Assembly (NCBI RefSeq): GCF_017377795.1
Contig: NZ_JAFRDR010000011.1
Coordinates: 1-64,000, forward strand
From: Williamsia soli
GTDB taxonomy: Bacteria > Actinomycetota > Actinomycetes > Mycobacteriales > Mycobacteriaceae
Direction of reading: 5' to 3'
Length of the DNA: 64,000 bases
Made by a program: the position numbers and the translations under genes. The notes under the pieces were generated by a model, which was not told the origin of the DNA, did not search any database, and saw nothing but the letters and a program-made list of their open reading frames with translations. Positions 1 through 64,000 of this stretch are shown here, in pieces. How positions within the stretch are numbered: the first letter of the stretch is position 1; the number at the start of each line of letters is the position of its first letter.

Positions 1-994
1 GTTCAGACTCGGCCTCGGACTCAGCTTCTGCTTCTTGCTGGCGCAGGGCATCGTCGAGTTGGTCTTTGGTCATGGTGATGATCAGCTGCACCGGCAACCC
101 ACGGTGGGTCTTACCCAACTGCCCCGACTCGAGTAGATACAACAGCATCGCCTTGAGCGCATCATGATTGCGCTGCGACTGAGTCCGCAGGTCCCTGTCC
201 GCCGCCGCCTGCAGAATGGCCGGGTCGAGCGCGGGATCGTCCGCGGCCCCGGACGGGGACAGCTCGTCGTCGGGGTTGTTCATCCCTTCCGCCGCCCACA
301 CCCCCAGCATCACGTCCATCAACGCTGTCGTCGTCGGATCGAGATGCCCGGACACCTTCGCCATAAAATCCGTCGCCGGCTTACCCAGACCGAAACCCCG
401 CTTGCGGGCCCGATCCACATCGTCAGCCAAGCGTCCGTCGGGATCGAGATAGTCCACGATCCGCTCACCGATCGTCTTCACCTGCCCCGGCGGGTACTTG
501 CGGCACAGATCCGCCAACGCCACCTCAGTGTTCGCCCGCGCCACCGCGTCAACCTTGTGCGGGATCGACGCCATCACCTCCAGCACCACCCCGACATGAT
601 CGAGATCGATCACCCCCGCCGCCAACGCCTGCGCTGTTTCCGGGAACCGTGGACCGATCACCTCACCACTCGGGGTCACAGACGGCGTCAACGCGTCCAT
701 CGCCTCCACCCGGGCCCTAGCCGCACCCGGACGCATCCGCGTCAACGACGTCAACACCGCCGCCGGAGACGAACACCCCACCACCGAATACGCCCGCCGC
801 ACAGCCACATCCCGCAACACCGGCAAACTAGCCGACTGCAACCGCCGCGCCGCGACCTCCAACCGCTCAGTCAACCGCACACACTCAGAATCAGACAACG
901 CCGTCAGATCCAACCCAGCCACCAGAGCGATCGCAGCATCCAACCCCGCAACCGCACCCACCACCGGCGAATCAATGACAACACCATCAGACAT
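1..994 (-). CDS. DUF222 / 13E12-family HNH endonuclease, 3' end cut by window
   Basis: The gene opens at an ATG at 994 and stays open to base 1, so about 331 codons are visible and the C-terminus is outside the window. The visible part is the DUF222 region: an N-terminal segment beginning MSDGVVIDSPVVGA, a central DLDHVGVVLEVMASIP stretch, and an acidic tail that starts after MTKDQLDDALRQQ. Proteins of this family (13E12 repeat family in mycobacteria) normally carry an HNH nuclease motif at the C-terminus; that motif is not visible here, so the nuclease call rests on family knowledge. Such genes are multi-copy in Gordonia, Rhodococcus and Mycobacterium and are often treated as mobile or repeat-derived. 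An SOS-box-like palindrome lies about 100 bp upstream. Confidence 0.85.
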   Translation of the reverse strand, partial: MSDGVVIDSPVVGAVAGLDAAIALVAGLDLTALSDSECVRLTERLEVAARRLQSASLPVLRDVAVRRAYSVVGCSSPAAVLTSLTRMRPGAARARVEAMDALTPSVTPSGEVIGPRFPETAQALAAGVIDLDHVGVVLEVMASIPHKVDAVARANTEVALADLCRKYPPGQVKTIGERIVDYLDPDGRLADDVDRARKRGFGLGKPATDFMAKVSGHLDPTTTALMDVMLGVWAAEGMNNPDDELSPSGAADDPALDPAILQAAADRDLRTQSQRNHDALKAMLLYLLESGQLGKTHRGLPVQLIITMTKDQLDDALRQQEAEAESEAESE

Positions 995-1095
995 ACAGGC
1001 CCCCCAGCCCAGAAACACACGCAGACAACAACAATTACGGATTCGTCGTCAGGAAGTTTCTCTACAAAAGACTCTACCGCGAAAACACGAACATG

Positions 1096-1111
1096 TCGAA
1101 TGTTTGTTCGA
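1096..1111. promoter_or_regulatory. SOS-box-like LexA site upstream of the DUF222 gene
   Basis: The 16-mer TCGAATGTTTGTTCGA matches the mycobacterial LexA consensus TCGAAC-N4-GTTCGA in 11 of 12 defined positions; the sixth base is T in place of C. It sits 102 bp upstream of the DUF222 start. Direct CGAACAT heptamers at 1088-1094 and 1109-1115 surround it. 13E12-family genes in M. tuberculosis are known to carry LexA sites, which supports the call. Confidence 0.6.
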
Positions 1112-1161
1112 ACATCTTTGGGAACTGCGGTGACTCGAGTTCGCTAGGGAGGTAGCGGCGA

Positions 1162-1464
1162 TCAGCCGCGACGACGGCGCACTTTGCTGCGCAGACGCAG
1201 CACGCCCGCACCCAAAACGGCGATGAGGAAACCGACCACTGCGGCGAGTAACAACGCCACGCCCTGCGCGAGGTCGAGGTTGAGACCGAAGAACTCGATC
1301 TGCACCTGTTCGGTGTTCTGGGTGACGAAGACTATGAACGCGACCACCAGGACCGCGGCGAGGATCAGGCCGATGATCGTCGACACTCGACGGCCTTTGT
1401 TGGGGGCGGTGGTGGTGGTCGTCGTGTCCGTGCCCGTCCCGTTGATCGGGTTCGGATTCGTCAT
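1162..1464 (-). CDS. LapA-domain (DUF1049) small membrane protein
   Basis: A 100-residue protein with a Thr-rich, probably disordered N-terminus (residues 1-25), a first membrane helix (about 29-48), the segment FVTQNTEQVQIEFFG, a second helix (about 66-88) and a strongly basic C-terminus. The two-helix layout with a conserved asparagine and FFG-type motif just after helix 1 is the pattern of the lipopolysaccharide assembly protein A domain. Actinobacteria have no LPS, so the role here is unknown. It appears monocistronic; the 230 bp upstream (1465-1694) show no convincing gene. Confidence 0.8.
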   Translation of the reverse strand: MTNPNPINGTGTDTTTTTTAPNKGRRVSTIIGLILAAVLVVAFIVFVTQNTEQVQIEFFGLNLDLAQGVALLLAAVVGFLIAVLGAGVLRLRSKVRRRRG

Positions 1465-1694
1465 TTTCAGGTCCTCTCGCGTCGTGATGACCGATAGCTA
1501 CCCCACCGTTTCATTTCGCAAACTCGAACCGTCTTACCTGCCAGCGTGTAGCCCGTCAGTCCCGCGACAACAGTGGCAGGAGTTGTTCGGTCTTCTGATC
1601 GGTCCAGCCCGGCGGCCGCAGGATTGCCGACCGTCCCACCGCTGACCACACCCTGGAGCAGCGGAGACGATCCGGGATGGGGGCCACCGCGACG

Positions 1695-1901
1695 TCAGGC
1701 CTTGTCTTCCTGTCGGACGTACGCGACGAGGGCGTTGGCGTGTCCGTGCCCCAACTCGTATTCGGTCTTCAACCAGGTGACGAGTTCGCTGTGCTTGGTC
1801 AGGGACGAGCTCCTGATCAACGTCAGCCATTCGTCAACGGGTCGACCGTATTTCTTCTCGATCGACGGAAAGTAGGAGGCCGGTCCTTTGGGCGCGGTCA
1901 T
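1695..1901 (-). CDS. DUF4287 domain-containing protein
   Basis: A 68-residue soluble protein, MTAPKGPASYFPSIEKKYGR and onward, with the DUF4287 pattern: a YFPSIEKKYGRP motif, a central WL-Lys-x-Glu helix and an HGHANALVAYVR motif near the C-terminus. This is the full usual length of the stand-alone form. An AAGGACATCTC stretch precedes the ATG and can serve as ribosome-binding site. The function of the family is not established. It is transcribed away from the LysR gene promoter, in the same direction as LysR. Confidence 0.8.
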   Translation of the reverse strand: MTAPKGPASYFPSIEKKYGRPVDEWLTLIRSSSLTKHSELVTWLKTEYELGHGHANALVAYVRQEDKA

Positions 1902-2013
1902 GAGATGTCCTTCTCGTACTGATACGGGCGCCGTGTGCGCCGCGTTCGCCCATCATGACCGGGCTCGCCGACAGAAGTAATCGGTGGACCGGCGTCTACA
2001 GCGGCCCGCGGTC

Positions 2014-2904
2014 TCATAGCAGTGTCCGGTCGTTGCCGCCGGCCCAGCTGGACACGAAGTCGCGGAACCTGGCCGCAGCCGGACTCATCGCGGTGTCACG
2101 CTTCCAGATCAGCCCCACCTCTCGGATGTTCGCTGGGCCGTCCAGGACGATCAACGCCACGCCCGCGGGAAGCTGCGGATCGTGCTCGACCGGCATCACC
2201 GCGACACCGAGCCCCGCCGCCACGAGCCCCGCGACGGTGGCCAGCTCGGTCGACTCGAAGGTGATCTTCGGATGGAAATCTTCGGCGGCACAGAGCTCTT
2301 CCAGAATCCTGCGCATCCCGAAGCCGGTTTCCATCGCGACGAAGCTCTCCTCGCGCACGTCGGCGATCGTCACCCTGTCTCGGTGGGCCAGCCGGTGCCC
2401 GTCCGGAACCGCAACCCCGAGATGTTGCCGCATGATGGGCACCCATCCGACGTCCACGTTGTTCGGCCTCGGCGAGACGATGGCAACGTCTGAATCACCA
2501 CTGAGCACCCGCTGCAGGATGTCCTCTGCGGCGCCCTGCGCCAGGCCGAACACGACCTGCGAGGACTCACGCCGGAACTCTCGGATCAACGTCGGCACCA
2601 GCCACATACCGAACGAATGAAGGAATCCGAGATCGATCCGGCCCGCGACGGGATCGGCAAGTTCGGCGAGTTCGTATCGCGCGGCGTCGATCTCCGCCAC
2701 CGCCCGCCGAACGCGGCGGAGATAGACGCGCCCGGCAGCGTTGAGCACCAGGCGCTTTCCCTTACGGTCGAACAGTTCGACCCCGAGATCGCGTTCGAGG
2801 CGACCGAGCTGTCGCGACAGTGTCGGTTGGGTGGCGTGCAACTCGTCAGCGGCCGCGGACATGTTCTCGAGCTCGGCCAGTGTGACAAACCAGGTGTTGT
2901 CCAT
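2014..2904 (-). CDS. LysR-family transcriptional regulator
   Basis: A 296-residue protein of normal LysR length. The N-terminal winged helix-turn-helix covers residues about 2-60, with the typical MSAAADELHATQPTLSRQLG recognition-helix signature and the LFDRKGKRLVLNAAG wing. The rest is a substrate-binding-type effector domain. It is divergent from an MFS transporter, the classic LysR layout, and a T-N11-A box lies in the shared gap. The likely role is control of that exporter and of itself; the effector cannot be told from sequence. Confidence 0.9.
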   Translation of the reverse strand: MDNTWFVTLAELENMSAAADELHATQPTLSRQLGRLERDLGVELFDRKGKRLVLNAAGRVYLRRVRRAVAEIDAARYELAELADPVAGRIDLGFLHSFGMWLVPTLIREFRRESSQVVFGLAQGAAEDILQRVLSGDSDVAIVSPRPNNVDVGWVPIMRQHLGVAVPDGHRLAHRDRVTIADVREESFVAMETGFGMRRILEELCAAEDFHPKITFESTELATVAGLVAAGLGVAVMPVEHDPQLPAGVALIVLDGPANIREVGLIWKRDTAMSPAAARFRDFVSSWAGGNDRTLL

Positions 2905-2912
2905 AGCGCCCC

Positions 2913-2933
2913 CTTATGTCGTCAGCGTATAAG
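2913..2933. promoter_or_regulatory. LysR-type T-N11-A operator
   Basis: CTTAT-N11-ATAAG is a perfect inverted repeat containing the LysR consensus T-N11-A. It lies 9 bp upstream of the lysR start codon and about 47 bp upstream of the MFS start, so it can serve both genes. Confidence 0.6.
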
Positions 2934-2979
2934 TTTCCTTCGTTTTATTCATTTCCGCCAATGGCGTCGGGCTGGAACT

Positions 2980-4215
2980 GTGGACACAGTGAGCGCAGTC
3001 GATACCTCAACCACGCGCTGCCTGCCCGCACCAGCCGGTCATCGCGCCGGCGAACGCGGGTACAAGCGCGCCAGCCTGGCGCTGTTCGCAGCCGGCCTGG
3101 CCACCTTCATGACCCTGTACTACGTTCAGGGTCTCCTTCCGGTGTTCTCGGAGCACTATGGCGTCTCACCCGCCACGTCCGCGCTGGCGGTATCGGTGGC
3201 GACCGGACTGCTCGCCCTCGCGATCGTTCCGGCGAGCGTGCTGTCGGAACGGTACGGCCGGGTGCGGGTGATGACCATCTCGGCGGTCTCCGCGACGCTC
3301 CTGGGCGTGGTGCTGCCCTGGAGTCCGACCTTCGAGGTGCTACTGGCAGGCCGGGCGCTGCAAGGACTCTTGTGTGCGGGCGTGCCCGCCGTCGCGATGG
3401 CATACCTGGCCGAGGAGATCGACGCGAGGTCGCTGGGTACAGCGATGGGCACCTACGTCGCCGGAACCACGATCGGCGGTCTGGTCGGCCGCATGATCCC
3501 GACACTGGCGATCGACATCACCGACTGGCAGTGGGCATTGGAGATCGCCTCGGTGGTGGCCTTGGTGTTCGCGGTCTGGTTCGCACGACAGGTGCCGGCG
3601 TCGCGGCAGTTCGAGCCGAGACCGGTCGCGCCGATGCAGACTGTGCGCAACCTCGCCGCCCACCTGCGCGACACCCCGCTGCTCTGCCTGTTCGGCCTGG
3701 CGTTCGTACTGATGGGCGGCTTCGTCACCGTCTACAACTTCCTGGGCTACCGACTCATCGCCGGCCCCTTCAACCTGCCCGCCACCCTCGCCGGGCTGGT
3801 CTTCTTGCTCTACCTGGCCGGCACCGTGTCGTCGGCTACGGCGGGCCGCATGTCCGACTCACTCGGCCGCAGTCGCGTCCTGATCGGCGCCATGATCCTG
3901 ATGGTCGGCGGTCTCGCAGTGAGCCTGCCCGACTGGTTGCCCACCGTCCTCATCGGCATATTGCTCTTCACCGCAGGCTTTTTCGCCGCCCACTCGGTCG
4001 CGAGCGGCTGGGTGAGCGCTCGGGCAACCACACATCGCGCGGAAGCCTCGTCGCTGTACCTACTCGGCTACTACCTCGGCAGTTCGATCGTCGGCGCGCT
4101 CGGTGGCGTCGCGTTCACCCTCGCCGGCTGGATCGGTGTCGCCGGATATGTCGGAATCTTCATGCTGGCCGCGGTGATCCTGACCTGGATTCTCGTTCGT
4201 GCGACTCACCGTTGA
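2980..4215 (+). CDS. MFS transporter, YnfM-like 12-helix efflux protein
   Basis: About 411 residues from a GTG at 2980; a second in-frame GTG at 2989 is equally possible and no strong ribosome-binding site decides. Twelve hydrophobic helices are visible, with MFS motif-A-like loops SERYGRVRVM in the first half and GRMSDSLGRSRV in the second. The sequence resembles the YnfM/arabinose-efflux branch of small drug and metabolite exporters. Divergent from a LysR regulator with a T-N11-A box between them. Substrate unknown. Confidence 0.85.
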   Translation: MDTVSAVDTSTTRCLPAPAGHRAGERGYKRASLALFAAGLATFMTLYYVQGLLPVFSEHYGVSPATSALAVSVATGLLALAIVPASVLSERYGRVRVMTISAVSATLLGVVLPWSPTFEVLLAGRALQGLLCAGVPAVAMAYLAEEIDARSLGTAMGTYVAGTTIGGLVGRMIPTLAIDITDWQWALEIASVVALVFAVWFARQVPASRQFEPRPVAPMQTVRNLAAHLRDTPLLCLFGLAFVLMGGFVTVYNFLGYRLIAGPFNLPATLAGLVFLLYLAGTVSSATAGRMSDSLGRSRVLIGAMILMVGGLAVSLPDWLPTVLIGILLFTAGFFAAHSVASGWVSARATTHRAEASSLYLLGYYLGSSIVGALGGVAFTLAGWIGVAGYVGIFMLAAVILTWILVRATHR

Positions 4216-4237
4216 CGCGGCATCGCTGACCTAGACT
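4212..4237 (+). promoter_or_regulatory. Possible zwf promoter
   Basis: TTGACG at 4212-4217 and TAGACT at 4232-4237 precede zwf by about 40 bp. The -10 fits the actinobacterial TANNNT pattern well, but the spacer is only 14 bp, so the -35 assignment is weak. Confidence 0.35.
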
Positions 4238-4277
4238 GTTCGGTAGCCAGGTATCACCGACATCAAGGAGCCAGCAC

Positions 4278-5672
4278 ATGCCCGATGAGTCCCCGGCAGT
4301 AATTTTCGTATTGTTCGGCGCCACCGGGGATCTCGCCAAGCGCATGGTGCTTCCCTCGTTCTACGAGCTGGCCGTGGAGAATCTGCTGCCGAAGTCCTGG
4401 GCCCTGATCGGGAACGGCCGGGGTCATCGTTCTGATGACGACTTCAGGGACCACATCAAGGACTCGCTCGCCGAGTTCGCCACCGCACCCGACGACGCCG
4501 AGTGGGAGGCGTTCGCAGAGAACGTTCATTTCGCCGGCGGCGGGTTCACCGTCGACGACCCGGGTGATCTCCCCTCGGTCATCGACACCCTGCGCGAGAA
4601 GCTTGGCGGCAGTGCTCAACTGGTCCACTACATCGCGCTTCCGCCGACGACGTTCATCGATTACACCGATGCGCTGGGAGCGCATCAACTCGCCACTGAT
4701 GCCCGCGTCGTCTACGAGAAGCCGTTCGGCACGTCGCCCGAGAAGTTCCGCGAGCTCGACGTCGCCGTCCACAAGGTCTTCGACGAGAAGCAGGTTTACC
4801 GGATCGACCACTTCCTCGGCAAGGAGAGCACCCAGAACCTCCATGTACTGCGGTTCGCCAACGGCATGGTCTCCGGCGTCTGGAACCGCGAACACGTCGA
4901 GCAGGTCCAGATCGATGTACCCGAGACCCTCGACATCGACGATCGTGCCGAGTTCTACGACGCGACCGGAGCATTTCTCGACATGGTGGTGACTCACCTG
5001 TTCCAGGTCGCAGCAGAGGTCGCGATGGAGCCACCAATCAGCTTGGATGCAGACGATCTGCAAGACGCCCGCGAATCGGTGATAGCTGCGTTCCGGCCGC
5101 TGGACCCGAAAGAGGTGGTCTACGGCCAATACGACGGTTACCGCGAGACTAAGGGAATCGCTGACGACTCGACCCGGGAAACCTTTGTGGCAGCCCGCCT
5201 CTGGGTCGACACGGACCGCTGGCGCGACGTCCCGTTCATCCTGCGCACCGGCAAGATGCTCGATCACAGCGCGCAGCGCGTCAGTCTCGTATTCCGGCGA
5301 CCCGCCGACGGGCCCATCACGGACGCGCCCGCAGACGGCACGGTCCTGACCTTCGACCTCAGTGGTGACGGCGCGATCGACATGACGATGACGGTGAAAG
5401 AACCAGGGTCGGGGACCAAGCTGTCCACCGGTCATCTGTCCCTGCCCCTCGATTCCGTCGCCGACGGCCTCGCGCCGTACTCCCGGCTGATCAACGACGT
5501 ACTCCGCGGTGACCGATCGCTGTTCACCAGGCCCGATGGGCTCACCCACGTCTGGGATGTCGCGGCACCGCTTCTCGCCGATCCGCCTGCGCCGCAACCG
5601 TATGCAGCGGGTTCATCCGGGCCGGCCGCTGCGAGGGATCTGCCCGGGGCCTGTGGGTGGGTCTCCGCCTGA
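4278..5672 (+). CDS. zwf: glucose-6-phosphate dehydrogenase
   Basis: A 464-residue enzyme that oxidises glucose 6-phosphate to 6-phosphogluconolactone, the entry step of the oxidative pentose phosphate pathway, in the cytosol. Visible signatures are the nucleotide-binding FGATGDLAKR at the N-terminus, the substrate motif YEKPFGT and the active-site block RIDHFLGKESTQN with its catalytic histidine. An AAGGAG ribosome-binding site lies upstream of the ATG. It is not beside opcA, tal or tkt, the usual actinobacterial zwf partners, so it may be a second or relocated copy. It converges on the MocR gene with only 8 bp between stops. Confidence 0.93.
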   Translation: MPDESPAVIFVLFGATGDLAKRMVLPSFYELAVENLLPKSWALIGNGRGHRSDDDFRDHIKDSLAEFATAPDDAEWEAFAENVHFAGGGFTVDDPGDLPSVIDTLREKLGGSAQLVHYIALPPTTFIDYTDALGAHQLATDARVVYEKPFGTSPEKFRELDVAVHKVFDEKQVYRIDHFLGKESTQNLHVLRFANGMVSGVWNREHVEQVQIDVPETLDIDDRAEFYDATGAFLDMVVTHLFQVAAEVAMEPPISLDADDLQDARESVIAAFRPLDPKEVVYGQYDGYRETKGIADDSTRETFVAARLWVDTDRWRDVPFILRTGKMLDHSAQRVSLVFRRPADGPITDAPADGTVLTFDLSGDGAIDMTMTVKEPGSGTKLSTGHLSLPLDSVADGLAPYSRLINDVLRGDRSLFTRPDGLTHVWDVAAPLLADPPAPQPYAAGSSGPAAARDLPGACGWVSA

Positions 5673-5680
5673 CGGGAGAA

Positions 5681-7102
5681 TCAGGGCAACACCCGGCACA
5701 GGGCCTCGAGCGCGCCTGGCCAGCCGCTCGCCGACGGGGTGCCGTAGCCGATCACCAACGCGTCCCGCTGTTCGGTGATGTCCGGATGACGGAACTGAGC
5801 CAATCCGTACACCGCCAGGTCCTGCCACGCAGACCCCTCGACCACGGCACTCTCGTTCCCTGATGCCAGCTCCAACAGGACATGGAGTCCTGCGCTCATA
5901 CCGGTGATGCGGGAGTCCGGGGCCGCGTCCGCCACGGCATCCACCAATTGGTCGCGACGGCGCCGGTAGCGCAGTCGCATCGCGCGAACATGTCGGTCGT
6001 ACGCCCCGGTCTCGATCAGCTCGGCCATGGCGAGTTGGTCGACGACACCCACCACTTCGTGCCCACCCTTGAACTCAGCCACGGCGGGCACCATGCGTTC
6101 GGGCAGCACCATCCATCCCAGTCGCAGTCCAGGCGCCAGAGACTTGCTTGTCGTACCCACGTAGACAACGTGATCGGGATCAAGACCTTGGAGCGCACCG
6201 ATCGGTCGACGGTCGTATCGGAACTCCCCGTCGTAGTCGTCCTCGATCACGATCCCCCCGGTCCGCCGCGCCCACTCGACGACCGCGGTTCGGCGTTCCG
6301 GATCCAGAGCGACACCGGTCGGAAACTGATGCGACGGCGTCAAGAGGACAGCTCGCGACCCGAGCGCCTCGAGATCGACAATGCGGGCACCGACGCCATC
6401 GACACCGATCGGTCGCGTCCGAACACCGTTGTCGTGAAAGACCTTCCGGTGCATACCGAGTCCGTACGACTCGACCGCCAGCTCGCTGACACCCTGCGCG
6501 CGAAGCGCTTGGGCCAACAGTGCGAATCCGTGCGATGCGCCGGAACAGACGATGACCCGTTCGGGCGTCACGTCGACACCGCGCGTTCGGGCAAGGTAGG
6601 TCGAGACCGCGGCTCGGAGTTCGGGTCGGCCCAGGCGATCTCCGTATCCGAACGCGGAGTCGGGCGCCGACGACACCGCCCGCCGGACCGCCCGGATCCA
6701 CTCCGTGCGCGGGAAGGCCGACACATCCGGCCGGCCCGGCCGCAGATCGTGCAGATGTCGGTGCGGCACCGACGCCCGAGCACCGGCCGGCACCGGGCGC
6801 GGCCGGTCCGGGGCCCGCTGCGCGACCACGGTTCCGGCACCCTGCCTCGAGATCAGCCAACCTTCGGCGACGAGCTCCGAATATGCCTGCACCGCTGTGT
6901 TTCTGGCCATTCCCAGATCCGCCGCCAGTGACCGGGTCGGCGGCAGTGAGGTCCCCGGTGCCAGGCGGCCGCTCCGGACAGCATCCCTGAGTGCATCCAC
7001 CAGGGCCTCTCGCACGCGGCCGGTGTGCAGATCCAGATGCAGGTCGACCCCGCCGATCGAGGCCGGCGTTTCCTCCTCTGAATTGGACCACGAATCTGAC
7101 AT
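5681..7102 (-). CDS. MocR/PdxR-type GntR regulator with aminotransferase domain
   Basis: From the ATG at 7102 the protein has 473 residues. A GntR winged helix (about residues 20-85, with SGRLAPGTSLPPTRSLAADL) is joined to a fold-type I aminotransferase domain. The PLP lysine lies in the TTSKSLAPGLRLGW segment, and IEDDYDGEFRY is also typical of MocR proteins. An in-frame upstream ATG at 7168 is less likely because it would run into the divergent gene. MocR proteins use PLP adducts to sense vitamin B6 or amino-acid ligands. Repeats at and before its start look like its own operator, shared with the divergent AhpD-like gene. Confidence 0.88.
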   Translation of the reverse strand: MSDSWSNSEEETPASIGGVDLHLDLHTGRVREALVDALRDAVRSGRLAPGTSLPPTRSLAADLGMARNTAVQAYSELVAEGWLISRQGAGTVVAQRAPDRPRPVPAGARASVPHRHLHDLRPGRPDVSAFPRTEWIRAVRRAVSSAPDSAFGYGDRLGRPELRAAVSTYLARTRGVDVTPERVIVCSGASHGFALLAQALRAQGVSELAVESYGLGMHRKVFHDNGVRTRPIGVDGVGARIVDLEALGSRAVLLTPSHQFPTGVALDPERRTAVVEWARRTGGIVIEDDYDGEFRYDRRPIGALQGLDPDHVVYVGTTSKSLAPGLRLGWMVLPERMVPAVAEFKGGHEVVGVVDQLAMAELIETGAYDRHVRAMRLRYRRRRDQLVDAVADAAPDSRITGMSAGLHVLLELASGNESAVVEGSAWQDLAVYGLAQFRHPDITEQRDALVIGYGTPSASGWPGALEALCRVLP

Positions 7103-7128
7103 TGAATTGGACCATAGCAAAGGACCAT
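7079..7128. promoter_or_regulatory. MocR operator candidate: repeated GGACCA motifs
   Basis: TGAATTGGACCA occurs perfectly at 7079-7090 and again at 7103-7114, 24 bp apart. A third shorter copy, AGGACCAT, is at 7121-7128. The first copy is inside codons 5-8 of the mocR gene, the second is at its start, and the third overlaps the -35 region of the divergent gene at 7149. MocR regulators commonly bind direct repeats in divergent gaps. Confidence 0.55.
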
Positions 7129-7136
7129 TGTGGTCG

Positions 7137-7142
7137 TAGCCT
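7137..7142 (+). promoter_or_regulatory. Leaderless-type -10 element before the AhpD-like gene
   Basis: TAGCCT fits TANNNT and ends 6 nt before the ATG at 7149, the spacing expected when transcription starts at the start codon. No ribosome-binding site is present, which agrees with a leaderless mRNA. Confidence 0.45.
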
Positions 7143-7148
7143 GAGCCT

Positions 7149-7640
7149 ATGACCACAACACAGACCACCCGGCTCCCCGCCCACGCGCCTCGTCTACAAC
7201 TCGCCGGCTTGGCGCCCGACGTCTACAAGGCGATGGTCCGCCTCGATGGAGCCGCCCGCAGCGGACTCGACCCCGTGATCGCCGAACTCGTCAAAATCCG
7301 TGCCTCGCAGATCAATCACTGTGCGTTCTGTATCGACATGCACACCAAAGATGCTCTCGCCGCCGGTGAATCAGTCGATCGCATCGTCCAGCTGTCGGCC
7401 TGGGAGGAATCCAAGCACTTCTACACCGCAAAAGAGGTGGCGGCGATCGAACTGACCGAAGCAATCACCGTGCTGACCGACCGATTCGTTCCCGACGAGG
7501 TCTTCGACCGGGTCGCCGAACATTTTGAGCCGGAAGAACTGGCCCATCTCATCGCGGCCATCACGGTGATCAACGCTTGGAACCGACTGGCTGTCAGCAC
7601 GCGTATGGTTCCCGGGGAGTACACGCCGGCCGGGCATTGA
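7149..7640 (+). CDS. carboxymuconolactone decarboxylase / AhpD-like protein
   Basis: A 163-residue, all-helical protein with the AhpD-type active-site segment HCAFCIDMHTKDALAAGE. It contains the redox CxxC pair and the downstream histidine at the usual spacing. Members act as alkylhydroperoxidase-like thiol enzymes or unknown decarboxylases; the CxxC favours a redox role. The gene is divergent from a MocR regulator, an arrangement often met in actinobacteria, and is probably its target. Confidence 0.88.
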   Translation: MTTTQTTRLPAHAPRLQLAGLAPDVYKAMVRLDGAARSGLDPVIAELVKIRASQINHCAFCIDMHTKDALAAGESVDRIVQLSAWEESKHFYTAKEVAAIELTEAITVLTDRFVPDEVFDRVAEHFEPEELAHLIAAITVINAWNRLAVSTRMVPGEYTPAGH

Positions 7641-7644
7641 TCGC

Positions 7645-7666
7645 GTGACGGCCGCACGGCCGGCAC
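7645..7666. terminator. Hairpin between convergent genes
   Basis: GTG-A-CGGCCG-CA-CGGCCG-G-CAC can form a nine-pair stem with one mismatch in the 38-bp gap between the AhpD-like and GH15 genes. There is no T-run, as is common for actinobacterial terminators, so it may act in both directions. Confidence 0.4.
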
Positions 7667-7678
7667 CTTCGGGTTCTC

Positions 7679-9586
7679 TCAGTCCCCCAGCTGCCGATCG
7701 AGGTTGATGGCCGCACTGATCAGGGCGAGATGGGTGAAGGCTTGCGGAATGTTGCCCAGCTGAGCGCCGTTGACGCCGATCTGCTCGGCATAGAGACCGA
7801 GGTGGTTGGCGTGGGTGAACATCTTCTCCAGCGCCAGCCTGGCCTCGGCGACCCGCCCCGAACGCGTGAGCGCCTCGACGTACCAGAACGAGCAGAGGGA
7901 GAAGGTGCCCTCGCTGCCCGCGAGACCATCGGAGCCTTCGGCTGCGTCGTAGCGGAACACCAGCGAGTCGCTGACCAGGTGCTGCTCCAGCGCCGTCAGT
8001 GTCTTCACAAACCTGTCGTCGGTCGGCGAAAGGAACTTGACCGCAGGTATAAGCAAAAGTGAGGCATCGAGTTGATCCGAATCCAACGTCTGGACAAAGG
8101 CTTCGAGCTTGTCATTCCAGCCACGATCCATGATCTGCGCGAAGATCTCATCGCGGGTCGACATCCAGCCGACAACATCTCCGGGCAACCCCCGCTGCCG
8201 ACTGACCCGGATCATCCGTTCGAGCGCCACCCAGCACATCAGCCGTGAATACACGTAGTTCTGCGGTTCGGCGCGGGGCTCCCAGATGCTCTGATCGGGT
8301 TGGTCCCAGTTCTCGGTGAGCCAGCCGGCCACGGCACACAGCTGGTCCCACGACTCGAAGGAGATCCCCGCCCCGTACTTGTTGAACAGATAGACCGAAT
8401 CGATGAGCTCGCCATAGATGTCGAGCTGTAGCTGATCAGAAGCGTTGTTGCCGAACACGACCGGCGACGATCCTCGATAGCCTTCCCAATGGTCGAGCAC
8501 CGTCTCCGCAGGTGGCATCTCACCGTCGACGGTGTACATCAGTCGCAGCGGTCCCCGGCTGTCCGACTCATCGGTCTCTCCACAGAACCGCTGCGTCAGC
8601 CATTTCATGAATTCAGCTGCTTCGGAGGTGAATCCGAGTCTCAGCAACGCATACAGCGAGAAGGCCGCGTCCCGAATCCAGACGTACCGATAGTCCCAGT
8701 TGCGCTCGCCACCTATCTCTTCCGGCAAACCCATCGTCACCGCCGCCACGATCGCGCCCGACGGCTCGTGGGTGAGCAACTTCAGCACCAGAGCCGAGCG
8801 GTGAACCATCTCGCGCCACCGGCCCGTGTAGTCGGACTGCGACACCCAGCTCTGCCAGAAGTCGACCGTCGAATGCACGATGTCCGGCGAACTGTCGAGC
8901 TCGAAGCACTCGTCGGAGATCGGCTCAGCAGCCAGTACAAACGTGGCGCTCTCCCCGACGGACATGTCGAACTCCGCGGTGACGGAGCCGTCGTCGCTCT
9001 GGATCAACGGCCGCGTCGCCGCCAGGTGCAGCGTCAGATCCGCACCGATGAACCGGGCGCGGGTATCACCGTCGAGTTCCAGGCTGTGCTCAGCGCGTCC
9101 ATAGTCCAGACGCGGCGCCACCACTGTTCGGAAACTGACCGCACCCCGGACACATTCGAATCGCCGGACGATCCGGGTGCGATGGTCGGTGCGGCCTGCC
9201 TCCACCAGCGGCATCAGGTCCTGCACCTCGGCGACCCCGTCATCGCTCATGAAGCGGGTGACCAGGACGTTCGAGTCCGGAAGGTAAAACTGGCGCGTTG
9301 TGACGTCACCATCGATCTGCTGGATCGACCACACGCCACCGCCATCGGCGTCGAGAAGAGACCCGAACACACTCGGTGAGTCGAAGCGTGGACAGCAGAA
9401 CCAGTCGATACGGCCGTCGATGCCGATGACCGCGGCGGTCCTCAGGTCACCGATGACGCCATGATCGGCTATCGGCAAGTAGTCGACCGCAGTATTTCCG
9501 GCCTCGCACTCGGCACCGCCCGACGCGCTGTCCTTCCGTTTCCGCCTCATCCCTCCACGGTACGTACGGCCCTTTCGCGCAGGCAC
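7679..9586 (-). CDS. glycoside hydrolase family 15 protein (trehalase/glucoamylase type)
   Basis: A 635-residue protein. After a short basic N-terminus comes the GH15 N-terminal domain (from YLPIADHGVIGDLRTAA, with WFCCPRFDSPSVFGSLLD). The (alpha/alpha)6 catalytic barrel contains ERNWDYRYVWIRDAAF and the late EGTFSLCSFWYVEAL segment. Mycobacterial members of this group are trehalases; others are glucoamylases, so the substrate is an alpha-glucoside, possibly trehalose. The start may lie a few codons inside, for example at the second Met (residue 13). It lies 9 bp downstream of a GlgC-like gene and is probably co-transcribed with it, which suggests glycogen or trehalose turnover. Confidence 0.85.
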   Translation of the reverse strand: MPARKGRTYRGGMRRKRKDSASGGAECEAGNTAVDYLPIADHGVIGDLRTAAVIGIDGRIDWFCCPRFDSPSVFGSLLDADGGGVWSIQQIDGDVTTRQFYLPDSNVLVTRFMSDDGVAEVQDLMPLVEAGRTDHRTRIVRRFECVRGAVSFRTVVAPRLDYGRAEHSLELDGDTRARFIGADLTLHLAATRPLIQSDDGSVTAEFDMSVGESATFVLAAEPISDECFELDSSPDIVHSTVDFWQSWVSQSDYTGRWREMVHRSALVLKLLTHEPSGAIVAAVTMGLPEEIGGERNWDYRYVWIRDAAFSLYALLRLGFTSEAAEFMKWLTQRFCGETDESDSRGPLRLMYTVDGEMPPAETVLDHWEGYRGSSPVVFGNNASDQLQLDIYGELIDSVYLFNKYGAGISFESWDQLCAVAGWLTENWDQPDQSIWEPRAEPQNYVYSRLMCWVALERMIRVSRQRGLPGDVVGWMSTRDEIFAQIMDRGWNDKLEAFVQTLDSDQLDASLLLIPAVKFLSPTDDRFVKTLTALEQHLVSDSLVFRYDAAEGSDGLAGSEGTFSLCSFWYVEALTRSGRVAEARLALEKMFTHANHLGLYAEQIGVNGAQLGNIPQAFTHLALISAAINLDRQLGD

Positions 9587-9595
9587 CGAATTCTG

Positions 9596-10828
9596 TCAGC
9601 GCGTCACCCGACCCGACGGTGACACCCGATCACCCAGCGGGACTCGGGCCCGCTTGGTCACCGCCGCGTTCATGCCGATGATCGTGATCTTCTCGCTCGG
9701 CACCGGACGAGTACGCGGACGCCCGCCGACCGATGCGCCGTTGCCGATGACCACACGCTCGTCGATGATCGACCAATCGACTGAGGCGCCTTTTTTCACC
9801 ACGGCATCGGCGAAGACGATGGAGTCGTTGACCGAAGCGCCTTGCTCGATCACCACGCCGGGCCCGATCACGCTGCGCCTGACGTCGCCCAATATGTGTG
9901 CGCCACTGCTGATCATGCTGTCTACCACGGTGGCGCTCGCGGCAATCCGCGCCGCGGAGCGCTGTGGTTGCCGGGTCAGGATCGGCCAACGCGAGTCGGC
10001 CAGGTCGATGGTGCCATCGATGAGATCGCGGTGGGCCTGCATATAGGTCTCAGGGCGTCCGGCATCTATCCAGTACCCGGGCATCTTGTGCGCGACAGTC
10101 TTGCCCCGGTCGACGAACCAGGGCACCAGATGCTCGCCGAAATCTCCGAGCCCGGTGTCGCCGTCACCCGGCACCTTGTTCGTCTGAGAGATCAGCTCTT
10201 CCAGTGCCTTCACGAGAAGCTTGGGGTCGTACACAAAGATCTCTGCCGCGATCACGGTGGTCGTCGGCTGCTCGGGCTTGTATGCGAACCCGGTGACGGT
10301 GCCGTTCTTCCGGGCGGTGACCGTAGCGTGAGAAGAGGCCTCCTCGCGGGAGCACGTGGTGGTGACGATCGTGCATTCGGCATCAGCGGACCGATGGGTC
10401 CGTAGTGCGTCTTCGAGGTCAAACGAGTACACGTGATCAGCACTCATGACGATCACAGCTTCCGGCGCGCGGTCGGCGATCTGACCTCGGATCCGATACA
10501 GGAGATCGGCGTTCCCGGTCGCAAATCCACTTTCGGTGTCGACCTCACTCGTCTCCTGCGGCAGGACGAACCGAAGGCCTCCGCCGGTGCGATCGAGATC
10601 CCACGGACGGCCTCCCGCCACCTGTTCGAGCAGCGAGTGCGCCTCGTACTGCACGCACAACCAGACCTCGTCGATCCCGCTGCGATGCAGGGTGGACAGC
10701 GGAAAGTCGATCAGTTGATAGTTTCCGCCGAAAGGCAACGCCGGTTTTGCCCGGCAGTCGGTCAACACGTCCATTCGCGAGCCCTTGCCACCGGCCTGCA
10801 CGATTGCCACCACATCAGATCTGCCCAT
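9596..10828 (-). CDS. GlgC-like glucose-1-phosphate adenylyltransferase family protein
   Basis: A 410-residue nucleotidyltransferase. The N-terminal domain has the AGGKGSRMDVLTDCRAKPALP pyrophosphorylase signature (residues about 12-32) and FGGNYQLIDFPLS. The C-terminal part has the left-handed beta-helix hexapeptide pattern (SGAHILGDV, VVIEQGASV). GlgC makes ADP-glucose for glycogen and glucan synthesis. The signature departs slightly from canonical GlgC (QAGGKGSRM in place of LAGGEGKRL), so another NDP-sugar product is possible. Probable operon with the GH15 gene. Confidence 0.8.
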   Translation of the reverse strand: MGRSDVVAIVQAGGKGSRMDVLTDCRAKPALPFGGNYQLIDFPLSTLHRSGIDEVWLCVQYEAHSLLEQVAGGRPWDLDRTGGGLRFVLPQETSEVDTESGFATGNADLLYRIRGQIADRAPEAVIVMSADHVYSFDLEDALRTHRSADAECTIVTTTCSREEASSHATVTARKNGTVTGFAYKPEQPTTTVIAAEIFVYDPKLLVKALEELISQTNKVPGDGDTGLGDFGEHLVPWFVDRGKTVAHKMPGYWIDAGRPETYMQAHRDLIDGTIDLADSRWPILTRQPQRSAARIAASATVVDSMISSGAHILGDVRRSVIGPGVVIEQGASVNDSIVFADAVVKKGASVDWSIIDERVVIGNGASVGGRPRTRPVPSEKITIIGMNAAVTKRARVPLGDRVSPSGRVTR

Positions 10829-10870
10829 GGACCCAGTGTGCCCGTTTTGTCCGGATCGGGTCGCAGGCGC

Positions 10871-11467
10871 CTATCTGGCTGCGAAGGGGTCGTTGTCCGG
10901 GTCGGTCTGTGGCTCGTACTCGATGATCGCAGCGGCATGCTCCGCGGTCTCGGTGTCGACGAGGTCCGCGATCAAGGCGGCGGTCATGTCGATGCCGGCC
11001 GCCACACCCGACGACGTCCAGCGATCGCGGTCCTGCACCCAGCGGGCCTGCCGCTCCCAGATAACCGAACTACCCTGTGTGGCAACCCAATCGAATGAGC
11101 GCTTGTTGGACGTGGCCCGATATCCGTCGAGCAGTCCGGCGGCGGCGAGAATCGCCGAACCGGTACACACCGAGGTCACCAGATTCGCGCCCCTCACGTA
11201 GTTCCGAAGCTGCGCCAGATAGACGTCGTCGTCCACCAGGGGTCGTGATCCGATGCCGCCGGGGACCATGACGATGTCGGGGGTCGCTGCGCCGACGAAT
11301 CCATCGGTCGCCTCGACACGCGTTCCCTGAGAACTCGCGACCAGCCCCGCCTCCGCAGCCACCATCGTGACCCGGAACTGCTCGGGCAGGACACTGAGGA
11401 TCTCTACGGGACCGAAGACGTCGAGCAATTCGAAGCCGTCGAACAGCACCACCGATACGTCGCGCAT
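10871..11467 (-). CDS. DJ-1/PfpI family protein, isonitrile-hydratase-like
   Basis: A 198-residue protein from the ATG at 11467. It has the DJ-1/PfpI fold with an early acidic residue in FGPVEILSVL and the nucleophile elbow SVCTGSAILAAAGLLDGYRA containing the cysteine. In isonitrile hydratases the elbow is followed by THW; here it is SNKRSF, so enzyme activity may differ. The start is 2 bp from the stop of the upstream DUF779 gene, so the two are translationally linked. Substrate unknown. Confidence 0.85.
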   Translation of the reverse strand: MRDVSVVLFDGFELLDVFGPVEILSVLPEQFRVTMVAAEAGLVASSQGTRVEATDGFVGAATPDIVMVPGGIGSRPLVDDDVYLAQLRNYVRGANLVTSVCTGSAILAAAGLLDGYRATSNKRSFDWVATQGSSVIWERQARWVQDRDRWTSSGVAAGIDMTAALIADLVDTETAEHAAAIIEYEPQTDPDNDPFAAR

Positions 11468-11469
11468 GT

Positions 11470-11883
11470 CTACGTGACGTCTGCACCCTTGCGGGGCGGG
11501 CACGCGTCCAGCCAGGTGTTCTCGGCCTCGTCGAAGACTCGTGACCGGGCCAGGAAGCGCACCCCTTCGGGCGCCTCCAGGCTGAAGCCCGCGCCGCGTC
11601 CCTTGACGACGTCGAGGATCAACTGGGTGTGTTTCCACAGCTCGTACTGGTCGCCCTGAATCCACACCCGCACCGCGGGAAGGAGTTCGGGGAGCTCGAT
11701 CTCGCCGAGGAGGACGTCGCGACTTCCCACCCGGAACTCACCCGCGGGGTAGCACATCGGCGCGGATCCGTCACAACATCCACCGGACTGGTGGATCATG
11801 AGGCCGCCGTGGAGCTCCGACAACTTGGTCAGGAGCTCCACGGCGGAGTCAGTTGCGACGACTCTGTCAGTAGCAGTCATCAC
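11470..11883 (-). CDS. DUF779 domain-containing protein
   Basis: A 137-residue protein, or 136 if the second Met is the start. It holds the Cys-rich block QSGGCCDGSAPMCYP, the WKHTQLILDVVKGRGAGFSLE segment and an LARSRVF stretch, all of DUF779. The family commonly sits right next to acetaldehyde/alcohol-linked aldehyde dehydrogenases, as here (51 bp downstream of one). The cysteines suggest metal binding or a redox role, but the function is not known. Confidence 0.88.
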   Translation of the reverse strand: MMTATDRVVATDSAVELLTKLSELHGGLMIHQSGGCCDGSAPMCYPAGEFRVGSRDVLLGEIELPELLPAVRVWIQGDQYELWKHTQLILDVVKGRGAGFSLEAPEGVRFLARSRVFDEAENTWLDACPPRKGADVT

Positions 11884-11933
11884 GGTCTCTTTTCTGGTGA
11901 AAACTCTTGTCGCTCTTGGCTAGCGGCTTCCGA

Positions 11934-13457
<1,524 letters not shown>

Positions 13458-13515
13458 GTTCGGTGCTCCTTCAGTGCCTGTGTTGGCCCTCTCGTGACCC
13501 ACCCCTGTCCGGGCG

Positions 13516-13573
13516 GTCACGTGTGACGTAAGGCACACAGTACGAGTGGAGTCGTTGCATCACAGTTGCAACT
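13516..13573. promoter_or_regulatory. Repeats upstream of the aldehyde dehydrogenase gene
   Basis: GTCAC-GT-GTGAC (13516-13527) is an inverted repeat. GTTGCA occurs at 13554-13559 and again at 13565-13570, the latter inside the palindrome AGTTGCAACT (13564-13573). All lie 58-116 bp upstream of the ALDH start and are candidate operator sites for the GAF-type regulator. No experimental motif is known to me for it. Confidence 0.4.
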
Positions 13574-13626
13574 GCGATCCCGGTCCTACAGATCAGCTCC
13601 ACCTGCAGTGGAGCAGGTCGCCGGGC

Positions 13627-13632
13627 TAGTCT
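13627..13632 (+). promoter_or_regulatory. Leaderless-type -10 element
   Basis: TAGTCT ends 6 nt before the GTG at 13639, the spacing of a leaderless transcript. No Shine-Dalgarno sequence is visible. Confidence 0.45.
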
Positions 13633-13638
13633 CATCCC

Positions 13639-14292
13639 GTGATCCGCCACAACGTCCGGACCGAGTGCTGGGGCTTCGCGGTGGGTTCTTCGCTGTTCGC
13701 ACTCGGCTCGGCGCCCGGTTTCGCACACTGGGCCGGAGCGCCTGCCGCGAACATCTCTTTTTTCGTCGGCTCGTGGTTCTTCACATTCGCCGCATTCGTC
13801 CAGCTACAACTGTGCGGTTCCCTGCATGGGCCGACCACGTCGATCGCGGGGTCGGTACGTGTCGGGCGAGAGGTCCACCGGTCGGAGTGGTGGTCGGCGA
13901 TGGTGCAGTTCGCCGGGACCATCGCCTTCAACATCAGCACGGGTGCGGTCTTCATCGTGCATTCCGTCGTCGACGCCGATCGCTTTTCCTGGCGCCCCGA
14001 CGTCTACGGCTCTGCAGCCTTTCTCATCAGTTCCGGACTGGCCGTGTTCGCCACGGAGCTCTACCGTCGCCGCGACGAGCCCGACGCCCCCGGCTGGACG
14101 GCCACGGTCCTGAACACCGCCGGCTCCATCGCCTTCGGCTTCTCCGCCGTTGCCGCGTACATCGACCCCGAGACCGGAAAGCTCGTCGCGCCGTTCGTGG
14201 ACCAGGCGGGAACCTTCATCGGGGCACTCTGCTTCTTGGCCGCCTCACTCATTTCTCTGCCCCGAGAATCGGTACGCGCGCTAGCGTCGTAG
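13639..14292 (+). CDS. multi-pass membrane protein, YrhK-like
   Basis: A 217-residue protein from a GTG with about five or six hydrophobic helices. Repeated aromatic-rich segments (ISFFVGSWFFTFAAFVQL, MVQFAGTIAFNISTG, VLNTAGSIAFGFSAVAAYI) look like diverged copies of one two-helix unit of the YrhK kind. A stretch between helices (SVRVGREVHRSEWWSAM) is probably cytosolic. Function unknown. It lies 4 bp before the phosphodiesterase gene on the same strand, so the three genes 13639-16275 probably form one operon. Confidence 0.75.
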   Translation: MIRHNVRTECWGFAVGSSLFALGSAPGFAHWAGAPAANISFFVGSWFFTFAAFVQLQLCGSLHGPTTSIAGSVRVGREVHRSEWWSAMVQFAGTIAFNISTGAVFIVHSVVDADRFSWRPDVYGSAAFLISSGLAVFATELYRRRDEPDAPGWTATVLNTAGSIAFGFSAVAAYIDPETGKLVAPFVDQAGTFIGALCFLAASLISLPRESVRALAS

Positions 14293-14296
14293 GACG

Positions 14297-15466
14297 ATGA
14301 GTGAACTAGATCCGCGCAACAGCCTGCCGCCTCTGTCCTGTGTCCTGGAATCGGTGGCTGCCTCCCTCGGTGCCGCCGACCTCGACAATCGGCTGCAACT
14401 GGTACCTGCCCAGTCGGCAACCGTCCTGCTGATCGATGGCCTCGGAGCCGAGCTGGTCGCGTCCCATCCTCACGATGCACCTCACCTCAATGCGGCGGGT
14501 CTCGCCGACTCCACAACGGTCGCCGCGGGGTTTCCCGCCACCACAGCCGTCAGCATCACCAGCCTGTCCACCGGTCGGTCCGCAGGCACCCACGGCATCA
14601 TGGGGTACACATTCCGAGCGGGGGGTAGCGGTGTCGCGACGCCTGTTCTGAACACGCTCCGCTGGTGTATGCACGGCAACCACGATCATGACCTGCGCAA
14701 AGTCGTTGTTCCCGAAGACTTTCAGACGCAGTCGACAATCTTCGAGCGGTGCCGGGCCCAAGGGTTCGACACCGTCGCGATCGTGCCCGGGTACCACGAG
14801 GGATCCGGGCTCACCCGCGCCTCGTGGCGCGGCGCGAACAGGACGACCCCGGCCGATCACCTCGGTCAACTGCAGGCGTCGATCCTCGCGGAGATGATGA
14901 CGCCGGCGCCGACCCTGGCCTACGCGTACTACGGAGGCCTCGATCTCGCCGGCCACCTCGAGGGTCCGGGTTCGCAGGCGTGGTGCGAGCAGCTGCGCCT
15001 CATCGACACCATGGTCGGCGCCCTCGCGGACGCAATGCCCGCGGGTCGGCAGGTGATCGTCACCGGCGACCACGGCATGATCGACACGTCCGCAGGCCGT
15101 TTCGACCTCGATCTCCACCATGAACTGGCGGCCGGCGTGACGGCCATCGCCGGAGAGGCCCGGGTCCGGCACGTGTACTCCGAAGCAGGCGCCGCCGGCG
15201 ACGTCCTCGACACCTGGACGACCATGCTCGGCGACCGGGCCACGGTGCTGGGTCGCGATGACGCCATCGACGCCGGGTGGTTCGGCAATGCCGTGGCCGG
15301 GGACCATCGGGTTCGGATCGGCGATGTGGTCGCTGCCGCCCGCGGCGACACCGCCATGGTCCGCTCGGTGGCCGAACCCCTCGAATCCGCGCTCATCGGC
15401 AATCACGGCTCCTGGGATACCGCCGAACAACTCGTACCGGCCATCGTCATCCGCGGCACCCGGTGA
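14297..15466 (+). CDS. alkaline phosphatase superfamily protein (nucleotide pyrophosphatase/phosphodiesterase type)
   Basis: A 389-residue metalloenzyme of the phosphodiesterase/NPP branch. Metal ligands are seen in VLLIDGLGAELV (first Asp), GGLDLAGHLEGPG (Asp, His) and VTGDHGMID (Asp-His). The nucleophile region is AAGFPATTAVSITSLSTG with a Thr. No signal peptide is visible, so it is probably cytosolic. The natural substrate is unknown; phosphodiesters of nucleotides or polyprenyl phosphates are possible. Its stop overlaps the GTG of a UbiA prenyltransferase (GTGA), which implies translational coupling. Confidence 0.85.
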   Translation: MSELDPRNSLPPLSCVLESVAASLGAADLDNRLQLVPAQSATVLLIDGLGAELVASHPHDAPHLNAAGLADSTTVAAGFPATTAVSITSLSTGRSAGTHGIMGYTFRAGGSGVATPVLNTLRWCMHGNHDHDLRKVVVPEDFQTQSTIFERCRAQGFDTVAIVPGYHEGSGLTRASWRGANRTTPADHLGQLQASILAEMMTPAPTLAYAYYGGLDLAGHLEGPGSQAWCEQLRLIDTMVGALADAMPAGRQVIVTGDHGMIDTSAGRFDLDLHHELAAGVTAIAGEARVRHVYSEAGAAGDVLDTWTTMLGDRATVLGRDDAIDAGWFGNAVAGDHRVRIGDVVAAARGDTAMVRSVAEPLESALIGNHGSWDTAEQLVPAIVIRGTR

Positions 15467-16275
15467 ATCCGCGACGGTCCACCAGCGTGATCGCACTGGT
15501 CCGCGCCGGACACGCGGTCCCCGCAGTCGCGGTCACCCTGTTCACCGGACTGCTCGCTGTCGCCGAGAACGCCGACGTGTGGACGCTGATCGCCATCGTG
15601 GTGGCCATCTTCAGTGGCCAACTCGTCATCGGCTGGAGCAACGACTTTCTCGACCGGAGTCGGGATCGTCGGGTCGGCCGAACAGACAAACCCTTGGCGA
15701 CAGGCGAACTCACGTCCCGCACGGTGGTCGTGGCGATCGCGGCCGCGGCCGCGATCTGCGTGGTGAGTTCGTTTGCCTGTGGATGGGCCGCAGGCGCGGT
15801 CCACCTCGTGCTGGGTGTGGGATCCGGGCTCGCCTACAACGCGGTCCTCAAAGCGACTGTGCTGTCCTGGGTTCCGTACTTCATCGCGTTCGGTTCACTG
15901 CCCGTCGTCGCCTCGCTCGCAGCGCACCCCGGAGAGCTGCCGCCCGCCTGGATGGTGGCAGTGGCGGCGCTGCTGGGCGTGGGAGCACATCTGCTCAACG
16001 CCCTGCCCGACCTCGACGACGACGCCGCGACCGGCATCGAGGGCCTCCCCCACCGTCTCGGCGCGCGGCGGATACCGATGGTTGCTGCCGCGCTGATGAT
16101 CGCCGCGACAGGGATTCTCGTCGTCGCCAACTCATCGACCTGGTGGCTGTGGGTGGGATTGGCGGTGGTCGTGGTGATCTCAGGCGTCTCGATGCGGGTA
16201 CCCGGCCGCCGCGCACCGTTCTATGGCGCCATCGTCGTCGCAGCGATCAATGTGGCGATGCTGCTCCTCGCCTGA
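15463..16275 (+). CDS. UbiA-family prenyltransferase
   Basis: About 270 residues from a GTG at 15463 that overlaps the preceding stop. It has about eight to nine helices, the first Asp-rich motif NDFLDRSRDRRVGR in the usual NDxxD form, and a second Asp-rich loop NALPDLDDDAATGIEG. It would transfer a prenyl group to an acceptor at the membrane. It is not clearly MenA (no men genes near). The coupling to a phosphodiesterase recalls the EboC/EboF pair, but no other ebo genes are here. Confidence 0.85.
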   Translation: MNPRRSTSVIALVRAGHAVPAVAVTLFTGLLAVAENADVWTLIAIVVAIFSGQLVIGWSNDFLDRSRDRRVGRTDKPLATGELTSRTVVVAIAAAAAICVVSSFACGWAAGAVHLVLGVGSGLAYNAVLKATVLSWVPYFIAFGSLPVVASLAAHPGELPPAWMVAVAALLGVGAHLLNALPDLDDDAATGIEGLPHRLGARRIPMVAAALMIAATGILVVANSSTWWLWVGLAVVVVISGVSMRVPGRRAPFYGAIVVAAINVAMLLLA

Positions 16276-16295
16276 CCTCGGAGCGGCTGGGGACG

Positions 16296-17612
16296 TCAGA
16301 TACCGAAGCGGCGGTCGAGGAGTCGGACGCGACCTTTGACGAGGGCTTCGTCGCGGTGCCCCGGGGTCAGGGTCTGTGCCCAGCGCCGCCAGGCGGCGAG
16401 ATCTTCTCGGCCGTGAACGGACGCCGTCCAGGCCCGCAACAGTTCCGGATCGCGGGCGGTCAGCACAGCCGACCGCAGGTCTTCTTTGAGTTCTTCGAAG
16501 AGGTCACCGAGACCCGGGGCCAGCGACGCCGAGAGCAGACCACCACGGCCGAACTTCTCGATCGCTCCGGAGACGTCCCCGGTCCGGAGCATGCGGCGGA
16601 CCTGGCTGATGTCGGAGTCGACCGGCAGCGTCAACCGATACGGCCTGGACGCGACGAGGTCGGCGCCGAGGTCACGGCGTAGGCGGGAGATCTCGGCGCG
16701 CACGGTGACCGGATCGATCCCGTCCTCGGCGAGCATGGTGGCGATCTCTTCGGTGCCGAGGCCGTCCGGGTACTCGCCGAGAAGCACCAGGATCTCAGCG
16801 TGCCGACGCGACAAACGCAAGGCGGGGCCGTCGCCGGTGCGCCAGTAGTAGCGGTCACCGTCGAGGACCAGCAACGTCGGACCTGCGGGTGCGGGGATCG
16901 CCAGTCCGGGCGCGGTGAGGGTCCGGATCCTCAGCTCACTTTCGACTGCCGCGACCACCGATTTCACCATCGACAGGGCGAACGGCGCCGCCACTCGCTC
17001 ACCACCGGTCACATCGATGACCCCGATCACCGCGCCGGTCACCGGATCGTGCACCGGCGCCGCAACGCAGTTCCATTCCTGAACCGGAACCGAAAAGTGT
17101 TCGGCGCCAAAGATCTGCACGCCATGATCGACCTCGAGGGCCAGACCAGGAGCGTTGGTGCCGGCAACACGCTCGGCCCACAACGCTCCTTCGACGAAGT
17201 TGATGTCGCCTGCCTGGTCCCTCGCTGTGTGGTCACCCTCTACCCACAACAGTCGACCCACGTCATCGGTGAGCGCCACCACCACGCCGGAGTCGGAGAC
17301 CTCATCGAGCATGAGAGACCGCACCAACGGGTAGGCGGCCGCCATGGGATGGCGAGCGCGGTACTCGAGGAAGTCGTTCCACGACATGTCGCCGTCGTCG
17401 ACCATGCCCGACGGGTTGACGCCGCCTTTGACCGAGCGCATCCACGAATCGCGGACCACGGACCGCACCGAGGTCGGGCCGGTGGCGGGGGCGAGAGTTC
17501 CGGTCTGCACGAACAACTCGTGTGCCCGGCGGACCTGCGCAAGCCTGGTCGCGGGATCTTCACCGGGGCCGAGCGCGGTCCAGAAGTCCCGCGTGGGTGC
17601 GGTCTCGCCCAT
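16296..17612 (-). CDS. GAF-domain transcriptional regulator (AcoR-like N-terminus, winged-helix C-terminal half)
   Basis: A 438-residue regulator. The N-terminus (VRRAHELFVQTGT..., VRDSWMRS) matches the start of AcoR-type activators, followed by a GAF sensor domain about residues 90-240. There is no sigma-54 AAA domain; instead a DNA-binding segment follows (LSRRHAEILVLLGEYPDGLG and ISRLRRDLGADL, about 285-345). This type is common beside ALDH-DUF779 genes in actinobacteria, so it probably controls the operon at 13457 in response to an aldehyde or alcohol. Here three unrelated plus-strand genes separate them. Confidence 0.82.
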   Translation of the reverse strand: MGETAPTRDFWTALGPGEDPATRLAQVRRAHELFVQTGTLAPATGPTSVRSVVRDSWMRSVKGGVNPSGMVDDGDMSWNDFLEYRARHPMAAAYPLVRSLMLDEVSDSGVVVALTDDVGRLLWVEGDHTARDQAGDINFVEGALWAERVAGTNAPGLALEVDHGVQIFGAEHFSVPVQEWNCVAAPVHDPVTGAVIGVIDVTGGERVAAPFALSMVKSVVAAVESELRIRTLTAPGLAIPAPAGPTLLVLDGDRYYWRTGDGPALRLSRRHAEILVLLGEYPDGLGTEEIATMLAEDGIDPVTVRAEISRLRRDLGADLVASRPYRLTLPVDSDISQVRRMLRTGDVSGAIEKFGRGGLLSASLAPGLGDLFEELKEDLRSAVLTARDPELLRAWTASVHGREDLAAWRRWAQTLTPGHRDEALVKGRVRLLDRRFGI

Positions 17613-17657
17613 CGGTGCTTCCTTTCGAGCCGTGTCCTACCTCAATTGTGCACCACC

Positions 17658-19805
17658 TCACACCTGGGCAGGCACGACCTGTCGTTCCGGTGCGATCGGT
17701 TGATCGCTCCGGGTCCGCAGCGGCCACCAGGCGTGGTTGCCGAGGAGCACCAGAATCGAGGGCAGCAGCAGCAATCTGACGATGGTCGCGTCGATCAGGA
17801 TCGCAACCGCCAGCCCGACCCCCATCTGCTTCATCTCGACCATGCTCTGCGCCGCGAACAGCGCGAACACCGACACCATCACCAACGCCGCGCTGGTGAC
17901 GACCCCGGCGGTCTGGGTGACCCCAGCCCGCACCGCGACCGTCGGCGGCAGTCCCTTGTCGATGCCTTCCTTGATCCGGCTCAGGACGAACACGTGGTAG
18001 TCCATCGACAGGCCCACGAGCACCGCCAGCATGAACATCGGGATCCACTCGACGACCGTGCCGTTGGAGGTGAAGTCGAGGAAGCCCTCCGCCCAGGTGT
18101 GCTGGAACACGAGCGCCAGCACTCCGAACGCGGCTCCCACGGACATCAGGTTCAGTGCCGTGGAGACCACCGCGATCACCGGACTCCGGAAGGTCGCGAC
18201 CAGCATCAACATGGTCAGTGTCAGGATCACCGCGACGACGACCGGCAGACCGTCGGCCTGCACCTTCGTCGTGTCGTACTGCTCGGCCACGTCGCCGCCG
18301 ACTGCGAACTCCGCCCCGGGGACGACGTCGACCTGGTCGGGCACCACCGAGTCGCGAAGTGCAAGCAGCGCGTCGTCGGTCTTCGGATCGTTGGGCGGAT
18401 ACGTGCTGGCCAGGTCGAGCACGCTGGTGGTGCCGCCGGCAGAGGTGGTGACAGGTCCGGTGACGGTCCAGGCACCGGTCTCGGTGGCGTCGGCGCCGAC
18501 GGAACTGAGGGCTTCGAAGACCGCGGCGGTATCGCCCCCGCTGACGACGACCCGCACAGAGGGGCCTTCGGATGGGAATTGCTCGTTCATCTGCTGGGCC
18601 ACCTGGACCTCGGGCAAGTCCTGAGGCAGGGTGTCGAGTCCGGCGCCGCGCAACGTCATCGAGAAGGCGGGCACCGCGAGGGCGATCATCACCACCAGTC
18701 CGGCGAGCAGCGCGGTCATCGGCCTGCGGATGACGGGCCCGATGATGCGTGAGGATATGCCACCTTCCCCGATCCGGTTGTTGACCCGCCACAGCACGGG
18801 CACCCGTGGGCGGTCTACCCACCTGCCCAGCTTGGCGAGCAGGGCCGGCAGCACGGTCAGCGATCCGACCACCGCAACTGCGACGACGATGATCGCGGCC
18901 GTCGCGAGCGAGTTGAAGGTGGCACTGCCGAGCACATAGACACCGGCCAGCGACGCGATGACGGCAACCCCGGAGACGATGATCGAGTGGCCCGACGTTG
19001 CCGCGGCGATCTCGACCGCGTCGATCGTGTCGTGGCCCTTACGACGTTCTTCCCGTTCACGTTTGAGGTAGAAGAGCGAATAGTCCACCCCCACAGCCAT
19101 ACCGATGAGCATCACCACCGACGACGCGGTCATCTCGGACGGCACCAGGTAGGAGATCGGCGCGTAGATCCCGATCGTTGCGACGACGGAGGTGATCGCC
19201 AGCAGCACGGGGATACCGGCTGCGATGAGCGCACCGAAGGCGAAGAGCATGATGCCCAGCGTGATCGGGATGCTGATCATCTCGGCCGAGAGCAGATCTT
19301 CCGCGACGCGTTCGTTGATGGCCTCGTCGGCCGAGACATCGCCGAACTGACCGACGGTGAGTTCTGGGTGATCGGCCGCGATTGTCTCGACCGCAGCCTT
19401 GATGTCGATGATGGCCGGTTCTTCGTCACCCGGCGGTGCCCGCAGCGATATCGACGACAACAGCGTTCCCTCGGGTGAGAACACAGGCGCCGAGATTTCC
19501 TGCACCTCCACCGAACCGGCGAGTTCCGCTTCGAGCTGGTCCGCGGCGGCCACTGCTTCCTCGCGGTCCCCGGTGATCAGTACGTACTCCGTGTCGGGCG
19601 CGGCGAGCCCCGCCTCGTGGATCATCTGATCCGCTCGGCCGGACTGACCGACCCGGTAGTCGGCGTCGCCGGCGTTCTGGGTGGGAATCAGTGCGCTGAA
19701 CCCCACCGCCACGATGACCAGCGCCAGCCACAAACCAATTGCGCGCCAAGGGTTGCGCGCGCTCCACCGGGCCACCGCCTGGGGTCCCCGCGTCATTCTT
19801 CCCAT
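17658..19805 (-). CDS. MMPL-family (RND-type) transporter
   Basis: About 715 residues from the ATG at 19805, which has a GAGGAG ribosome-binding site 5 bp upstream. It contains two MMPL units, each with one helix, a large extracytoplasmic loop and five helices. Proton-relay-type segments are GMAVGVDYSLFYLKRE and VLVGLSMDYHVFVLSRIKEG. The size and lack of long loops are closer to YdfJ-like drug exporters than to mycobacterial MmpL lipid exporters. It is divergent from a histidine kinase/LuxR pair, like ydfJ and YdfHI in Bacillus subtilis, so it is a likely target of that system. Confidence 0.9.
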   Translation of the reverse strand: MGRMTRGPQAVARWSARNPWRAIGLWLALVIVAVGFSALIPTQNAGDADYRVGQSGRADQMIHEAGLAAPDTEYVLITGDREEAVAAADQLEAELAGSVEVQEISAPVFSPEGTLLSSISLRAPPGDEEPAIIDIKAAVETIAADHPELTVGQFGDVSADEAINERVAEDLLSAEMISIPITLGIMLFAFGALIAAGIPVLLAITSVVATIGIYAPISYLVPSEMTASSVVMLIGMAVGVDYSLFYLKREREERRKGHDTIDAVEIAAATSGHSIIVSGVAVIASLAGVYVLGSATFNSLATAAIIVVAVAVVGSLTVLPALLAKLGRWVDRPRVPVLWRVNNRIGEGGISSRIIGPVIRRPMTALLAGLVVMIALAVPAFSMTLRGAGLDTLPQDLPEVQVAQQMNEQFPSEGPSVRVVVSGGDTAAVFEALSSVGADATETGAWTVTGPVTTSAGGTTSVLDLASTYPPNDPKTDDALLALRDSVVPDQVDVVPGAEFAVGGDVAEQYDTTKVQADGLPVVVAVILTLTMLMLVATFRSPVIAVVSTALNLMSVGAAFGVLALVFQHTWAEGFLDFTSNGTVVEWIPMFMLAVLVGLSMDYHVFVLSRIKEGIDKGLPPTVAVRAGVTQTAGVVTSAALVMVSVFALFAAQSMVEMKQMGVGLAVAILIDATIVRLLLLPSILVLLGNHAWWPLRTRSDQPIAPERQVVPAQV

Positions 19806-19916
19806 GTGAGCTCCTCGTGCATGAGGCGGTGTCCGCCTCGGTGGGACACCCGGTGGACTCCGGGCTGTGCTCAAGGCTGCTCGGTGCGGCGGCGCCGGTC
19901 AGGAGCGTCAGCCCCC

Positions 19917-19928
19917 CACCTATAGGTG
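19917..19928. promoter_or_regulatory. 12-bp palindrome between MMPL and two-component genes
   Basis: CACCTATAGGTG is a perfect palindrome in the 218-bp divergent gap (19806-20023). It lies 112 bp before the MMPL start and 96 bp before the kinase start. It is a candidate binding site for the adjacent LuxR-type response regulator. Confidence 0.45.
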
Positions 19929-20023
19929 AATAATCCGACCGCGGGGGTAGACCTGGCACTACTGTTCTCTCCCGGCAGATGCGGTCATCATGAAGTCCTC
20001 ATCCCCATCGAGAGAGGCCCACT

Positions 20024-21139
20024 GTGAACCCCGACGAGCGCCCGAGCCTCGCCATCCGCTGGTTGCGGGCGGCGATGTACGCGCTCGTCACCACCCTGGC
20101 CTTTCCGCTGACGCTGGTGCTGTTCGTCGTGGTGGTGGTGGCGATCCCGCTGGTGCTGGTGACGGTCGGGGCGTTGGTCCTGTGGTTGTTCGTGCCACTG
20201 ACCGCTGCCCTCTGCGATCTGCATCGGCGGATGGCGGCCGGCATGCTCGACCGGCCCGCGCAACGAGGCGACTACACACCAGGCGACGGCAGGAGCATTC
20301 TGCACCTGCTCTACGTATGGACCTCCGACTCACTGCGGTGGCGCGACCTCGGATGGTTGTTCCTGGCGTCGACCGTCGGCTTCGCGGTCTCGCTCGTCGG
20401 TGTCATCTTCACCGCGACGCTGGTCCTCATCCCCTTCGTCGAACCTCTCATGAAAGCGCGCGCCACCATGGATCTCTGGGCATTGAACCGAAGCCACACC
20501 GAAATGCTGGAGGCGCGTGTACAGCAGGTGACCGAATCCCGGACCGCAATAGTTGATTCCGCAGCAGCCGAATTGCGCAGGGTCGAGCGGGATCTGCACG
20601 ACGGAACACAGGCCCGCCTGGCGGCTCTCGGCATGACCATCGGCCTGGCAGAGAGTCAGATCGACAGCGATCCCGTCGCCGCCAAGCAACTGATGGCCGA
20701 GGCGAGGGGGTCTGCGACTGCTGCGCTCAGCGAATTGCGTTCGGTCGTGCGCGGTATCCATCCACCGGTCCTTGCCGACCGCGGGGTCGGTGCTGCCGTC
20801 GAGGCCCTGGCACTCGATATGCCACTTCCCATCACACTGAACCTCGGTGTCCGGGAGCGGCTTCCGGCGGCGATGGAAAATGCGGTGTACTTCGCGGTGG
20901 CCGAGACCCTCGCGAACGTCGGTAAGCACGCCCGCGCACGCAACGCCTGGATCGCCATGGGTATCTTCGACGGCGTGCTGCGCGTAGAGGTGGGCGACGA
21001 CGGGATAGGCGGCGCGGCGGCGTCGGGATCCGGCCTGCACGGCGTCTCCCAGCGGCTCGCGTCCCTCGACGGGAAGATGTTCGTACACAGTCCCGTTGGT
21101 GGCCCCACCATCGTGTCGATGGAGGTCCCGTGCGGGTAG
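20024..21139 (+). CDS. sensor histidine kinase, HisKA_3 type
   Basis: A 371-residue protein from a GTG with GAGAGAGG upstream. Two hydrophobic blocks (about residues 20-65 and 110-150) form a membrane sensor domain. The dimerisation motif ERDLHDGTQARLAALGMTIG carries the phospho-accepting histidine at about 194. The C-terminal HATPase domain has an N-box-like AVAETLANVGKHA and DDGIGG. It overlaps the response regulator by 10 bp, so the pair is translationally coupled. The signal is unknown; envelope stress or lipophilic compounds would fit its divergent MMPL exporter. Confidence 0.92.
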   Translation: MNPDERPSLAIRWLRAAMYALVTTLAFPLTLVLFVVVVVAIPLVLVTVGALVLWLFVPLTAALCDLHRRMAAGMLDRPAQRGDYTPGDGRSILHLLYVWTSDSLRWRDLGWLFLASTVGFAVSLVGVIFTATLVLIPFVEPLMKARATMDLWALNRSHTEMLEARVQQVTESRTAIVDSAAAELRRVERDLHDGTQARLAALGMTIGLAESQIDSDPVAAKQLMAEARGSATAALSELRSVVRGIHPPVLADRGVGAAVEALALDMPLPITLNLGVRERLPAAMENAVYFAVAETLANVGKHARARNAWIAMGIFDGVLRVEVGDDGIGGAAASGSGLHGVSQRLASLDGKMFVHSPVGGPTIVSMEVPCG

Positions 21140-21774
21140 TCATCGGTGAAGATCACGCGCTGTTGCGCGACGGCCTGACCAGAATCCTCACCGCGCACCA
21201 GATGGAGGTCGTCGCGGCGGTCGACAATGCGACCGAACTCGACGTCGCCCTCACGGACAAGACAGTGGACGTGGCAGTGCTCGACGTCCGGATGCCGCCG
21301 ACATTCTCCGACGAGGGGTTGCGCGCTGCCATCAAGATCCGCGGCCGCCGGCCAGGATTTCCCGTCCTCGTGCTGTCCCAGTACGTCGAGCAGCTGTATG
21401 CGCGGGAACTGCTGGAGAGCGGCGAGGGTGCGATCGGGTATCTCCTCAAGGATCGGGTCGCGAACGTGGCCGGGTTCATCGACGCGGTCCGGCAGGTGGC
21501 CGCGGGAGGTACGGTGCTCGATCCGGAGGTGGTGTCGCAGTTGCTGACCGGGCAACGAGCCGACGGGCCACTCGAACGCCTATCTGCCCGCGAGCGAGAA
21601 GTGTTGGCGCTCATGGCGGAAGGTCGTTCCAACGCGGCCATCGCAGAAGCGATGTTCGTGTCGGAGAAGGCCGTCAGCAAGCACTCGAACAGCATCTTCA
21701 CCAAACTCGATCTACCGGTCTCGGCGGACGACAACCGCCGGGTACTCGCCGTGCTCGCCTACCTCGGGGTCTGA
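21130..21774 (+). CDS. LuxR/NarL-family response regulator
   Basis: A 214-residue regulator. The receiver domain (residues 1-120) has acidic residues in GEDHALLRDG, the phospho-acceptor Asp in VAVLDVRMPP and Lys in YLLKDR. A LuxR helix-turn-helix follows (LSAREREVLALMAEGRSN..IAEAMFVSEKAVSKHSNSI). It starts at a GTG inside the kinase gene. Probably activated by that kinase and acts on the divergent MMPL gene and its own promoter. Confidence 0.93.
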   Translation: MRVVIGEDHALLRDGLTRILTAHQMEVVAAVDNATELDVALTDKTVDVAVLDVRMPPTFSDEGLRAAIKIRGRRPGFPVLVLSQYVEQLYARELLESGEGAIGYLLKDRVANVAGFIDAVRQVAAGGTVLDPEVVSQLLTGQRADGPLERLSAREREVLALMAEGRSNAAIAEAMFVSEKAVSKHSNSIFTKLDLPVSADDNRRVLAVLAYLGV

Positions 21775-21775
21775 G

Positions 21776-21991
21776 TCAACCTCTGGCCACGTTGTAGAGC
21801 AGGGTGCTGCCCGCGAGCAACACGCCGGAGATCACGGTCGGCCACAGCCAGTCGTTGAGCAGATCCGACCGGAATGCGACCACAACCCACCCCATCACCA
21901 ACAGCGCCGTGCTCAGGGTCGTGACGACCCTGGTCACCACGATCAACGTGACCCCGACCGACCACAGCGTCTCGCGAAGTCCGAACTTCAT
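21776..21991 (-). CDS. small two-helix membrane protein
   Basis: A 71-residue protein (MKFGLRETLWSVGVTLIVVT...) with two hydrophobic helices, about 10-35 and 45-65, and short tails. No family is recognised. Its stop is 1 bp from the stop of the convergent response regulator. The ATG is preceded by GAGGTGCAGAG. It could be a real small protein; coding support is only the open frame, its codon pattern and the ribosome-binding site. Confidence 0.6.
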   Translation of the reverse strand: MKFGLRETLWSVGVTLIVVTRVVTTLSTALLVMGWVVVAFRSDLLNDWLWPTVISGVLLAGSTLLYNVARG

Positions 21992-22092
21992 CTCTGCACC
22001 TCAAATGTGATAAATCCCCACCTTGTCAAACAAACATGGGTGCGAAAACCATTCATCCGTGCGTCTCGCGTCACATTTGGCAGAATGAACGA

Positions 22093-22509
22093 ATGAAGAC
22101 CATTCTGAATGTCATCTGGCTCGTGCTCTGCGGCTTCTGGATGGCGTTGGGATACATCGCCGCCGGGATCATCTGCTGCATCCTGATCATCACGATCCCC
22201 TTCGGGATCGCGTCATTCCGCATCGCCGCCTATGCGCTGTGGCCATTCGGCCGCACCGTGGTCCGCAAGCCGACGGCGGGAGTCGGCTCAGCGATCGGCA
22301 ACGTCATCTGGTTGATCTTCGCAGGGATCTGGCTCGCGATTGGTCACATCACAACCGGAATCCTTCTGTGCCTCACCATCATCGGAATCCCGCTGGGCAT
22401 CGCGAGCTTCAAGATGATCCCCGTGTCACTGCTCCCGCTGGGCGCAGAGATCATCGACACCGACGGCGGCGGGATCTACGCGCCGCCGCCCCGCCAGACC
22501 GCGTACTGA
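22093..22509 (+). CDS. YccF domain-containing membrane protein
   Basis: About 138 residues from the ATG at 22093. The protein is two YccF repeats: VIWLVLCGFWMALGYIAAG with IITIPFGIASFRIAAYALWPFG, then VIWLIFAGIWLAIGHITTG with IIGIPLGIASFKMIPVSLLPLG. Each repeat has two hydrophobic helices. YccF proteins are inner-membrane proteins of unknown role. Monocistronic, convergent with a deazaflavin-dependent reductase gene. Confidence 0.9.
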   Translation: MKTILNVIWLVLCGFWMALGYIAAGIICCILIITIPFGIASFRIAAYALWPFGRTVVRKPTAGVGSAIGNVIWLIFAGIWLAIGHITTGILLCLTIIGIPLGIASFKMIPVSLLPLGAEIIDTDGGGIYAPPPRQTAY

Positions 22510-22533
22510 GCCGGTCCGGCGCCACGTGGCAGG

Positions 22534-22935
22534 TCAGGCCGGGACCAGTTCGACGACCGGAATGACCCTCGAGGTCTTCTTCTCGTAATCGGCGAATCCC
22601 GGCATGACCTCGACCTGCGCTGCGAACAGCCGGTCGCGCTCGGCGCCGGTGACCTCGGTGGCCGTCACCGGCACGGTCTCGGAACCGACCTCGATCGTGG
22701 TGGACGGCTCGGCCTTGATGTTCTTGAACCACTGTGGGTCGAAGTCAGCGCCGGCGTAGCTGCCGAAGATGTATCGCTTGCCGTCGGATTCGAGATACAC
22801 GAGCGGCGCCACGTAGTCCTTGCCGCTTTTGATGCCCTTGTGATGCAGAAGCAACAGCGGGGCGCCTTCGAAATTGCCACCGACCTTGCCGTTGTTGGCC
22901 CGGAACTCCGCGATGATGTCGTCGTTGAAACCCAT
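22534..22935 (-). CDS. nitroreductase-family deazaflavin (F420)-dependent oxidoreductase
   Basis: A 133-residue protein of the Ddn/FDOR-A split-barrel family, with NDDIIAEFRANNGKVGG and LLLLHHKGIKSGKDYVAPL at the N-terminus and FGSYAGADFDPQWFKNIKAEP in the centre. These proteins use reduced F420 to reduce quinones or nitro compounds. F420 use is typical of Mycobacteriales and agrees with the LLM enzyme at 48473. Start ATG at 22935; the gene lies 20 bp downstream of the SCO6745-like gene. Confidence 0.85.
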   Translation of the reverse strand: MGFNDDIIAEFRANNGKVGGNFEGAPLLLLHHKGIKSGKDYVAPLVYLESDGKRYIFGSYAGADFDPQWFKNIKAEPSTTIEVGSETVPVTATEVTGAERDRLFAAQVEVMPGFADYEKKTSRVIPVVELVPA

Positions 22936-22955
22936 GGTGCGATCCTAATCCCTGA

Positions 22956-23822
22956 TCAGCCGACACTATCGAGATCGAGACCCATCGGGGTCTGGGAGGG
23001 AATCTCGCCACTGGCGATCACGACCTTCGCGAGTTCTGTGAGGTCTGCGATCAACTCGGCGACGTCCTGATCGGTCAGGGACCCGTACGCCGGCGCCGCC
23101 AGACGATCGGTGGTGATCTCTATGTCGCTCTTGAGGGCTCGCCCCGCCGGCGTGATGGCGCCGGACTCCTCCAGGAAACCGCGCCGCGCCAAGTCGGCTG
23201 TGAGCGTCGACCATTCGTTCTCGGTGTACTTCCTGCTGGTCTCCAGCAACTGACGGGGAAGAGCCGAGGCAGCGGCATGCAGCACTCCTGCCTCACGGCC
23301 CGTCACCCCGGCGACGGTGAGCGCGGCGACGTGCCCATCTCCACGATGTTCTCGCAACAGGGTGGCCGCGTGCCACAGCGCTCCGTGGCCCCCGCGGGGC
23401 CACGGCAGGGCCGCGTTCGCGGCGAACAGGGCACGTCCACCGACATCTGCCGACTGTGCCACCGGACGAAGCCGGGCCACGACCCGGTCGATGGTCTCGA
23501 TGTGCGCCGGAAGCATGCGTTGCAGGGTTGCGACCGCCGCCTCCTGCCGCACGACCAACGCTGTCTCCGGCGGTGCACATGTCCAGGCGTCCGGGATCGC
23601 CCGCGCGATGTGGTCGGGCGCAAAGTTGTAGAACAGTGCCGTGACGATCTCCGGCCCCACCGGGCCGAGTGGCGCGGACCGCCCGGCGAAGTAACCCATC
23701 CAGAAGCCGCGGTAACCGGCCGCCGACAGTGCCTCGCGGGTCTCGTCGGAGAAGTACGTGACGGCGTGGATTGGTTCCAGCAGCTTCCACAGGCGCCGCG
23801 CGGTGGGCAGGTCGATGGCCAT
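22956..23822 (-). CDS. SCO6745-family protein
   Basis: A 288-residue, Ala-rich helical protein beginning MAIDLPTARRLWKLLEPIHA. The N-terminal HAVTYFSDETREALSAAGYRG segment and the FYNFAPDHIARAIPDAW block are typical of the actinobacterial SCO6745 (SalK-like) family. The C-terminal third looks like a winged helix (ADLARRGFLEESGAITPAGRALKSDIE). Function not known. Possibly co-transcribed with the following reductase gene. Confidence 0.75.
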   Translation of the reverse strand: MAIDLPTARRLWKLLEPIHAVTYFSDETREALSAAGYRGFWMGYFAGRSAPLGPVGPEIVTALFYNFAPDHIARAIPDAWTCAPPETALVVRQEAAVATLQRMLPAHIETIDRVVARLRPVAQSADVGGRALFAANAALPWPRGGHGALWHAATLLREHRGDGHVAALTVAGVTGREAGVLHAAASALPRQLLETSRKYTENEWSTLTADLARRGFLEESGAITPAGRALKSDIEITTDRLAAPAYGSLTDQDVAELIADLTELAKVVIASGEIPSQTPMGLDLDSVG

Positions 23823-23906
23823 GCGTTCGAGGATGCCACTGCTGCTGTGGTCACGACATGGTTGCGCGACGGCGGATCCGATGTCGGCGCGTCCTGGCGT
23901 CGGCTT

Positions 23907-24377
23907 CTACAGAGCGGCAGCGAGCTCCGCGGCCCCCAGCTCGCAGTACGCCTGCCGGTATTTCGAGCGAAGCCGATCTTGCGTGTCGGTGGGCAGCCGC
24001 TCCAGGCGTACCGGATCGGTGTTGTCCGCGAGGTCGGCGAGCTTCACAGCGAGCGCCATCTCATCGGTCCTGATACCGGCGTAATAGTCGACGGGCGCCA
24101 CGTCGTCCCTGCGGGTCAGCAGTGTCACCGCGATGACGACCGTTTCCGGGATCCCCGCCTTCAGCAGGTCTGAGGCGGTGTACGACGTGTCCTCGATGAC
24201 GTCATGCAGCAGTGCCGTCGCGATGTACTCGGGCTCGCGCGGCGCGACCCGGGCCGCGACCGACCGCGGGTGGACGATGTATTCCCCACCGACTTTGTCG
24301 ACCTGGCCGCTGTGCGCGCGCTCGGCGATGGCGTCGGCAACGCCGATCAACTCTTGACCGCTCAGGGCAGCTGTCAT
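23907..24377 (-). CDS. HD-domain phosphohydrolase, SpoT/MESH1-like
   Basis: About 156 residues from the ATG at 24377. The HD metal site is visible: HPRSVAARV, the HDVIEDTSYTASDLL motif and a late KLADLADN segment. These are the signatures of the ppGpp hydrolase HD domain of RelA/SpoT and of stand-alone small hydrolases. There is no synthetase or TGS domain. It may hydrolyse (p)ppGpp or another nucleotide. The start is only 18 bp from the start of the divergent GrpB-like gene. Confidence 0.8.
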   Translation of the reverse strand: MTAALSGQELIGVADAIAERAHSGQVDKVGGEYIVHPRSVAARVAPREPEYIATALLHDVIEDTSYTASDLLKAGIPETVVIAVTLLTRRDDVAPVDYYAGIRTDEMALAVKLADLADNTDPVRLERLPTDTQDRLRSKYRQAYCELGAAELAAAL

Positions 24378-24382
24378 GGTTT

Positions 24383-24388
24383 TAGGCT
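24383..24388 (+). promoter_or_regulatory. Leaderless-type -10 element before grpB-like gene
   Basis: TAGGCT (TANNNT) ends 7 nt before the ATG at 24396. With only 18 bp between the two divergent start codons there is no room for a leader. Confidence 0.45.
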
Positions 24389-24395
24389 GGCACAC

Positions 24396-24947
24396 ATGGA
24401 TCCCGGCGTCGAGTTGATCGGTGGAATCGAGCAGCGGGCGATCGTGCTGGTGCCCTACGAACCGGCGTGGCCCGCGGACTTCGCTCGCGAACAGCGCCGG
24501 ATCGAGTCTGCTCTGGGCGAAGCGGCGATCCGGATCGACCACATCGGCTCCACCTCGATTCCCGGTCTGTCGGCCAAACCGATCATCGACATCAATCTCA
24601 CCGTGCGCGATCCCGACGACGAGGTCGCCTACCTACCCGCCCTGGAGTCCGCCGGGTACCGGCTGCGGGTTCGCGAGCCCGGCCATCGCATGGTCCGGAC
24701 CCCGGAACTCGATGTACACGTGCACGTGTGCGCTCCTGGCAGCGATTGGCAACGCCGACATCTGCTGTTCCGGGACTGGTTGCGACACAACGTCGCCGAC
24801 CGTGCCACGTATGAAGCCTTGAAGAAGTGCCTGGCCGCGCAGGAATGGTCGGACATGAACGAGTACGCCGCCGCAAAAGGTCCACTCATCGGGGAGATCA
24901 CCGACCGGGCCGAGCAGTGGGCTCAGCGCACCGGCTGGCGGGTCTGA
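24396..24947 (+). CDS. GrpB family (UPF0157) protein
   Basis: About 183 residues from the ATG at 24396. The UPF0157 nucleotidyltransferase-like fold shows as VPYEPAWPADFAREQRRIE, then RIDHIGSTSIPGLSAKPIID with the GSTS and paired-Asp pattern, then HVHVCAPGSDWQRRHLLFRDWLR and the Lys-rich C-terminal helix. Its name is historical and it is unrelated to GrpE. It may transfer nucleotides, for example to CoA precursors, but this is not shown for this protein. Confidence 0.87.
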   Translation: MDPGVELIGGIEQRAIVLVPYEPAWPADFAREQRRIESALGEAAIRIDHIGSTSIPGLSAKPIIDINLTVRDPDDEVAYLPALESAGYRLRVREPGHRMVRTPELDVHVHVCAPGSDWQRRHLLFRDWLRHNVADRATYEALKKCLAAQEWSDMNEYAAAKGPLIGEITDRAEQWAQRTGWRV

Positions 24948-24991
24948 TCTGCGCCAAGCAACGCGGGTATGCCGTTTCAGGACGGTTCGTC

Positions 24992-25498
24992 TCACGTCTC
25001 CTCGGCGGGGCCGAGCTCGCGATAGCGCCACGGGATCGCAAACCAGAACGAGACGAAGAGTACGACCGTCACGGCGCCGGCGATCCAGCCCGCTGTTCGT
25101 CCGATGACGAGTTCGAACACCAACATCATCACGCCGGTCAGTGCGATCCCCAGGAGTACGAGCCCGCCGAGGGCACACCGCTGGGACGCGTCGATGAGGG
25201 TCTTCAGTCGATGTCGCCGGAAGAGGATCCGGTGCATGGAGGCAGGCGCCAGCAACAGCACCGTCGCCCCTACCGAAGCGCTCACGGTCACGAGATAGAT
25301 CGACTGAAAAATGTTGTCCTGCATGTAGAATCGGTCCTGGAAAGGTACCGTCAGCAAAAATCCGGTCAGCAGCTGTACACCGGTCTGCACCACCCGGAGT
25401 TCCTGCAGGAGGCCAGACCAGTTGCGGTCGAGACGCTGGGTCGGAGTCTCGTTGCGCTCGCGTCGATCCCAGTCATCGTCGCCGAGGTTGTATTCCAC
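24992..25498 (-). CDS. DUF6328 family membrane protein
   Basis: A 168-residue protein. The soluble N-terminus (MEYNLGDDDWDRRERNETPT) precedes LLQELRVVQTGVQLLTGFLLT, a hallmark of DUF6328, and four membrane helices follow. A central basic loop (RILFRRHRLKTLIDASQR) lies between helices 2 and 3. Function unknown. The frame is convergent with GrpB. Confidence 0.8.
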   Translation of the reverse strand: MEYNLGDDDWDRRERNETPTQRLDRNWSGLLQELRVVQTGVQLLTGFLLTVPFQDRFYMQDNIFQSIYLVTVSASVGATVLLLAPASMHRILFRRHRLKTLIDASQRCALGGLVLLGIALTGVMMLVFELVIGRTAGWIAGAVTVVLFVSFWFAIPWRYRELGPAEET

Positions 25499-25599
25499 CT
25501 GATCATCGTCTTCTCGTTCGACCCCACTGGCAAGCGACCGGAGATCGGTGATGGATATGGTCCAAGGAGAGGGACGAGCCGGCGGACGAGGAGATGGTG

Positions 25600-26490
25600 A
25601 TGACAGCGGACGTGGCTGCTACGGCACCCCGGTGGTTCCGGGCCGCCATCGAGCAGGCGCCCGAGCGCCTGGAGGTCGAGGTCGCCGGGGCGTCGATTCG
25701 ACTGCGTTGCTGGGGCCGCGAGAACACTCCCGGCGTCGTGTTGGTTCACGGCGGATCGGCTCATTCTGGCTGGTGGGACCACATCGCGCCGCTGCTCGCG
25801 GCGTCGCACCGCGTGGTGGCACTCGATCTGTCGGGGCACGGGGACAGCGATGTGCGGTCACGGTATCCGCTGGGCGTCTGGGCCGACGAGGTCGTCGCGG
25901 CCGCAGAGGCAGGCGGTATCTCGGGCAAACCTTACGTCGTCGGGCACAGCATGGGCGGGTGGGTGACCGCTGCCGTCGGGGCGCTACGGGCGACCGACGC
26001 GGCAGGCCTGGTGATCATCGACTCACCGTTGTTCGACGAACCACCGGAGGAGGTCATCCTTCGGCAACTCAACCGCAAATCCCGGGCTCACCCGACCAGA
26101 GACGAGATTCTGAGCCGCTTTCGGACAGAACCGAGGCAGGACACTCTCCTGCCTTATGTAGCACGGCATGTTGCCGAAGAATCGGTGCGCCAGACCGAAG
26201 CGGGGTGGATCTGGAAGTTCGATCCGGACATGTTTCGCAAGCGTCACGAGAGCGGGGACCGCGTACAACTACGCAAGCTGCTCCCCGACGTACAGGTCCC
26301 TGCCATCTACATCCGCTGCGAACTCGGGATGGTCAGTCCCGAGATGAGCGCTGAGATCGCCGGACTGTTCGGGCGGCCTGCGACCGTCGTCGAACTCGCA
26401 GATGCCGGTCACCATCCCATGATGGATCAGCCCCTGCCGTTGGTCGCGACCCTACGAACAGTGTTGGCGCAGTGGGACAGTCGGACGTGA
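25600..26490 (+). CDS. alpha/beta hydrolase
   Basis: About 296 residues. The ATG at 25600 was chosen because GAGGAG lies 6 bp upstream; an in-frame ATG at 25594 would overlap that site. It has the oxyanion region VLVHGGSAHSGWWDH, the nucleophile elbow VVGHSMGGWVTA with catalytic Ser, and a C-terminal histidine in ADAGHHPMMDQP. The substrate is unknown. An MFS transporter follows after 25 bp on the same strand. Confidence 0.88.
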   Translation: MTADVAATAPRWFRAAIEQAPERLEVEVAGASIRLRCWGRENTPGVVLVHGGSAHSGWWDHIAPLLAASHRVVALDLSGHGDSDVRSRYPLGVWADEVVAAAEAGGISGKPYVVGHSMGGWVTAAVGALRATDAAGLVIIDSPLFDEPPEEVILRQLNRKSRAHPTRDEILSRFRTEPRQDTLLPYVARHVAEESVRQTEAGWIWKFDPDMFRKRHESGDRVQLRKLLPDVQVPAIYIRCELGMVSPEMSAEIAGLFGRPATVVELADAGHHPMMDQPLPLVATLRTVLAQWDSRT

Positions 26491-26515
26491 ACATCGTGTT
26501 CGCGCCGGCACTTTG

Positions 26516-27880
26516 ATGACACCGGACGCCGCCCGGCCGCCACGCTACCCGATCCTGCTCTTCACGCTGGGCCTGCTGACCACGATCACAGCCATCGTGA
26601 GCAGCCTCGGCGCGCCACTCATCCCCGCGATCGCGGACGACTTCGACATCGCGATCACTCAGGCTCAGTGGGCCTTGACCGCAACACTTCTCACGGCTGC
26701 GGTGGCCACGCCCATCATCGGGCGTCTGGGCGCCGGCCCGCTGCGTAGGCCCACGATCCTGGCAGGCCTTGTCATCGTCACGATCGGATCCGTCCTGTCC
26801 GCCGTAGAGGTCGGATTCGTCGTGATGGTGGTGGGACGCACCATGCAGGGTGTGGGCCTCGCGTTGGTTCCGTTGGCACTGGCCGTCGCGCGGGAGGTAC
26901 TTCCGGCGAGCCGGCTGCCGTCCGCGGTCTCGATGCTCTCGGTCGCGGTGGTCGCCGGTGCGGGTCTGGGCTATCCGCTGACCGCCACCGTCGCTCAATA
27001 TCTCGGCGTGTCGGTGGCCTACTGGATGGGCGCGGCACTCAGTGCGTTCACCCTGGTGATGGCGCTTCGCTTCATCCCCGCATCGACCGCGGCAACCCGC
27101 ATGCGCGTTGATTGGTGGGGCGCGCTGCTGCTGTCGCTCGGGATGGTGGGGGTCCTGCTCGCCGTCAGTCAGGGAGATCACTGGGGCTGGGCATCGGCCC
27201 TGACCATCGGACTCGCAGTGGCCGGGGTGCTGTTGGTCGTGGTCTTCGTCATCTGGACCCTGCGCAGCAGTCATCCGCTCGTCGACCTCCGATTGTCCGT
27301 CAAGCCCGGAGTCGCTGCACCGAATCTGATCGCATTCGGTGCCGGGCTCGCGATGTACACGTTGGTGACCCTGACCATCGTCATGGTGCAGAACGAGGAA
27401 TGGGGACTGGGGCGGTCGATCATCATGGCCGGCCTGACGTTGCTGCCCTACTCGATCATGAGCGTGACCGGGAGCCGATTCGCACTCGCCGCTGCACGAC
27501 GACTCGGCCCCAGGATCATCCTGCCGATCGGCTGCGCGGTGTTCATCTGCTCGACAGTCGGCTTGGCGCTTTCCCACAGCAGCATCGTCTTGGTGCTCAT
27601 CTGGACCGGGGTCGGAGGGCTCGGCAGCGGCTTCACCTTCTCCTCACTCGCCGTTCTGATCGTGCCCCACATCCCGCAGGAGGAGACCGGCAGTGCGATG
27701 GCATTCAACACCGTGCTGCGGTATCTCGGCTTCTGCGTCGGCAGCGCAGCCAGTGTCGCCCTGGTGGCGGTCTACGGCGGCGGCGATCACGGCTTCGTCC
27801 TGACGCTGCTGACGATGTCGTCGGTCTTTGCGCTCGCGGGCGTCGGGGCGTGGATCCTGACGCCGCGCGAAGTGCGCTGA
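26516..27880 (+). CDS. MFS transporter, 14-helix DHA2-like
   Basis: About 454 residues from the ATG at 26516; an adjacent TTG at 26513 is possible but less likely. The helix count is about 14, with motif-C-like VAGAGLGYPLTATV and a loop FIPASTAATRMRVDWWGALLLSLGM as in EmrB/QacA-type drug:H+ antiporters. Probably an exporter linked to the preceding hydrolase. Substrate unknown. Confidence 0.85.
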   Translation: MTPDAARPPRYPILLFTLGLLTTITAIVSSLGAPLIPAIADDFDIAITQAQWALTATLLTAAVATPIIGRLGAGPLRRPTILAGLVIVTIGSVLSAVEVGFVVMVVGRTMQGVGLALVPLALAVAREVLPASRLPSAVSMLSVAVVAGAGLGYPLTATVAQYLGVSVAYWMGAALSAFTLVMALRFIPASTAATRMRVDWWGALLLSLGMVGVLLAVSQGDHWGWASALTIGLAVAGVLLVVVFVIWTLRSSHPLVDLRLSVKPGVAAPNLIAFGAGLAMYTLVTLTIVMVQNEEWGLGRSIIMAGLTLLPYSIMSVTGSRFALAAARRLGPRIILPIGCAVFICSTVGLALSHSSIVLVLIWTGVGGLGSGFTFSSLAVLIVPHIPQEETGSAMAFNTVLRYLGFCVGSAASVALVAVYGGGDHGFVLTLLTMSSVFALAGVGAWILTPREVR

Positions 27881-27903
27881 GGCCCGTCTACTGCGTCGTA
27901 CCT

Positions 27904-28257
27904 TCAGCCGCGTCGCTCGACCGCGAGGTCCCTGGCGAGCAGAAAGAAAGGTATGGCGGTGGCGATCCCTACGCCGAACGTCATCACGAACGACGCGACC
28001 CACCATCGGATGATGCCGAGCTTCTTGGCTTCCACAACCGCCCAGAGATGAAACGCCACAACCACATACAGCAGATCGACCATCGCGAATCGGCCGGGGA
28101 CGGTCTTGTGGATGTCTCCGACGAAGAAGTCCAGCACCGACTTCGGACCGTTCTCCTTGACGTACGGCACGGCGATGGCGTTCTGCGTCACGAACGCGGC
28201 GACGAACGTCGCGGCCAGTGATCGGCGGCGCCAGGTATCGATCGTGGTTTCCGGCAT
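27904..28257 (-). CDS. DUF2834-domain small membrane protein
   Basis: A 117-residue protein with an N-terminal helix (SLAATFVAAFVTQNAIAV), then DFFVGDIHKTVPGRFAMVDLLYVVVAFHLWAV with the DUF2834 pattern, and a third helix (FVMTFGVGIATAIPFFLLAR). Function unknown. Convergent with the MFS gene, 23 bp from its stop. Confidence 0.78.
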   Translation of the reverse strand: MPETTIDTWRRRSLAATFVAAFVTQNAIAVPYVKENGPKSVLDFFVGDIHKTVPGRFAMVDLLYVVVAFHLWAVVEAKKLGIIRWWVASFVMTFGVGIATAIPFFLLARDLAVERRG

Positions 28258-28303
28258 GGCTGCTCCTCGGGTTGGTGGGTGTGAGCCCAGTCAACCCCGT
28301 CAG

Positions 28304-29077
28304 TCAGAGCCTGCCGAGCAACTCCGCCTTCTTCGAGGAGAATTCTTCGTCGGACAGGATACCGCGCTGGTGCAGGCCCGCCAGCGCCTCGATGGCTGCC
28401 ACGATGGCGTCGGCGTCGCCGATCGCGCCGGAGGATTGCTGCTCAGGCGTCTGCAGCGACTGGGGCGTCTGGGGCGGCGCGTATGAGGGTTCCGGAGCGT
28501 GCGCGGGGGCCGGCTGCGAGCCGATCTCAGACAGACTCGATACGTCGAAGGTCCCGAATTGGCTGGTGAAGTTCACGGAGCCGGATGGACCACCCTGCTG
28601 TTGCTGCACCCCACCGATACGGTGATCGCCGGTGTCGTAAACCTTGGTCACGCCCCCGGCGTGAATCGCGAGCCGTCGTGCGTTCGGGAAGATCGCGTAG
28701 CGCGTGTCGTTCTGCGCGCCGGAGGAACTGGGGTTGCCCAGGTCGGCGGGCCACCAGTTGTTCGACGAGAAGCCGCCTTGGGTGTCGGTGGTGATCGGGG
28801 GAAAGACCGTGGTGGTGGCGAGGAGTTGCGAGAGCTCACGGCACAGGCCGTCGACCCGGGCCTTGAGTCCGTTGTCGAACATGTTGCCGACCATCGTCAT
28901 GCCGCCGCGCATCCATTGCCCTGACCCACCCAGTTCGGGGATGGAGAACTGCGCCATCGTGCCGCCGCCGTTGTTGACGGCGACCAGCATGGTGGACACA
29001 GCATCCTGGGATAGCGAGTAGCGCTGCGCGATGTCAGCGATGGCCCGCTCGGCTTCGGGGGTGACCGCTGCCCTCAT
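28304..29077 (-). CDS. SHOCT-domain protein
   Basis: About 257 residues from the ATG at 29077. The N-terminus (VTPEAERAIADIAQRYSLSQDAVSTMLVAV) resembles a helical DNA- or protein-binding unit. The middle is rich in Gly, Asn and Thr. A Gln/Pro linker leads to a C-terminal SHOCT motif (IEALAGLHQRGILSDEEFSSKKAELL). SHOCT domains often mediate self-assembly or membrane association. No enzyme motif is seen. It stands alone between a DUF2834 gene and the LeuB-like gene. Confidence 0.75.
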   Translation of the reverse strand: MRAAVTPEAERAIADIAQRYSLSQDAVSTMLVAVNNGGGTMAQFSIPELGGSGQWMRGGMTMVGNMFDNGLKARVDGLCRELSQLLATTTVFPPITTDTQGGFSSNNWWPADLGNPSSSGAQNDTRYAIFPNARRLAIHAGGVTKVYDTGDHRIGGVQQQQGGPSGSVNFTSQFGTFDVSSLSEIGSQPAPAHAPEPSYAPPQTPQSLQTPEQQSSGAIGDADAIVAAIEALAGLHQRGILSDEEFSSKKAELLGRL

Positions 29078-29262
29078 AGTCGTGGATCTTTCGTCGTGGC
29101 GGATATGACCGCAGCCTAACGCACCCCGGCGCCACTGGTGGCCTCGAGAAACCGCCCTCCGCGCCGACCGTAACAGAACCACCCTGGCCAACGTAAATGA
29201 TGTTTGCAACAATTGAGAATGAGCTTCCGGTGGTCGGCAGCCAGTCGTAGAAGGACACTCGC

Positions 29263-30411
29263 TTGAGCACACACAATCTCGCAGTCATCGGCGGCGACGG
29301 AATCGGACCCGAGGTGACGGCGTCGGCGTTGGCGGCCATGAACGTCGCCGCCGATCGGTTCGGATTCGAGCTTCTCACAACGGATTTCGACCTCGGATCC
29401 GAGGCGTACCTGCGTACCGGTGAGGCCCTCCCGGCCGCGGTCGCGGGGCAACTGCGTGATTACGACGCCATCCTGCTCGGTGCCGTCGGGGATCCGCGCG
29501 TGGATCCCGGAGTCCTCGAGCGAGGCCTCATCGTGGCCCTACGCACCCTGTTCCATCAGTCGGTCAACATCCGCCCCGTCCGGCTCTACCCGGGTGTCAT
29601 CAGCCCGGTGACCGAGGTGAGCTCGGACAACTGCGACCTGGTGATCCTGCGGGAGAACACGGAGGGCATCTACACAGGCGGCGGCGTGATGGTCAAAGAC
29701 GGAACGCCCGACGCCATCGCTATCCAGCATTCGATCACCACCGTCCCCGCGACGTCGGAGATCGTGGAGTTCGGCTTCCGGATGGCTTCGGCGCGGAGGA
29801 AGCGGCTGACCCTGTGTCACAAGAAGAACGTGCTGCTCTACACCGGCCGGCTGTGGCAAGAGATCGTCGACCAGATCGCCGAGCGCTACCCCGACGTCGA
29901 ACACGACTACGTTCACGCCGATGCGATGTGCCAACACCTGATCCTCGACCCGGGCCGATTCGACGTGGTGGTGACACCCAACCTGTTCGGCGACATCATC
30001 AGCGACCTCGGAGCCGTCGTGCAAGGCGGCCTGGGCGTGGCCGCGAGTGCGAACTTCAACGTCTCCGGATCGGCGCCCAGTATGTATGAGCCGGTGCATG
30101 GTTCGGCACCGGACATCGCCGGTACCGGCCGGGCGAATCCCACCGCCGCAGTGCTGTCCGCGGCGCTGTGCCTGGCCGGACTCGGTGAACGCGAAGCTGC
30201 TCTGACGCTCGAGGCCGCAGCGGCCTCCGTGCTGGCCGAGGGCGGCGACAAGGCCGGACAACAGGTGAACACAGCGGACGTGAGTGCCCGCATCGCGACA
30301 CGGGTGGCCGAGATCGATGTCCCGACCACGAGCGGATCGCTGATGCAGACCCTCGCGTCACTGGCTCCGCAGCACGCCTCAGCGGGAAGCCGCCTCAGCC
30401 GATCCGGGTGA
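29263..30411 (+). CDS. isocitrate/isopropylmalate dehydrogenase family protein (LeuB-like)
   Basis: A 382-residue enzyme from a TTG start with GAAGGA upstream. Visible are the N-terminal VIGGDGIGPEVT, the substrate-binding helix region ILRENTEGIYTGGG, the metal site DVVVTPNLFGDIISDL and the cofactor loop EPVHGSAPDIAGTGRANPTA. The GSAPDIAG loop favours NAD. It is longer than typical mycobacterial LeuB (about 336) and has no leuC or leuD nearby, so it may act on another 3-carboxy-2-hydroxyacid such as tartrate or homoisocitrate. It overlaps the convergent ketopantoate reductase gene by 17 bp. Confidence 0.82.
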   Translation: MSTHNLAVIGGDGIGPEVTASALAAMNVAADRFGFELLTTDFDLGSEAYLRTGEALPAAVAGQLRDYDAILLGAVGDPRVDPGVLERGLIVALRTLFHQSVNIRPVRLYPGVISPVTEVSSDNCDLVILRENTEGIYTGGGVMVKDGTPDAIAIQHSITTVPATSEIVEFGFRMASARRKRLTLCHKKNVLLYTGRLWQEIVDQIAERYPDVEHDYVHADAMCQHLILDPGRFDVVVTPNLFGDIISDLGAVVQGGLGVAASANFNVSGSAPSMYEPVHGSAPDIAGTGRANPTAAVLSAALCLAGLGEREAALTLEAAAASVLAEGGDKAGQQVNTADVSARIATRVAEIDVPTTSGSLMQTLASLAPQHASAGSRLSRSG

Positions 30412-31348
30412 CGTCCGCTTCGTGGATGTACGCGGACTCTGCTGCGTGCGCCAGATCGACCACCACCGAGTTCACGGGCGTCGGCACACCGGCCTGCGCC
30501 CCGACACGCACGATCGACCCGTTGATGGCATCGACCTCGGCGCGGCGGCGGAGCTCTGCATCCAGACGCATCGATGGCTTCGCGTCACCGATGCGCAGGC
30601 CCAGCGTGCGGATGTACTCGATCGGGTCACCGACGTCGATCGTCACACCCAGAGCGTTCGCGACGTCGAGTGCCTCCAGGGCGCACGCAGAAGCCACCCG
30701 CCACGCCTTGGGGTCGTGGATGATCTGCGCGATCGTCAGCCCCGTCAGGAACGACGATCCCGAGAATGCGACGTTGATCAGCAGCTTCTCCCAGACCATC
30801 TGATCGATGTCGTCGAACAGCGCGACCTTGAAACCAGCGCTCGACCACACCTGTGCCCCGAACTCGAGGCGTTCGCGCGGCAGTCCGCGATAGGCCCCGA
30901 ACCGGGTGATCTCCCGGCCGTTGTGGTGCGCCTGACCCGGAGTCGGGACCGACGCCCCGAAACCGCCGACGACCCCCACCGCGATCCGGTCGGGATCGAT
31001 GGAATGCGCGACGACCTCCGGCGAACCGAGGCCGTTCTGAATCGTCTGCACCACGGTGTCGGGCCCGATCAGTGCTACGGCCGACTTCGCGGCCGCCTCG
31101 GCGTCGAATGACTTGGTCGCGATGATGACCAGGTCGCATACGCCGATCTCGCCGGCAGTCGTCGACATGGACGCCAGCCGGACGGTCCGGTCGCCGGAAT
31201 CGCCATACACGCGCAGCCCGTCGGCGTTCACCGCAGCGACGTGGTCGGTCCACAGAGTGACGCCGTGCACCTCGTGGCCCGCCTCTTGCATCAGGCCGGC
31301 ATACACCGAACCCATTGCGCCACAACCGACTATTGCCACCTTGGCCAT
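30395..31348 (-). CDS. 2-dehydropantoate 2-reductase (ketopantoate reductase family)
   Basis: A 317-residue protein with the NADP-binding start VAIVGCGAMGSVYAGLMQEAG, the IQNGLGSPEVVA segment with the catalytic-region Asn, and the C-terminal helical domain with KLLINVAFSGSSFLTG, including the conserved catalytic Lys. The reaction is ketopantoate to pantoate in CoA synthesis, but the family also has members of unknown substrate. No panB or panC is near. Start ATG at 31348 with AAGGACACGAGC upstream. Confidence 0.85.
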   Translation of the reverse strand: MAKVAIVGCGAMGSVYAGLMQEAGHEVHGVTLWTDHVAAVNADGLRVYGDSGDRTVRLASMSTTAGEIGVCDLVIIATKSFDAEAAAKSAVALIGPDTVVQTIQNGLGSPEVVAHSIDPDRIAVGVVGGFGASVPTPGQAHHNGREITRFGAYRGLPRERLEFGAQVWSSAGFKVALFDDIDQMVWEKLLINVAFSGSSFLTGLTIAQIIHDPKAWRVASACALEALDVANALGVTIDVGDPIEYIRTLGLRIGDAKPSMRLDAELRRRAEVDAINGSIVRVGAQAGVPTPVNSVVVDLAHAAESAYIHEADVTRIG

Positions 31349-31471
31349 GCTCGTGTCCTTCTTTGCACCGGAGAGGCATCCAGTGGATCACACTAAGCAA
31401 TCGCTCAGCTCAGGCAGACCGGGGCCCGCGTAAACTACTGGGGCGAAGTAGGGGCAGTTCAGGAGGAGTAG

Positions 31472-32110
31472 ATGGCGGCAGTGCTCGACTCGGAGACGCC
31501 CGATTCGGGGGCGCCGGTCGACCTCGACACCCCGGTCCTGTTCCCGAAACTCCTGCCATGGCTGCTCGGGATCTGCGGGACGATCGGGTTGATCGCGTCC
31601 TTCACCTTGACGGTCGAGAAGTTCGAGCTGGCATCAGACCCGGACTACGTCCCGTCGTGCAGTATCAATCCGGTCGTCAACTGCGGCTCCATCATGGACA
31701 CCTCCCAGGCGGCGGTGTTCGGATTCCCGAACTCACTGCTCGGTATCGCCGGCTTTGCCGCGCTGCTCGCTGTCGCGGTCATGATGGGCCGGACCCCGCA
31801 GCGATTCGTGTTGATCGGCCTGCAGGTCGGGTTGACCGCCGCCCTCGTATTCGTCCACTGGCTCATCTTCCAGAGCTTCTACCGCATCGGTGCGCTGTGC
31901 CCGTACTGCATGGCGGTGTGGGTCGCGGTGGTGCTGGCCTTCTGGTACGTGAGTCTGCGCACCGCAGACCATTTCGCGACGACGGAACGTGCCCGGCGAG
32001 TGGTCGACCGACTGATCTCCGTCCACTCCGTCATCCCGGTGCTGTGGGTACTCGTCGTGATCGCGTTGATCACGGAACGGTTCTGGTACTACTGGTCGAC
32101 GCTGCTCTGA
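31472..32110 (+). CDS. vitamin K epoxide reductase (VKOR) family protein
   Basis: A 212-residue, five-helix membrane protein with AGGAGG before the ATG. Two cysteine pairs are visible: the loop pair in SCSINPVVNCGS and the active-site CPYC in GALCPYCMAVW. In actinobacteria VKOR replaces DsbB and reoxidises a DsbA-like protein outside the membrane, using menaquinone. No thioredoxin domain is fused and no DsbA-like gene is adjacent. A TAAACT -10-like hexamer is at 31431. Confidence 0.92.
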   Translation: MAAVLDSETPDSGAPVDLDTPVLFPKLLPWLLGICGTIGLIASFTLTVEKFELASDPDYVPSCSINPVVNCGSIMDTSQAAVFGFPNSLLGIAGFAALLAVAVMMGRTPQRFVLIGLQVGLTAALVFVHWLIFQSFYRIGALCPYCMAVWVAVVLAFWYVSLRTADHFATTERARRVVDRLISVHSVIPVLWVLVVIALITERFWYYWSTLL

Positions 32111-32123
32111 CGCTCGGGCGCCG

Positions 32124-32828
32124 TCATCTCTCCAGCTGGCCGGCGACGCGCTGTTCCAGCTGTTCGGTGGTGGCCACCGGCAACACGATCAGGCCGTCGA
32201 GTTCTTTGCGCGCTTTCGCGTACGCGCTGCGCCGCTCCCCTGGGCTGGCACCCGGGTCCTGCGCAAGATTGATCAGACGCTGAGCGCGCAGTAGGCGTTC
32301 CTGCTCGTCGACGCTGAAGCCGGATCTACGGCGCCTCTTCGCCTCGGTCTCGGCGACATCGAAAGCAGTGGCGTAGTCGTGCACCACATCTCGATATTCG
32401 CGTTGGCGTTCGTGGTCGTCCACAAGGTCGTCGACCTGCTCCGGCCGCAACAGATCGGCGCGACGTTTGGCCCGGTGGAAATCGATCGTCAACGGGTCGC
32501 GCAGATCGATCATCATCGGATAGTCCAAGAGTGTCGCGGCATCGGTCTCGTAGGCGAACCACCGCGCGTCGGTCTGATTGTGCTCATCCATCGACTTGGC
32601 GATGTCCCGCTTCACCGCGGCGACGTCGACGCGGCGCTTGCCCACAGCCTCGGCTTCGGCGATCTTTGCCTGCTGTTTGAGCCGGTACCGCTCCTGCCGG
32701 CGCTGCGCCCGCCGCTCGTTGGCGGCGCCGACCGCCTTGAACGCACCGCCGACCGTGCCGCCGAAGACGAACACCAGCCACCAGTAGTTGCCGACGAAGT
32801 CCCAAAAGGCATCCACCCGCTCCAGCAT
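32124..32828 (-). CDS. membrane-anchored coiled-coil protein, unknown function
   Basis: A 234-residue protein with one N-terminal helix (YWWLVFVFGGTVGGAF, about residues 15-32). A long, highly charged helical region rich in Arg, Glu, Gln and Ala follows (about 37-85 and 130-180). It looks like a membrane-bound coiled coil facing the cytosol. No known domain is recognised. It ends next to the convergent VKOR gene. Confidence 0.7.
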   Translation of the reverse strand: MLERVDAFWDFVGNYWWLVFVFGGTVGGAFKAVGAANERRAQRRQERYRLKQQAKIAEAEAVGKRRVDVAAVKRDIAKSMDEHNQTDARWFAYETDAATLLDYPMMIDLRDPLTIDFHRAKRRADLLRPEQVDDLVDDHERQREYRDVVHDYATAFDVAETEAKRRRRSGFSVDEQERLLRAQRLINLAQDPGASPGERRSAYAKARKELDGLIVLPVATTEQLEQRVAGQLER

Positions 32829-32857
32829 GCCAGGGGTTCCGTCTCCCGATCGAATAC

Positions 32858-32889
32858 AAAAAAGTCAGGCTGCGCATCTGCAACCTGAC
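32858..32889 (-). terminator. Rho-independent terminator after tRNA-Leu
   Basis: On the minus strand a 10-pair stem, GTCAGGTTGC with GCAGCCTGAC, has one G:T wobble, a six-base loop and a run of six T. It lies 30 bp after tRNA-Leu and is the cleanest intrinsic terminator seen. Confidence 0.75.
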
Positions 32890-32919
32890 CTTTGTCTCGC
32901 ATGTGAGCTGTACCGCTCG

Positions 32920-33005
32920 TGGTGGGCGAAGGGGGACTTGAACCCCCACGTCCCGAAGGACACTGGCACCTGAAGCCAGCGCGTCTGCCATTCCGCCACT
33001 CGCCC
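32920..33005 (-). tRNA. tRNA-Leu (CAG)
   Basis: An 86-nt gene including an encoded CCA. The acceptor arm pairs GGGCGAG with TTCGCCC, with A as discriminator. The anticodon loop reads CTTCAGG, giving anticodon CAG. The long variable arm and the TTCAAGT T-loop fit class II tRNA-Leu. It marks the start of the fhaA operon region on the opposite strand. Confidence 0.95.
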
Positions 33006-33320
33006 GTGGCTGCTCCGCGTCGAAGTGCTTCGAAACGGAACCGGAAAACGGTAACACGAGCACCCGTGGGTCCTGAAATCCATATCCGGCCCCCACGTTA
33101 GAGCTGGTCGGCTCCCTGTAACCACCACCGTCATTCTGAAATCGGGCGTCACTGGCCTACCGTTCATTCAGACGACTTTCGACTCACGTCACCTGGGACG
33201 ACTGGGGCTGGCGTTGCAGAAGTTCTCCCTGGAGTGCCATCGCAGGGCCGGAGTCGCTATCATCAAACAGCACGATTGGCACGCCGACACGCTGACAATC
33301 CGGAGGGAGGTCGTCTGGCC
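33006..33320. other. 315-bp gap before fhaA
   Basis: The gap holds the tRNA-Leu promoter on one side and the fhaA operon promoter on the other. A TATCAT -10-like hexamer at about 33258 is 60 bp before fhaA, without a clear -35. GGAGGGAGG at 33302-33310 is a strong ribosome-binding site. No gene is seen. Confidence 0.5.
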
Positions 33321-34688
33321 ATGGGAATACTTCAGAGAATCGAGCGCAAACTCGAGGGCGCTGTGGACGACGGCTTTGCCCGGGTGTTCGGCGGCAAGGT
33401 GGCTCCGCAGGAGGTCGAAAACGCTCTCCAGCGTGAGGCCGAAGACAGCCTCGAGGACCTCGGCGACGGCGGAAAGCTGGCCCCCAACGCCTACACGCTG
33501 GTGGTCAGCTCGACCGACCACCAGGAGATGGCCGCCGAGTACGAGCTGAATCGCAAGACTTTCTCGAAGCATCTCGAGAACTTCATCCGCGACAACGGCT
33601 GGCAAACATACGGTGACGTGGTCGTGGAGTTCGCGCACTCTCCGACGCTGCACACCGGACAGTTCCGGGCTCGCGGCTCGATCAACCCGGACGCACGTCC
33701 GATGCCTGTTCCGCCTCCGCAACCGCCCAACGCCCCGCCCCCCGCATCACCAAGCAACCGAGAAGCAGGAGCCACCCCCATGACGCAGAACTCCGGATAT
33801 GACCAGCGCGGAGGATACGACCAGGGCTCCTACCCACCGGCGGCCGCGTACAGCCAGCAGCCGTACGACGGTCAAAATCAGGCTCCGGTGGACGGACCGC
33901 CCCAGGCGTACAGCCAGCAGGGCGGATCGGACTATCAGCGCGGCTACGACCAACAGGGTTACGACCAGCAGGGCTACGACCAGCAGGGCTACGACCAGCG
34001 CGGATACGACCAGCAGGGCGCGTACGACCCAGCCGGCTACCAGGCGGGCGGCTACCAGCAACCCGGCTATGCACCGGATCAGCAGGGCTACGACCAGCGC
34101 GGATACGACCAGGGCTACCAGCAGGGCGGCTACGAGAACCAGGGTGGCTACGCGCCCGAGCAGCAGGGCGGCTACGACCGCGGGTACGACCAGCAACCCG
34201 CGGCCTACAACCAGGGTGGTGCTTACGCCCCGGATCAGCAGCAGCCCGGCTACGGCCAGGGCTACCAGCAGGGTGGTGGCGGATACGACCAGGGCGCGTA
34301 CGCCGCGGACCAGCAAGGCGCCTACGCCGACCAGCCCGGCGGCTACGACCAGGGCGGCTACGCCGCAGGCGGCGGTTACGCGGCGCCCGCCGGTTACGCA
34401 CCGACTGCCATCACCCTTCTGCTCGAGGACGGCAGCAACCGGACCTTCCAGCTCCGCAATGGTTCGAACGTGATCGGCCGCGGCCAGGATGCCCAGTTCC
34501 GGCTGCCGGACACCGGCGTCTCGCGCCGACACGTGGAAATCCGGTGGGACGGCTCGAGCGCGCTGCTCAACGACCTCAACTCGACGAACGGCACCACGGT
34601 CAACGACGTCCAGGTCAGCAGTTGGGAACTCGCCGACGGGGACCGGATCCGCGTAGGACATTCCGATATCACCGTCCGGTTCCAGTGA
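33321..34688 (+). CDS. fhaA: FHA-domain protein FhaA (DUF3662 + FHA)
   Basis: About 455 residues from the ATG at 33321, with GGAGGGAGG upstream. The N-terminal DUF3662 domain (about 1-115) holds [20 protein letters not shown] and [12 protein letters not shown] long Gly/Tyr/Gln/Asp-rich segment (about 155-355) has many GYDQQ-type repeats. The C-terminal FHA domain has the [17 protein letters not shown] and NDLNSTNGT motifs that bind phosphothreonine. In mycobacteria FhaA is a PknB substrate that binds the pseudokinase domain of MviN and controls peptidoglycan synthesis. It opens the seven-gene fhaA-pknB run, 178 bp before fhaB. Confidence 0.95.
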
Positions 34689-34866
34689 CGTCTCCCGCGG
34701 ACCGCACCGCCAGGTAGGCCCACCCGCCCAGGTGTCACCCAGAGGTATTCGATCCACCCAGAATCGGGTGTCCGATACACAAGTGACACATCCGAATACC
34801 TATCGGGCCGCCACTGGGCCATAAGATGCACAGGACGTTGTTGGCTGGCCCGGGAGGTGAAAATAC

Positions 34867-35331
34867 GTGCAGGGCATAGTGCTGCAGCTGACGCGTGTCG
34901 GCTTCTTGCTGCTCTTGTGGCTGATGATCTGGGCCGTCCTGCGTGTCATCCGCAGCGATGTGTACGCCGCGACCGGCCAGCGGCCGCTCACGCGGTACGA
35001 ACGCCGTAACAGGGGCGGGACCCCCGCGCGGGTCAAAGGTGGCCCGAGATATCTGATAGTCACGCACGGAGCGTTGGCGAACACCCGCATCACACTCGGC
35101 ACCCAGCCGGTACTACTCGGCCGTGCCGACGACTCCACGCTGGTGCTGACCGATGAATACGCCTCCGAACGACACGCTCGCCTGGTGCGCCGAGGCGACG
35201 ACTGGTACGTCGAAGACCTCGGTTCGACGAACGGCACCTATCTTGATCGCGCAAAGGTGACCACTGCTGTTCGCGTCCCGCTCGCAACTCCGGTACGCGT
35301 GGGCAAAACCGTGATTGAGTTGCGCCCGTGA
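34867..35331 (+). CDS. fhaB: FHA-domain protein FhaB (FipA)
   Basis: A 154-residue protein from a GTG with GGGAGGTG upstream. One N-terminal membrane helix (about 8-28) anchors a cytosolic FHA domain with LGRADDSTLVL, SERHARL and EDLGSTNGTYLD. It binds phosphorylated partners at the division site; in M. tuberculosis it links FtsZ and FtsQ. Its stop overlaps the pstP start by 4 bp, so the two are coupled. Confidence 0.95.
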   Translation: MQGIVLQLTRVGFLLLLWLMIWAVLRVIRSDVYAATGQRPLTRYERRNRGGTPARVKGGPRYLIVTHGALANTRITLGTQPVLLGRADDSTLVLTDEYASERHARLVRRGDDWYVEDLGSTNGTYLDRAKVTTAVRVPLATPVRVGKTVIELRP

Positions 35332-36806
35332 CCCTGGTGTTGCGCTATATCGCGCGTAGCGACCGCGGATTGGTCCGCGCCAACAATGAGGACTCCGTCT
35401 ACGCCGGTGCCCGCCTGCTGGCCTTGGCCGACGGCATGGGCGGCCACGCGGCGGGCGAGGTCGCCAGCCAGCTGGTCATCCAGGCGCTGCGCCCCCTCGA
35501 TGACGACGAACCAGGCGGCGACCTGCTCGCCAAGCTCGACGCCGCGACCCGCCATGGCAACGAGGCCATCGCCGATCAGGTGGCCGAGGCACCAGAACTC
35601 GACGGTATGGGCACCACCCTCACCGCCATCCTCTTCGCCGGCTCGCGCCTCGGGTTGTGCCACATCGGCGACTCCCGCGGCTACCTCCTCCGCGACGGCC
35701 AGCTCACGCAGATCACCCGCGACGACACGTTCGTGCAGACCCTCGTCGAAGAGGGCCGCATCACCGCCGAAGAGGCGCACACCCACCCCCAGCGATCCCT
35801 GATCATGCGTGCGCTCACCGGGACCGAGGTCGAACCGACCCTGACCGTCCGCGAAGCGCGCGCCGGAGACCGGTACCTGCTCTGCAGCGACGGGCTGTCC
35901 GACGTGGTCAGCGAGGAGACAATCGCCGACACCATGTCGTCGGTCGCCAACCACAAGGACTGTGCCGATCGACTGATCGAGCTCGCGCTGCGCGGCGGTG
36001 GGCCCGACAACGTCACCGTCGTCGTGGCCGACGTCGTTGATGTCGACTACGGAGACAGTCAGCCCATCCTGGGCGGGGCGGCCGGTGGCGACGACCAGGA
36101 GTACGTCCCGGACCCGCGCACCTCCGCGGGGAGGGCAGCGGCCCTGCGTCCTCCCGCGCAGTCGCCTCGCAGGCCGACGATCAACACCCCCGAACCCGAA
36201 CCGCCGCAGGCACATCCGCGGCGCAAGTGGATCATCGGCGGTGTTGCGATCGCGATCATCGTGATCTTGGTGGCAGGCGTGTTCGTCGGTCGCGCGATCG
36301 TCCGGTCCAACTACTACGTCAGCAGCAACAACGGTGAAGTGGTGCTCTACCGCGGCATGCAGGGCTCGTTCCTCGGACTCGACCTGCAAGAGCTGAGCAA
36401 GATCACCTGTACCCACGGGATGGACACCGATCAACCGACCGTCGACCTCGTCGACTTCGACAACCGGCCCGCCGACTGCGTTCCCCTCAAGGTGTCCGAC
36501 CTGACCGGAACCGCTCCCGCGTCCCTCGAGGGACGCGACCCGGTGCCGCTCGACGACGCCGAGGGCCAGGTCCGCACCCTCATGAACAATCTGCTGCCGT
36601 TGTGTCCCGAAGAGGATTCGGCGTCGGCGCAGGGCGTCACGCCCGCCCCGGCCACCCCCGCACCGCCCGGATCCCCTGCGCCTCCTGCCACGTCAGGCCA
36701 ACCCGCACCACCCCCGGAATCCGGGACCGCGAGCACGCAGCCGCCGTTGACCAGCACCACCACCACCCCACCGGTCACCCAACCGGCCAACTGTCGGGGG
36801 CGCTGA
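35328..36806 (+). CDS. pstP: PP2C-family Ser/Thr phosphatase PstP
   Basis: A 492-residue enzyme from a GTG. The PP2C domain (about 1-235) has the metal-binding motifs [26 protein letters not shown] and [10 protein letters not shown] Pro-rich linker leads to one membrane helix (about 302-325). The external tail of about 165 residues ends in a Pro/Thr-rich region. It dephosphorylates PknA, PknB and their targets and is the only phosphatase of this type usual in the order. The stop shares a base with the rodA start. Confidence 0.95.
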
Positions 36807-38236
36807 TGTCACAGGCAGCGGTCACCCCACAGGCCCCGGCCGCCGGACCGGCCCGCAGCTATACCGGCCGCAACTCCGAACTGCTGCTGCTCGGGTTGTC
36901 GACGATCATCGTCGCCGTCGCCCTGATCCTGGTGCAGATGGCTCAATCACAGAGTCTGACCTGGGATCTGGCGAAATACATCGTCGCGTACATGGTGCTG
37001 TTCGGGCTCGCGCATCTCGTGGTGCGCCGGTTCGCTCCCTACGCCGACCCGCTGATCCTTCCGCTCGTCGCGACCATCAACGGGCTCGGCCTGGTCCTCA
37101 TCCATCGCCTCGACCTCGGCACCGGCCAGAACGGCGAGACCGCGAACCCGATCGAACGCACCCACGACGCCGACCAGCAAGTCCTGTGGGCGGTGCTCGG
37201 CATCGTCGCGTTCTCGGCGGTACTGATCCTGATCCGCGACCACCGCACGTTGTCGCGGTACAGCTACATCCTCGGACTCGGCGGTCTGATCTTCCTGGCG
37301 ATCCCGGCGATCCTGCCGGCGTCGATGTCGGAGATCAACGGCTCGAAGATCTGGATCCGAACCCCGCTGTTCAACATCCAGCCCGGTGAGTTCTCGAAGA
37401 TCCTGATCATCATCTTCACCGCGTCGCTGCTGGTGTCCAAGCGCGATCTGTTCACCACGGCAGGCAAACACTTCCTCGGCATGGACCTACCGCGGGCCCG
37501 CGACCTGGGACCCCTGCTGGCCGCCTGGGTGATCTCGATCGGCGTACTGGCGTTCGAGGCCGATCTCGGAACCTCGTTGCTGATCTTCTCGACCATGCTG
37601 GTGATGCTCTATGTCGCCACCGAACGGGTCAGCTGGCTCATCATCGGTGTGAGTCTGTTCGCCCTCGGCGCCATCGTCGCCTATCAGCTGTTCTCGCATC
37701 TGCAAGTGCGCGTGAGCATCTGGCAGGACCCGTTCAACGACTTCTACGGCCAGGGTTATCAGGTCGGCCAAGGTCTGTTCGGGCTGGCCACCGGAGGTCT
37801 GTTCGGCACCGGTCTTGGCTCGGGCCGGCCGAACATCGTGCCGTTCGCCAACACCGACTTCATCATCGCCACCATCGGTGAAGAGCTCGGCCTGGTCGGC
37901 CTGGCCGCAATCCTGCTGCTCTACCTGATCCTCATCGTGCGAGGGCTGCGGACCGGCATCATGGTGCGCGACAGCTTCGGCAAACTGCTGGCCACCGGCC
38001 TGGCGTTCACCATCGCGATGCAGATCTTCGTGGTGGTCGGCGGCGTCACGAAACTGATCCCGCTGACAGGTCTGACGACCCCGTTCATGTCGTACGGTGG
38101 TTCCTCTTTGCTCGCGAACTACATCTTGGTGGCGCTGCTCATCCGCGTCTCCAACTCTGCGCGCGAACCAGACCCCACGAAGAAGAAGCCGACGCCCATC
38201 GCCGACGCACCCACCGAGATGGTCAAGCGCACATGA
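36806..38236 (+). CDS. rodA: SEDS peptidoglycan glycosyltransferase RodA
   Basis: About 476 residues with 11 to 12 membrane helices, from the ATG at 36806 that overlaps the pstP stop by one base. SEDS motifs are [53 protein letters not shown] and [11 protein letters not shown]-like [13 protein letters not shown]. It polymerises glycan strands with PbpA in cell elongation. The position next to pbpA marks it as RodA and not FtsW, which is usually in the dcw cluster. The pbpA start lies 4 bp inside its end. Confidence 0.94.
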
Positions 38237-39735
38237 ACATTCCGATCCGCCGTGTGGTCATCGCGGTGATGGTGATCATCCTTGCCCTGCTGCTGAACGC
38301 CACCTACGTCCAGGTGTTCAAGGCCGATGAGTTGCGCGCAGACCCACGCAACCAGCGGGTGCTGCTCGACGAGTACTCCCGTCAGCGTGGGCAGATCACC
38401 GCCGGCCAAGAGGTCATCGCGCAATCGGTGCCCACCGACGACCGGCTGAAGTACCTGCGTACCTATCCCGGCCCATGGGCGGATGCGTTCGCCCCGGTCA
38501 CCGGTTTCTACTCGTTCCAGTACGCGAGCTCAGGACTCGAGCAGGCCGAGGACTCGATCCTCAACGGCAACGATGACCGGCTGTTCGGTCAGCGGTTCGC
38601 CGACATGTTCTCCGGACGGGATCCCCGTGGCGGCAACGTCATCACCACCATCAACCCGAAGCTGCAGAAGGTGGCATTCGACGAGATGGGCAAGGGATGC
38701 AACGGTGGCTGCCGCGGTGCCGTCGTCGCCATCGCGCCCAGTACGGGCGCAATCCTCGCGATGGTCTCGACCCCGAGCTACGACCCCAACCTGCTGGCCA
38801 ATCACGACTCGACCGTCCGCGAAGACGCCTGGGCCCAGTGGAATCCCACCGAGACCTCGACCGGCTTCCAGCCGATGCTCAACCGCGCGCTCAACGAGAC
38901 GTACCCTCCGGGTTCGACATTCAAGGTCATCACCACCGCTGCGGCCCTCGAGCAGGGGGTCACCGAAGACGTCCGGCTGACCGCGGCCAGCAGCATCGAC
39001 CTCCCGCAGACCACCACCGGCCTCACCAACTACGGCGGCGAGACCTGCCCGGATTCGAGCGGCGGACAGGTGACGATGCACCAGGCGCTGGAGTACTCGT
39101 GCAACACCGCCTTCGTCCAACTCGCAACCGAGAAGCTGCAGAACCCCATCGACTCGGTCAAGAACCAGGCGAACGCGTTCGGCGTCGACACCCAACTCCC
39201 GGACATCCCGCTGCCGGTGTCGGAGTCGACCATGGGCCCGGTCCCCGACCTGGCCGCCCTCGGCCAGAGCTCCATCGGACAGCGCGACGTGCGGTTCACC
39301 CCGATCCAGAACGCGATGATCGCGGCGACCATCGCCAACGGGGGAGTTCGCATGCAGCCCTATCTCGTGGATAAACTGCAGGGTCCCGATCTCAAGACAC
39401 TGAACACGACCCGCCCCGAGTCGTTGAACGAGCCGATCTCTTCCCAGACTGCCGCGACGCTGACCGGAATGATGATCGATTCAGAACGCAACACTCGTGG
39501 CTCCGGCGGCCCGGTACCCATCGCGTCGAAAACCGGTACCGCCGAACATTCCGATACCCAGGGCACCGACGAGACACCGTACGCGTGGTACATCGCGTTC
39601 GGTCCGTCGAGCAACGCCCAGGTGGCGGTCGCGGTGATCGTCGAGAACGGCGATGGAGGACTACAGGCAACGGGCGGCTCGTCAGCCGCTCCGATCGGGC
39701 GCGCAGTGATCAACGCGCTCGCAGGTGAGGAGTGA
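38233..39735 (+). CDS. pbpA: class B penicillin-binding protein PbpA
   Basis: A 500-residue transpeptidase with one N-terminal helix (about 5-25), a PBP dimer domain and a C-terminal catalytic domain. The active-site motifs are [10 protein letters not shown] (STFK), EYSCNT (SCN) and ASKTGTAEH (KTG). It crosslinks peptidoglycan with RodA and is controlled by PknB phosphorylation in mycobacteria. The gene overlaps rodA by 4 bp and ends 4 bp before pknA. Confidence 0.95.
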
Positions 39736-39739
39736 CCGG

Positions 39740-41107
39740 GTGACTTTGCAGGGAGGCACGACCATCGCAGGCCGGTATCGGCTGATGCGACTGATCGCGA
39801 CCGGTGGCATGGGCCAGGTGTGGGAGACCATGGACACCCGGCTCGATCGTCGCGTCGCCGTCAAAGCCCTCAAGGCCGAATTCTCCGACGACCCCGAATT
39901 CCTCGAACGGTTCCGCACCGAGGCCCGTACCACCGCCATGCTCAATCACCCCGGCATCGCGAACGTCTTCGACTACGGCGAGGCCCAGGACCCAGGCGCC
40001 GGCAACGTCGCCTACCTCGTCATGGAGCTCGTCAACGGAGAGCCGCTCAACGCTGTGCTCACCCGGGTGGGCAGGCTCTCCCTGAACAATGCCCTCGACA
40101 TGCTCGAACAGACCGGCCGCGCGCTCAAGGCCGCCCACGACGCCGGTCTGGTGCACCGCGACGTGAAACCGGGCAACATCCTCATCACGCCGACCGGTCA
40201 GGTGAAGATCACCGACTTCGGTATCGCCAAGGCGGTGGACGCCGCGCCCGTCACGCAGACCGGCATGGTCATGGGGACAGCGCAGTACATCTCGCCGGAG
40301 CAGGCCCTCGGTGAGGACGCCACGGCCGCGTCGGATGTGTACTCGCTCGGTGTTGTCGGCTACGAGGCCATCGCGGGCCGGAGGCCGTTCCTCGGTGATG
40401 GGGCGATCACCGTGGCGATGAAACACATCCGCGAAGAGGCGCCGCCCCTGCCGACGGATCTGCCGGTGAACGTGCGCGAGCTCATCGAGATCACGATGGC
40501 CAAGGACCCCACGCAGCGATACTCCGATGGAGGAGAGTTCGCCAACGCCGTGGCAGCGGTCCGCGCCGGACGGCGCCCTCCCCAGCCCGGTTCGGCGACC
40601 GGGCCCCGACCGGCCACCGCCATGATGGCGCCCGTCGTCGCGCCACGCCCGGCGCCGGCGCCGCAGCCCCGGCCGCAACCGCCGGTTCCGAACGATCAGC
40701 AGGGCTGGTCCGCGGGACAGAAAGCACTGGCCGCCGCTGCGGTGATCCTGCTGATCGGCGCACTGGTGCTCGTCGGTTTCCTGCTGATGCGCTCGACCGG
40801 TGACTCGGATACGCCGACGCCGAGGTCGTCGACCACGCGGAGCACCACCACGACCACCACTCCGCCTCCGACGACCACAGAGGAAACGACCACGACCACC
40901 ACTCGGACGACCACCACGACGACCGAGGAAACGACCACGACCACCACCCCGGAGACCACGACGACCACCACAAACGATGGTCCGACGTTCCCGACGCTGC
41001 CGAGCATCCAGATTCCGGGCCTGCCGGCGCGCGAGAGCGACAATGATCAGGGCAACGACAACGAGCTGAGCGAAAGCGAACAGCCCGGACCCCAGGACGG
41101 TGGTTGA
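39740..41107 (+). CDS. pknA: Ser/Thr protein kinase PknA
   Basis: About 455 residues from the GTG at 39740, chosen because GAGGAG lies 8 bp upstream; a GTG at 39725 is in frame but overlaps pbpA. The kinase domain (about 10-270) has [33 protein letters not shown] and [12 protein letters not shown] Pro/Ala linker leads to a membrane helix (about 330-352). The outside tail is an extreme Thr/Glu-rich segment with long Thr runs. It controls elongation and division together with PknB. The stop overlaps the pknB ATG. Confidence 0.94.
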
Positions 41108-43014
41108 TGGCTGACCCCCGACAGGTCTCTGACCGTTACGAACTGGGCGAGACGCTCGGTTTCGGTGGCATGTCCGAGGTCCACCTCGCGCGGGACCTCC
41201 TCCTGCACCGCGACGTCGCGATCAAGGTGCTGCGTGCCGACCTCGCGCGCGACCCGACGTTCTACCTCCGCTTCCGGCGTGAGGCACAGAACGCGGCGGC
41301 GCTGAACCACCCGACGATCGTCCAGGTCTTCGACACCGGCGAGGCGACCACCCCCGAGGGCCCGCTGCCGTACATCGTGATGGAGTTCGTCGACGGCGAG
41401 ACGCTGCGCGACGTGCTGCGTGCGGAAGGTCATGTCAAGCCGCGTCAGGCGATGACGTGGATCGCCGACGTGGCTGCGGCTCTGCACTTCTCCCATCAGA
41501 ACGGCATCGTTCACCGGGACGTCAAGCCGGCGAACGTGATGATCGACAAGTCCGGTGCCGTCAAGGTGATGGACTTCGGTATCGCCAGGGTGCTCGCCGA
41601 CACCGGCAACTCCGTCACCCAGACGGCGGCCGTCATCGGAACCGCGCAGTACCTTTCGCCCGAGCAGGCCCGCGGCGAGAGCGTCGATGCCCGCAGCGAC
41701 GTCTACTCGCTGGGTTGCGTGCTGTTCGAACTGCTCACCGGCGAACCTCCATTCACCGGCGATTCACCGGTGGCGGTGGCGTATCAACACGTCCGGGAGG
41801 ACCCTCCGACGCCGTCGTCGGTGCTCGCAGGAGTGCCCGCCGAACTGGACTCCGTGGTCCTCAAGGCCATGAGCAAGAACCCCGCCAACCGGTATCAGTC
41901 CGCGGCGGAGATGCGCTCGGATCTGATGAAGGTGCTCGCCGGCGGCAAGCCGAGCGCGCCGATGGTGATGAGTGACGAGGACCGTACCGCCCTCATCGAC
42001 ACCGGGCCCCGCGCCCGGGTCGCTCGCGTCGGCCCGTCGGGCTCGCATCGTCGCGATGACAACGACGACGATCCACCGCCCAAGAACCGCACCGCCCTCA
42101 AGGTCGCGGGATTCGGAGCCTTGGCCCTGCTGCTGATCGTCGGGGTGACCCTGCTGCTCGTACGTCCCTGGGCGTCCGAGGCGACCCCACAGGTGTCGAT
42201 ACCTCAGGTCACCGAGATGTCGACGGAACAGGCCCGCGCCGAGCTGGAGAAGATGGGATTCCGCGTCAACCAGCTCGACGAACCCAGTCCGACCGTTCCC
42301 GCCGGCGCGCCGACCAGGACGACGCCGGGCGAAGGCGTGAAGGTGGACAAGGGATCCCGGGTGACCCTGTACGTCTCTGCGGGACCGCAACGACAGCAGG
42401 TGCCGGACCTGAGGAACAAAACACCGGAGGATGCGACCACCGAGCTCAGCAATCTGGGCTTCGGGAACGTACGTCCGGTGGACGTCGCGTCGACGGCCGC
42501 GCTCAAGGGCAAAGTCGTCGGCACCACACCCGCTGCGGGCAGCACCCAACCGGTGACAGCGCTGATCACCATTCAGGTCGGTACCGGCCCTCGCCGGGTC
42601 TCCGTCCCCGACCTCACCGGGCAGCGGGAGTCGCAGGCGCGTACCAACCTCGATCAGCTCAAACTGAATCCAGCGGTGGTCGCGGCGGACTCCGAACTAC
42701 CCGAGGGCACCGTCATCAGCAGTTCGCCCGAGGCAGGCGTGGAGGTCGACGAGGGCAGCATCGTCCAGATCACCATCAGCCGCGGCAACATGTTCACCAT
42801 GCCCGATCTGCGGGGGCAAACGGCCGCGCAGGCGCAGTCCGCGCTGGTCGCCGCCGGGTGGGAGAGGTCAACGCTGACCACGGTTCCCCGCAATGTTCCC
42901 CTCGGCAGTCCGGACGACGAGAAGATCCTCGACCAGACACCCGCCGCAGGCGGTCTCGTCCGCAAGGACGGATCGGTCTCGATCACCGTGGGCCGGGCAA
43001 GCCTGCTGCCCTAG
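41107..43014 (+). CDS. pknB: Ser/Thr protein kinase PknB with PASTA domains
   Basis: About 635 residues. The kinase domain (about 10-275) has FGGMSEVHLARDL, VAIKVL, HRDVKPANVMID, DFGIARVL and an activation loop with TQTAAVIGTAQYLSPEQA. One membrane helix (about 338-358) follows. Four external PASTA repeats then run to the C-terminus, beginning about at SIPQVTEMS, QQVPDLRNK, RVSVPDLTG and FTMPDLRGQ. These sense peptidoglycan fragments. The ATG at 41107 overlaps the pknA stop (TGATG). It ends the operon and converges on a TetR gene with 8 bp between. Confidence 0.95.
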   Translation: MADPRQVSDRYELGETLGFGGMSEVHLARDLLLHRDVAIKVLRADLARDPTFYLRFRREAQNAAALNHPTIVQVFDTGEATTPEGPLPYIVMEFVDGETLRDVLRAEGHVKPRQAMTWIADVAAALHFSHQNGIVHRDVKPANVMIDKSGAVKVMDFGIARVLADTGNSVTQTAAVIGTAQYLSPEQARGESVDARSDVYSLGCVLFELLTGEPPFTGDSPVAVAYQHVREDPPTPSSVLAGVPAELDSVVLKAMSKNPANRYQSAAEMRSDLMKVLAGGKPSAPMVMSDEDRTALIDTGPRARVARVGPSGSHRRDDNDDDPPPKNRTALKVAGFGALALLLIVGVTLLLVRPWASEATPQVSIPQVTEMSTEQARAELEKMGFRVNQLDEPSPTVPAGAPTRTTPGEGVKVDKGSRVTLYVSAGPQRQQVPDLRNKTPEDATTELSNLGFGNVRPVDVASTAALKGKVVGTTPAAGSTQPVTALITIQVGTGPRRVSVPDLTGQRESQARTNLDQLKLNPAVVAADSELPEGTVISSSPEAGVEVDEGSIVQITISRGNMFTMPDLRGQTAAQAQSALVAAGWERSTLTTVPRNVPLGSPDDEKILDQTPAAGGLVRKDGSVSITVGRASLLP

Positions 43015-43022
43015 TAGCAGGG

Positions 43023-43670
43023 TCAGCGGGTCACGGGCGCGGTCCAGATACCGACGATCGCGTCGATCAGGTCGGTCCCGAAATCGTGCCAGCCGATGGT
43101 TTCGGGATCGCCTTCGCCGGCGAGCCGCAACTCTCGTTCGGCACACATGTGGACCATCAGCGACCGGCCCATGTCGGCCCGCACGCGACGAATACCCTCG
43201 GGCAGATCGTCCAGGGTCTTCCCGAGCCCGGACACCAACTTCGCCAGGCTCGGCGAGGCGGCGGACGCCTCCGTGTACACGAGTACGCGCAACGACGGAT
43301 CGGTCATCACCTGGGCGCTGAAGCGGGCGTACCAGGAGGGGGTGCCGAGCGCTGCGAAATGCTCCGTCGACGGACGCACAAGACACGCGACCCAATCGCG
43401 GACGTCAGTCGAACCTTCGATGTAGCGCAGCGCCGCGGCGCGCAGTTTCTCGATCTGCTCCGCGTGCTTCGTCACGATCGCGCGCACCAGGTCGGTCTTG
43501 GTCCCGAAGTGGTAACCGACGGCGGCGTTGTTCCCTTGTCCGGCCGCCTCACTCACCTGGCGATTCGACACTGCGTACAACCCGTGTTCGGCGAACAACC
43601 GCTCTGCCGCGACCAGTATCAGGTCGCGGGTCGCAGCCGACCGGGTGGACCGCTCGGTGTCCGAACCCAT
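43023..43670 (-). CDS. TetR-family transcriptional regulator
   Basis: About 215 residues from the ATG at 43670 (MGSDTERSTRSAATRDLILV). The TetR helix-turn-helix covers about 15-60 with AERLFAEHGLYAVSNRQVSEAAGQGNNAAVGYHFGTK. The C-terminal ligand domain is unassigned. It lies 10 bp after the pabA/trpG-like gene on the same strand. Its target is unknown. Confidence 0.87.
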   Translation of the reverse strand: MGSDTERSTRSAATRDLILVAAERLFAEHGLYAVSNRQVSEAAGQGNNAAVGYHFGTKTDLVRAIVTKHAEQIEKLRAAALRYIEGSTDVRDWVACLVRPSTEHFAALGTPSWYARFSAQVMTDPSLRVLVYTEASAASPSLAKLVSGLGKTLDDLPEGIRRVRADMGRSLMVHMCAERELRLAGEGDPETIGWHDFGTDLIDAIVGIWTAPVTR

Positions 43671-43680
43671 GACGTACTCC

Positions 43681-44376
43681 TCAGCCCAGTGCGGCGGCGA
43701 CCTGGTCTTCGAGGATGCGTACCTGACCATCGGGCACGATCATCCCGCAGACCGTCAGCCAGTTCGCCAGCATCCGGTGCCCGCCCTGGGTGAGCACACT
43801 CTCTGGGTGGAACTGAACCCCGTGGATCGGCAGTTCGCGGTGGCGCATGGCCATCACGATGCCGGTGCCGGTCTCAGCGGTGACCACCAACTCGGCCGGG
43901 ATCGTCTCCGGGAGAACGGTCAGCGAGTGATACCTGGTGGCTGTGAACGGATTCGGCAGACCCGCCAGGACACCGTCGTCGTCGTGTGAGACGAGGGAGG
44001 TCTTGCCGTGCAGCAACTCCGGGGCACGATCGACAGTGGCACCGAACGCCGCGCCGATCGCCTGATGCCCGAGACAGACCCCGAGCAACGGTGTTGCGCT
44101 CGTGGCGGCCGCCCCGACCAGAGGCATCGTGGCACCGGCCCGTTGGGGCGTGCCGGGTCCGGGCGAGAGCAGCACCCCGTCGAAGTCAACGATCGCGGTG
44201 GTCGGGTCGGCGAGCCTGGCGTCGTCGTTGCGCCACACCTCGGCATGCACCCCCAACTGTCCGAGGTACTGGACGAGGTTGTAGACGAAGCTGTCGTAGT
44301 TGTCGACGACGAGGATGCGGGCGGGGGCCTGCCCCTGGTCGATCGTTTCGGTCGAGGCGTGGATCGGGTCGGTCAC
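43681..44376 (-). CDS. pabA: aminodeoxychorismate/anthranilate synthase glutaminase component
   Basis: A 231-residue class I glutamine amidotransferase. The nucleophile elbow is GVCLGHQAIGAAFG with the catalytic cysteine, and GVQFHPESVLTQGG holds the catalytic His and Glu. The N-terminus is RILVVDNYDSFVYNLVQYLG. It supplies ammonia to chorismate-using partners for folate or tryptophan. In M. tuberculosis the gene at this place (Rv0013) is called trpG, so either name is possible. Confidence 0.9.
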   Translation of the reverse strand: MTDPIHASTETIDQGQAPARILVVDNYDSFVYNLVQYLGQLGVHAEVWRNDDARLADPTTAIVDFDGVLLSPGPGTPQRAGATMPLVGAAATSATPLLGVCLGHQAIGAAFGATVDRAPELLHGKTSLVSHDDDGVLAGLPNPFTATRYHSLTVLPETIPAELVVTAETGTGIVMAMRHRELPIHGVQFHPESVLTQGGHRMLANWLTVCGMIVPDGQVRILEDQVAAALG

Positions 44377-44408
44377 AACGATCAGGCTACCTGGGACGAC
44401 GCTGCGGC

Positions 44409-44439
44409 TTCACATCTCTATTGCCTGGTGAGCTAGGTT
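44409..44439 (+). promoter_or_regulatory. Possible crgA promoter
   Basis: TTCACA at 44409-44414 and TAGGTT at 44434-44439 are 19 bp apart, about 36 bp before the crgA start. The -10 fits TANNNT; the -35 is weak. Confidence 0.35.
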
Positions 44440-44475
44440 GTAGTGACACGTTTTGCCCGCGAACCGAGGAATTTT

Positions 44476-44766
44476 ATGCCCAAGTCAAAGGTCCGCAAGA
44501 AGACCGATTACACGATCAACCCGGCGAGCCGCACTCCGGTCAAGGTGAAAACCGGACCGTCGAGCACGGTCTACGTCGCGACGATGCTCGGCCTGATGCT
44601 GCTCGGACTGCTGTGGCTGATCGTCTTCTACCTGGTCGCCACCCCCGAATCGCTCGGCGCCGACGGCAAGATCCTGAACTGGATGTACGAGCTCGGTCCG
44701 TGGAACTTCCTCATCGGATTCGGCTTCATGGTCGCCGGACTGCTGATGACCATGAAGTGGCGCTGA
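44476..44766 (+). CDS. crgA: cell division protein CrgA
   Basis: About 96 residues from the ATG at 44476, preceded by CGAGGAATTTT. The N-terminus is basic and cytosolic ([20 protein letters not shown]). Two membrane helices (about 36-58 and 75-93) follow, with the [12 protein letters not shown] loop between, which is highly conserved in CrgA. CrgA binds FtsZ, FtsI and CwsA and helps assemble the divisome. It usually lies, as here, between the pknB region and the rhomboid/ppiA genes. Confidence 0.95.
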
Positions 44767-44798
44767 CCTCCTCCTCGACACCTGTGAACACCCGAACT

Positions 44799-44876
44799 AC
44801 ATGTGTGTAATTCATCCACAGCTGTGGAACAACATGTGTGTAACTAGTCCCCATTGTGGATAAGGCCTGTGGATAA
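44799..44876. promoter_or_regulatory. DnaA-box cluster upstream of the PH-domain gene
   Basis: Two perfect DnaA boxes, TGTGGATAA (TTATCCACA on the other strand), lie at 44855-44863 and 44868-44876. A one-mismatch box TCATCCACA is at 44812-44820. A weaker one, TGTGGAACA, is at 44823-44831. Two copies of ACATGTGTGTAA (44799-44810 and 44832-44843) are mixed in. The last box overlaps the start codon at 44869. This density is higher than in the oriC gap itself. Confidence 0.65.
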
Positions 44877-45333
44877 CTCTGCTTCGTCGACCCTGTCGTG
44901 GTCGACACCTCCCGCGATGGCGGGCGTCATGGTCGCCGGCGGAGTCCTCTTGGGCGGCGCTGCGCTGATCGCGGGGCCCGATCCGGCAGGTGTCCTGCTG
45001 ATGGTCATCGCCGCGGTGCTGCTGCTCGTACTCGGCGCCATCGGACTACGCGTCCGCCCGCGACTGGCGGTGGTCGACACCCACACCCTGGCGATCAGGA
45101 CGCTCACCGGTGGTGTCCGGCGCTATGCGTTTGACGAGGTGCGCCGAGCCCAGGTGATCAGCTACCCACGACTGGGCAGGCGGGTGCCGCATCTGGAGTT
45201 CGACATCGACGACGCGACCGCCCACGACGGCGAGCGGTTGGTGATCTTCGGGCGCTGGGATCTCGGGGCGAACCCACTCGACGTCGCCGACACGCTCCGG
45301 GAGGCCGGGCTGGCGATACAGGAACGGAAGTGA
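44869..45333 (+). CDS. PH-domain membrane protein
   Basis: About 154 residues from the GTG at 44869; a TTG at 44854 is in frame but lies in the DnaA-box cluster. Two hydrophobic helices (about 15-35 and 40-58) precede a bacterial PH-like domain (VDTHTLAIRTLTGGVRRYAF, VPHLEFDIDD, LVIFGRWDLGANP). Homologues sit at this locus in many Mycobacteriales; the function is not known. The codons near the start are shaped by the DnaA-box sequence (VDNSASS). Confidence 0.78.
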   Translation: MDNSASSTLSWSTPPAMAGVMVAGGVLLGGAALIAGPDPAGVLLMVIAAVLLLVLGAIGLRVRPRLAVVDTHTLAIRTLTGGVRRYAFDEVRRAQVISYPRLGRRVPHLEFDIDDATAHDGERLVIFGRWDLGANPLDVADTLREAGLAIQERK

Positions 45334-45335
45334 CC

Positions 45336-45351
45336 ATCCCGGTTTCGGGAT
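45336..45351. terminator. Hairpin between convergent genes
   Basis: ATCCCG-GTTT-CGGGAT gives a six-pair stem that fills the 18-bp gap between the PH-domain and rhomboid stops. It is a candidate two-way terminator without a T-run. Confidence 0.45.
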
Positions 45352-46230
45352 CTACAGGGTCTGGGCGCGGGCGACACTGAGCACCAGCGCAAGCAGGATG
45401 AGGCCGCCCATCACGATCCATCCGATCGCTGCGGCGTTGCGGGCGGTTTTCTTGCCGGCAGGCAGCAGTTCGGGGCCGTAGAGGATTCCGGCGGCGGCGG
45501 CCGCCCCGAAGAACAGGCCACCCATGTGGGCCCACAAGGAAATGTTCGGGATGGTCAGCGACAGCACCACGTTGATACCGATGACGCCGAGGACCATGCC
45601 GGCCGGGATCTTCGCCTTGAGAACCACCACGAGGGTCGCACCCATCAGACCGAAGATCGCACCCGAAGCGCCGGCGTTGATCGCCAGTGGGTTCTCGAAG
45701 AGCATCACCAGCGCGCTGCCACCGAGCAGTGAGGTCATATAGATCCCCACGAATCGTGCCGTGCCGAGGGTGATCTCGACATCGCGGCCGAGGATGTAGA
45801 GCGAGAACATGTTGACCGCGACATGGATCAACGAAAAGTGCAGGAACCCGGCGGTGAGCACACGCCAATATTCGCCCGAGGCCATGAAGGGCCCCCAGAG
45901 GGCGCCTTCGGTGAACACCTCCGAGGAACGCAGTTCCGTGACGCTGCCGGCCTGGAGGGCGGTGATCGCAAAGATGATGAGGTTCACCGCGAGCAGGGTG
46001 TAGGTGGCATACGGCCTGCTTGCACCGATGGTGCGGGCACGCGGGACCCGGTTCCCCGCCGCCCGGACGCAGTCGACGCAATGCTGGCCGACTGCGGCCG
46101 GATGCAGACACTCAGGGCAGGCCGGACGGCCGCACCGGCTGCACGACAGACCCGTCGGGCGGTCGGGATGCCGGACACACACCTGGGCCGGGGGCGACGG
46201 ACGCCCGGGCACCGGGGGCTGGAATGTCAC
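45352..46230 (-). CDS. rhomboid-family intramembrane serine protease
   Basis: A 292-residue protein. The N-terminal zinc-ribbon-like segment has four CxxC/H-type clusters (CVRHPDR, CSRCGRPACPEC, CVDC). The rhomboid core of six helices follows, with the HVAVNMFSLYILG, GASGAIFGLMGA (catalytic Ser) and AHMGGLFFG (catalytic His) motifs. This is the full form seen next to ppiA in mycobacteria (Rv0110-like layout). Substrates are unknown. It is 10 bp downstream of ppiA and probably co-transcribed with it. Confidence 0.92.
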   Translation of the reverse strand: MTFQPPVPGRPSPPAQVCVRHPDRPTGLSCSRCGRPACPECLHPAAVGQHCVDCVRAAGNRVPRARTIGASRPYATYTLLAVNLIIFAITALQAGSVTELRSSEVFTEGALWGPFMASGEYWRVLTAGFLHFSLIHVAVNMFSLYILGRDVEITLGTARFVGIYMTSLLGGSALVMLFENPLAINAGASGAIFGLMGATLVVVLKAKIPAGMVLGVIGINVVLSLTIPNISLWAHMGGLFFGAAAAAGILYGPELLPAGKKTARNAAAIGWIVMGGLILLALVLSVARAQTL

Positions 46231-46240
46231 ATAGAACCGA

Positions 46241-46780
46241 TCAGGACTCGATGGTGATCTTCTGGATGATCACGTCTTCGAGCGGGCGGTCACGACGGTC
46301 GGTCGAGACGGCCTCGATCTTGTCGACGACCTTCTTGGACTCGTCGTCCTCGACCACACCGAAGATGGTGTGCTTGCGGTTGAGGTGCGGAGTCGGGCCG
46401 ACGGTGATGAAGAACTGCGAGCCGTTGGTGCCGGGCCCCGCGTTCGCCATGGCCAGCAGGTACGGCTGGCTGAAGGTCAGCTCGGGGTGGAACTCGTCTT
46501 CGAACTCGTATCCCGGGCCGCCCATGCCGGTGCCGGTGGGGTCGCCGCCCTGGAGCATGAAGCCCGAGATGATGCGGTGGAAGATCGCGCCATCGTAGAA
46601 CGGTCCCGCGTCGCCGCCGGAAGCGTTCGGCTTGGAGTAGTCCTTGCTGCCATCGGCCAGGCCGGTGAAGTTGGCAACCGTCTTGGGTGCGTGGTTTCCG
46701 AACAGGGCGATCCTGATGTCACCGTTGTTGGTGTGCAGGATCGCGGTTGCGGTTTTCAATGCTGTGGTCACGACCTCCAT
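46241..46780 (-). CDS. ppiA: cyclophilin-type peptidyl-prolyl isomerase
   Basis: About 179 residues from the ATG at 46780; a GTG at 46768 is an alternative start. The cyclophilin core shows ALFGNHAPKTVANF, YDGAIFHRIISGFMLQGGDP (Arg-Phe region), MANAGPGTNGSQFFITV and HTIFGVV. It speeds proline isomerisation in protein folding. There is no signal peptide, so it is cytosolic. The sequence is very close to mycobacterial PpiA (Rv0009), and the position next to cwsA agrees. Confidence 0.94.
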   Translation of the reverse strand: MEVVTTALKTATAILHTNNGDIRIALFGNHAPKTVANFTGLADGSKDYSKPNASGGDAGPFYDGAIFHRIISGFMLQGGDPTGTGMGGPGYEFEDEFHPELTFSQPYLLAMANAGPGTNGSQFFITVGPTPHLNRKHTIFGVVEDDESKKVVDKIEAVSTDRRDRPLEDVIIQKITIES

Positions 46781-46904
46781 GGTGCCACCTGGTCGAAGGA
46801 CCTCGGTCCATCGGGTATAGGCACTCGGGGGCACTAGGGTGGAGTCATCTGAGCCCAGACCACCCGGGCGCGAGCGAGTCGGCGCTCCACACAAGGAGGC
46901 ATAC

Positions 46905-47246
46905 GTGAGTAGAAGCGAATCCGAACTGAAGGTAGTACGCGACCGGGCCGTCGCGCTGAATGCCGCGGCACAGAGCGCAGCGACGACGTTCTGGTCCGGC
47001 GCCAAGAACCTCACCGCTCAGGGCTCCGACCTCCTCCCGGTCCGCACCCGGCCTGCATCACGGCGCCGGCTCAAGATCGCGTTGGTCTCGGTCGGAGTGC
47101 TCGCCGCGGGGGCCGCAGCCTTCTCCATCACCCGGCGAACCCGGCCGCAACCGCCGAGCGTCGCCGCAGCCCCGCCGCGCCTGGCGGACGTGCCCGTGGC
47201 CGGCGAAGAGGCCAGAACGCCGGATCAGGCGGCAGGTACCGTGTGA
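46905..47246 (+). CDS. cwsA: cell wall synthesis protein CwsA
   Basis: About 113 residues from the GTG at 46905, with AAGGAGG 7 bp upstream. A charged N-terminal helix (MSRSESELKVVRDRAVALNA) is followed by a central basic stretch and one membrane helix (about 62-80). The tail is Pro/Ala-rich. In mycobacteria CwsA binds Wag31 (DivIVA) and CrgA and helps keep polar growth. The gene sits between ppiA and the DUF4190 gene as expected. Divergent from ppiA. Confidence 0.85.
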   Translation: MSRSESELKVVRDRAVALNAAAQSAATTFWSGAKNLTAQGSDLLPVRTRPASRRRLKIALVSVGVLAAGAAAFSITRRTRPQPPSVAAAPPRLADVPVAGEEARTPDQAAGTV

Positions 47247-47249
47247 CTC

Positions 47250-47873
47250 GTGAGTTATGACAGTGGTGAGGGCCGCCGGCGGCGAGATGTCGAACCGATT
47301 CCGGCCTGGGAGCAGCGGGGCGGGTCCACCGGGCCTGCCCCCGCGTACCGGCCTGCCCCGCAAGGTCCGGCCGGTCTCCCACCACAGGGGCCAGGCGGCC
47401 AATCGCCATTTCCCGGCCGCGGTGGGCCGGGGGCTCCCCCTGTGCGCAGGCCACCGCCGCCGTACTCGCCCGCACCACTGAGTGGACCCGCTGCCGGAAT
47501 CGGAGCACACCCCGGTCCCTCCACCAATTCGAATGCCTACTCTCAGACCGCGGACCCCGCCGACACCCGCAACGACGAGCCGCAGCACGCATACGGCCAT
47601 GATGAGGAGTCCGGAGCGCAGATGAGTCCCGCACCGGCCCGCCGGACCAACAAGACCAACGTCACCGCGATCGTCGCTCTGATCCTGTCGGTGATCGGAC
47701 TGACCTTTCTGATTGGCATTGTCTGCGGTCACGTCGCCCGCGCACAGATTCGTCGTACCGGCGAGCAGGGTGCATCGTTCGCGGTGGCCGCCCTCTGGGT
47801 CGGCTATCTCTATCTCGCGGCGGGGGTCCTGGTTCTCGGCGGATACCTCTACATCGTCGGTAAGGGAAGCTGA
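47250..47873 (+). CDS. DUF4190 domain-containing membrane protein
   Basis: A 207-residue protein from a GTG 3 bp after cwsA. The first two thirds are Pro/Gly-rich and disordered (GPAGLPPQGPGG, PPVRRPPPPYSPAP). The C-terminal DUF4190 domain has two helices (NVTAIVALILSVIGLTFLIG and VAALWVGYLYLAAGVLVLG) flanking CGHVARAQIRRTGEQG, the family motif. Function unknown. The short spacing suggests co-translation with cwsA. Confidence 0.85.
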   Translation: MSYDSGEGRRRRDVEPIPAWEQRGGSTGPAPAYRPAPQGPAGLPPQGPGGQSPFPGRGGPGAPPVRRPPPPYSPAPLSGPAAGIGAHPGPSTNSNAYSQTADPADTRNDEPQHAYGHDEESGAQMSPAPARRTNKTNVTAIVALILSVIGLTFLIGIVCGHVARAQIRRTGEQGASFAVAALWVGYLYLAAGVLVLGGYLYIVGKGS

Positions 47874-47922
47874 ACCCGCCGCACGTCTGTCGACAACCGC
47901 CCGTCCGTGGTCGAATTGACCC

Positions 47923-48438
47923 ATGGATTCAGAAAAGCCTCGCGAGATCCGGATAGGCAATGCCGAGCGCACCTCGGCACTCGAGGCGCTGGGTGAGCAC
48001 TACACCAGCGGGCGACTCGACAACGCCGAGTATTCAGAGCGCGTCGATGCGGTCACCACGGCACACACGCGATCAGAGTTGTCGGAGTTGTTCATGGATC
48101 TGCCGGAGCCGACGCCGTTCGGTCCCGGTGACGGCAGCTCTGCGATGACCCCTGCCGCCCGGGCCGCGTCTGCCCCGGTTCCCATTCCCGGACGCCGGGA
48201 CAAGGTGATGCGGACGCTGCACCTGTTCGCCTCCGGCGGCACGGTGCTGGTCTTCCTTCTGCTCCTGGCACTCGGAGTACCGATGGCGTGGCTGGTGTTC
48301 ATCGTGCTCCCGCTGTTGTTCGGCGCCATCCGGATCTGGGCAGGCCCGGGCAACACCGGTGCCCCGGGGCTCGACGCCGACGAGCAGCAGCGACGACGTG
48401 ACATCGAATCACGCCGCCGGGGCGAACTCGGCTACTGA
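47923..48438 (+). CDS. DUF1707 domain-containing membrane protein
   Basis: A 171-residue protein. The DUF1707 (SHOCT-like) N-terminus is EIRIGNAERTSALEALGEHY with GRLDNAEYSERVDAVTTAHTRSEL. Two helices are visible (about 97-116 and 120-135), and the tail is basic (QQRRRDIESRRRGELGY). Function unknown; the N-terminal unit is often seen on membrane or two-component related proteins. It follows the DUF4190 gene by 49 bp. Confidence 0.85.
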   Translation: MDSEKPREIRIGNAERTSALEALGEHYTSGRLDNAEYSERVDAVTTAHTRSELSELFMDLPEPTPFGPGDGSSAMTPAARAASAPVPIPGRRDKVMRTLHLFASGGTVLVFLLLLALGVPMAWLVFIVLPLLFGAIRIWAGPGNTGAPGLDADEQQRRRDIESRRRGELGY

Positions 48439-48459
48439 GAGTTCACCGACTGCTCCGAT

Positions 48460-48487
48460 CAGAGCTGGGGCATCAGAGCTGGGGCAT
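48460..48487. repeat. Perfect 14-bp tandem duplication at a gene end
   Basis: CAGAGCTGGGGCAT is present twice in tandem. On the minus strand the end of copy one and the first base of copy two form the TGA stop of the LLM-class gene, so the extra copy lies just after the stop. Confidence 0.9.
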
Positions 48488-49399
48488 CACCTTGTCGGCG
48501 ATGAACTCGAGGTGCCCGAGGTCGGACATGTCGAGCACCTGCAGATAGATCCTCGACGCCCCGATCTCGCGGTAGCTGCCGATCTTGTCGACTATCTCGG
48601 CCGGCGACCCCGCCAGGCCGTCCTTGCGTAGATCAGCCAGGTCACGTCCGATGTTCGTCGCGCGACGGGCGACCTCCGCGTCGTCGACGCCGGCGCACAC
48701 CGTCAGCGCGGCCGAGTAGACCATGTCCTCGGCGTCGCGCCCACGGACTTCGCAGGCCTGGCGCACCCGATCGAAGGCCTGCTGGGCCTCTCCCGCGGAG
48801 ATGAACGGGACGTTGAACTCGTCGGCATAGTGCGCGGCGAGTGCCGGGGTCCGCTTCTTGCCCTGCCCGCCGAGGACGATGGGCGGCGTCGGTGTCTGCA
48901 CCGGCTTCGGCAACGCCGGGGAGTCCTTCACGGTGTAGTGCTCACCTGAGTACGAGAACGTCTCTCCCAGAGGCGTTTTCCAGAGCCCGGTGATCACTGC
49001 GAGCGACTCCTCCAACTTGTCGAATCGCTCCCCCAGCGAGGGGAATGGGATCGCATAGGCCTCGTGCTCTGCGCTGAACCAACCTGCGCCGTATCCGAAC
49101 TCCACGCGGCCACCCGACATCTCGTCCACCTGGGCGACCGCGATCGCCAGCGGTCCCGGATACCGAAAGGTAGCCGAGGTGACGAGTGTGCCCAGTCGGA
49201 TCGTGCTGGTTTCGCGGGCCAGACCCGCGAGCGTCGTCCAGGTGTCCGTCGGTCCCGGGCTTCCCTCGACGTTCATGGCGAGATAATGATCCGACCGGAA
49301 GAAGGCTCCGAATCCTGCGGTCTCTGCCGTGCGGGCGACCGCCAGCTGGTCTGAGTAGGTGGCACCCTGTTGGGGTTCGACGAAAATGCGAAGTTCCAT
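48473..49399 (-). CDS. LLM-class F420-dependent oxidoreductase
   Basis: About 308 residues from the ATG at 49399 (MELRIFVEPQQGATYSDQLA). The luciferase-like TIM barrel shows FFRSDHYLAM, RLGTLVTSATFRYPGPLAIAVAQVDEMSGGRVEFGYGAGW and LGGQGKKRTPALAAHYADEFN. Members of this TIGR03560-like group use F420. The substrate is unknown. It lies 62 bp downstream of tRNA-Ala on the same strand, so transcription from the tRNA promoter could enter it. Confidence 0.88.
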   Translation of the reverse strand: MELRIFVEPQQGATYSDQLAVARTAETAGFGAFFRSDHYLAMNVEGSPGPTDTWTTLAGLARETSTIRLGTLVTSATFRYPGPLAIAVAQVDEMSGGRVEFGYGAGWFSAEHEAYAIPFPSLGERFDKLEESLAVITGLWKTPLGETFSYSGEHYTVKDSPALPKPVQTPTPPIVLGGQGKKRTPALAAHYADEFNVPFISAGEAQQAFDRVRQACEVRGRDAEDMVYSAALTVCAGVDDAEVARRATNIGRDLADLRKDGLAGSPAEIVDKIGSYREIGASRIYLQVLDMSDLGHLEFIADKVMPQL

Positions 49400-49461
49400 G
49401 CAACTACTCTGGCGCGGCGGGCTCACGTTTGCCAAACGCGCCCGGAACAAGGAAAAACTTG

Positions 49462-49534
49462 TGGAGCCTAGGAGATTCGAACTCCTGACATCTGCCTTGC
49501 AAAGGCAGCGCTCTACCAACTGAGCTAAGGCCCC
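49462..49534 (-). tRNA. tRNA-Ala (TGC)
   Basis: A 73-nt gene. The acceptor arm is GGGGCCT with AGGCTCC, the anticodon loop is TTTGCAA (anticodon TGC) and the T-arm has GTTCGAATC. CCA is not encoded. It is paired with tRNA-Ile upstream, as is usual downstream of gyrA in Mycobacteriales. Confidence 0.97.
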
Positions 49535-49544
49535 GTGCCAGTTC

Positions 49545-49655
49545 TCACTGGTCTTCGGGTAGGCCGTGCCACACCTCGATATTGCGTCGAGACTCTGTGA
49601 GCAAGCCTGCGACGATGAGTGCGAGTGCGGCTGCGATGATCAGACCTGTCTTCAT
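49545..49655 (-). CDS. 36-residue single-helix protein between two tRNAs (DLW-39-like)
   Basis: A 37-codon frame (MKTGLIIAAALALIVAGLLT, then ESRRNIEVWHGLPEDQ) with AAAGGAGGG 5 bp before the ATG. It has one membrane helix and a charged tail with an aromatic IEVWHG motif. Very small proteins of this shape near the gyrA-tRNA region are annotated as the DLW-39 family in other actinobacteria. The Trp is present but the exact Asp-Leu-Trp is not, so the family link is tentative. It starts 50 nt after tRNA-Ile and ends 10 nt before tRNA-Ala. Confidence 0.7.
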   Translation of the reverse strand: MKTGLIIAAALALIVAGLLTESRRNIEVWHGLPEDQ

Positions 49656-49659
49656 CGCG

Positions 49660-49675
49660 CCCTCCTTTCGGGGGG
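49660..49675 (-). promoter_or_regulatory. Hairpin masking the ribosome-binding site of the 36-residue gene
   Basis: On the minus strand CCCCCC-GAAA-GGAGGG forms a stem of five pairs and one C:A mismatch with a GNRA (GAAA) loop. The 3' arm is the Shine-Dalgarno sequence itself. Confidence 0.4.
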
Positions 49676-49704
49676 TTTTGCTGCTCTCTGGCTCGTCGTC
49701 ACGG

Positions 49705-49778
49705 TGGGCCTAGGAGGACTTGAACCTCCGACCTCTTCGTTATCAGCGAAGCGCTCTAACCGCCTGAGCTATAGGCCC
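49705..49778 (-). tRNA. tRNA-Ile (GAT)
   Basis: A 74-nt gene. The acceptor arm is GGGCCTA with TAGGCCC, the anticodon loop is CTGATAA (anticodon GAT) and the T-arm has GTTCAAGTC. CCA is not encoded. It lies 66 bp downstream of the DUF3566 gene on the same strand. Confidence 0.97.
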
Positions 49779-49844
49779 GTGAACCGAAGTCAGAGATTAC
49801 CCGACCGCATGCCCAGGCGACAAAACGCCTGGTCAGATCGGGCT

Positions 49845-50870
49845 CTAATCGCGGTCCGCAAGGGTGATCTCCATTCCGCCGACGAGGTCGGAGGAGAGGT
49901 TGTAGATGAAGGATCCGACAGTGGCGAGTGCGGTGAACAGCACCACGTTGACCGCGCCGATGAGGGCCGCGATCCCGAACACTCCCCCGGCACTGATCTC
50001 GAACGACGACTCGGTGGTCGTGTCACTCGACACCAGGGTCCCGAACGAGTTGTTCAGCTGATCCCACACACCCATACCGTCGAGGATGAGATACAACACA
50101 CCGACAGCGATCATCCAGATGAAGAACGAGGCCACCGACAGCACGGCGGAGACCTTGAAAGCCGACCACGGGTCGATGCGGCGCAACTGCACCGACGCCC
50201 GGAGCGCCCCCATCGCACCTGGCGACGGGACGGCCTCGATCGACCGTGACGGGCCACTCGCGGCCACCTCGGGGTGATGGATGGCGTCGAGATCCGGCAG
50301 TTCTTCCTGGGGCAGGTCCCGGCGATCGATGTTCCGCGTGGGTCCGTCGATCGGCTTCGGGGCGGCGGTGCCTGTGATCACCGGGCGCTTACTCGTCGAC
50401 ACGTTCCCCGGCCCCTGACCGCGACCCTGCGGCGGACCCGAGGGACCCCGGACGGGCCCCGGCGCACCGGGCTGCTGCCCCCCACCCGATCCCGGGGGCG
50501 GCTGGCTACCCGCGGGTGGGGGCGGCTTACCCGGTCCGCCCTGCGGTCCCTGGGCGCCCGCGTTGCCGGGTCCCTGATTGCCCGGTCCCTGACTGCCAGG
50601 ACCCTGACTGCCAGGACCCTGACTGCCTGGACCCGACGCCCGCTGCCAGGGCGGCACCCCGCCCGGACCCTGTCCGTTGCCGACAGGGCGGGTGGGGCCT
50701 GCCTGTCCCGCGGGAGGCGTGCTGTCACCGGAACGCGCGGCCGACTCCTGCACGGAGACCGTGGGCCGGGATCCGTTACCGGATTCCTGGTCGCCACTCC
50801 CAGGCTGCCCGTTGGGCGCCTGACCCCCGGGGGTCTGAGTCGGCTTGTTCGGCTCGTTGGGTGTGCTCAT
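49845..50870 (-). CDS. DUF3566 domain-containing membrane protein
   Basis: A 341-residue protein. About 200 residues are low complexity, rich in Gly, Pro, Gln and Ser with GPGSQ repeats. Then comes the DUF3566 domain: VQLRRIDPWSAFKVSAVLS, a helix (FFIWMIAVGVLYLIL), a loop with WDQLNNSFGTLV and a second helix (FGIAALIGAVNVVLFTALATVG). The gene after gyrA in M. tuberculosis (Rv0007) is of the same kind. Function unknown; an envelope role is likely. The ATG follows AAAGGAAC. Confidence 0.88.
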   Translation of the reverse strand: MSTPNEPNKPTQTPGGQAPNGQPGSGDQESGNGSRPTVSVQESAARSGDSTPPAGQAGPTRPVGNGQGPGGVPPWQRASGPGSQGPGSQGPGSQGPGNQGPGNAGAQGPQGGPGKPPPPAGSQPPPGSGGGQQPGAPGPVRGPSGPPQGRGQGPGNVSTSKRPVITGTAAPKPIDGPTRNIDRRDLPQEELPDLDAIHHPEVAASGPSRSIEAVPSPGAMGALRASVQLRRIDPWSAFKVSAVLSVASFFIWMIAVGVLYLILDGMGVWDQLNNSFGTLVSSDTTTESSFEISAGGVFGIAALIGAVNVVLFTALATVGSFIYNLSSDLVGGMEITLADRD

Positions 50871-50930
50871 GCGTTCCTTTGCCTCGCCTCCGGTGAGGAG
50901 GAGCGTTGATCGGGCTCCGCTTGCTTGGTG

Positions 50931-53438
<2,508 letters not shown>

Positions 53439-53479
53439 CAGTTCACTTTCGTCGTATCAGGTCGGCGGGTGCGAGGACG

Positions 53480-55932
<2,453 letters not shown>

Positions 55933-56478
55933 TCAGCCGTACGTGTCACGCGGTCCGCGCCCCTTCACATGGCGTTCACCTTTGCGCCATGAGGGGCTCT
56001 GCGGGCCGGTGATCCGGAGACTGGTCACCACGTTGTTACCGGCCACCGCAGCGATCTTTGCCAGGATCTGTGACTGGATCAGCCGCAGCTGGGTCGCCCA
56101 GGCAGTCGATTCGGCAGTGACGTGTAATACCTTGTCGCGCAACATCTTGGGCTGCGCACGAGCAGCGATCTCATCCCCGACGATGCGATCCCAGGCACCC
56201 ATCACGGTGCCTTCGGAGATCTTCGAGTTCCAGCCCCGGCGACCTGCGAGGTTGCCCGCGACCCTTCCCATGGGTTGCGGATCATGGACGTCGGGACCAG
56301 CGCCGGTCCAGCCCCGTCGTGCGGCAGGCCGGGGTGCCGATGTCCTCTTACTGGGTGACGCGCGCCCCTGACCGACCGATTTTCCCGCAGCGCGCGCCGC
56401 CGCGCGGGCGTCTTCGAGCGCCTTGCGGGCCATGTCGTATCCGCTGCCCTGTTGTGTGGACTCGGGTTCTTCAACCAT
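55933..56478 (-). CDS. dciA: DciA-type replicative helicase loader/operator (DUF721)
   Basis: A 181-residue protein. The N-terminal half is Ala/Arg-rich and probably disordered. The DUF721 domain has VMGAWDRIVGDEIAARAQPKML, VLHVTAESTAWATQLRLIQSQIL and ITGPQSPSWRKGERHVKGRG. DciA binds DnaB and helps load it in bacteria lacking DnaC. It begins 2 bp after recF. The M. tuberculosis counterpart is Rv0004. Confidence 0.9.
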   Translation of the reverse strand: MVEEPESTQQGSGYDMARKALEDARAAARAAGKSVGQGRASPSKRTSAPRPAARRGWTGAGPDVHDPQPMGRVAGNLAGRRGWNSKISEGTVMGAWDRIVGDEIAARAQPKMLRDKVLHVTAESTAWATQLRLIQSQILAKIAAVAGNNVVTSLRITGPQSPSWRKGERHVKGRGPRDTYG

Positions 56479-56480
56479 GT

Positions 56481-57644
56481 TCAGCTCACCAGTTCCGACG
56501 TGCGGACGCCATCTGCCTCGATGATGTTCACCGAGACCGTCCGGCCACCGATCGAGGCGGGTATGTCGTCGGCGACCGCCGCGGTGATGAGGACCTGTTC
56601 GGCGGTTCCGGCGACATCTGCCAGTTTTTCACGTCGGCGGGCGTCGAGTTCGGCGAAGACATCGTCGAGCAGGAGTACCGGTTCCACCCCGTCCGAGCGC
56701 ACCAGTTCCACGGAACCGAGTCGTAGCGCCAGTGCCAGCGACCACGACTCCCCGTGGCTGGCGAATCCCTTGGCCGTCTCCGTCCCGAGCAGCAGTTCGA
56801 TGTCGTCGCGGTGGGGTCCCACCAGACATACGCCGCGGTCGATCTCCTTCTGACGCAGGGTTCCGAGATCGTTGAGCATGGCCGCCTCGATGTATTCGAC
56901 ATCCGCCGCCTCCCCCGGTGCGGGCGCTATGTCCGCAGAGATCGACGGGCGATAGCGCATACCAGCCGGCCGAGACTGTGGTGCGATCGTTGAATATGAC
57001 TGTTGCACATGGGGTTCGAGTTCACGAACCAGATCTATCCGCGCTGCGGTGACCTGCGCCCCGAAGTCGGCGAGCTGCGCATCCCACACATCCAGGGTGC
57101 TGATCACCGACTCTCCGTCACCCCGACGAAGTGCCGACGACGCAGTCTTGAGCAGGGCGGCGCGCTGACGGAGCACCCGGTCGTAATCCGCCTTCGCGGC
57201 CGCCCATCGCGGTCCCCGCATCGCGATGAGTTCGTCGACGAAGCGACGCCGTTCGCCCGGGTCGCCCCTGACGAGCGCGAGATCCTCGGGTGCGAACATC
57301 ACGGTCCGCAGGATCCCGAGGATGTCGCGGGGGCGACGGCACGGGGCACCGTTGATCGCAGCCTTGTTGGCCCGCGCTCCGCCGATCAGCAGATCAACGG
57401 TCAATTCACGCCCGTCGTTCTCAACGGTGGCCGACACTTTCGCCTGGTCGGCACCGGTTCGGATGAGCGGCGCATCAGTGCTGACCCGATGTGACCTCAG
57501 ACCGGCGAGATAATAGATCGCCTCGAGTAGATTCGTCTTGCCGAAACCGTTGCGTCCGACGAAAAGCGTTGTGCCGGTATCCAGTTCGACGGACACATCC
57601 TCCCACGAGCGGAAGTTGCGCAGGCCCAGGTTGCGGACGAACAC
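56481..57644 (-). CDS. recF: DNA repair and replication protein RecF
   Basis: A 387-residue SMC-like ATPase from a GTG. Walker A is VGRNGFGKTNLLEAIYYLAG, the RecF signature FAPEDLALVRGDPGERRRFVDEL follows, and Walker B is PVLLLDDVFAELD. It loads RecA at single-strand gaps. It starts 23 bp after the gnd stop and is followed by dciA. Confidence 0.97.
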   Translation of the reverse strand: MFVRNLGLRNFRSWEDVSVELDTGTTLFVGRNGFGKTNLLEAIYYLAGLRSHRVSTDAPLIRTGADQAKVSATVENDGRELTVDLLIGGARANKAAINGAPCRRPRDILGILRTVMFAPEDLALVRGDPGERRRFVDELIAMRGPRWAAAKADYDRVLRQRAALLKTASSALRRGDGESVISTLDVWDAQLADFGAQVTAARIDLVRELEPHVQQSYSTIAPQSRPAGMRYRPSISADIAPAPGEAADVEYIEAAMLNDLGTLRQKEIDRGVCLVGPHRDDIELLLGTETAKGFASHGESWSLALALRLGSVELVRSDGVEPVLLLDDVFAELDARRREKLADVAGTAEQVLITAAVADDIPASIGGRTVSVNIIEADGVRTSELVS

Positions 57645-57667
57645 CTCGTCAGATCAACTCCTGCGAG

Positions 57668-58567
57668 TCACTCGGACGACCCGGACTTGGGGACCACCGA
57701 GTGACCGCCGAACTGGTTGCGCAGAGCGGAGACCGCCTTGAGCGCGGGTGAACCGCCCTCTTGCCGGGATGCAAAACGCGCGAACAGCGCTGCAGAGATG
57801 ACGTTGGCGGGCACGGAATGTCGGATGGCTTCTTCGACCGTCCAGCGTCCTTCGCCGGAATCAGTTGTGTAATCGGAGATCTCGGCCAGACCGGGATCTT
57901 CCTGCAGTGCCTTGACCAGGAGTTCGAGCAGCCACGACCGAACGACGGTGCCGTTGGTCCAGGCCCGCAGGGTTCCGGTGACATCTTCGATGAGCGGTTC
58001 GGCGTCGAGGATCTCGTATCCCTCGCCGTAGGCGTGCATCAGTCCGTACTCGATGCCGTTGTGCACCATTTTGGCGTAGTGACCTGCACCGACCTGGCCG
58101 GCGTGGACGAATCCGTCGGCACGCTCCCCCGGCGGGCGTAGGGCGTCGAAGATCGGCATCGCGCGGGCGACGTCGTCCTTGGCTCCGCCACACATCAGGC
58201 CGTAGCCGTTCTCCAGGCCCCAGACGCCGCCGGATACACCGCAGTCGATGTAGCTGATCCCCTTGGCGCTCAACAGTTCTGCGTTGATGGCGTCGTCGGT
58301 GTACTTGGAGTTGCCGCCGTCGATCACGAGATCGCCGGGTGACAGGGTCTCCGAAAGGGTGCGCACGGTGGACCTGGTCGGTTCCCCGGAAGGGACCATG
58401 ACCCACACGATCCGCGGCGCGTCGAGCGCCTCGGTGAGTTCGGCGAGGGAGCCGACGTCGGTGACCTCAGGGCGCGGGTCGTAGCCGACGACCTCGATAC
58501 CTGCATCCTTGATGCGGGTGCGCATGAAACCACCCATTTTGCCGAGTCCCACCAAACCCATTTGCAT
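57668..58567 (-). CDS. gnd: 6-phosphogluconate dehydrogenase, decarboxylating (short form)
   Basis: A 299-residue enzyme converting 6-phosphogluconate to ribulose 5-phosphate. Present are GLVGLGKMGGFM (NAD(P) binding), VIDGGNSKYTDD, the substrate loop GVSGGVWGLENGYGLMCGG and the active-site HYAKMVHNGIEYG with Lys and His-Asn. The short, about 300-residue type usually prefers NAD. gnd between dnaN and recF is a mark of Mycobacteriales. With zwf it completes the oxidative pentose pathway apart from the lactonase. Confidence 0.95.
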   Translation of the reverse strand: MQMGLVGLGKMGGFMRTRIKDAGIEVVGYDPRPEVTDVGSLAELTEALDAPRIVWVMVPSGEPTRSTVRTLSETLSPGDLVIDGGNSKYTDDAINAELLSAKGISYIDCGVSGGVWGLENGYGLMCGGAKDDVARAMPIFDALRPPGERADGFVHAGQVGAGHYAKMVHNGIEYGLMHAYGEGYEILDAEPLIEDVTGTLRAWTNGTVVRSWLLELLVKALQEDPGLAEISDYTTDSGEGRWTVEEAIRHSVPANVISAALFARFASRQEGGSPALKAVSALRNQFGGHSVVPKSGSSE

Positions 58568-58657
58568 GGTCGATCACTCCTTCGCCGATGACGTGTCGCT
58601 GCGGTCCGGTGTCCGCTGCAACCATTGTTGTCCAGCGGCGCCGGTGCCGCTCATCTT

Positions 58658-59827
58658 TCAGCCCGGCAGGCGGACGGGCATCAGCAGGTACGTGTACTCG
58701 CTGTTCGGCGCTGCGTAGGCGCCGTTGTCGTCAGGTGTGGGCTCGGCGTCGGAACCGGGACGCAGTACCGCGGGGCGCGACGGTGTCGTGAACCCGAAAT
58801 CGACCGTCCCGGCATGCAGCGAACCGAGGCCGTCGAGCAGATATCCCGGATTGAAGGCGATGGTCAGCGGATCACCGTAGAACTTCACGTCGACCTGCTC
58901 TTCAGCGCGACCCGCATCGTCACCGCCCGCGGTCAACAGCACGGTGTCCTCACCGAACTCGAGTCGCACCTGCGCACCCCGCTCGGCGACCAGGGCGACA
59001 CGCTTGATCGCCTCGGTCAGCGGACCGATCTCGATGTTGGCGACCGAGGTGTGACTCGGCGGCAGCAACTGCCGGAACTTCGGGAACTCGGCATCGAGAA
59101 GACGGGTGGTCGTGCGTCGCCCGGATCCCAGGATGCCCAGCAGACCGTCTGCGCCGATGCTCCCGCCGGAACCGAATGCCAGTCCGACGGCCGAGGTGCC
59201 GTCCGACCCTGCGGTTCTGGCCGCCTCGGCCAAGGTCTTGGCGGGCACCAGCACCGCGGAGGTGGTGTCGGCGACCTCTGGAGTCCAGGTGAGCTCGCGC
59301 ACCGCGAGCCGGAACCGGTCCGTTGCGGCGAGCACCACGGTGTTGTTGTCGATCTCGAGGCGGATGCCGGTCAGCATGGGCAGGGTGTCGTCTTTGCCCG
59401 CTGCGATGGCGACCTGCGTGATCGCTTCGGCGAAGACGTCCGACGGGATGGATCCGGTGTTTTCCGGGACGTCGGGCAGCTGGGGGTAATCCTCCACCGG
59501 CATCGTCGGCAGCGAGAACTTGGCGCTGCCACAGACGATCGCGACGCGCGTCCCGTCGAGTTGCACGTCGACGGGTTTCGCCGGGAGCGCCCTGGTGATG
59601 TCGGCGAGCAGCTTGCCGGACACCAGCACCTGGCCTTCGTCGGCCACCTCGGCCGAGACGTTGACCTGCGCCGAGACCTCGAAGTCGAATCCCGACACCG
59701 AGAGACCGGTGTCGGTGACTGTCAGCAGCACACCGCCGAGGACCGGTACCGGAGGCCGGCTCGGCAGGCTACGTGCAACCCACGCGACCGAATCTGCGAA
59801 CTCGTCGCGAGTCACCCGAAACTTCAT
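58658..59827 (-). CDS. dnaN: DNA polymerase III beta sliding clamp
   Basis: A 389-residue protein from the ATG at 59827 ([19 protein letters not shown]). It is built of three clamp domains; landmarks are [28 protein letters not shown] and the C-terminal [10 protein letters not shown]. It rings DNA and tethers polymerase and repair factors. dnaA lies upstream across the 587-bp origin gap; gnd follows by 90 bp. Confidence 0.97.
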
Positions 59828-60414
59828 CGTGTTCAGCTTGCCCTTCTGGTTGTTCGAGCTGAGCCTGCTCCGGTGCGAAGACAACCTTCGACCGTGCGGC
59901 GTGCGCCAGGGTCTCCACTCTAAGGCGGATGACAAGTATTCGGTGCCGATGGGGTCGGCTTGGCTTCTTGAGATTCGGCCCAGGCCGATGCCTGTGGAGA
60001 TGACTTGTGCACACCCTTGCTTTTAAAGAGCTTTGTTGAGAGATAAATTCTTCGTAGTAATAGGTCCTGTGAATTTGTGGATGACAGGCAGATTCGGCTG
60101 GTATCGGCTCTGGAAGCCTGGGGGCGAAATGTCAGTCGTCCGTGAACCAACGTGACGTGCATGTGAACGGGACGCCTCCGTTCGGGAAAGGTGCACTGTC
60201 TATCCACAGATTTCAGTAGTTATCCACCGGCTTGTACACAGGCAGATCTGCTCGTGGCAGAGCGTGTGATTCGGACGAAGACGTATCGAAAGTCTCATCG
60301 TTGGGTTGAGAGTATGGCGCCGCCGGCGGCACGATGAACGCGCGCGAAGGCCCACTCGAGGCATGGAAGACCACGATCAACGTGCGGGAGAGCCCGGTGG
60401 AAAGGGCGGCAGAG
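59828..60414. other. oriC: oriC: dnaA-dnaN intergenic region
   Basis: In Mycobacteriales the chromosomal origin lies between dnaA and dnaN. Box-like nonamers here are TTGTGCACA (60005-60013), TGTGGATGA (60076-60084), CTATCCACA (60200-60208), TTATCCACC (60220-60228) and TTGTACACA (60232-60240); all differ from TTATCCACA or TTGTCCACA by one or two bases. An AT-rich tract at about 60018-60062 is a candidate unwinding element. No gene is seen. Confidence 0.85.
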
Positions 60415-62007
60415 CTAGCGGCGTGAGCGCTGTTTGATGCGTGCGGTGAGTTCCTGGACCTGGTCGTACACACGACGACGCTCGGCCATCTCCTTGCGGA
60501 TCTTCTTGTCCGCGTACATGACGGTGGTGTGGTCCCGATCGAAGGTCTCACCGATCTTCGGCAGGGACAGGTCGGTCAGCTCGCGGCACAGGTACATGGC
60601 GATCTGGCGAGCCTGCGCGATGGACCTGGTCTTACCCGGCCCGCGGAGCTCCTCGATGCTGATGTCGAAGTACTCGGCGTTGACCGCGAGGATGGTGGCT
60701 GCGGTGATCTCCAGACTCGCCGAATCGGGTAGCAGAGCCTGTAGGACGACGTCGGCGAGTGCGGTGTCGAGTTCGGAATGGTTGAGCGAGGCGAAGGCCG
60801 TGACCCGGATCAATGCGCCCTCGAGTTCACGGATGTTGCGTTCGATCTTCGAGGCGATCAGTTCGAGGACATCGTCGGGTACCCGGATGTCGTCCATCTG
60901 CGCCTTCTTGCGCAAGATGGCGATCCGGGTCTCCAGCTCGGGTGGCTGGACGTCGGTGATCAGACCCCATTCGAAGCGGGTCCGCAGGCGATCTTCAAGC
61001 GTCGCAAGCTGTTTGGGTGGCCGATCCGACGAGACCACGATCTGCTTGTTCGCGTTGTGCAGCGTGTTGAAGGTGTGGAAAAACTCTTCCTGGATACCTT
61101 CTTTGCCCTCGAGGAACTGGATGTCGTCGACGAGTAGTACGTCCATGTCGCGGTACCGACGTTTGAACGCCACCCGGCGGTCGTCACGCAGAGAGTTGAT
61201 GAAGTCGTTGGTGAACTCCTCGGTGGAGACGTACTTGACTCGCATCCCGGGGAAGAGTCGTTGCGCGTAGTGGCCGGCCGCGTGCAGCAGGTGGGTCTTG
61301 CCCAGGCCCGATTCGCCCCAGATGAACAGCGGATTGTAGGCCCGCGCAGGTGCCTCGGAGATCGCCACCGCGGCTGCGTGTGCGAACCGGTTGGAAGCGC
61401 CGATGACGAATGTCTCGAAGGTGTACTTCGAGTTGAGGCTCGAGTCGCCACTGGAGTCAGACTTCGCCCCCGAGTCGGCCGAGAAATAACTCGACCATTC
61501 GCCGCCGTTGCCGCCGGCTCTTGTCAGATCGCGGTCGCGGTCGGCGAAGGTCTCGGGCGGAGGAGAGATGTCGGGTCGTCCCGGGAGGTCGGTACGTCCG
61601 GGAATCTCCGGACGGCCATAACCGTCGGGGCGCGCGAGCCGTGAGCTGCCGTAATCGTCCACCGGCAGTGGCCGGCTGTCCTCATCGGGGAGTTCGGTCG
61701 CACCAGGTACTGCATCGGCAGCGATCGGGTCGATGCGAACGGCCAGATCCACGGTGTGTCCGAGATGGCGGCTGAGCGCGGACACGATCGGTTCGCGGAG
61801 TCCGCGCTCGATCTGTTCCTGAACTCGCGGGGTCGGCACGGTCAAGAGTGCGAAGCCCTCGGCAAGGGTCAGCGGCCGGACGAGAGAGAGCCAGGCCTTC
61901 TGTTGTTTGGACAACGGGATCCGGTTGCCTGCGGTGTCGTCATTGAGCTCGGTGACCACCTGGTGCCAGATCACGCTGAACGAGTCGTGATCGGAATCCG
62001 CTGGCAT
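60415..62007 (-). CDS. dnaA: chromosomal replication initiator DnaA
   Basis: About 530 residues from the ATG at 62007, with AGGAGG upstream. Domain I (about 10-90) starts [15 protein letters not shown] disordered Pro/Gly/Asp-rich linker (about 115-190) follows. The AAA+ domain has [13 protein letters not shown] and [12 protein letters not shown]. Domain IV has [23 protein letters not shown], which reads DnaA boxes. Start is set by the ribosome-binding site; an in-frame ATG 39 nt upstream is less likely. Confidence 0.98.
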
Positions 62008-62036
62008 GGTCGTCCCTCCTGGTGGTTCGTCACCAA

Positions 62037-62064
62037 TTGTCCACACCGTTATCCACAGGTGTGG
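62037..62064. promoter_or_regulatory. DnaA boxes with inverted repeat at the dnaA promoter
   Basis: TTGTCCACA (62037-62045, the usual mycobacterial form) and a perfect TTATCCACA (62049-62057) lie 30-50 bp before the dnaA start. CCACACC (62041-62047) and GGTGTGG (62058-62064) form an inverted repeat around the second box. Autoregulation of dnaA is the likely role. Confidence 0.6.
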
Positions 62065-62265
62065 AGCAATAGGAAGACACAGCGAACCCCAGAAGGGTTA
62101 ACGCGATTCCGCCCCGGGTGGATAGCTTGGGTGAAGTTAACAGAGATCGGCGCGGGGCGACAACTGAACACCACATGTCGCAGGTAAAGGCAAGAATCTC
62201 CCCGCAACAGGCGTGTCGAACATCGATGCCGCAGGTCGCGGGTGTTTCACGCATCCGACCGCGGT

Positions 62266-62294
62266 TTGACCCTGACGCCGGTCATCAGTAGTCT
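62266..62294 (+). promoter_or_regulatory. rpmH promoter candidate
   Basis: TTGACC (62266-62271), a 17-bp spacer and TAGTCT (62289-62294) match the housekeeping sigma pattern. It lies about 150 bp before rpmH, giving a long leader. Confidence 0.5.
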
Positions 62295-62446
62295 CGAACG
62301 GTCGCCGATCGTCGATTCCGGCCACTCTGATCAGCGCCCACAGGGGGCTGCAAAGTAACCGACGCATCGAGGTAGCGACCAGACCACCGATTAACAAGCT
62401 GGGCTCAATCATGGACGCGAGCCCGTCACCATGAGGAGATTTGGCC

Positions 62447-62590
62447 GTGGCCAAGGGCAAGCGGACTTTCCAACCGAACAACCGTCGTCGCGCACGTGTG
62501 CACGGCTTCCGGCTGCGTATGCGTACCCGTGCGGGACGCGCAATCGTCAACACCCGTCGCCGCAAGGGGCGCGCGAGTCTCACGGCCTGA
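62447..62590 (+). CDS. rpmH: 50S ribosomal protein L34
   Basis: A 47-residue, very basic protein from a GTG ([20 protein letters not shown], then [20 protein letters not shown]). It is the full L34 sequence, with [10 protein letters not shown] and HGFRLRMRT as family motifs. An AGGAG site is upstream. rnpA follows, as in nearly all bacteria. Confidence 0.97.
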
Positions 62591-62633
62591 GTCGGCCGCG
62601 TATCGCAGCCTGCGTAGCCGGCCGCAACTTATC

Positions 62634-63002
62634 GTGTTGGCACCACCGAACCGGATCACCCGGCGGTCAGACTTCACCCGCATCCTCAAACAAGGGGTGC
62701 GGGTTGGTCGGCGTGATGTGATCGCGCACGTGTTGGTGCCGTCCGAGCCCGAACTCATCACCTCCGGTGGTCCGAGGTTCGGGCTGATCGTCGGCAAGTC
62801 TGTCGGCAACTCGGTGGTCCGTCACGCCGTGTCACGTCGGCTGCGCGCTGCCGCTCGACCACTTCTCGACGACTGCGATCCCGCGGCGATGGTCGTGGTG
62901 CGTGCTCTCGGTGGCAGTGCGAACTGTTCGCAGCCAGATCTCGAACGGCAGTTGTCGTCGGCAGTGACCACGGCAATGCGTCGCATCGAGGCGACTGTGT
63001 GA
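62634..63002 (+). CDS. rnpA: ribonuclease P protein component
   Basis: About 122 residues from the GTG at 62634; a TTG one codon later is an alternative. The RnpA core has [47 protein letters not shown] (the RNR-type basic helix) and VVVRALGG. It is the protein subunit of RNase P, which trims tRNA 5' ends. It overlaps yidD by one base. Confidence 0.95.
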
Positions 63003-63358
63003 TGGGAAGTCCCCGCGGCGTACGCAGGTCGACCTTCGCCACCTGGCCTCGCAGAGCGATCATCTTCGTGATCGAGCTCTACCGCACGTGGGTCTCCCCC
63101 ATGCGACTGCCCACCTGTCGGTTCGAACCGACATGCAGTACTTATGCAGTCGAGGCACTGACCGAGTACGGCGCACTCCGTGGAGGACTGTTGTCGTTGA
63201 TACGCCTCGCCAAGTGCGGACCCTGGCACAAGCCCGGTTACGACCCCATTCCTGAGCGCCGGAACGCCGATGACGAGCACCCTTGCCGGCAGCAACCTGC
63301 GGAACTCGACCCAAACGCGGCCAAAGAGCCGGATCTTGTTGTAACAGTGAGGAACTGA
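63002..63358 (+). CDS. yidD: membrane protein insertion efficiency factor YidD
   Basis: About 118 residues from the ATG at 63002, or one more from a GTG at 62999. The family block is [32 protein letters not shown], with the paired cysteines, then [13 protein letters not shown]. It helps YidC-dependent membrane insertion. The charged tail is longer than in many homologues. yidC follows after 3 bp. Confidence 0.93.
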
Positions 63359-63361
63359 CGC

Positions 63362-64000
63362 GTGCTCGATTTCATTTACTGGCCGGTCTCGGCCATCATG
63401 TGGGTATGGTACGAGGCGTTCAGCTTCCTCCTGCCCAACTCACCGGGTGGCGACGGCATCGCCTGGGCCCTGTCGGTGGTGTTCCTGGTCTTCACCCTTC
63501 GCGCGATTCTCTACAAGCCGTTCGTCAAGCAGATCCGCACCACGCGGAAGATGCAAGAGATTCAGCCGCAGATGCAGGCGATCCGTAAGAAGTACGGCAA
63601 AGATCGCGTGAAGATGACCGAGGAGATGCAGAAGCTCCAGAAGGAGCACGGGTTCAATCCCCTGCTCGGATGTCTGCCGATGCTCGCGCAGATCCCGGTC
63701 TTCATCGGCCTGTTCCACGTGCTGCGCTCGTTCAACCGAATGGGCACGGGTTTCGGTCAGCTGGGTATGACGGCCGAAGAAACCCGGTCGTACGGCAACT
63801 ACATCTTCAACGTCGATCAGGTCCAGAACTTCCTGGACGCCCGACTCTTCGGCGTTCCCCTGTCGTCGTATATCATCCAGCCGACCTCGGAATGGCTCGC
63901 TTTCAGCCCTCCCGGTGTGCCGGTCGACTTCACTCGGCTGAACATCATCATCCTGGTGATCCCACTGGTGATCATCTCGTCGATCGCGACACACATGAAC
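63362..64000 (+). CDS. yidC: membrane protein insertase YidC, 3' end cut by window
   Basis: At least 213 residues from a GTG, running off the window. First helix [21 protein letters not shown], then [22 protein letters not shown], a coiled cytosolic loop ([25 protein letters not shown]) and [25 protein letters not shown]. This is the Oxa1/YidC core; it lacks the large E. coli-type periplasmic domain, as in Gram-positives. Confidence 0.95.

Follow-up and report, generated by a model that had tools for sequence, protein, structure and literature searches.

In Williamsia soli, crgA and a PH-domain gene are separated by a gap that holds an 80-bp composite array of DnaA boxes (positions 44797-44876). 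Judged from its sequence and place, this element is the positional counterpart of a kind of site already known, the DnaA site between Rv0010c and Rv0011c of mycobacteria, where Rv0011c is the gene that we take to be crgA. The element probably lowers free or ATP-bound DnaA rather than switching the PH-domain gene, and would in this way link the start of replication to division. The mycobacterial site was described, in the available text, without a known counterpart or mechanism, and its variants alter cell length and drug response; counterparts in harmless relatives let a site of this type be studied outside mycobacteria.

Anatomy of the element in Williamsia soli

The window is the whole stretch of DNA that was analysed, positions 1 to 64,000 (64,000 nucleotides) of contig NZ_JAFRDR010000011.1 from the W. 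soli assembly GCF_017377795.1. The element lies ∼15 kb from the dnaA-dnaN gap (oriC), and the domains encoded around it include GATase (trpG-like), PASTA kinase, rhomboid and cyclophilin. Its parts and the surrounding features are:

44443-44766, + strand: crgA (CrgA, Pfam PF06781), start uncertain
44797-44876, 80 bp, no strand assigned: whole composite DnaA-box element, 3′ of crgA, in the gap between crgA and the PH-domain gene
44797-44810, + strand: TnACA-N4-TGTnA motif copy 1, a possible dyad or MtrA-like direct repeat of period 11; contains copy 1 of the 12-bp repeat (44799-44810)
44812-44820, + strand: DnaA box TCATCCACA, 1 mismatch; final part of the conserved 24-bp motif
44823-44831, − strand: weak DnaA-like site TGTTCCACA, 2 mismatches
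44830-44843, + strand: TnACA-N4-TGTnA motif copy 2, from the 33-bp duplication; contains copy 2 of the 12-bp repeat (44832-44843)
44845-44853, + strand: degenerate box TAGTCCCCA, 2 mismatches; occupies the place of the family-wide TCATCCCCA
44854-45333, + strand: gene for a PH-domain protein (bPH_6, PF10756) that starts at 44854 or 44869 and corresponds in position to Rv0010c
44855-44863, − strand: perfect DnaA box TTATCCACA, member 1 of the tandem pair
44868-44876, − strand: perfect DnaA box TTATCCACA, member 2 of the tandem pair; includes the in-frame GTG 44869 of the PH-domain ORF
45352-46230, − strand: rhomboid-domain gene, convergent with the PH-domain gene
58658-59935, − strand: dnaN, identified by eye from its translation
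59936-60414, no strand assigned: dnaA-dnaN gap (oriC); DnaA boxes all imperfect (≥1 mismatch)
60415-62046, − strand: dnaA ORF, identified by eye from its translation
62037-62057, + strand: second of the two close pairs of perfect boxes, TTGTCCACA ccg TTATCCACA, on the rpmH-dnaA side of dnaA; 3-bp spacing

Along the plus strand the element reads CTACATGTGTGTAA, TCATCCACA, a weak site, CAACATGTGTGTAA, TAGTCCCCA, TGTGGATAA, GGCC and TGTGGATAA. The tandem perfect boxes are 13 bp apart start to start, with 4 bp between them, and the conserved 24-bp motif corresponds in Williamsia to 44797-44820 with 2 mismatches. The 12-bp repeat ACATGTGTGTAA, whose copies at 44799-44810 and 44832-44843 are 33 bp apart, is part of an imperfect 33-bp duplication. 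The original prediction, which described two perfect boxes 13 bp apart, one close match, one weak match and a 12-bp repeat, describes the site well; weak sites with 2 mismatches in fact number two. Comparison with relatives (see below) indicates that the repeat is not incidental and lies in that half of the element which is conserved most widely. The cluster was also thought to end on the start codon of the PH-domain gene. This is likely, with GTG 44869 lying within the last box, yet a second in-frame start, TTG 44854 directly before the first perfect box, competes with it.

Rank against chance and within the genome

The DnaA-box cluster at 44797-44876 is real and far above chance. The highest box score of any 78-bp stretch in the window is 7.0, against a maximum of 4.0 in dinucleotide shuffles (0 of 400 reach 7.0). 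When the predicted cluster was ranked genome-wide, the 6.07-Mb genome was found to contain 52 perfect TTRTCCACA sites and just two perfect-box pairs within 30 bp, where random placing expects 0.013; these are the element and the pair at 62037/62049. The pattern TGTGGAYAA-N4-TGTGGAYAA, which excludes the latter pair by its 3-bp spacing, matches the element with 0 mismatches; three further genomic matches carry 3. Reversing the pattern as a control yielded 2 matches. The element is the sole DnaA-box pair of its own spacing at ≤2 mismatches in the genome. The oriC gap itself, as the prediction had noted by eye, has only imperfect boxes (59936-60414).

The mycobacterial counterpart

Hicks et al. 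2020 (PMC7738170) located DnaA on the M. tuberculosis genome by IDAP-seq and on that of M. smegmatis by ChIP-seq. The available text reports DnaA binding at the Rv0010c-Rv0011c site by IDAP-seq, EMSA and ChIP-seq, and describes there sequences resembling boxes and, 65 bp upstream of Rv0010c, a small palindrome with recurrent clinical variants. Three palindrome variants gave longer cells and an altered isoniazid response. Expression of Rv0010c and Rv0011c was unchanged in dnaA mutants, the rate of replication initiation was unchanged in the mycobacterial mutants, and the mechanism was left open (PMC7738170). The original prediction knew of no such site in this genus; the wider group has one.

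The Williamsia element shares with this site the gap that it occupies, a DnaA-box cluster above chance and a palindrome upstream of the PH-gene start, the palindromes at 44797-44810 and 44830-44843 having been equated with that of Figure 4D in Hicks et al. by its described place. The two differ in the 33-bp duplication, seen in Williamsia, and in that DnaA is bound in mycobacteria whereas its binding in Williamsia is putative. The boxes, taken with the mycobacterial data, suggest that DnaA binds the Williamsia site as well.

Conservation in the family

All genomes searched in the family (201/201, from 31 genera) have CrgA, and 98 crgA loci from 98 of these genomes were compared; they are the best matches together with one to several from each of the 31 genera. 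Conservation in relatives, the test named with the prediction, speaks for the element. In 85 of the 98 loci (27/31 genera) the 300 bp that follow the crgA stop contain at least one perfect box, compared with 20 of 949 control windows taken from the same 98 loci. At least two boxes with ≤1 mismatch occur in the same 300 bp in 83/98 loci versus 29/949 control windows, and a 23-bp motif (≤3 mismatches) in 75/98 loci and 24/31 genera versus 3/949 windows. Box pairs in the same direction at 12 or 13 bp, with ≤1 mismatch each, are present in 56/98 loci (19/31 genera). The remaining sequence of the loci and the other strand, 693,854 bases together, have 17 such pairs; a number of these fall, on the other strand, in the crgA gaps of three genera (g3, g4 and g5).

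Most of the genera sampled in the family have the composite of TnACA-N4-TGTnA, TCATCCmCA and two TGTGGATAA boxes 3′ of crgA. Its details vary: boxes are separated by 3 bp in some genera versus 4 bp in Williamsia, and genera g20 and g24 have versions displaced by an indel. A perfect box 3′ of crgA was not found in four of the 31 genera (g8, g11, g27 and g31) nor in 4/6 loci of g3, which have no box at all, and the examined crgA loci of g8 and g31 showed neither perfect box nor motif. In one relative from the same genus (L028), the module is repeated ∼90 bp apart and there are three perfect boxes.

Distribution beyond the family

A whole-genome search with the 24-bp pattern TTACANNNNTGTNATTCATCCCCA (≤2 mismatches), made independently of crgA and with the reversed pattern as control, matched 98/298 genomes of the order and 68/246 genomes of the class; the reversed control gave 0 in both. 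Twenty-two class genomes, 17 of them matching, were shared with the order sample, and of the 224 newly sampled ones 51 match. At this threshold the pattern was missing from 200/298 order genomes, including those sampled from families f9, f12, f15 and f16; 3′ of crgA, f15 lacks a box in 2/2 loci and f16 has imperfect boxes only in 2/2. Genomic context was read for part of the matches. Among 50 order loci, 39 are beside crgA, nine beside an nrdR-like ORF and two elsewhere. The 47 class loci divide into 24 beside crgA, 18 beside nrdR and five elsewhere, the last including two genomes (G505 and G616) in which the motif is beside rhomboid and ppiA matches and crgA sits elsewhere.

An exact YACANNNNTGTNAKTCATCCMCA scan of a named genome collection gave at least 120 stretches, and 80 loci among the matches listed were classified: 56 are 3′ of crgA, six more are beside PH or rhomboid genes, eight are 5′ of nrdR, and 10 are other. 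Among these listed loci the motif is found 5′ of the DNA polymerase III genes dnaE (L257 and L269 by Pfam, L275 by like sequence) and dnaX (L267) and on the dnaA side (L268, and L246 beside rnpA). Two listed Mycolicibacterium sites are away from crgA and have no clear target (L288, and L236 between flavin-reductase and hydrolase ORFs); a listed Leucobacter site (L277) also has no clear target. The listed match in Mariniphaga (L270), presumably outside the phylum, is probably due to chance.

Sixteen further genomes were reached via the CrgA family, and 13 rows were counted (L347, L352 and L354 left out). Genus g116, probably Streptomyces (L343-L346), has perfect boxes 3′ of crgA in 4/4 loci and no palindrome in 4/4. 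Perfect boxes at this place were also seen in L350, L351 and L355 and imperfect boxes only in L341, L342 and L356; none was found 3′ of crgA in L348, L349 (f15) and L353. In some genomes the contig starts ∼14 to 46 kb away from the crgA or motif match, a distance that measures proximity to oriC only on the assumption that the record begins at dnaA; in others the match is elsewhere in the contig.

By these searches, many of the other families in the class, though not all, have the composite at crgA, and the examined class-wide matches appear mainly beside crgA or nrdR and rarely at dnaE, dnaX or dnaA. What is new here is this phylogenetic depth and the composite anatomy, a breadth that we have not seen described in the surveyed literature. 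In that literature, covered largely at the level of titles and abstract openings, no class-wide site at crgA is named, and a search on the Streptomyces cluster D78 found no paper.

Composites beside nrdR (18/47 class loci; L116-L120, L123-L125 and L171) come from several actinobacterial families, are mostly 5′ of the gene and often accompany AGTCATCCACA. The sequence next to the motif at nrdR-like genes is one that we take to be NrdR-box-like. DnaA may possibly control ribonucleotide reductase genes via this composite.

Probable control of DnaA by an origin-proximal site

Because the composite occurs in many families, is independent of the PH-domain gene and recurs at replication genes, the question moves from a target gene to the control of DnaA. 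Control of the PH-domain gene is less likely than a DnaA sink, or a site that controls DnaA activity, near the origin, and a sink or inactivation site is favored because the element is close to the origin, compact and independent of its adjacent genes. DnaA would load onto the two tandem perfect boxes and spread from there to the box that faces them and to the weaker sites. A compact, high-affinity site near the origin would be duplicated soon after initiation, and the duplicated site would lower free or ATP-bound DnaA by titration or in the manner of datA. Since free or ATP-bound DnaA would fall after the site doubles, we propose that the start of replication is linked to the division cycle. 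The unchanged initiation rate reported for the mycobacterial mutants is a poor fit to a strong initiation brake.

Titration is a plausible reading of the element, whose perfect boxes are densely packed near oriC as in a titration cluster; in sequence, action of the datA or DARS type looks the same as titration. Similarly to E. coli datA, the element has several DnaA boxes near oriC (∼15 kb) and is non-coding, with the proviso that its last box may overlap a start codon. For its part, datA has five boxes and an IHF site needed for activity, and promotes ATP-DnaA hydrolysis, as described in the available text of the source (PMC4585315). The same text says that untimely initiation in Streptomyces coelicolor and Bacillus subtilis is repressed by clusters of DnaA boxes close to oriC; known here by description and not by sequence, these clusters resemble the element in their proximity to oriC (PMC4585315). 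Unlike the element, the probable Streptomyces loci (g116) have no palindrome (4/4). DnaA of E. coli is described as favoring closely spaced pairs of boxes, and the element is likewise paired, but the E. coli optimum is 2 or 3 bp between boxes versus 4 bp in Williamsia (PMC11317965, in the part available).

The left motif and a possible second protein

The role of the left motif, TnACA-N4-TGTnA, can be considered within any of these readings. The 158 distinct variants of the motif were selected by ≤1 mismatch in each of ACA and TGT plus an exact KTCATCCMCA, a rule by which conservation of the selected columns arises partly by construction. Position 1 is T in 120/158 and position 14 is A in 144/158, while columns 2 and 13 are free; the columns that were not selected for fit TnAC...GTnA. 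A symmetric (dyad) reading of the motif is possible. A DNA or RNA hairpin at the palindrome found no support, the complementarity being like that of shuffles (central pairs z 1.2 and 0.7); across the 158 variants, pair 2-13 is weakly complementary (z 2.1) and pair 1-14 falls below the shuffles (z −1.7).

The motif could be a further DnaA arrangement, two box-like halves with no second protein, a serious contender against which we lean only slightly. Hicks et al. call the palindrome two sequences resembling DnaA boxes (PMC7738170, available text), and the motif also occurs at nrdR, dnaE, dnaX and dnaA, as a DnaA regulon motif would. However, its halves fit TTRTCCACA poorly (TTACACACA, 2 mismatches), and the TnAC...GTnA form of the columns not selected for argues in the other direction.

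That form recalls MtrA boxes, as far as these are described in the available text of two papers (PMC5650626, PMC6265350): the spacing TnAC-N6-GTnA, the period of 11 and a free third position in both half-sites are shared, whereas the second half of the left motif ends in T or G and not C, and the MtrA site is putative. MtrA is reported to sequester or bind oriC and to touch DnaA (PMC5487470, seen in part). Loss of MtrA in M. smegmatis is described as giving filamentous cells that are more resistant to isoniazid, an earlier antisense study having found the opposite for isoniazid; the resemblance to the phenotype of the site variants is a likeness and no proof. The available text of two MtrA ChIP papers does not name a site at Rv0010c or crgA. 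MtrA scores above the NF040689 cut-off in 26/30 genomes, some of them without the motif, and below it in G688 (a partial hit), G694, G699 and G700; because MtrA is nearly universal, its co-occurrence with the motif is a weak test.

We conjecture, tentatively and as a reading that we hold to be rather improbable, that the composite is a two-protein checkpoint between replication and division, ancestral in Actinomycetes. An MtrA operator would be fused at fixed spacing to a DnaA array. Switched by MtrB, a kinase located at the septum, MtrA would determine the amount of DnaA that the site holds or inactivates and so tie division to replication; in some lineages nrdR, dnaE, dnaX and dnaA would be tuned by this composite as well. 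Were the left motif an MtrA site, it would provide a concrete DNA address for the coupling of division and replication. Among other candidate partners, HigA2 is described as binding ATCAC...GTGAT oligonucleotides, with its Rv0010c site placed at the DnaA site in M. tuberculosis (PMC11205783, seen in part). A class-wide role of this antitoxin would be unlikely, and HigA2 was set aside as a general partner. BldD, Rex, CRP and GlnR boxes were also considered.

Less likely readings: reactivation of DnaA or control of adjacent genes

A DARS-like site, at which DnaA boxes and partner sites promote ADP release and so reactivate DnaA, is a rival reading. The compact box array with its fixed non-box module recalls DARS2 with its IHF and Fis sites (PMC4585315), but the element adjoins oriC, and the E. 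coli site described in the available text as always near oriC is datA (PMC4585315). We regard DARS-like action as unlikely, and a sink or inactivation site remains the preferred reading.

The original interpretation is supported in part: this is a genuine, conserved cluster outside oriC, at a place bound by DnaA in two mycobacteria. DnaA control of the PH-domain gene, in contrast, explains the conservation poorly. As an operator, DnaA on the start codon would repress the gene and couple it to replication. The second perfect box spans the in-frame GTG 44869, and a PH match is downstream of the element in most of the 98 family loci. However, in one genus (g17, 2/2 loci, L048 and L054) there is no PH match, and the next ORF, thiolase-like by eye, is convergent, placing the element between two 3′ ends. 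None of the 24 crgA-side class loci has a PH match at E 1e-3; a rhomboid gene is convergent in 16 of these, otherwise placed in one (L215), and without a match in seven. In addition, the element is inverted relative to crgA in seven of the 56 listed loci 3′ of crgA (L221, L226, L227, L258, L276, L285 and L300), and the expression of Rv0010c is reported as unchanged in dnaA mutants (PMC7738170). An operator would be expected only with a PH-domain gene and in promoter orientation, and the examined loci do not follow this pattern. Since the element is kept without a PH-domain gene, between convergent genes and in both orientations, control of the PH-gene promoter was rejected as the conserved role on anatomical grounds, and we consider such an operator quite improbable. 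A promoter role cannot explain the distribution of the element; its position near the origin might.

Action on crgA, by a roadblock, antisense transcription or control of its 3′ end, is the least probable reading and very doubtful: the element is mostly some tens to 300 bp from the crgA stop, but in the two genomes with the motif beside rhomboid and ppiA (G505 and G616) crgA is elsewhere, in two listed loci (L260 and L293) it is ∼1.7 and 2.4 kb away, and Rv0011c expression is reported as unchanged in dnaA mutants (PMC7738170).

Other palindromes and DnaA boxes in the genome

The TnACA-N4-TGTnA palindrome alone (≤2 mismatches) occurs at eight places in the Williamsia genome, against one per strand for the control. 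One of the eight is the element; the other seven lack a crgA match, and at one of these (L147) no box was seen by eye near the palindrome. A third box cluster in the genome (C21:63385-63603, L365) has two perfect boxes and two boxes with 1 mismatch in ∼220 bp, with a DUF4328 gene on its 3′ side and an S49 peptidase gene next to it; the cluster may be the counterpart of the Rv3843c site of Hicks et al. Finally, a perfect DnaA box lies ∼280 bp 5′ of a dnaB match (L364), and the list of mycobacterial DnaA sites, in its available part, contains the region upstream of dnaB.
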